From the IMG/VR virus record IMGVR_UViG_3300045107_000874, positions 1-23,753 of that record: 23,753 nucleotides of DNA; one strand, 5' to 3'. The translations under genes were made by a program, and so were the position numbers. The notes beneath the pieces were generated by a model. That model was not told the DNA's origin. It did no database searches and worked only from the letters and a program-made list of their open reading frames with translations. This stretch comes from a virus. Positions 1-23,753 of this stretch are shown here, one piece after another (positions within the stretch are counted from its first letter, which is position 1; the number at the start of each line of letters is the position of its first letter).

Positions 1-1050
1 ATGAATGGACCACTTCCTTGTACCAAGCTGAGTCGGCGCAGGAAGCGCCCGTTTCAGCAGGTGCAGGCTGTTGTATACGACTCACCACAGCCCCAAATTC
101 AGCACTTGGAGCTGCACCGCGCCCGCGAGCTGGCCAGTGTGTGGCTGAACGTCGGCCGGGCCCGCATGCACAGCGATGCCACCCTGGCGCTGCGTCGCGG
201 AATTACCGAACGGTTTTTCTGGTGGTGCGAATCCAATCGATACCAAGCGATCGATGCCGATGTGATCCGGGCCTTCCTTATCTACCTTGCCGAGGGGCCG
301 GCTGACGGGAGCCCTCGGTGGCCGAACTTTCCGAAAGCCCAGCAGAAGGTGACGAGCGGCACGGTGGCGACCTACCACCGGCATTTGCGCGCTATGTTCC
401 GATGGATGGAGTCCGAGGACCATGTGCCGGTTTCGCCGATGGCCCGGGTGCAGGCACCGATAGACCGTCCGGATCAGATCGACCCGTTTACAACGCTGGA
501 TATTCAGCGGCTGATGGACGCGGCGCGGAAAAGTACCTACCCCGAGCGCGATCTGGCGATACTGCACTTTCTTCTGGACACTGGCGTACGTGCGAGCGAA
601 CTGTGTGCGATGGTGGCCTCAGACATCGATTTTGATAACTGCAAGGCAAGGATTTTCGGCAAGGGCGGGAAGGTGCGTACTGTGTTTTTCCACTCGCGTA
701 CCAAAGAGAAGCTGTTTGCATACATCCGCATCGAGCTGCGCCGTGCGGATGAGCCGCTTTGGGCCGGAGAGCAGGGAGCGCTTCAGAGGAACGGCCTGCA
801 GCAGTTGCTGGAACGTATCGGGAAGCGGGCGGGTGTGACGAAGGTGAATCCGCATCGGTTTCGGCATACGTTCGCCCTGTGGTTTCTGCGGGCGGATGGT
901 GACCGGGGGACTCTGCAGGAGCTGCTGGGGCACACGGATATCCGGATGGTCCAGCGTTATGTGAATCTGGCCCAGGTGGACATTGAGCGCGGGCACCGGA
1001 AATGCAGTCCTGTGGGTGCGTTTTACGAACAAAAGCGCAGGGCACGTTGA
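1..1050 (+). CDS. int: Tyrosine recombinase (phage integrase)
   Basis: A 349-residue site-specific recombinase that would integrate and excise the phage by strand exchange through a covalent phosphotyrosine. Residues about 40-150 form the core-binding (SAM-like) DNA-binding domain. Residues about 165-335 form the catalytic domain, with Arg197 in DTGVRASE, Lys222/Lys224 in GKGGKVR, His286 and Arg289 in HRFRH, His311 in LLGHTD and the nucleophile Tyr320 in MVQRYVNL, so the full R-K-H-R-H-Y set is present. Its length is typical of XerC/D-like phage integrases. The ATG is the first base of the window, so an upstream start cannot be excluded. It is co-directional with the late genes, and its TGA overlaps a promoter-like -35 box. 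Confidence 0.95.
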   Translation: MNGPLPCTKLSRRRKRPFQQVQAVVYDSPQPQIQHLELHRARELASVWLNVGRARMHSDATLALRRGITERFFWWCESNRYQAIDADVIRAFLIYLAEGPADGSPRWPNFPKAQQKVTSGTVATYHRHLRAMFRWMESEDHVPVSPMARVQAPIDRPDQIDPFTTLDIQRLMDAARKSTYPERDLAILHFLLDTGVRASELCAMVASDIDFDNCKARIFGKGGKVRTVFFHSRTKEKLFAYIRIELRRADEPLWAGEQGALQRNGLQQLLERIGKRAGVTKVNPHRFRHTFALWFLRADGDRGTLQELLGHTDIRMVQRYVNLAQVDIERGHRKCSPVGAFYEQKRRAR

Positions 1051-1076
1051 CGCTGGAATGCAACGCGTGTTATATG
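1047..1076 (+). promoter_or_regulatory. Sigma70-like promoter P1
   Basis: TTGACG (1047-1052) and TATATG (1071-1076) are separated by 18 bases; reading the -10 as TTATAT gives 17. The -35 box overlaps the integrase stop codon. It would drive the zinc-ribbon gene and perhaps the terminase leader. Assigned by sequence only. Confidence 0.5.
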
Positions 1077-1116
1077 TTTGACGCAGCAGCTGTGCGGGCG
1101 ATGGAGATTAAGTGTT

Positions 1117-1350
1117 ATGCGGCAATGTGCCGCTGTTATTCCCGAGTTTTGTCCGAGATGTGGTGCTCCTGTGCTGGTCTCAAGGCAGGGCGAGCGTCCG
1201 TTTGTGGTGCTCCGGGCGCACAGTGTGAGCTGCCATGCTGAGGAGGATGGGCTGCACTGGTTCGGCCGATGCGTTGGATGCAGCTCTCGGTGGGAGAGCG
1301 TAGAGGTGCAGGTACAACTAAGGGAGTTGCTCTCAGCCCGACGCAACTGA
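1117..1350 (+). CDS. Small zinc-ribbon protein, unknown function
   Basis: A 77-residue protein with two CxxC knuckles (CPRC near the N-terminus and CVGC about 40 residues later), the pattern of a single zinc ribbon. No catalytic domain is visible. The ATG at 1117 is chosen because GGAG lies 10 nt upstream; a TTG at 1078 would add 13 residues that fall inside the promoter region. It lies between the integrase and the small terminase behind promoter P1. Its role is unknown: a DNA-binding regulator or an HNH-like packaging accessory are possible, but no HNH residues are seen. Confidence 0.6.
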   Translation: MRQCAAVIPEFCPRCGAPVLVSRQGERPFVVLRAHSVSCHAEEDGLHWFGRCVGCSSRWESVEVQVQLRELLSARRN

Positions 1351-1385
1351 TCTGAGAGTACAGGCAGTTGGAACAGGGGACGGCG

Positions 1386-1446
1386 GCAGGGGGCCGCCCT
1401 TCTGGTGCTTGATGCGCACCGGTGGGGCGGCCCCTGCTATTTTTAG
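1386..1446 (+). promoter_or_regulatory. Leader hairpin 1 with TTGATGC loop, upstream of terS
   Basis: Bases 1390-1408 pair with 1416-1434 (19 positions, one T-T mismatch, two G-T wobbles) around the 7-base loop TTGATGC (1409-1415). GCAG/CTGC can extend the base of the stem with one bulged G. A short T-run (ATTTTTAGG) follows. The stem ends 34 nt before the likely terS start. Hairpins at 6592 and 21541 share the loop and placement. The structure resembles an intrinsic terminator but lies in a 5' leader, so attenuation, antitermination or RNA stability are all possible. Confidence 0.7.
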
Positions 1447-1468
1447 GCAGGATCGGCCGGGTTTACAT

Positions 1469-1984
1469 ATGGCGGTTAACAGGAGGTCGGCGGCTGCAGA
1501 TCTTGCGCGTGACCGAGAGGCCAGGGCGTGGGATCTGCGCTGCAGGGGGTGGACGATGCGCCGGATCGCCGCCGAGCTGGGCGTGACGGCACCCGGTGTG
1601 AAGAAGATGCTGGACCGCGCGGCGGCCCGGTTGGAAGCCGAGATTGCTGAGAATATCGGGCTGTACAAGGCGGAGCAGCACCAACGGCTGGAGCATCTGT
1701 ATGCGCAGGCTATGCAGGAGTGGGAGCGCAGCAGGAAGGCGTTTCGCGGCTGTGCCAGGGTTTCGGGGAGGGTGCATGTTTCGAGGGACGGCGTGAAGAC
1801 TTCCCTGCCGGATCTGGTGACGAAGCGGGTTGACCAGCGGCTTGGAGACCCGCGTTACCTGGCGCAGGCGACGGCGGCACTGGAGGCGCAGAGGGCGCTG
1901 TGGGGGCTGAACGCTGCCCGCGACGATGGCGGTCCCGAGTGTGCGGTGAAGGCCGTGATCGGGGTGGATCTGGAGCTTCTTTGA
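1469..1984 (+). CDS. terS: Terminase small subunit
   Basis: A 171-residue DNA-recognition subunit of the packaging motor. Its N-terminal third contains a helix-turn-helix segment (RRIAAELGVTAPGVKKML, about residues 31-48), followed by a helical, charged middle that fits the oligomerisation region of small terminases. The stop overlaps the large terminase start as TGATG, indicating translational coupling. The ATG at 1469 is preferred because earlier in-frame codons lie inside leader hairpin 1; its Shine-Dalgarno site is weak. The assignment rests on the HTH, the size and the position directly before terL; sequence similarity in this family is poor. Confidence 0.8.
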   Translation: MAVNRRSAAADLARDREARAWDLRCRGWTMRRIAAELGVTAPGVKKMLDRAAARLEAEIAENIGLYKAEQHQRLEHLYAQAMQEWERSRKAFRGCARVSGRVHVSRDGVKTSLPDLVTKRVDQRLGDPRYLAQATAALEAQRALWGLNAARDDGGPECAVKAVIGVDLELL

Positions 1985-3339
1985 TGCGGATTGAGGCGGG
2001 CCTCAGCCCAGACCAGGTTACTGAGGGCATGCGGCTTTACCGGCCTTACGGTGGGGCGGAGAAGATGCTGTACGACCGCTCGACCGAGGTGCTGCTGGAT
2101 GGGCCGGCGGGTACGGGCAAGAGCCGTGCGGTGATTGAGAAGCTCTTTCTCTGTCTGCACAAGTGGCCGAACAGCCGGGCGGCGCTGGTGCGAAAGACTA
2201 GGGCGAGCCTGACCGAGACCGGGCTGGTGACGCTGGAGAGCAAGGTGCTGCCGGCGGGGCATCCGGCTGTACGGCGGGGGTTGAACCGGGGCAACCGCAC
2301 GCACTACGACATTGGGGAAGGCAGTGAGCTGATTTTGGCGGGGATGGACAAACCGTCGAAGATCCTCTCTGCCGAGTTTGACCTGATTTGCGTGCAGCAG
2401 GCCGAGGAGCTGACGCTGACCGACTGGGAGACCCTGACGACCAGGCTTCGAAATGGGAAGATGCCGTACCAGCAGATTTTCGGGGACTGCAACCCCGGAC
2501 CGCCCACCCACTGGATTAAGCAGCGGGAGAGTTCGGGCGTGTTGAAGCTGATACCGAGCCGCCACGAGGACAACCCGGTGCTGTGGGACCACACCACGGG
2601 CACCTGGACCAATGCCGGTGTGAGCTACATCGCGGTGCTGGACAAGCTGACTGGTCCGCGCAGGGAGCGGCTGCGGCATGGCAGGTGGGTTGGTGCCGAG
2701 GGTGTGGTTTACGAGGCGTTCGATACGGCGCTGCATCTGATTGACCGTTTTGAGATCCCGCGGGAGTGGCGCCGGATCCGTGTTATCGACTTCGGCTACA
2801 CCAACCCATTTGTCTGCCAGTGGTTTGCGATTGACCCCGACGGCCGGATGTACATGTATCGGGAGATTTACCACACGCAGAGGCTGGTGCAGGACCACGC
2901 GCGGCAGATAGCGGCCCTGAGCCGGAAAGAGCGGATTGAGGCGACGATTGCCGACCACGACGCTGAGGACCGCGCGACGCTGCACTACGCGGGGATCGGG
3001 ACCATTCCTGCTTGGAAGAGTGTGAGTGACGGCATCCAGGCGGTGCAGTCCCGGCTGCAGAAGGACGGGACCGGCAGACCGCGGATTTTCTTTCTTCGGG
3101 ACAGCCTGGTGGAGCGCGACGTGAGCCTGGCCGCAGGGGCGAAGCCGAGCTGTACGGTGGAGGAGTTTGACGGCTATATCTGGGCACCGAGCCCGGACGG
3201 GAAGCCGGTGAAGGATGAGCCGCTGAAGGTGAACGACCACGGGGTCGATGCTCTGCGTTACGCGTGTGCTTATGTGGACTGCCTGGCATACGGCGGGATG
3301 GCTGTGACGGCGGATGACATTTTGACGATTGCGAGGTGA
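1984..3339 (+). CDS. terL: Terminase large subunit (ATPase/nuclease)
   Basis: A 451-residue motor and nuclease that cuts DNA and pumps it into the prohead through the portal. The N-terminal ATPase has Walker A GPAGTGKS (residues 40-47) and a Walker B-like FDLICVQQAEEL (132-143) with catalytic glutamates but no canonical Asp, as in several siphophage terminases. The C-terminal RNase H-fold nuclease shows Asp269 (VIDFGYTNP), Asp324/Asp326 (IADHDAED) and Asp418/Asp422 (NDHGVDALRY). The ATG at 1984 overlaps the terS stop. The length is normal. Confidence is high. Confidence 0.97.
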   Translation: MRIEAGLSPDQVTEGMRLYRPYGGAEKMLYDRSTEVLLDGPAGTGKSRAVIEKLFLCLHKWPNSRAALVRKTRASLTETGLVTLESKVLPAGHPAVRRGLNRGNRTHYDIGEGSELILAGMDKPSKILSAEFDLICVQQAEELTLTDWETLTTRLRNGKMPYQQIFGDCNPGPPTHWIKQRESSGVLKLIPSRHEDNPVLWDHTTGTWTNAGVSYIAVLDKLTGPRRERLRHGRWVGAEGVVYEAFDTALHLIDRFEIPREWRRIRVIDFGYTNPFVCQWFAIDPDGRMYMYREIYHTQRLVQDHARQIAALSRKERIEATIADHDAEDRATLHYAGIGTIPAWKSVSDGIQAVQSRLQKDGTGRPRIFFLRDSLVERDVSLAAGAKPSCTVEEFDGYIWAPSPDGKPVKDEPLKVNDHGVDALRYACAYVDCLAYGGMAVTADDILTIAR

Positions 3340-3343
3340 GGTG

Positions 3344-4612
3344 GTGCTGAGTTCGATTTTTGAACGTGCGCGGAGGTTGGTGGGTGCCGGTGGTCTGCGC
3401 ACAGCTGCAAAGCCGGTTCTGCCGGATCCGAATGCGTACATCCGTGCGGTTGCCACGCCGTTTGCCGGGGTGGAGACCAGTGACAGCGGGCTGCTGAAGG
3501 ACGACAGCGTGTACAGGGTTTACAACCTGTACCGGGACATGCTGCTAGGCGCCGGCTGGCGGTTTGAAGGTGGCGACGCCGAGGCTGTGGATGCACTGAT
3601 GGAGGGGGTGGTATCTGCCAAGGGGTTCGACGACATGCTGTACGAGATGGCGGCTGCGCCATTCCAGCGGATGGCTGTGATTGAGATTGTGTGGAACTTT
3701 GGGAGGGATGTGTGGTTGCCCCGCCGATACCGTGTCGTGCCGATCGAGGATGTCAGCCTGGCGCTGGATGAGCAGGGTGAGGTGGAGCATGTGAATGTGA
3801 CCACGAGCGCAGGGCTGCAGCAGATCCCGACTACGAATATGGTGGTGTATCGTTGGCGCCCGACGTTTGCGGAGCCGCTGGGCAGGAGTGTGTACCAGCA
3901 CATTAAGGAGCCGGTGGAGTATAAGCGCACGACGGATAAGGCGATGATCTCCTATGCGCAGCGGTGGGGTGTACCGAGCATCGTGGGGTTTTATGCGCCG
4001 GGCCAGAACAGGGCGGACCAGACGAAGTTTCTGGCGGCGATAAGGTCTCTGCAGAATGCATCGGCAGCGATTCTGCCGATTAAGCCCAGTCGGGACGCTC
4101 CGGATGTGCTGCAGCTTCTGGAGGCGAAGGGGGAGGGAAGCGCGATCTCCGCCGTGATGGAGATGAACAAGGGGTTTGAGAAGCGGATAGCCGGCGCGGT
4201 TCTAGGTTCGATTTTGGCGGTGTATGAGAGCGATTACGGCACGAGGGCACAGGCTCAGACGCACCTGGAGGTGCTGCGGAGCGTGATCGAGGCTGCACAG
4301 GCCCCGCTGGAGGAGGCGATTAACGCGCAGCTGGTGGAGCCGGTGCTGGCGTACAACCGGGGGGCGGCGGATGTGCGGTTTGTGCTGAACTCTCCGAACC
4401 TGAACGATCTTGAGAAGCTGGGCAACATGGTGGCGGATTTGGCACAGGCGGGGCTGATCGATCCGATGCAGGATGCGAAGGTGATTCGGACGATGTTCGG
4501 GATCGATACGCCTGACGGCTGGTTGCCGCCTGGTGCGCCTTATGTGGGTGATGTTCCTCGGGGGGCGCCTGACCCTGTGTCCGGAGAGCAGCGTTGGACC
4601 GTGGGGCGCTGA
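3344..4612 (+). CDS. Portal protein, DUF935 / Mu gp29-like
   Basis: A 422-residue portal that would form the dodecameric ring at one capsid vertex, the gate for DNA and docking site for the terminase and tail. The sequence follows the DUF935 (Mu gp29) pattern: a domain ending in AVIEIVWNFGRDVW, then RWRPTFAEPLGRSVYQHI and YAQRWGVPSIVGFY, then a helical segment rich in Glu and Lys. GTG at 3344 lies 7 nt after GAGG; GTG at 3341 is the alternative. It begins 4 nt after the terL stop, and its end overlaps the MuF gene by 19 nt. Gene order terL-portal-MuF is as in Mu-like heads. Confidence 0.88.
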   Translation: MLSSIFERARRLVGAGGLRTAAKPVLPDPNAYIRAVATPFAGVETSDSGLLKDDSVYRVYNLYRDMLLGAGWRFEGGDAEAVDALMEGVVSAKGFDDMLYEMAAAPFQRMAVIEIVWNFGRDVWLPRRYRVVPIEDVSLALDEQGEVEHVNVTTSAGLQQIPTTNMVVYRWRPTFAEPLGRSVYQHIKEPVEYKRTTDKAMISYAQRWGVPSIVGFYAPGQNRADQTKFLAAIRSLQNASAAILPIKPSRDAPDVLQLLEAKGEGSAISAVMEMNKGFEKRIAGAVLGSILAVYESDYGTRAQAQTHLEVLRSVIEAAQAPLEEAINAQLVEPVLAYNRGAADVRFVLNSPNLNDLEKLGNMVADLAQAGLIDPMQDAKVIRTMFGIDTPDGWLPPGAPYVGDVPRGAPDPVSGEQRWTVGR

Positions 4613-6252
4613 GTCAGATTCTGGCGCACGAGAACCGTGTTGTGAGGCGGTTGGGGCTGCTGCAGCGGCCGCTGGCTCGGAAGCTGGGGCGGCAGCATGG
4701 TCGTGCACATATGAGCCTGGTTCTGTGGCGGCTTCGGCAGGAGCTGGTGGACCTGCTGATGGAGGCCGCCATGACGGCGTGGGCGCTGGGCTGGCGGTTT
4801 GCAGACCGGCAGGTGCAGGCCGATTTGGCGCGGCACCGGTTTGATGATCAGGATACGTCTCTACCGAAGCCGCCTGCGGCTGCTGCCCCTCCGGATGCGT
4901 GGCTGGAGGCGTATCGGGCGACGGTGGATGCTGCGATGCGGCGCTACACCGACGGGATCCGGCGGGATGTGAGTGACCTGGTGACGAGGGGGGCTGTGGA
5001 GGGGTGGACGCAGGCCGAGATTTCACGGAAGATTGAGAAGCTGGTGACCGGCCTGACCACGTGGCAGGCTGAGCGGATTGCGCGGACGGAGTCGATGCGT
5101 CTGTGGAACCTCGGTTCGTTTGGGCGTATGAGTGCGGTGCCGGAGGTGGTGGGGTACGAGTACAGCGTGGTGCTGGACAGCCGCACGAGCCACATCTGCA
5201 GGCCGTTGGCGGGTTTGAAGGTGCGGAAGGAGGATCTGCTGCATCTGCCTCCGCTTCATCCGCACTGCAGGACTGTATGCAGTGCTGTGTACAGTTTTGA
5301 CGGTGTTACGGATCAGGAGTTCGGCAATCCGAACGCGCCGGCGGGTGTGCCTGGGTTCGGAGCGGTGCCGAGTGTGCCGAACAGTGTGCGGTTGGCGGGG
5401 GGGGGGGCGGCGGCTGCGCCCGCAGCTCCCCCTCCTCCACCGCCACCGAAGGTCCCGCCTGCGCCACCGTCTCCTCCGGGTGGTGATGCTCCCCTGAACG
5501 ATGCCTGGAGAGCAGCTGTTGAACAGGCACGCCTGGTTGAAATCTCCGAGCGTGCGGCTGATGCGGGATACGCAAGTACACAAGAGTTCATCACCGAAGT
5601 TGAACGCAACCTTCAGAGTGCGATAGACGGTATGCAGCTGTTCACCAGAACTCAGGTGGAAAACGCGATCGAAATTCTCTCCGGCGGCAGGTTTAAGAGC
5701 CTCTTTGAGACCGGACAGTCCGGCGGTGCGAACTACCCGACCGGGCGCCGCGTGCTTGAAAAGGCGATGTGGGGGTATGGTGCCCGCATCAAGCACGAGA
5801 AACGTCCGATTTACGGGTATCTGCACCCTGAGATCTACGGAGGATTGGAACAGCCGGATATATTGGATCACTATGGGACGGTTGCAGTTCGGTTTAGGCC
5901 GTCACTTCGCCGACGGGCCACGTTTACTGTTGGTGACAGCGCCGACAGAACTCTATGGGCACAACGGAAGGAGCTGGCGCCGAGCCGATTGGGTGAGGCA
6001 AAGTGGACAAGTGTTTCGGGCTATGTGGACAACTGGGCGACACTGAAGGGGGCAGCATCCTGGTTCAGTGCAGGGAGTGCCGCTCCGATGTACTACATCG
6101 AGGCCCAGTACCATGGCGGTGTGGGTGTTGATGAGATTGAGGAGGTCATGATCCGGAGGTGGTCAGCCAATCCCGATTTCAGAGCGAAGCAGGAGAAGAT
6201 CCGAGACCTGGCTGCATTGCACGGCATCCCTTTTACGGTGATCAACCCGTGA
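4594..6252 (+). CDS. MuF head morphogenesis protein fused to a DUF3626-like toxin-type domain
   Basis: A 552-residue two-part protein. Residues 1-235 are the MuF/SPP1 gp7 minor head domain, seen as ERIARTESMRLWNLGSFGRM (160-179), the DSRTSHICRPLAG strand (195-207) and PPLHPHCR (219-226); this part binds the portal and is packaged in the head. Residues about 250-300 are a Gly/Ala/Pro-rich linker with seven prolines in a row. Residues about 300-552 resemble DUF3626: FKSLFETGQSGG, RPIYGYL, RRRATFTVGDS, YYIEAQYHGGVGVDEIE and a C-terminal NPDFRAKQEK. MuF proteins with variable C-terminal effector domains are known as phage polymorphic toxins. The R..S..ExQ order could fit an ADP-ribosyltransferase fold, but this is inference. 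TTG at 4594 is chosen for GGAGA 6 nt upstream. The C-terminal part is less G-rich than the MuF part, suggesting transfer. Confidence 0.85.
   Translation: MDRGALSQILAHENRVVRRLGLLQRPLARKLGRQHGRAHMSLVLWRLRQELVDLLMEAAMTAWALGWRFADRQVQADLARHRFDDQDTSLPKPPAAAAPPDAWLEAYRATVDAAMRRYTDGIRRDVSDLVTRGAVEGWTQAEISRKIEKLVTGLTTWQAERIARTESMRLWNLGSFGRMSAVPEVVGYEYSVVLDSRTSHICRPLAGLKVRKEDLLHLPPLHPHCRTVCSAVYSFDGVTDQEFGNPNAPAGVPGFGAVPSVPNSVRLAGGGAAAAPAAPPPPPPPKVPPAPPSPPGGDAPLNDAWRAAVEQARLVEISERAADAGYASTQEFITEVERNLQSAIDGMQLFTRTQVENAIEILSGGRFKSLFETGQSGGANYPTGRRVLEKAMWGYGARIKHEKRPIYGYLHPEIYGGLEQPDILDHYGTVAVRFRPSLRRRATFTVGDSADRTLWAQRKELAPSRLGEAKWTSVSGYVDNWATLKGAASWFSAGSAAPMYYIEAQYHGGVGVDEIEEVMIRRWSANPDFRAKQEKIRDLAALHGIPFTVINP
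5397..5407 (+). repeat. G11 homopolymer at the MuF/toxin junction
   Basis: Eleven consecutive G bases encode Ala-Gly-Gly-Gly-Ala at residues 268-272, just before the polyproline linker. Frames +1 and +2 end at TGA 5484-5486 and TGA 5495-5497, so any single-base slip removes the whole C-terminal domain but leaves the MuF domain intact. Confidence 0.9.
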
Positions 6253-6267
6253 GAATTGGCGTATAAT
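6239..6267 (+). promoter_or_regulatory. Promoter-like element with consensus -10 before the candidate immunity gene
   Basis: A perfect TATAAT lies at 6262-6267, with a weak -35-like TGATCA (6239-6244) at 17-base spacing. Transcription would begin at about 6273-6275, on the ATG at 6274, predicting a leaderless or near-leaderless mRNA. Assigned from sequence only. Confidence 0.5.
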
Positions 6268-6273
6268 GGGAGC

Positions 6274-6504
6274 ATGATTGCACTTCTCAAGGACAGGAAG
6301 AGGGACCGGTTCATTGTTGCTGAGGGCCCGTCGTCCCTGGAAATGCCCGGGGGAATCGGCCGGATAGTCGATATAGATGAGGGACTGATAAGCCCGGCTA
6401 TGAATGTTCTGGTGCTGTTGGAGAAGAGCGGCGGGGACTGGGAGCCGGTTACATTTACGGCTGATGAAACGGACCATCTTATGCGGCAGGTTGCCGGCTC
6501 TTGA
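6274..6504 (+). CDS. Small acidic protein, candidate immunity protein for the MuF-linked domain
   Basis: A 76-residue protein with no family I recognise. It is mixed hydrophobic and acidic (for example VDIDEGLISPAMNVLVLLEKS), has no signal peptide or membrane segment, and looks cytoplasmic. It starts 21 nt after the MuF-DUF3626 stop and is followed by a new promoter and leader, so it groups with the toxin-like gene rather than with the capsid genes. In MuF polymorphic toxin loci a small downstream gene often encodes the cognate immunity protein; that role is inferred from position, size and the separate promoter. ATG 6274 is preferred over TTG 6256 because the TATAAT box lies between them. 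Confidence 0.65.
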   Translation: MIALLKDRKRDRFIVAEGPSSLEMPGGIGRIVDIDEGLISPAMNVLVLLEKSGGDWEPVTFTADETDHLMRQVAGS

Positions 6505-6530
6505 CAGGCATGCCCAGCGTCTCGTAGGAT
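6501..6530 (+). promoter_or_regulatory. Sigma70-like promoter P2 for head genes
   Basis: TTGACA (6501-6506), an 18-base spacer and TAGGAT (6525-6530). The -35 overlaps the stop of the 76-residue gene. The element resembles P3 at 21486 in -35, spacer length and the string ending TAG(G/C)AT. It would drive hairpin 2 and the protease/scaffold, capsid and following genes. Confidence 0.6.
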
Positions 6531-6590
6531 GATGTTGTAGCAAGATTTCGGTCCCTGCCAAGACCCTGAACTGAATATTTTTGACGGCTT

Positions 6591-6645
6591 GAGCCCGTCT
6601 CTCCAGCGCTTGATGCGCGCTGGAGAGGCGGGCTTTTGTCGTTTT
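6591..6645 (+). promoter_or_regulatory. Leader hairpin 2 with TTGATGC loop, upstream of protease/scaffold gene
   Basis: Bases 6592-6609 pair with 6617-6634 (18 pairs, one G-T wobble) around the loop TTGATGC (6610-6616), followed by TTTTGTCGTTTTT. The stem ends 30 nt before the TTG start at 6664. It is transcribed from P2 about 60 nt upstream. It looks like an intrinsic terminator placed in a leader. Confidence 0.75.
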
Positions 6646-6663
6646 TGCCCCCTGGAGTGTGCT

Positions 6664-7608
6664 TTGGAAGACCTGAAGGAACTGAGCGAGGCTTTTGCGG
6701 CGAACCCCGACGCGGAGTTGGTGGTGCGCGACGCGGATCTGTTTGCTGCCGGCCAGTACCCGGACCGCCGGTTGAACGTGAGCGAAGCCGATATCAAGCG
6801 CCTGGCGGAGGGGCCGGTGCCGGTGCCGGTGTTTGTGGAGCATCGAGGCGGTCGGTTTCAGCTTGGGCGGGTGCTGGGTTTCAGGGCTGAGGGGAAGTGG
6901 CTGAAGGGGAAGGTGGGGCTGTATCCGGAAGCGAGCAGGCTGTTGGACCGGCTTGGGGTTAAGGGTTTGAGCGTAGGGGTTACCCGGGTTGGGGATGGGC
7001 TGGGTGTTGTTCGGGAGGTTTCGGTTACGGAGTGGCCGCGCGTGGCCGGGGCAGCGTTGTTCAGCGGCTGTGCCGACCTCGTTCAGTTCAGCGAGGGAGA
7101 GCAGGGAGAGGATGAGATGGATAACGAGAGGGTGGAGGAGCTCTCCAACCGTTTGAGCGAGCTGGAGGCGAAGCTGGCTGCGGAGGCTGAGGCGCGGGCA
7201 GCTGCAGAGGCGCGGGCAGCAGAGAGCGGGCTGATTGTGAAGGAGTTCAGCGAGAAGCTGGTTGCAATGGAGAATGCCGTTGCCCGTGAGAAGGCGGAGG
7301 CGGCTGTAGAGAGGTTCTGCGCGGCGGGCGTGCTGCCTCCGGTTGCGAGGGGTGCGGCGGCTGCACTGCTGATGCAGACCCGGCAGACGGTGCGCTTCAG
7401 CAACTCAGATGGTGCGGATGTGGAGATGAGTGTCGCGGAGACGTTTACTCAGGTACTTGACAGTCTTCCGTCGGTGATCGGCAGGGGGCTGAAGGGTTCT
7501 GCATCTGCACAAAGCAGTGCGACGGTTGAGAAGTTCAGGGAGATGGGTCTGAACGAAGATGAGGCCAAGGCTGCAGCGGAGTTCATGACCGGAAAGGCGG
7601 AGGTGTAG
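6664..7608 (+). CDS. Head maturation protease with C-terminal scaffold (Mu gpI-like)
   Basis: A 314-residue protein predicted to process the prohead. Residues about 15-145 look like a prohead serine protease: His60 in VFVEHRGG and Ser103 in KGLSVGV are the likely catalytic pair, flanked by strands such as LGRVLGF and VREVSVTEWP. Residues 152-215 are an Ala/Glu-rich coiled coil and 220-314 a helical tail, as expected of a scaffold that is degraded on maturation. TTG at 6664 is chosen because GGAG sits 6 nt upstream; the in-frame ATG at 6613 lies in the loop of hairpin 2. Position between MuF and capsid genes agrees with Mu gene I. Confidence 0.82.
   Translation: MEDLKELSEAFAANPDAELVVRDADLFAAGQYPDRRLNVSEADIKRLAEGPVPVPVFVEHRGGRFQLGRVLGFRAEGKWLKGKVGLYPEASRLLDRLGVKGLSVGVTRVGDGLGVVREVSVTEWPRVAGAALFSGCADLVQFSEGEQGEDEMDNERVEELSNRLSELEAKLAAEAEARAAAEARAAESGLIVKEFSEKLVAMENAVAREKAEAAVERFCAAGVLPPVARGAAAALLMQTRQTVRFSNSDGADVEMSVAETFTQVLDSLPSVIGRGLKGSASAQSSATVEKFREMGLNEDEAKAAAEFMTGKAEV
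7117..7608 (+). CDS. Nested scaffold protein from internal start (Mu gpZ-like)
   Basis: An in-frame ATG at 7117 follows a strong purine-rich ribosome site (AGGGAGAGG, GGAG 8 nt upstream) and would give a separate 163-residue scaffold equal to residues 152-314 of the protease. It begins with the coiled coil. Mu gpI/gpZ and lambda C/Nu3 use the same nested arrangement. The internal start is inferred from the ribosome site and the domain boundary. Confidence 0.6.
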   Translation: MDNERVEELSNRLSELEAKLAAEAEARAAAEARAAESGLIVKEFSEKLVAMENAVAREKAEAAVERFCAAGVLPPVARGAAAALLMQTRQTVRFSNSDGADVEMSVAETFTQVLDSLPSVIGRGLKGSASAQSSATVEKFREMGLNEDEAKAAAEFMTGKAEV

Positions 7609-7609
7609 G

Positions 7610-8023
7610 ATGGCGAACCTTACCGCAGTGAAGGACCCCAAGCTGAGCAATGACGAGCCGCAGGAGTACCCGGTAGCGGCCTCTACCAAGTTGTTCGGCG
7701 GGTCGTTTGTTGTGATCAACGCCAGCGGGTATGCGGCGAAGATGACCGCCGCTGCTTCGCTGAAGTTTGCTGGGATTGCACTGGAGACGGCGGACAACAG
7801 CGCCGGTGCGAACGGTGCGATCAAGGTGAAGGTGGCGCGCAAGCGCGGCATGGTCATCGAGTGCGTTTCGAGCGGTTTGGCCGCTGCGAACCTTGGGGAT
7901 ACAGTTTACGCGGATGACGACAATGTGGTGACGCTGACTGCGACATCGCGCACGGCTGTGGGGAAGATTGTGGAGGTGATCTCTGCGACGCTGTGCCGGG
8001 TTTCGATTGAGCCTCTGGTTTAA
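7610..8023 (+). CDS. Capsid decoration / structural cement-like protein
   Basis: A 137-residue, Ala/Val-rich, beta-strand-like protein between the scaffold and the major capsid gene. The segment KFAGIALETADNSAGANG followed by KVKVARKRGMVIE resembles small capsid-associated proteins of the DUF2190 type, which stabilise the shell. Start ATG 7610 follows GGAGG by 6 nt and lies 2 nt after the previous stop. Function is inferred mainly from position and fold pattern. Confidence 0.62.
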   Translation: MANLTAVKDPKLSNDEPQEYPVAASTKLFGGSFVVINASGYAAKMTAAASLKFAGIALETADNSAGANGAIKVKVARKRGMVIECVSSGLAAANLGDTVYADDDNVVTLTATSRTAVGKIVEVISATLCRVSIEPLV

Positions 8024-8034
8024 GGAGTTAAGAC

Positions 8035-8970
8035 ATGCCTCTGTATACTGGCGATGCCGCGAAGCTGATTGTCGCGGGCATCAACGGGAAGGTTCACGCG
8101 GCCTATCGAAAGAAGAGCCAGGCCGACATCATGGGGCCGATAGCGATGAGCGTGGGGACGACGCTGCCGACCGTGCCTTATCCGTGGCTTGGACAGGTGC
8201 CCACGATGCGGGAGTGGGTTGGGCCTCGTCAGAAGAAGTCGATGAAGAGCTACGACTTCTCCATCAGCGACAAGCGCTACGAAGCCTCGATGGGGATCGA
8301 AAGAAAACTGATTGAGGACGCTCAGTTTGATTTCTCGAGCCCGCGCATTGCGGATTTTGCCACTGAGGTTGTGAGCAACATCGCAATTCGAACGCTGATC
8401 CAGCAGGTTTACTGTGCGAACCCGACAGGGTACGACGGGACGACTCTGTGGAGCACGACCCATCCGGAGAGCGGGAGCAATCAGAGCAACCGCACGTCCA
8501 GCGCGCTGTCGGAACAGGCGGTGATCGACGGCATTGCCGCGATGGGGCAGTTTGTTGACGATACGGGGGAGCCGTTCGGTGTGAGCCCGACGGTACTGTT
8601 TGTTGGTCCGAAAAACGACAATGTTGCGGACCGCATCCTGAACAGCACAATGACCGTGGTGACGCAGATGCTGGCTTCCGGCGGCCCCACGCTTTCGGGC
8701 AGTGCGAATGTGCTGCAGGGCCGGCTGCAGAAGGTTGTGAGTCCCTATCTAACCGGTGCGTACGATGACTACTGGTTTCTGATCGACACCACGCGCGAGG
8801 TGCGGCCGGCGATTTACCAGTACCGCACGGACATCACCCCTGAGGTTGTTGTGAAGGCGGCTCCGGATGACGACAACGTGATCGACCTGGACGAGATTGC
8901 GGTGTACGGTCGACGGCGGTTTGGGGTTGGTCCCGGAGCCTGGTGGACCGGTTACGCCGGCATCCTGTAG
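8035..8970 (+). CDS. Major capsid protein, Mu gpT-like
   Basis: A 311-residue protein resembling the Mu gpT major head subunit, which builds the icosahedral shell with an HK97-type fold. Recognisable segments are the N-terminal GPIAMSVGTTLPTVPYPWLG, REWVGPRQ with KSYDFSISDKRYEASMGIER (the E-loop/P-domain area), TTLWSTTHPESG, and a C-terminal DEIAVYGRRRFGVGPGAWW. It is immediately followed by a hairpin, as often seen behind highly expressed capsid genes. GGAG lies upstream of ATG 8035. Length is typical for gpT. Confidence 0.88.
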   Translation: MPLYTGDAAKLIVAGINGKVHAAYRKKSQADIMGPIAMSVGTTLPTVPYPWLGQVPTMREWVGPRQKKSMKSYDFSISDKRYEASMGIERKLIEDAQFDFSSPRIADFATEVVSNIAIRTLIQQVYCANPTGYDGTTLWSTTHPESGSNQSNRTSSALSEQAVIDGIAAMGQFVDDTGEPFGVSPTVLFVGPKNDNVADRILNSTMTVVTQMLASGGPTLSGSANVLQGRLQKVVSPYLTGAYDDYWFLIDTTREVRPAIYQYRTDITPEVVVKAAPDDDNVIDLDEIAVYGRRRFGVGPGAWWTGYAGIL

Positions 8971-8987
8971 ATCATGTTGAACTGATG

Positions 8988-9018
8988 GCTGGGCGGCCCC
9001 ATGCCGCCCAGCATTTAT
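8988..9018 (+). terminator. Perfect hairpin after the capsid gene
   Basis: GCTGGGCGGC (8988-8997) pairs perfectly with GCCGCCCAGC (9003-9012) around a CCCAT loop, followed by ATTTAT. It may partly terminate transcription after the capsid gene or stabilise capsid mRNA. The T-run is poor, so full termination is doubtful. It ends 27 nt before the next start. Confidence 0.65.
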
Positions 9019-9039
9019 CCATTTGTTGAGGAGTTGACG

Positions 9040-9399
9040 ATGCCCAAAGTTTTTCTGTTGGCAAAGGACCCCCGGACGACTTCGGCTCAGACGACCCACA
9101 TCGACCGTTTTGAGGACCTGCGTATCCCGGTTGAGGGCTTCGGCGAGCCGGTGGAGGCTGTGCTGAGACAGGATCAGGTGGACCATCTTGAGCGCGACCC
9201 TTACATCATTGTGCTGACAGAGAAGCGGCGGGCAGAGGCGATGGCAGCGGAGGCTGCCAGGAAGAAGGCGGAGGCGGAGGCAGAGGCAGAGGCTGCGCGG
9301 CAGTTGCTTGAGGCGGCAAAGGCTAAGGCTGAGTGGGAAGCCGAGCAGGAGAAGCAGGCGCTGGAGGATGCCAAGGCCTCGGCCAAGGCGGGGAAGTAG
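9040..9399 (+). CDS. Hypothetical protein with Ala/Glu coiled-coil tail
   Basis: A 119-residue protein. The first about 65 residues look globular; residues about 66-110 form a highly charged Ala/Glu/Lys helix likely to be a coiled coil. It sits between the major capsid gene and the head-tail joining genes, where small head fibre or connector-associated proteins are common. ATG 9040 is favoured by GAGGAG 6 nt upstream; ATG 9001 lies in the loop of the preceding hairpin. Not recognised as a named family. Confidence 0.6.
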   Translation: MPKVFLLAKDPRTTSAQTTHIDRFEDLRIPVEGFGEPVEAVLRQDQVDHLERDPYIIVLTEKRRAEAMAAEAARKKAEAEAEAEAARQLLEAAKAKAEWEAEQEKQALEDAKASAKAGK

Positions 9400-9405
9400 T
9401 GAGGG

Positions 9406-9789
9406 ATGGGGCACTATCCTGCCACCTTGGCCGAGGTGATGGATCGGATTTCCAAGTACCAGTACTTGGGACGGCGCGAGGAGTCGGAGGTTCAGTTTGC
9501 GCTGGACGGTGCGCAGGGCGAGATGGAGCTTGCTGCTCCTGCACTTGCGGACGGGGGCTTGAGCGCCAGTGTGGACCGGGCGGCGTGGGTTACTCACATC
9601 GACTTGGCGATTCTGCGGCTGCGTGAGGAGTTTGAGCGGGATCCAGAGGATGGTTCGATTCCACAGTCGGTAACAGCGTTGCGTACGATGATGGATGACC
9701 GGATGAAGCAGCTGGCTGCTCAGGCAGATGGCGGTGGTTACACTGTGGAGCTGATGGATGCGATTGATGATGTGGGGCTGCCGACGTGA
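9406..9789 (+). CDS. Head-tail connector-like protein (Mu gp36 position)
   Basis: A 127-residue mostly helical, acidic protein beginning with YPATLAEVMDRISKYQYLGRREE. Size, helical pattern and position after the capsid and before the gpG-type morphogenesis gene match the gp36/DUF1320-like connector proteins of Mu-like phages, which bridge the portal and tail. ATG 9406 has an adjacent GAGGG that is close for a normal ribosome site. The next gene starts within its stop codon. The family assignment is tentative. Confidence 0.62.
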   Translation: MGHYPATLAEVMDRISKYQYLGRREESEVQFALDGAQGEMELAAPALADGGLSASVDRAAWVTHIDLAILRLREEFERDPEDGSIPQSVTALRTMMDDRMKQLAAQADGGGYTVELMDAIDDVGLPT

Positions 9790-10433
9790 TACAGGTGACT
9801 GTGGACGCGGGGCGGCTGCCAGCCCAGTTGGCGGCACTGCAGAAGGCGGTGCAGAACCGCTGGTGGGAGGCTTACATCCCCGTAGCGGAGACGCTGCTGG
9901 AGCGGGAGCATCGGGAGCACTTTACGGCTGGCCAAGGACCCAACGGACAGACCTGGAAGCCTCTGAGTTCGCTGACGTTGGAGCTGGCCAAGGGTGACGC
10001 GGCGGCGAAGGTTGGGAGCGGGGTGCGGTTTACCCGAACCAGGACCGGGAAGCTGGTGGCGCGGGGGCGTGGCGGGAAGCAGAAGAGCGCGACGGTTCGG
10101 AGGGACGCTGGGAGCCGACCGCTGTTGGACAACGGTGCGCTGAGCCGGAGTTTGACCAGCAACTCGACCGGAAGTGTTCGGCGTAAGGGCAAGGCGTACT
10201 TCGACTTTGGGACCGCCCTGCCCTATGCCCGTGTGCACCAGAAGGGCGCGACGATGACGGTGACGGCGAAGCAGCGTGCGTTTTTGAGTGCGAGGCTGGG
10301 CCGGTGGTTTACCGGGAAGACGATTACGATACCGGCGAGACCGTTTTTGGGTGTGGGTGCGAAGGGGCGGATGGATTTGAGCCGGGGTGCGAGGGCGGTG
10401 CTGAACCGGGTGATGCGTGAGGCCGTGAAGTGA
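9786..10433 (+). CDS. Virion morphogenesis protein (Mu gpG / P2 gpS-like)
   Basis: A 215-residue basic protein. Key signs are the Trp-rich start (RWWEAYIP), NGQTWKPLSS, LLDNGALSRSL, PYARVHQKGATM and ITIPARPFLGVG, the signature order of the phage virion morphogenesis family that acts in tail completion or head-tail joining. Start GTG 9786 overlaps the previous stop (GTGA), and its own stop overlaps the next GTG. Length is slightly above Mu gpG. Confidence 0.82.
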   Translation: MIQVTVDAGRLPAQLAALQKAVQNRWWEAYIPVAETLLEREHREHFTAGQGPNGQTWKPLSSLTLELAKGDAAAKVGSGVRFTRTRTGKLVARGRGGKQKSATVRRDAGSRPLLDNGALSRSLTSNSTGSVRRKGKAYFDFGTALPYARVHQKGATMTVTAKQRAFLSARLGRWFTGKTITIPARPFLGVGAKGRMDLSRGARAVLNRVMREAVK

Positions 10434-10807
10434 CAAGAGCGCAGGACCTGGTGGATTGGTTGGCGGGTGTGCTGGGCACGGACAGTGTGACCGTGCTGTT
10501 TGACGATGTGATTGGGCAGGACCAGCTTCCGGGTGCGGTTGTGCGGCCGCTGATGCCCACGGCTGGCGACACGTTGGACGAGACGCTGGTGATTGAGCAG
10601 TACGGCGTGATTTTGGAGGCCCAGCGGACCGGGGCGAGCGGCACCGAGGTTGCACAGCAGTTGGCAACGATGGAGCGGGCGCTGGTTTTGGCTGCACAGG
10701 GTCCGTTGAGGAGTTCGACCCGGTGGGAGCACCTGACGGCTGAGCCGATTGGGAGTGAGCCGGGGCGCAGCGGGTTCAGCGTGAAGTTGTGGTGCAGGGG
10801 GGCTTAG
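10430..10807 (+). CDS. Tail terminator/minor tail-like protein
   Basis: A 125-residue protein of alternating helices and strands with the C-terminal GFSVKLWCRGA. In siphophages a protein of this size between the gpG-like gene and the tail tube is often the tail terminator or a tail-completion protein; that is an inference from synteny, as no motif is diagnostic. GTG 10430 overlaps the previous stop. Confidence 0.5.
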   Translation: MTRAQDLVDWLAGVLGTDSVTVLFDDVIGQDQLPGAVVRPLMPTAGDTLDETLVIEQYGVILEAQRTGASGTEVAQQLATMERALVLAAQGPLRSSTRWEHLTAEPIGSEPGRSGFSVKLWCRGA

Positions 10808-10808
10808 C

Positions 10809-11144
10809 GTGGTTTACATCTCGGTGACGACGGAAGCCGGTGTTGTGGGGAGTTTTAGGAGTTCGCATTTCAAACGGACCACGGAACTGAAGGCGGAAGT
10901 TCGGGAAGGTGTGGACTGCCTTGTGGCTCGGGTGCTGGAGCGGGCGCTGATTGGACCTGTGTGTGCCGACGCTCTGTTGGGCTTGCCGAAGGGCGAGATG
11001 GTGACCATACAGGAGCGAGACCAGCACGACCGCCTGCGGCGATGTACTGCCGAGTGGCGTGGCATTCGAGAGATTGACGGGATGTTTTCGGCGAGCTACC
11101 TGATTGAACCGGGCGGGATGCGCCGGAGCACGGAGGAGTTTTGA
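10809..11144 (+). CDS. Hypothetical protein in the head-tail joining module
   Basis: A 111-residue protein, not recognised. It is soluble, with alternating strand and helix (YISVTTEAGVVGSF, DCLVARVLERALIG). It starts with GTG one base after the previous stop and overlaps the next gene as TGATG, so it is translated with its neighbours. A tail or joining role is likely from context only. Confidence 0.6.
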   Translation: MVYISVTTEAGVVGSFRSSHFKRTTELKAEVREGVDCLVARVLERALIGPVCADALLGLPKGEMVTIQERDQHDRLRRCTAEWRGIREIDGMFSASYLIEPGGMRRSTEEF

Positions 11145-11515
11145 TGCGGGTTTTAAGGCGTGACTGTGCTTTGGTGCTGAAGGTGGGCGGGGATGCTCTG
11201 CACTCGCCGGATTGGTTGGCTGCACAGGATGTGATGGTTTTGGCCGACCAGGTTATTGAGAATGCTTACCTTCGCCGGTATGAGGAAGGCGGTTTGAGCA
11301 TTGAGGAGAACCCGAGGACTGAGCGGCGGGTGACGGGTTGGCAGATTGAGGTGCGGCACAGCAACCTGAGCGCACGAACTATGGAGCGCAAGTGGATACA
11401 GGTTACGGACCGGAGCTGCAGCACCATGGACGCACCGCTGCAGCTGCAGGGTTGGGTGAAGCAGGCGTACGAAGTAGGCGGTGTGCTGGTGCTGGAGATT
11501 ACCCCCGGCCTGTAG
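11144..11515 (+). CDS. Hypothetical protein upstream of the tail tube gene
   Basis: A 123-residue protein, not recognised. The C-terminal half contains regular beta segments (GWQIEVRHSN, RKWIQVTDR, GGVLVLEITPG). It lies between joining genes and the tail tube, so a tail-assembly role is plausible but unproven. ATG 11144 overlaps the previous stop codon. Confidence 0.6.
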   Translation: MRVLRRDCALVLKVGGDALHSPDWLAAQDVMVLADQVIENAYLRRYEEGGLSIEENPRTERRVTGWQIEVRHSNLSARTMERKWIQVTDRSCSTMDAPLQLQGWVKQAYEVGGVLVLEITPGL

Positions 11516-11543
11516 TTGACGAAGGACAGAAGGAGTGTAGGGA

Positions 11544-11978
11544 ATGGCGAAGCGGCTGATTGCGACGGATGCGGCGGTACAGATTACGCTGGGCGGCGTT
11601 GTGGACGGCACCCCCAACTGGGGTACTGCAACGGTTGTGAAGGCGTTGGCTCGCAGTGTGGAGTTTGACGGTGAGACGGTGGATGCCGATGTTACGTCGG
11701 CATTGGGCGACGGGCTGGAGATCAGCCGCCCTATCCGCCTGCGCGGTACAGCGAATGTTGAGCTGCTGGTTACGGACTCGGGCGCTCTCTTTAAGGGCAA
11801 GCAGGGTTATTACTGCAAGCTGGAGGTGAAGGAGGAGAGCACTCTGGCTTCTTACGACACGTATGTTGGATATATTCGGCGGCAGAGTGTCTCGATCGGG
11901 GGGGACGGCGCGACGATTGAGAAGCTAGAGCTGAAGATAGGAGTTGACGGCCACACATACAGCGGTGTTTGGAGTTGA
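11544..11978 (+). CDS. Major tail tube protein
   Basis: A 144-residue protein that would polymerise into the tail tube. It shows beta-rich repeats (KALARSVEFDGETVDADVTS, GTANVELLVTDSGALF, GYIRRQSVSIGGDGATIEKL), as in the tube fold. It directly precedes the G/G-T chaperones and tape measure, the canonical siphophage position. AGGAG lies 8 nt before ATG. The absence of a sheath gene beside it supports a non-contractile tail. Confidence 0.75.
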   Translation: MAKRLIATDAAVQITLGGVVDGTPNWGTATVVKALARSVEFDGETVDADVTSALGDGLEISRPIRLRGTANVELLVTDSGALFKGKQGYYCKLEVKEESTLASYDTYVGYIRRQSVSIGGDGATIEKLELKIGVDGHTYSGVWS

Positions 11979-11980
11979 TG

Positions 11981-12370
11981 ATGAATCTCTCTGAGGCTGT
12001 TGTGCGTTTGGAGCCGCTGCGCGGCGACATCAGGCGTGTTGAGGTGGATGTGGAGCGGTTTTTTGGTGAGGCTGTTGTATTTGTGCTGCGTCCGTTGAAC
12101 ACGCGACAGTTGTTTGCGGTGTTTGAGGATGCAGAGCGGATGCGGATTTCGAACCCCGGCTGGCCTCGTTCGTTTGCTCGTGTTGTGGCGACGATGGCGA
12201 TGGCTCATGTTTCGCCGCTGCCTGATGACGGGCAGGCTGTGGGGAGGTTGTATGCGGAGATGGCGGAGCGCAACCCGAATCTGATTGGATATCTGTCGGA
12301 GCGGTACTATGCGGCGTTTCCCGACCTTGCGGATATGGGTGGTGAGGTGGACGCGCGAAAAAACGACTGA
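11981..12370 (+). CDS. Tail assembly chaperone G
   Basis: A 129-residue protein read without frameshifting, the counterpart of lambda gpG, which binds tape measure protein during tail assembly. It is mostly helical and ends in VDARKND. GGAG lies 6 nt before ATG 11981; ATG 11978 overlaps the tail tube stop and is the alternative. The 3' end contains the slippery heptamer described for the G-T fusion. It is not similar enough to lambda gpG to assign by sequence alone; the frameshift architecture and position make the call. Confidence 0.82.
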   Translation: MNLSEAVVRLEPLRGDIRRVEVDVERFFGEAVVFVLRPLNTRQLFAVFEDAERMRISNPGWPRSFARVVATMAMAHVSPLPDDGQAVGRLYAEMAERNPNLIGYLSERYYAAFPDLADMGGEVDARKND

Positions 12371-12510
12371 GGCAGACTGCACAGGGGGCTATTCTGGCGG
12401 TCTGCACACGGTACCTGCATCGGCATCCGAGTGAGGTTGAGCTGAGTGTTGAGGATCTGATGGATTTGATGGCACTGGCCTCGATGGAGGCTGAGCAGAG
12501 CAGCGAATGA
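11981..12510 (+). CDS. Tail assembly chaperone G-T, made by -1 frameshift
   Basis: Slippage on A AAA AAC (12358-12364) moves ribosomes to the -1 frame, reading 12364-12510 as 48 further residues, from RLRQTAQGAILAV to MEAEQSSE, for a total of about 176 residues. The -1 frame has a stop at 12343-12345 and no ATG until well inside the extension, so it cannot easily be an independent gene. The extension ends at a TGA that overlaps the tape measure ATG. This is the lambda G/G-T arrangement: the T part would recruit tail tube protein to the tape measure complex. Confidence 0.88.
12358..12405 (+). promoter_or_regulatory. -1 programmed frameshift signal
   Basis: The heptamer A AAA AAC (12358-12364) is in the proper X XXY YYZ phase. 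After a 7-nt spacer, GCAGACTGC (12372-12380) pairs with GCGGTCTGC (12397-12405) in a 9-bp stem with one G-T wobble; CAG/CTG inside can add three pairs. Heptamer, spacer and stem fit the known requirements for -1 frameshifting. Confidence 0.88.
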
Positions 12511-13943
12511 GCATTCCGCTTGATGAACTTGTGGTTAGATTGAAACCGGCCGGCGGCCAGGCAGTGGCTGCCAGCCTTGGTGCTATCAAGACGCAGGTGA
12601 GCGGTTTGGGTTCGATGGCGATGCAGGCCACGATGGGTATGGCCCGTGGCGTGAGCATGGCGATGGGTGCGATGGCGCGTTACGGAGTTGCTGCCGGCGG
12701 CGTGCTGACCGGCGCTGCTGTGGGTTTCTTGGCGGCGAGCATGCACAAGGCTGCCGAGTTCGACAGTTTGAAGATGTCCCTCGGTGCGATCTCCGGGTCG
12801 GCTGAGAGTACGCGGAAGCAGTTGGAGCGGCTGCGGGAAGTGGCAAAGCTCCCGGGCCTTGGGTTTGAGGAGGCGATACGCGGGTCTGTGCGGCTGCAGA
12901 CCGCCGGTTTCAGTGCGAGTGGTGCGGAGAAGGCGATTATGGCTTTCGGCAATGCGCTGGCCATGAGCGGAGGGGGCAGGCAGGAGCTTGAAGGCACGAT
13001 TTACGCGTTGGGACAGATTGCGAGTAAGGGGCAGGTTTCCGCCGAAGAGATCAACCAGCTGGCGGAGCGTGTGTTTATGATCCGCCCGGCGATGCTGGCG
13101 GCGTTCGGGACGGCGAACACCGAGCTGATACAGCGGATGGGGATTACGGCTGCCGAGTTCATCCCTGCGGTGGTGGCGCAGCTGAACACGCTGCCCAAGG
13201 TGGCCGGTGGGGTGAAGAACAGCTATGAGAACATGGCCGATTCGATCAACGCCTCGATGGTGACGATTGGAACGAGCCTGAACAAAGCTGCACTTCCTGT
13301 GATTGAGAAGCTGGCGGAGACGTTGGACCGGATGGGTACGAACGGCGAACTTGACGCCATTGCCAAGGGAATTACGAGCGTGGTGATGCCTGCTTTCAAC
13401 GGGCTGATGGCTGCCTTGAAGGACGTTCAAAAAGTCGGGTTCATACCGTGGCTGGCCCGCATTGCCGACGGCTTTTTTCAACTGGCACAACCGCTCGCAT
13501 GGGTATATGCCGGCATTATGGCCCTCACCAAGAATTACCCCCAAGCGGTTATGGCAGGGGTTGCGGCTGCAGGAATGGGGTTGATGCGCCAAAAGGCGCT
13601 GGAGCAGATGGCGTACCTGCAGGTTGAAGAGTCGAAGAGTTGGATTGCCAATGCACAGGAAAGTGCATCGAAGAAGAAGGCGGCCGAGATTGCAGCCACG
13701 AAGCCCAACCAGGTACCGGAGCCGATGCTGAAGGCGATGCCGGATGTGACAGGCAACCTTGGATTGGGCAGGGTGAAGGACAGCGTGCTTGCCGGGATTG
13801 AGCGGAACACGCGGCGAAGCGCCGACGCGCTGGAGGAGCTGCGTGTGCAGCTTCTGGGCGGCGGCGGAAGAATGGGCAACGCGATGAGCAGCACCGAGGC
13901 GGAGATTGCGCTGGCCAGGGCATTAGGGGCTGGGATTGGCTAA
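12507..13943 (+). CDS. Tail tape measure protein
   Basis: A 478-residue protein that sets tail length and is ejected during infection. Residues about 75-260 carry the tape-measure N-terminal domain (AAEFDSLKMSLGAISGSAES, then GKG-type helix EINQLAERVFMIRPAM). Hydrophobic Ala/Gly/Met-rich segments occur at about 40-75 and again near 325-365. It is short for this family; at roughly 1.5 angstrom per residue the tail would be near 70 nm. The ATG overlaps the G-T stop. Its 3' end overlaps a convergent cassette gene by 21 nt. Confidence 0.9.
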   Translation: MSIPLDELVVRLKPAGGQAVAASLGAIKTQVSGLGSMAMQATMGMARGVSMAMGAMARYGVAAGGVLTGAAVGFLAASMHKAAEFDSLKMSLGAISGSAESTRKQLERLREVAKLPGLGFEEAIRGSVRLQTAGFSASGAEKAIMAFGNALAMSGGGRQELEGTIYALGQIASKGQVSAEEINQLAERVFMIRPAMLAAFGTANTELIQRMGITAAEFIPAVVAQLNTLPKVAGGVKNSYENMADSINASMVTIGTSLNKAALPVIEKLAETLDRMGTNGELDAIAKGITSVVMPAFNGLMAALKDVQKVGFIPWLARIADGFFQLAQPLAWVYAGIMALTKNYPQAVMAGVAAAGMGLMRQKALEQMAYLQVEESKSWIANAQESASKKKAAEIAATKPNQVPEPMLKAMPDVTGNLGLGRVKDSVLAGIERNTRRSADALEELRVQLLGGGGRMGNAMSSTEAEIALARALGAGIG

Positions 13944-14450
13944 TACGGGGGCCACGTTGTAGATGGTCTCTGATGATGTTTGCCACAACCAGCGCCCATC
14001 CCGAGACTTGAATCTCACCCAACGCGAGTTGGGGTGAAGTGCAAACCAAAGGTTGTTTATTGTCTTTGCGACCTGGTACTGCTGTTCGATTGGAGAGTTT
14101 ATGAAGTAGTCGAGCACTGTGACATCGAGGGACTCCGGGTCTTCAGGGGAGAGTTCGATTTTTGCAACAGCGGCAACATACATGTTGCGGGAAAGCAGGG
14201 CCTGCTGCATGGACTTCAGGCGGCCCTGTGGCGATTCTTCGGTGTCGTTGGTGTAAGCAGCTGTTCGTCCGTCTGCTGGTTCTGCAGTGCGGTAGCTGGA
14301 GGATGAGTTGCATGAGTTCAGAATGACGGTTAGGAGCAGGATTGGGACTATCAGAAAGAAGCTGCAGCAACCCGCAGCGCCTCCGAACCCTGCGTTGAAG
14401 GCGCTTGAAAAACTGATACCGGTGTTTTGGCGTGGCTGTTGCTGAAACAT
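13923..14450 (-). CDS. Membrane-anchored or lipoprotein-like protein, unknown function
   Basis: A 175-residue last gene of the reversed cassette. Residues 28-46 form a strong hydrophobic segment (CCSFFLIVPILLLTVILNS) followed by Cys47 in LNSC, which could be a lipobox, although the 27-residue N-region is long. A Ser-rich linker leads to a soluble domain (about 76-170) with helices and Trp-rich strands (RWVRFKSRDGRWLWQ). The protein would sit at the cytoplasmic membrane. No Shine-Dalgarno site precedes ATG 14450. The start lies 37 nt after the neighbouring gene; a longer reading to 14609 would overlap it heavily. Family not recognised. Confidence 0.7.
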   Translation of the reverse strand: MFQQQPRQNTGISFSSAFNAGFGGAAGCCSFFLIVPILLLTVILNSCNSSSSYRTAEPADGRTAAYTNDTEESPQGRLKSMQQALLSRNMYVAAVAKIELSPEDPESLDVTVLDYFINSPIEQQYQVAKTINNLWFALHPNSRWVRFKSRDGRWLWQTSSETIYNVAPVLANPSP

Positions 14451-14487
14451 TCGACCGAGTTGGTAGGCTGTGGGAATAGGAGTTTGG

Positions 14488-15030
14488 CTAGGGTGCGTGA
14501 GGATGGGACTGAGACAGCTTTCGTTTTGTCTCTGCGATTTCCTCTTCGATGTTGCGGATTTCGGAGATCGCGTTCTTTTCGTTTGTATCCATTTCGGGCG
14601 TGCGCCCACCTATTTCTATGGCCTTGCGGGCGTTGGACAGAACTGTTTGCATGGATGCCAGACGTCTTTCTTGAGAGCGCAGTATCTCGCGGTTCATTTC
14701 GGGGTTGCCGTAGATGATCTGCTTGTTAAAGGCGTCCAACTGCTTTTGGTTTTCGGTGCCCATTGTGAAGCCCGGCCCCGGCATGACGCGGCTGACGCTG
14801 TTGTTGAGGCGTGCCTGAGTTACCTGGTTGTAGGTGAAGGCTGCACCGCAGACGATGATGACGACGGCGATGATGATGGGGAGTGTTTTGGGTTTGGCTG
14901 GTGCTGGATTGGGGTGGTGCACTTGCGGGAACTGGGTTGCGTAGGCGTGGCCGCAGGATGGGCAGAACCCGGCACCGGTGGGCGCGGTCTGTCGGCAGTT
15001 TGGGCAGGACTTGTAGAGTTGGGTTGTCAT
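14488..15030 (-). CDS. Zinc-ribbon single-pass membrane protein with coiled coil
   Basis: A 180-residue protein. Residues 9-26 carry a zinc ribbon (Cys9, Cys12, Cys23, Cys26; CPNC and CPSC), a Pro-rich linker follows, and residues 50-66 are one transmembrane helix (LPIIIAVVIIVCGAAF). The rest is extracytoplasmic and largely helical, with a coiled coil at about 140-175 (NIEEEIAETKRKLSQ). With a zinc ribbon inside and coiled coil outside it could act as a sensor or envelope modifier; the function is unknown. GGAGG lies 6 nt before ATG 15030. Confidence 0.75.
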   Translation of the reverse strand: MTTQLYKSCPNCRQTAPTGAGFCPSCGHAYATQFPQVHHPNPAPAKPKTLPIIIAVVIIVCGAAFTYNQVTQARLNNSVSRVMPGPGFTMGTENQKQLDAFNKQIIYGNPEMNREILRSQERRLASMQTVLSNARKAIEIGGRTPEMDTNEKNAISEIRNIEEEIAETKRKLSQSHPHAP

Positions 15031-15079
15031 TGGTGGCCTCCGCTGTAGGGGCTACGATTGGGTCGGGGGATTTAGGGAG

Positions 15080-15364
15080 TCAGGATTGGTATTGGGCATC
15101 CCGTTTAGCGATGGATAGCACTGCTACGGTGTGGGACTTGAAGGTGTAGAGAACGTAGTACTTTGAGTCCGTGTAAGGGTCGTAATAGTCGTAAGACCAT
15201 ACGCCTTCAACGTCTGTTTGAAGTCCGCTTTCGGGGGTCCGTGCGATGACAAATTCCACAGCCAAACGCAGTTCGTCCGGGTGCATTCCTGTTTTTGCAA
15301 ATTCGGCAATGCACTCATCTGCTACGTGGGACCACTGGACGTTATATGGAGTTGGGTTATGCAG
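15080..15364 (-). CDS. RelE/ParE-like toxin candidate with CTG start
   Basis: The frame runs 94 residues from CTG 15364. The N-terminal YNVQWSHVADECIAEF matches the first strand-helix of the RelE/ParE superfamily, and the C-terminal EGVWSYDYYDPY with YYVLYTFKSHTVAVLSIAKR matches its terminal beta sheet. RelE-type members cleave mRNA on the ribosome, ParE-type inhibit gyrase; which applies here is unknown. No ATG, GTG or TTG is available in frame except ATG 15286, which would remove the first strand. CTG has AGGAG 7 nt upstream and overlaps the antitoxin-like gene's stop by 8 nt, indicating translational coupling. A competing short frame (15124-15318) has no such similarity. Confidence 0.68.
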   Translation of the reverse strand: MHNPTPYNVQWSHVADECIAEFAKTGMHPDELRLAVEFVIARTPESGLQTDVEGVWSYDYYDPYTDSKYYVLYTFKSHTVAVLSIAKRDAQYQS

Positions 15365-15899
15365 CGAGAAACTCCTTGGCTGCCTGGCTTACTTTGAGAG
15401 CTTCTTGGGTGAGTTGTGCAGACGGCTCGGACTTGGTAACGCGGAGAGATTCAAACGGAATGGTCTCGCCTGTCCTTGCCGCCTGCCAGCCCAGCTTCCT
15501 GTGCGAAAGCTCGCTGATATCTTTGCCCGACAGGGGTCGGCATTCGTCGAGAACCTCATCGACGGTCGCGATCTCTTCACCGGTGAACCGAGACAGATCG
15601 GCAGGGCGAGCCGCAACAAAGCGATGCTGTGGAAGCCCGAAGTGGACACGCTCGACCATATAGAGCGCTCCGTTTCTCTGCATCGCCTTCAGTATCCTGT
15701 CGATGCCTGTGGGGCAAGGCCCGTGCGGCTGCTTGACGTATGTGTGTTCCGTGAGGGTGTGGCCGTCACGCAGGTACGCAGCGACGTCCGAGAAGAACAG
15801 AATCTTGTTAAGTTTGACCGCCCCAAACCGGGGGTCTCCGTCACTACGGTTGCAGATGTAGATTATCAGTTCCTGAAGCTTTTCGTTGGTTTTTGCCAT
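15357..15899 (-). CDS. Panacea/SocA-like (DUF4065) antitoxin
   Basis: A 180-residue protein with the Panacea (DUF4065) domain over about residues 5-125: LQELIIYICNRS, AVKLNKILFFSDVAAYLR, a Thr/Tyr segment (LTEHTYVKQPHGPCP) and GIDRILKAMQRNG. Panacea domains neutralise diverse toxins encoded beside them, and SocA acts as a proteolytic adaptor. Here it is the first gene of the cassette and overlaps a RelE/ParE-like gene, giving antitoxin-then-toxin order. AGAAGG lies upstream of ATG 15899, and a good promoter lies 48 nt before it. Base use seems more even than in its neighbours, suggesting separate origin. Confidence 0.85.
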   Translation of the reverse strand: MAKTNEKLQELIIYICNRSDGDPRFGAVKLNKILFFSDVAAYLRDGHTLTEHTYVKQPHGPCPTGIDRILKAMQRNGALYMVERVHFGLPQHRFVAARPADLSRFTGEEIATVDEVLDECRPLSGKDISELSHRKLGWQAARTGETIPFESLRVTKSEPSAQLTQEALKVSQAAKEFLAA

Positions 15900-15947
15900 G
15901 CTCGTATGCCCTTCTGGGAGGGTCTGTGCGGGTTGGTGCCTACGGCT

Positions 15948-15976
15948 ATTATCAATGGTTTCCGTGAGTTTGTGAA
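15948..15976 (-). promoter_or_regulatory. Promoter for the reversed cassette
   Basis: Read on the - strand, TTCACA (15976-15971), a 17-base spacer and GATAAT (15953-15948) form a near-consensus sigma70 promoter. It is placed 48 nt upstream of the Panacea gene. It would give prophage-state expression independent of late + strand transcription. Confidence 0.65.
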
Positions 15977-16023
15977 GAGTTTGTTGCGAAATTGTTTCAG
16001 AGTTTTTGCAGTGGGTGGCTGTG

Positions 16024-18273
16024 ATGGCTGTTGAGTGGCGTTTGCGTTTGGATGTTCCGATTGAGCTGGCAAGTGAACCGGGGTTCCTTCGTGCGCTTCA
16101 CTCTGCCGATTTCCGTGCTGAGCCGCATTCGTTGGTGAACACATGGTTGTGCCCTGCGACTCGGCTGCTGACTTTGAAGCCTAACTGGGCCGGACGGAAC
16201 TACTACAGTGCTGCGCGGCCTTTGAGCGATTTTACCTATCAGGCGGCCGGTTGGAAGAGCGTGCAGCGGAGCCGTGAGAACTCGGCACTGATGACTACGA
16301 TTCGGCCTGTGGGTTCTGTTTCGGCTCCTGTGGCGTTGAGTTTACCTGTGAATCTGCCGACGGAGGATGCGGATGCCGGTGCGGGCGATACGATGGTTTG
16401 GGGGCTTGCCAGCAACTTTCTGGTGGATGCGGATGAGGGGATTGTGCTGCATCTTCAGACAATGGCGGATGAGATCAACCGTCGGAATCACTGGGTTGGG
16501 GTGCAGTGGGATAACTTGTTTGTGCAGATTTCCGGGCAGGGGAAGCTGAAGGTTTGGCAGTATCCCGATCGGGCGAACCTGAACACGGCCCCCACCCTCG
16601 TGGATGAGCGGGACATTGCGCTTCCGGGCGAGTTGGACGGTCGTTTCTGCAGTGTGGTGCTTCAGCCTGTGCCGGGGTTGGGCTTGGCAGTGATTACCAG
16701 TTTCGCCGCCCCGTTCTCTCCGTTGAACCCTGCCAGTGCGAATGCCGGCCAGTTTCGCGGGTTTCTGGTTCGGCTGACCGGGCAGTGGACCGGGGAGTAT
16801 TGGACGCTGACCCAGCCGAGTGTGCTGCGGGTTGCAGTGAACCCCTACCTTGCGGTGGTAGTGGGTGTGCAGGGGGTTCGGTTTTCGAGCAGCGGGACGT
16901 TTACCGATGCGATTTTTGAGCCGAACAACCGGCCCGGCGGTGCACCGGAGACGGTGAGGGCGATTCCGCTGAAGACCCTGAAGCAGGACGGCGCGACGGC
17001 GGAGATTCGGAACAAGCTGGACACCGCCGCATGGAACCCTGCGACGGACAGGCTGGCACGGGTGCGGATGAGCCTGAGCAGTGACGACCCGAAGTACACT
17101 CCGTTTGTGCAGGGGTATGGGGTGGATTGGGCGCCTGCGTACCAGACGCGGGCCACGACGCCCTACACGCCGAGGCTGCTGGCGCTGGAGTGGACGGAGG
17201 ATGAGCGGGGCGGTTTGGACGGCAGGGCTTCGCTGTTGATGGATGGGGCGACTGCCCGTGGGATTGCTGAGCGTGGCGACGCGACATTCAGCCTTGAGAG
17301 CAACACCGATGGTGCGGGGTGGGTGGCTGAGTGGGGTGGCTTTGCCACGGATTGGGAGTTGGATGCAGAGCACGACCTTGGTGGGCAGTTTTATTATCGC
17401 TGCCAAGTAAGCCTGCGGGATTTTTATCATCGGCTGAGTGAGACGCATCAGAACCTTGAGACGGCATTTGACGGCCTGCTGTTGGGGGATGCGATCAACC
17501 TGGTGCTTCGGGGTGCCGGTTTCAGGCCGATTGACCCGCTGCCTGCCGAAATTCAGGAGATCACGGTGCCGATTTCAGAGGAAGGGAGCAGCTGGCGTTA
17601 CGCACCCCACCTTGGGGACAGCGGCACGGAGGCTTTGAGGGCGCTTCTGCTTTTGGCCAGGCGGCAGTACACCGAGTGGATGTGCTTCTACAAGCGGAGT
17701 GTGGATGCGTGGGTGTTGGAGAAGCGGGCGCGGGATACTTCGGCTGGTGCCCGGTGGAGCATGATGCTGAAGAGTTCGGACCACAACGTTGCTGGTCGTG
17801 TGGTTCGGTATCAGAGGCTTCGGATGGAGCCCACGCCACCCGAGGCAAACATCGTGACGGTGACCGGTGCGACGGCGGTTGACCCGAGGGGGAAACGGCT
17901 GCGAAGCCCGGTTCTGCAGAACAGTGACAGTTTGGTGAACGCGAGCAGTGCTGATTATCTTGGCAGGCCGAAGATCAGCATCGGGATTTTGGGTGAGGGT
18001 TGTACTCAGGGTGAGATCAACCGGATGGCACGAGCGCTGTTTGATGCAGGTGGGTATCGTAGGGTTGTGGCGCATGTGGGTGCGCCTGATTTCGTGCCGG
18101 ACCTGCGGCCGAACAGGCAGGTGGATTTGAAGCGGGATGGAGGTTCGACGATTGTGTCGATGTGGGTGAAGCGGAGGACGGTGAAGATTCTGTGGGCGAT
18201 GGCCGACGGCCGTAAGGCTGAGCATGTGGATTATGAGTTGGACAGTGTCTGGGAGAGTGAGCTGGGGCGATGA
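16024..18273 (+). CDS. Large tail tip / baseplate hub-like protein
   Basis: A 749-residue protein. The N-terminal half (to about 390) is beta-rich and unrecognised. The second half (about 395-749) looks like a hub or tail-associated protein: strand-rich segments, the helical RALLLLARRQYTEWMCFYKRS, ANIVTVTGATAVDP and a C-terminal GEINRMARALFDAGGYRRVV leading to KRDGGSTIVSMWVKRR. It lies after the tape measure gene (separated by the cassette), where tail tip proteins usually reside. ATG 16024 is chosen over TTG 16006. Its stop overlaps the next ATG. The family call is moderate. Confidence 0.65.
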   Translation: MAVEWRLRLDVPIELASEPGFLRALHSADFRAEPHSLVNTWLCPATRLLTLKPNWAGRNYYSAARPLSDFTYQAAGWKSVQRSRENSALMTTIRPVGSVSAPVALSLPVNLPTEDADAGAGDTMVWGLASNFLVDADEGIVLHLQTMADEINRRNHWVGVQWDNLFVQISGQGKLKVWQYPDRANLNTAPTLVDERDIALPGELDGRFCSVVLQPVPGLGLAVITSFAAPFSPLNPASANAGQFRGFLVRLTGQWTGEYWTLTQPSVLRVAVNPYLAVVVGVQGVRFSSSGTFTDAIFEPNNRPGGAPETVRAIPLKTLKQDGATAEIRNKLDTAAWNPATDRLARVRMSLSSDDPKYTPFVQGYGVDWAPAYQTRATTPYTPRLLALEWTEDERGGLDGRASLLMDGATARGIAERGDATFSLESNTDGAGWVAEWGGFATDWELDAEHDLGGQFYYRCQVSLRDFYHRLSETHQNLETAFDGLLLGDAINLVLRGAGFRPIDPLPAEIQEITVPISEEGSSWRYAPHLGDSGTEALRALLLLARRQYTEWMCFYKRSVDAWVLEKRARDTSAGARWSMMLKSSDHNVAGRVVRYQRLRMEPTPPEANIVTVTGATAVDPRGKRLRSPVLQNSDSLVNASSADYLGRPKISIGILGEGCTQGEINRMARALFDAGGYRRVVAHVGAPDFVPDLRPNRQVDLKRDGGSTIVSMWVKRRTVKILWAMADGRKAEHVDYELDSVWESELGR

Positions 18274-18512
18274 GGGGTAGGGAGGCGCGGAAGGCGCTGC
18301 AGGAGGCTGTTCGTCGGGAAGCGGACAAGGCGCGCGGGCAGGGTGTTCTGCTTACGAGGCTTGGGGCGAGCAGGAGCATGGACATCGATGTGGCCGATGT
18401 GCGCAGGCTGCCGGTTGCGGACAACGATATAGAGCTGCAGGACCCTGTGTCTGGGGCTTTGTACATTCTGGCGGATTACAGCGTTGCTGACGGGCCGGAT
18501 GTTGCGGGGTGA
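18270..18512 (+). CDS. Small tail-module protein, unknown function
   Basis: An 80-residue protein, basic at the N-terminus (REARKALQEAVRREADKARG) and acidic or beta-like at the C-terminus (DVADVRRLPVADNDIELQD). It overlaps both neighbours (ATGA, GTGA), so it is translated with them. Possibly a tip adaptor or chaperone; no family is recognised. Confidence 0.65.
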   Translation: MRGREARKALQEAVRREADKARGQGVLLTRLGASRSMDIDVADVRRLPVADNDIELQDPVSGALYILADYSVADGPDVAG

Positions 18513-21427
18513 GGGGGGTGGCTGCGTACAAGGTTCGTGGTGGGTCGTGGGTGTTTTCGGGTGCGATTTGGGGGTCGGCGGGGAAACGTTGGGCCTGTGT
18601 TGATCTGCGGCCGGAGGTGACGGGCCTGAAGGACGCAGCGGGCACCATTGAGTGCTTTGGGATGGCCCGGATCAACTTCAGTGACATTGCGGGCCTGAGC
18701 CCGATTTTCCCGCCTGCCGGCACCTCGTGTGCGGAGTATGAGGCCAGCCCGAACTGTCTGGCGAATCAAGTGTATCTGAACGCCGAAACGGGTCTGGGTG
18801 ACACCGATTCCGACATGGTGGAGAGCCGCTGGGATTTCGTGAGCGCGGGTGTGGATACGTACATCGATCTTGATGGCGAGTGGTCTGTATCGCTGGATGC
18901 CGATTTGATGTATGAGGAGTACCCGCATTCGAGCAACAACGCCGACGAATTTCCGGGCTATGGCGGCACGGCGACGGCGGACATGGTGCATGGGTCTTTG
19001 GGCCGGTTCTTTTTGAGGGCGCGTGTGGGAGGCAGTTTGACTGTTTCGGCTACGTGTGGGCCGTGCAGCGTGAGTGCATCGGATGTAATTACAAGCCTGA
19101 ACCAGTTTGATGTGACGGTGCCGGTGTGCAACCTGAGCGGCATGTGCCGCAGCGTGGACACCACCAACGGCATGGGGATTTCTGCCGAGTGGCAGGGGCA
19201 GGCGAATGTTGGGAATGCGGGGTACAGCCACAGCTATGGCAGTGGGAGTGTGACGGCCGACAGCGGGATCAACTTGAGCACCGGAGATGATGAGACTGCT
19301 GAGTGCGATTTCTCGGGCGCGGTGGCACGGTCTTGGACCAAGGAGGTTGTGGCGCGGGCGTTGGAGCATACGTATCCTTCCTCTTTGACACTGAAGGTTG
19401 CGGCCAAGGCCGGAGTGACGGAGACTCACAGTTTTTCCGGCAGTGTGAGCCTGAGCGGAACGCAGAAGCAGTGGAGCGTGGGGAGTTCGATCAACGGGGA
19501 TACCAAGAGCGATTCCGTTGCGGAGTTTGGGCCGGTTTCGTGTTGGCTGGACACGGGCAGGCTTTCCGAACTCGGTGAAGATACGGGGATGTGGCGTGTG
19601 CTGCAGCGGGGATTTCCCTACGCTGCTTTGACACTTTCGCATGCCGCGAGTTATGCCCACACCCTGACCTCCGCATCACAGACCGGCCCGAGTGACCTGG
19701 TGAAGACGCTCTCCCCTGCTCTGTATTTGCAGACGTATCGGTACCTTCGGGTTCGGGTGAAGGCTTCGACGGGCGGCAGTGCGTTTTCTGTGAAGATTGG
19801 GAGCAAGGAGTGGACGAAGGACCGCTTTGGTGCGGCGCTTTCGGCTGGAACCTCGTATGCATGGTTTGAGCTAGACCTGTGCAGCCCGACGAATGCGACC
19901 GAAGCCAGCGATACCACCGACACGATTTGGCCGACACCGACAGTGGACGGTGTGTACTGGGGCGTGACGAAGATCAGCGAGTTTCGGTTGACGGGGTTGG
20001 CCGGCGGTGTGACATATGACCTTGCGGCGAACGGACTGGAGCTGAAGCGGGTTGAGCCAACAGACGGCGTGTGCACTCGCAGTGAATGGTGCCCGGCATG
20101 GCCGGGATGGATTCAGTCTCACGAAGCGGAGATAAGCGGGGACACGACCACAACCGTCTACTATCGTCGGTTTGTGCTGGGTGTGAGCAACGGCAGGCAG
20201 GCGCTGGAGCTGGTGGACATGGTGAAGACCGTGACCAGTTCCACACTGGGCGGCACCACCACCACGTACTCCATACGTCCGATTTCGGCGCTGAAGGGCG
20301 ATGTGGAGACGCTGGACAGCGGTGAGATGGTTTGGCCCGGATGGAGTGTGGCGTATGCCTCGGGCGTGGATACAGTTGACGGCGCGGCCGGCAGCGAAGT
20401 TCTGCACGGTTGGCTGAACCGCAACCGTCCTATGGTGTGGCTCTTTGGGGGAGGTGCGTTGTATCGGGATGGGGCTTGGGATTACGGTTTCCATGTGGAC
20501 ACGGACGACGCCCCGACGATTTACGCACAGAGTTTGGTGGACTGTGTGGAGTGGATCGGCGGTACTGGGGATGTTTTCGGGCATGCGTCCAGCCCGACGA
20601 CCGAGGGGGCGATCGATCTGAGGGCTGCTGTGATACTCAGGGGTGGCGGGCATGGGATTGTTTTGGGTTCGGATGACCTGCCGGCATCGACCAAATTGGT
20701 GACGGTGAGGGAGGTTGGCGGAAGCGGCGCGACGTTTGGGACTGGCACCAGCGACGACCAGGGCCGGTACAGAACCGGGCTGAACTATGCGCCTGGGTTT
20801 AAGAGTGCTGAGGCGCAGGCGGAAGGTGGGGCTTCGGCGGCGATTGTTGCGCTGCAGCCGAGGAAACGAACCAGAGCGGCTCTGACGGTGGCTGCTGCCG
20901 TGGCGTACAGGTGCCTGGCGGTGGACAGTCCAAGAGCCTGGCTGCACGTGGGTGAGGGCAAGCGGATTAAGACGTACCACATCAACGCCTGGGCGCTGGC
21001 ATTTGAGAGTGCGGAGTACGCCATCGACGAATGGAGGCGGTTGCGGTGCGACCCACGCAGGGGCTGCCTGGTGATGGTTGGCAAGCGCGGCGCCTCTTTC
21101 AAGGTGTTTGTGAGTGACGACGGGGGTTTGACGGCTTCGGAGGTGCTGAGCGTGACGGCGACGAGCATGGTGGTTGAGATTGAGAGCGAGCGGGGCCTGC
21201 AGGTGGTGCTTTGGGAGAACGGCGGCGCGGTGCAGCGGCAGGAGAGCACGGACGGCGGCGCCACTTGGAGCAGCGCCTCGGCTGTGAGCTATGCTGGTGG
21301 GAATTTGACGGGGACACTTCGTGACATTGCGCGTGATGCGCGCAACGGGAATTTGGTGCTGGTGGTGGAATCGATGGTGCTGGAGAGCTTCGACAGCGGA
21401 GCGAGCTGGGCGCTGCGGTTGAGTTAG
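18509..21427 (+). CDS. Large tail/receptor-binding-like protein with Asp-box (BNR) repeats
   Basis: A 972-residue, Gly/Ser/Thr-rich beta protein, the biggest gene here. The first about 260 residues hold several Cys, including CGPC, CNL and MCRS groups, which is unusual for a cytoplasmically assembled tail protein. The C-terminal about 170 residues have Asp-box/BNR motifs: VSDDGGLTAS, STDGGATWSS and SFDSGASWAL, the S-x-D-x-G-x-x-W turn of beta-propellers found in sialidases and carbohydrate-binding tail proteins. This suggests surface glycan binding, with no clear catalytic site. GTG 18509 overlaps the previous stop. Confidence 0.8.
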   Translation: MRGVAAYKVRGGSWVFSGAIWGSAGKRWACVDLRPEVTGLKDAAGTIECFGMARINFSDIAGLSPIFPPAGTSCAEYEASPNCLANQVYLNAETGLGDTDSDMVESRWDFVSAGVDTYIDLDGEWSVSLDADLMYEEYPHSSNNADEFPGYGGTATADMVHGSLGRFFLRARVGGSLTVSATCGPCSVSASDVITSLNQFDVTVPVCNLSGMCRSVDTTNGMGISAEWQGQANVGNAGYSHSYGSGSVTADSGINLSTGDDETAECDFSGAVARSWTKEVVARALEHTYPSSLTLKVAAKAGVTETHSFSGSVSLSGTQKQWSVGSSINGDTKSDSVAEFGPVSCWLDTGRLSELGEDTGMWRVLQRGFPYAALTLSHAASYAHTLTSASQTGPSDLVKTLSPALYLQTYRYLRVRVKASTGGSAFSVKIGSKEWTKDRFGAALSAGTSYAWFELDLCSPTNATEASDTTDTIWPTPTVDGVYWGVTKISEFRLTGLAGGVTYDLAANGLELKRVEPTDGVCTRSEWCPAWPGWIQSHEAEISGDTTTTVYYRRFVLGVSNGRQALELVDMVKTVTSSTLGGTTTTYSIRPISALKGDVETLDSGEMVWPGWSVAYASGVDTVDGAAGSEVLHGWLNRNRPMVWLFGGGALYRDGAWDYGFHVDTDDAPTIYAQSLVDCVEWIGGTGDVFGHASSPTTEGAIDLRAAVILRGGGHGIVLGSDDLPASTKLVTVREVGGSGATFGTGTSDDQGRYRTGLNYAPGFKSAEAQAEGGASAAIVALQPRKRTRAALTVAAAVAYRCLAVDSPRAWLHVGEGKRIKTYHINAWALAFESAEYAIDEWRRLRCDPRRGCLVMVGKRGASFKVFVSDDGGLTASEVLSVTATSMVVEIESERGLQVVLWENGGAVQRQESTDGGATWSSASAVSYAGGNLTGTLRDIARDARNGNLVLVVESMVLESFDSGASWALRLS

Positions 21428-21485
21428 GGCCCCCTCAATTGGATGGGGTTGAGGTTCGCAGTTCGATCGGGGCGCGGCGTCCCGG

Positions 21486-21515
21486 TTGACGGCGCCTGCA
21501 TGTATCTTGTAGCAT
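21486..21515 (+). promoter_or_regulatory. Sigma70-like promoter P3
   Basis: TTGACG (21486-21491), 18-base spacer and TAGCAT (21510-21515), immediately before leader hairpin 3. It resembles P2 in the -35 box, spacer length and end of the -10. It would start a transcript for the tail fibre and lysis genes. Confidence 0.55.
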
Positions 21516-21539
21516 ATATTCACAGGTTCAGCGGCTTGG

Positions 21540-21590
21540 GCCCGCCTTTCCGGTGCTGGATGCGCACCGGGGAGGCGGGTTTTGTGTTTG
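21540..21590 (+). promoter_or_regulatory. Leader hairpin 3 with TGGATGC loop
   Basis: CCCGCCTTTCCGGTGC (21541-21556) pairs fully with 21564-21579 (two G-T wobbles) around the loop TGGATGC (21557-21563), with TTTTGTGTTTG after it. The stem ends 32 nt before the GTG at 21612. It shares loop and layout with hairpins 1 and 2. Here the loop ATG is out of frame with the downstream gene. Confidence 0.75.
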
Positions 21591-21611
21591 TGGGGGTGTT
21601 GGGTGGGTTTT

Positions 21612-22220
21612 GTGACGCTGACGGGTTTGGCGGCTGGGAGCGTGCAGGCGAGCGGGCTTCAGGAGCAGGCTGCGGGGAGCCCGCTGCTGTCGTCGCGGAT
21701 GAACCAGGATGCGCGCGAGCTGCAGATGGTGGCGATGCAGACGCACTTGGCCGGGGTTCTGACCGGTGGTGACATCACGGTTTCCAACCTGCTGGTCTCT
21801 TTTCCTGTTGGCTTTCGGTTTTTCGCCCGGCAGATTTGGGAAGCATCTGGGACGACGCAGGTTTCGGTGCCGGATGCCGCGACGACGTATCTTTGGGGGT
21901 GTGCGGACGGCCAGATTCGGCTGACGGGGACGGACGCAGTGCCTGGCGGATGGGACAACCGCTCGGCGTGCAGGCTTGCGAAGGCGACCGCTGCGGGTGG
22001 TGTGGCAGTACTGGACCTTTCGGTGCAGCATCGGGCTCGATTTGCTGATGCTTCGGGCCGTGTTGTTTGTGAGAACTGTGGTGCGTGGAGCCCCACCCCC
22101 GACGTGATTCCGGCAGGTGTTCGGGTGGAGGTTCCTGCCGGCCACCAGCAGCTGCTGTTTGGGACGCTGACGGTTGCGGGCACCGTTGTGGTGCGCGGAA
22201 AGTTGAGGATGATTGCGTGA
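21612..22220 (+). CDS. Virion/tail surface-associated protein, unknown family
   Basis: A 202-residue protein with an Ala/Gly/Ser/Gln-rich helical start (about 1-50), then beta-rich segments (GDITVSNLLVSFPVGFRFFA, VAVLDLSVQHRARF), a CENC pair and a C-terminal LFGTLTVAGTVVVRGKLRMI. It lies in the tail fibre area behind promoter P3 and hairpin 3, so it is probably a fibre or accessory tail protein. GTG 21612 follows a GGGTGGG stretch; earlier in-frame starts fall near the hairpin. The next gene overlaps its stop. Confidence 0.68.
   Translation: MTLTGLAAGSVQASGLQEQAAGSPLLSSRMNQDARELQMVAMQTHLAGVLTGGDITVSNLLVSFPVGFRFFARQIWEASGTTQVSVPDAATTYLWGCADGQIRLTGTDAVPGGWDNRSACRLAKATAAGGVAVLDLSVQHRARFADASGRVVCENCGAWSPTPDVIPAGVRVEVPAGHQQLLFGTLTVAGTVVVRGKLRMIA

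Positions 22221-23753: not shown

Follow-up and report, generated by a model that had tools for sequence, protein, structure and literature searches.

A Panacea antitoxin gene and an overlapping RelE/ParE-like frame with a proposed CTG start in a temperate phage

Introduction

A small open frame overlaps the end of a Panacea-domain antitoxin gene in the window, as we call the whole stretch of 23,753 nucleotides analysed here (positions 1 to 23,753 of IMG/VR virus record IMGVR_UViG_3300045107_000874). This locus raises the question of where translation of the small frame begins and whether its product is a toxin paired with the Panacea protein. Our preferred reading, to which we assign a probability of roughly 0.6, is a type II-like toxin-antitoxin operon, a moron pair of a temperate phage, composed of a Panacea antitoxin and a 94-residue RelE/ParE-fold toxin started at CTG.

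Results

Phage setting and antitoxin gene

The window opens with an integrase gene (1-1050, plus strand), followed by terminase, portal, head, connector and tape-measure genes. The location of the integrase near the terminase region indicates that the phage is temperate, and the terminase is nearest to those of Thermobifida (49%) and Streptomyces (46%) phages. In the interval from the tape-measure gene to the following tail-region gene, the pair and two further frames are found on the minus strand:

15948..15976, minus strand: promoter-like TTCACA-17-GATAAT upstream of panA (promoter scan, 1 found against 1.0 expected)
15357..15899, minus strand: panA, 180 aa from an ATG, predicted Panacea-domain antitoxin of the stand-alone type (PF13274 match)
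15080..15364, minus strand: toxin frame, 94 aa from CTG, predicted RelE/ParE fold (profile and AF2 model)
14488..15030, minus strand: gene for a zinc ribbon and a likely membrane helix (UPF0547/zinc-ribbon matches of 1e-5, below the curated cut-off)
13923..14609, minus strand: frame with a likely membrane segment and no match in the family search

The G+C content of the pair's stretch is 54-56%, compared with about 58-66% in most of the remaining window. As judged from this and from the position between tail genes, the pair resembles an accessory cassette carried by a temperate phage. The zinc-ribbon gene, whose ATG is preceded by GGAGG at 6 nt, probably belongs to the same cassette, and the frame at 13923..14609 possibly does.

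The assignment of panA as a Panacea antitoxin in the initial annotation is upheld by a match to PF13274 (SocA_Panacea) over residues 30-139, with an E-value of 7.4e-14 and 53.1 bits against a curated cut-off of 25.7. A further match is phrog_1281 (6e-11), and relatives with 28-45% identity occur in phages and many bacterial phyla. The promoter scan near panA yielded nothing above chance. One phage Panacea protein, 41% identical to that of the window, is followed by another small frame that is not evidently RelE-like (L010:3001-3900, plus strand), which is consistent with partner exchange.

Start region of the toxin frame

The toxin frame is +1 relative to panA and open from stop to stop (15388 to 15080, minus strand). 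According to the codon list of this frame, no ATG, GTG or TTG occurs upstream of ATG 15286. The relevant elements, all on the minus strand, are:

15372..15377, minus strand: AAGGAG, Shine-Dalgarno-like, 7-nt spacer to the CTG (direct reading, duplex energy)
15362..15364, minus strand: CTG, proposed start and sole near-cognate start upstream of strand 1 (codon list)
15357..15364, minus strand: CTGCATAA, the 8 nt in which the start of the toxin overlaps the stop of the antitoxin (TAA of panA, 15359-15357)
15332..15343, minus strand: coding sequence for beta strand 1 (residues 8-11 of the toxin), upstream of ATG 15286 (DSSP on AF2 model)
15284..15286, minus strand: ATG 15286, the start to be expected from a gene finder, rejected as main start (without Shine-Dalgarno match)

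The spacing of 7 nt between the Shine-Dalgarno sequence and CTG 15364, and the overlap of 8 nt with the antitoxin stop, had already been given correctly in the initial annotation. The duplex energy at the CTG site (-8.0) lies in the top 1.4% of minus-strand positions; Shine-Dalgarno-like matches of at least 5 bases with proper spacing have a background rate of 1.8% of these positions. ATG 15286 lies 71 nt beyond the antitoxin stop, and no Shine-Dalgarno match was found there.

Predicted fold

AF2 was run on the 94-residue frame with an alignment of 24 family members. The resulting model (pLDDT 90.7, pTM 0.80) has a complete RelE/ParE fold, with b-a-a-b-b-b topology and an antiparallel sheet. 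The top structure matches are M. tuberculosis RelE2 (Z 11.9), RelE1 (11.8), ParE (11.1) and YoeB (9.7), and chains of the RelE/ParE type (RelE, ParE, YoeB, HigB) fill nearly all top rows at Z 8-12. Foldseek leads to the same assignment with a probability of 1.00, and the best profile match among PDB sequences is YoeB, aligned end to end (E 0.016). A model from the single sequence reached a pLDDT of just 52 with meaningless fold matches and was discarded in favour of the alignment-based one.

According to DSSP on the AF2 model, strand 1 spans residues 8-11 and helix 1 spans residues 13-23, while ATG 15286 corresponds to residue 27. Both elements thus precede Met 27, in agreement with the earlier proposal that the fold is complete only from CTG 15364. 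Solved RelE/ParE toxins align with their own residue 1 or 2, approximately, to model residues 5-7. Residues 1-10 have a mean pLDDT of 84, and residues 11-20 reach 96. By sequence alone, the N-terminal 26 residues add 1.4 bits, a gain equalled by about 10 of 200 shuffles; the case for this stretch therefore rests on structure and on the start positions of relatives.

Toxin family and pairing with Panacea

A tblastn search of phage and plasmid records with the toxin gave nothing useful, and since directly related toxins were absent from these records, relatives were reached via Panacea. The resulting set comprises 7 viral and 80 genome loci, most of which carry a RelE/ParE-like frame directly behind Panacea. 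These toxins split into a longer HigB-2-like subfamily (E 8e-5) and a shorter one, to which the window's toxin belongs; an hhalign comparison between the two was not significant (probability 1.7). A profile of 23 short members, built with the window left out, scores the window frame at 30.0 bits, which shows that the frame belongs to a real protein family. No family covering the short-subfamily toxin was found in Pfam, NCBIfam or PADLOC. The window frame is matched by neither PF05016 (ParE_toxin) nor PF06296 (RelE), and ParE_toxin matches two of the 24 members with a best E-value of 0.057. Genome searches by pattern with the single toxin sequence gave no confirmed hit, and IMG/VR yielded no close relative of the window with Panacea, the toxin or the next tail gene as queries.

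For a search independent of the antitoxin, about 1,500 genomes from several phyla were scanned with a profile of the short toxin that contained no Panacea, seeds being left out of the counts. Panacea accompanies all 11 new matches with E-values up to 3e-5, either directly upstream (9; L101, L102, L104-L108, L111 and L122, with the Panacea piece of L107 truncated where the contig ends) or fused into one chain (2; L110 and L112). It was found beside none of the 7 weaker matches. The downstream frame is hence conserved with the Panacea gene, so that the pairing on which the initial annotation had staked its proposal is borne out in other genomes. The locus is an adjacent, overlapping and conserved two-gene unit, as in type II systems.

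In the two single-chain cases, Panacea and the short toxin share one open frame of 355 (L110:1423-2487, minus strand) and 321 residues (L112:751-1713, plus strand). Both genomes belong to one Actinomycetota order, and their toxin parts are 61% identical. They are regarded here as natural antitoxin-toxin fusions, from which an internal start could still free the toxin.

At another locus (L101:1492-1800, plus strand) an in-frame TAG interrupts the toxin midway while Panacea is intact and the close relative L102 is whole; this looks like toxin decay. The longer subfamily is represented by L091, L047, L061 and about 50 further loci, mostly in Bacteroidota, with well-conserved Panacea and HigB-2-like pairs that Pfam RelE matches weakly.

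Start positions and start codons of relatives

Homologous toxins start between -22 and +31 of the Panacea stop (-19 to +31 in 22 short-subfamily relatives, -22 in L122). The distance from the start to a conserved Asp is 25-37 residues in the 22 relatives; for the window it is 30 residues from the CTG and 4 from ATG 15286. One relative, L039, has an ATG at exactly the offset of the window's CTG (-7). Homologues starting at the position of ATG 15286, an outcome that would have spoken against the CTG, were looked for and not encountered. A toxin start at the CTG position rather than at ATG 15286 is consequently well supported.

The starts of the 24 members comprise 16 ATG, 4 GTG, 1 TTG and 1 GTG or ATG; the remaining two, the window and L111, have nothing canonical. 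L111 (1453-1800, plus strand) encodes a short-subfamily toxin behind Panacea without ATG, GTG or TTG before strand 1, and its best candidate start is an ATC at +9 with AGGA 6 nt upstream. No convincing non-canonical start was found in the longer subfamily, where 52 of 56 starts were canonical by script; the other four are one fragment and three cases in which a Met codon lies beyond the scanned range. The longest Shine-Dalgarno match of all members, AAGGAG, is shared by the window (CTG) and L024 (TTG). These two cases hint at compensation for weak start codons.

Use of the CTG codon

Going by the model, the window toxin must start at CTG or, barring a frameshift, could not make the full fold. 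Active initiation at CTG 15364 is likely, as judged from its position and the Shine-Dalgarno sequence. CUG initiation exists in bacteria; it accounts for 0.024% of starts, with an output of 0.86% of that of AUG (PMC11497404), and two AUG-to-CUG switches were counted in 61,358 (PMC5622118). Since CUG is this rare and no relative carries CTG, the codon is a rarity here and not inherited by the family. A non-AUG start is therefore no feature of the family, though L111 also lacks a canonical one. Among the toxin-antitoxin papers covered by our literature search, none with a CUG start was found.

The same figures bear on the possibility that a former ATG, GTG or TTG at 15364 was lost by a point change to CTG, leaving a nearly silenced, dying toxin beside a retained antitoxin. 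A codon with about 1% of the efficiency of AUG (PMC11497404) would have this effect, in all relatives but one this region holds a canonical start, which in L039 is an ATG at the identical offset, and decay is known in the family from the in-frame TAG of L101. However, the remainder of the window frame is uninterrupted, agrees with the family profile and retains a six-base Shine-Dalgarno sequence at good spacing, and L111 is a second member without a canonical start. Start-codon loss is an alternative to be taken seriously, albeit an unlikely one.

A sequencing or assembly error at one base, with ATG as the true codon and an ordinary pair, is improbable. The window is a single IMG/VR-type virus record of which a second copy was not found, but the long open frames over the contig suggest a clean consensus, and single-base errors in assembled consensus are rare.

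Still less credence is given to a +1 programmed frameshift, in which slippage at TTT-C close to the 3' end of panA would produce an antitoxin-toxin fusion. The toxin frame is indeed +1 to panA, AAGGAG adjoins TTTCTC and in-frame fusions occur in Actinomycetota (L110, L112). However, no stop and no clearly slow codon lies behind the slip site, the spacing is unlike that of prfB, and the relatives have independent toxin starts. That the 68-residue form from ATG 15286 is the real product is equally hard to credit, since this first canonical start has no Shine-Dalgarno sequence, would cost the protein strand 1 and helix 1, and has no counterpart at that position in any relative.

Discussion

For the preferred reading, a Panacea and RelE/ParE-fold operon with a CTG start, the following course of events is proposed. 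Ribosomes ending panA would stop at the TAA with AAGGAG and the CTG just behind, and the same ribosomes would begin translation, or resume it, at CTG 15364 with fMet. Little toxin would be made, and only after the antitoxin. Panacea would presumably bind and block the toxin. Loss of the antitoxin or a sensed trigger, perhaps superinfection, might then free the toxin, so that growth would stop. A role in superinfection or lysogen maintenance is plausible for the phage-borne pair.

RelE/ParE folds include mRNases as well as gyrase poisons (PMC10440598). With regard to the target, the alignment of the 24 members has no residue conserved past column I85; the window has KR at residues 87-88. RelE and YoeB nucleases carry basic or His/Tyr catalytic residues at the end of the last strand. 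Because this end lacks a conserved residue in the family, a nuclease mode of the RelE/YoeB kind is not assured, and mRNA cleavage is no likelier than a ParE-like or other target.

The usual partners of RelE/ParE toxins are RelB, ParD, YefM or HigA, not Panacea. RelE1 and RelE2 of M. tuberculosis, ParE, YoeB and HigB2 share the b-a-a-b-b-b fold over nearly the whole length of the model (Z 9-12), with identities of 5-25% to the window toxin in the structural alignments. As in the window, the HigB-2-like pairs (L091, L047, L061) have a Panacea gene followed by an overlapping toxin, but this toxin is longer (about 110-125 aa) and forms a separate subfamily.

PanAT systems of bacteria and phages likewise consist of neighbouring genes for a Panacea antitoxin and a small toxin. 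Their toxin types include ParE-domain partners, and RelE/ParE is among the commonest folds of the wider network (PMC8832971, PMC10440598). In contrast, the window's partner matches no Pfam, NCBIfam or PADLOC family, and its frame has a proposed CTG start. The SocA-SocB system of Caulobacter crescentus is related through the antitoxin, as SocA has the same Panacea/SocA domain (PF13274) as panA; SocA acts as proteolytic adaptor for the replication inhibitor SocB (PMC8832971), whereas the partner in the window has a predicted RelE/ParE fold.

The suggestion that this is a less described pair is a fair one: the toxin falls outside all families of the three libraries, but Panacea loci with ParE-domain toxins have already been reported (PMC8832971). 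As far as the libraries show, the short subfamily is new, as are the in-frame fusions in one Actinomycetota order and a member that, barring a frameshift, must start at CTG. For the subfamily this refers to the absence of Pfam, NCBIfam and PADLOC models; the PanAT literature lists 88 toxin clusters, which may include it. A broader and tentative reading is an uncatalogued Panacea-partnered RelE/ParE subfamily, in which some members may adjust toxin output through very weak starts tied to the stop of the antitoxin gene (CTG in the window and possibly ATC in L111) and other lineages carry antitoxin and toxin as a single fused chain.

Pipelines that accept only ATG, GTG and TTG would either shorten this toxin to 68 residues or overlook it, so that the antitoxin would look like an orphan. 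The fused forms offer a direct route to how Panacea holds a RelE/ParE toxin. As a compact test case, the phage locus itself may show whether very inefficient CUG initiation, through coupling to the stop of the antitoxin, serves a phage to hold a toxin at a safe level.
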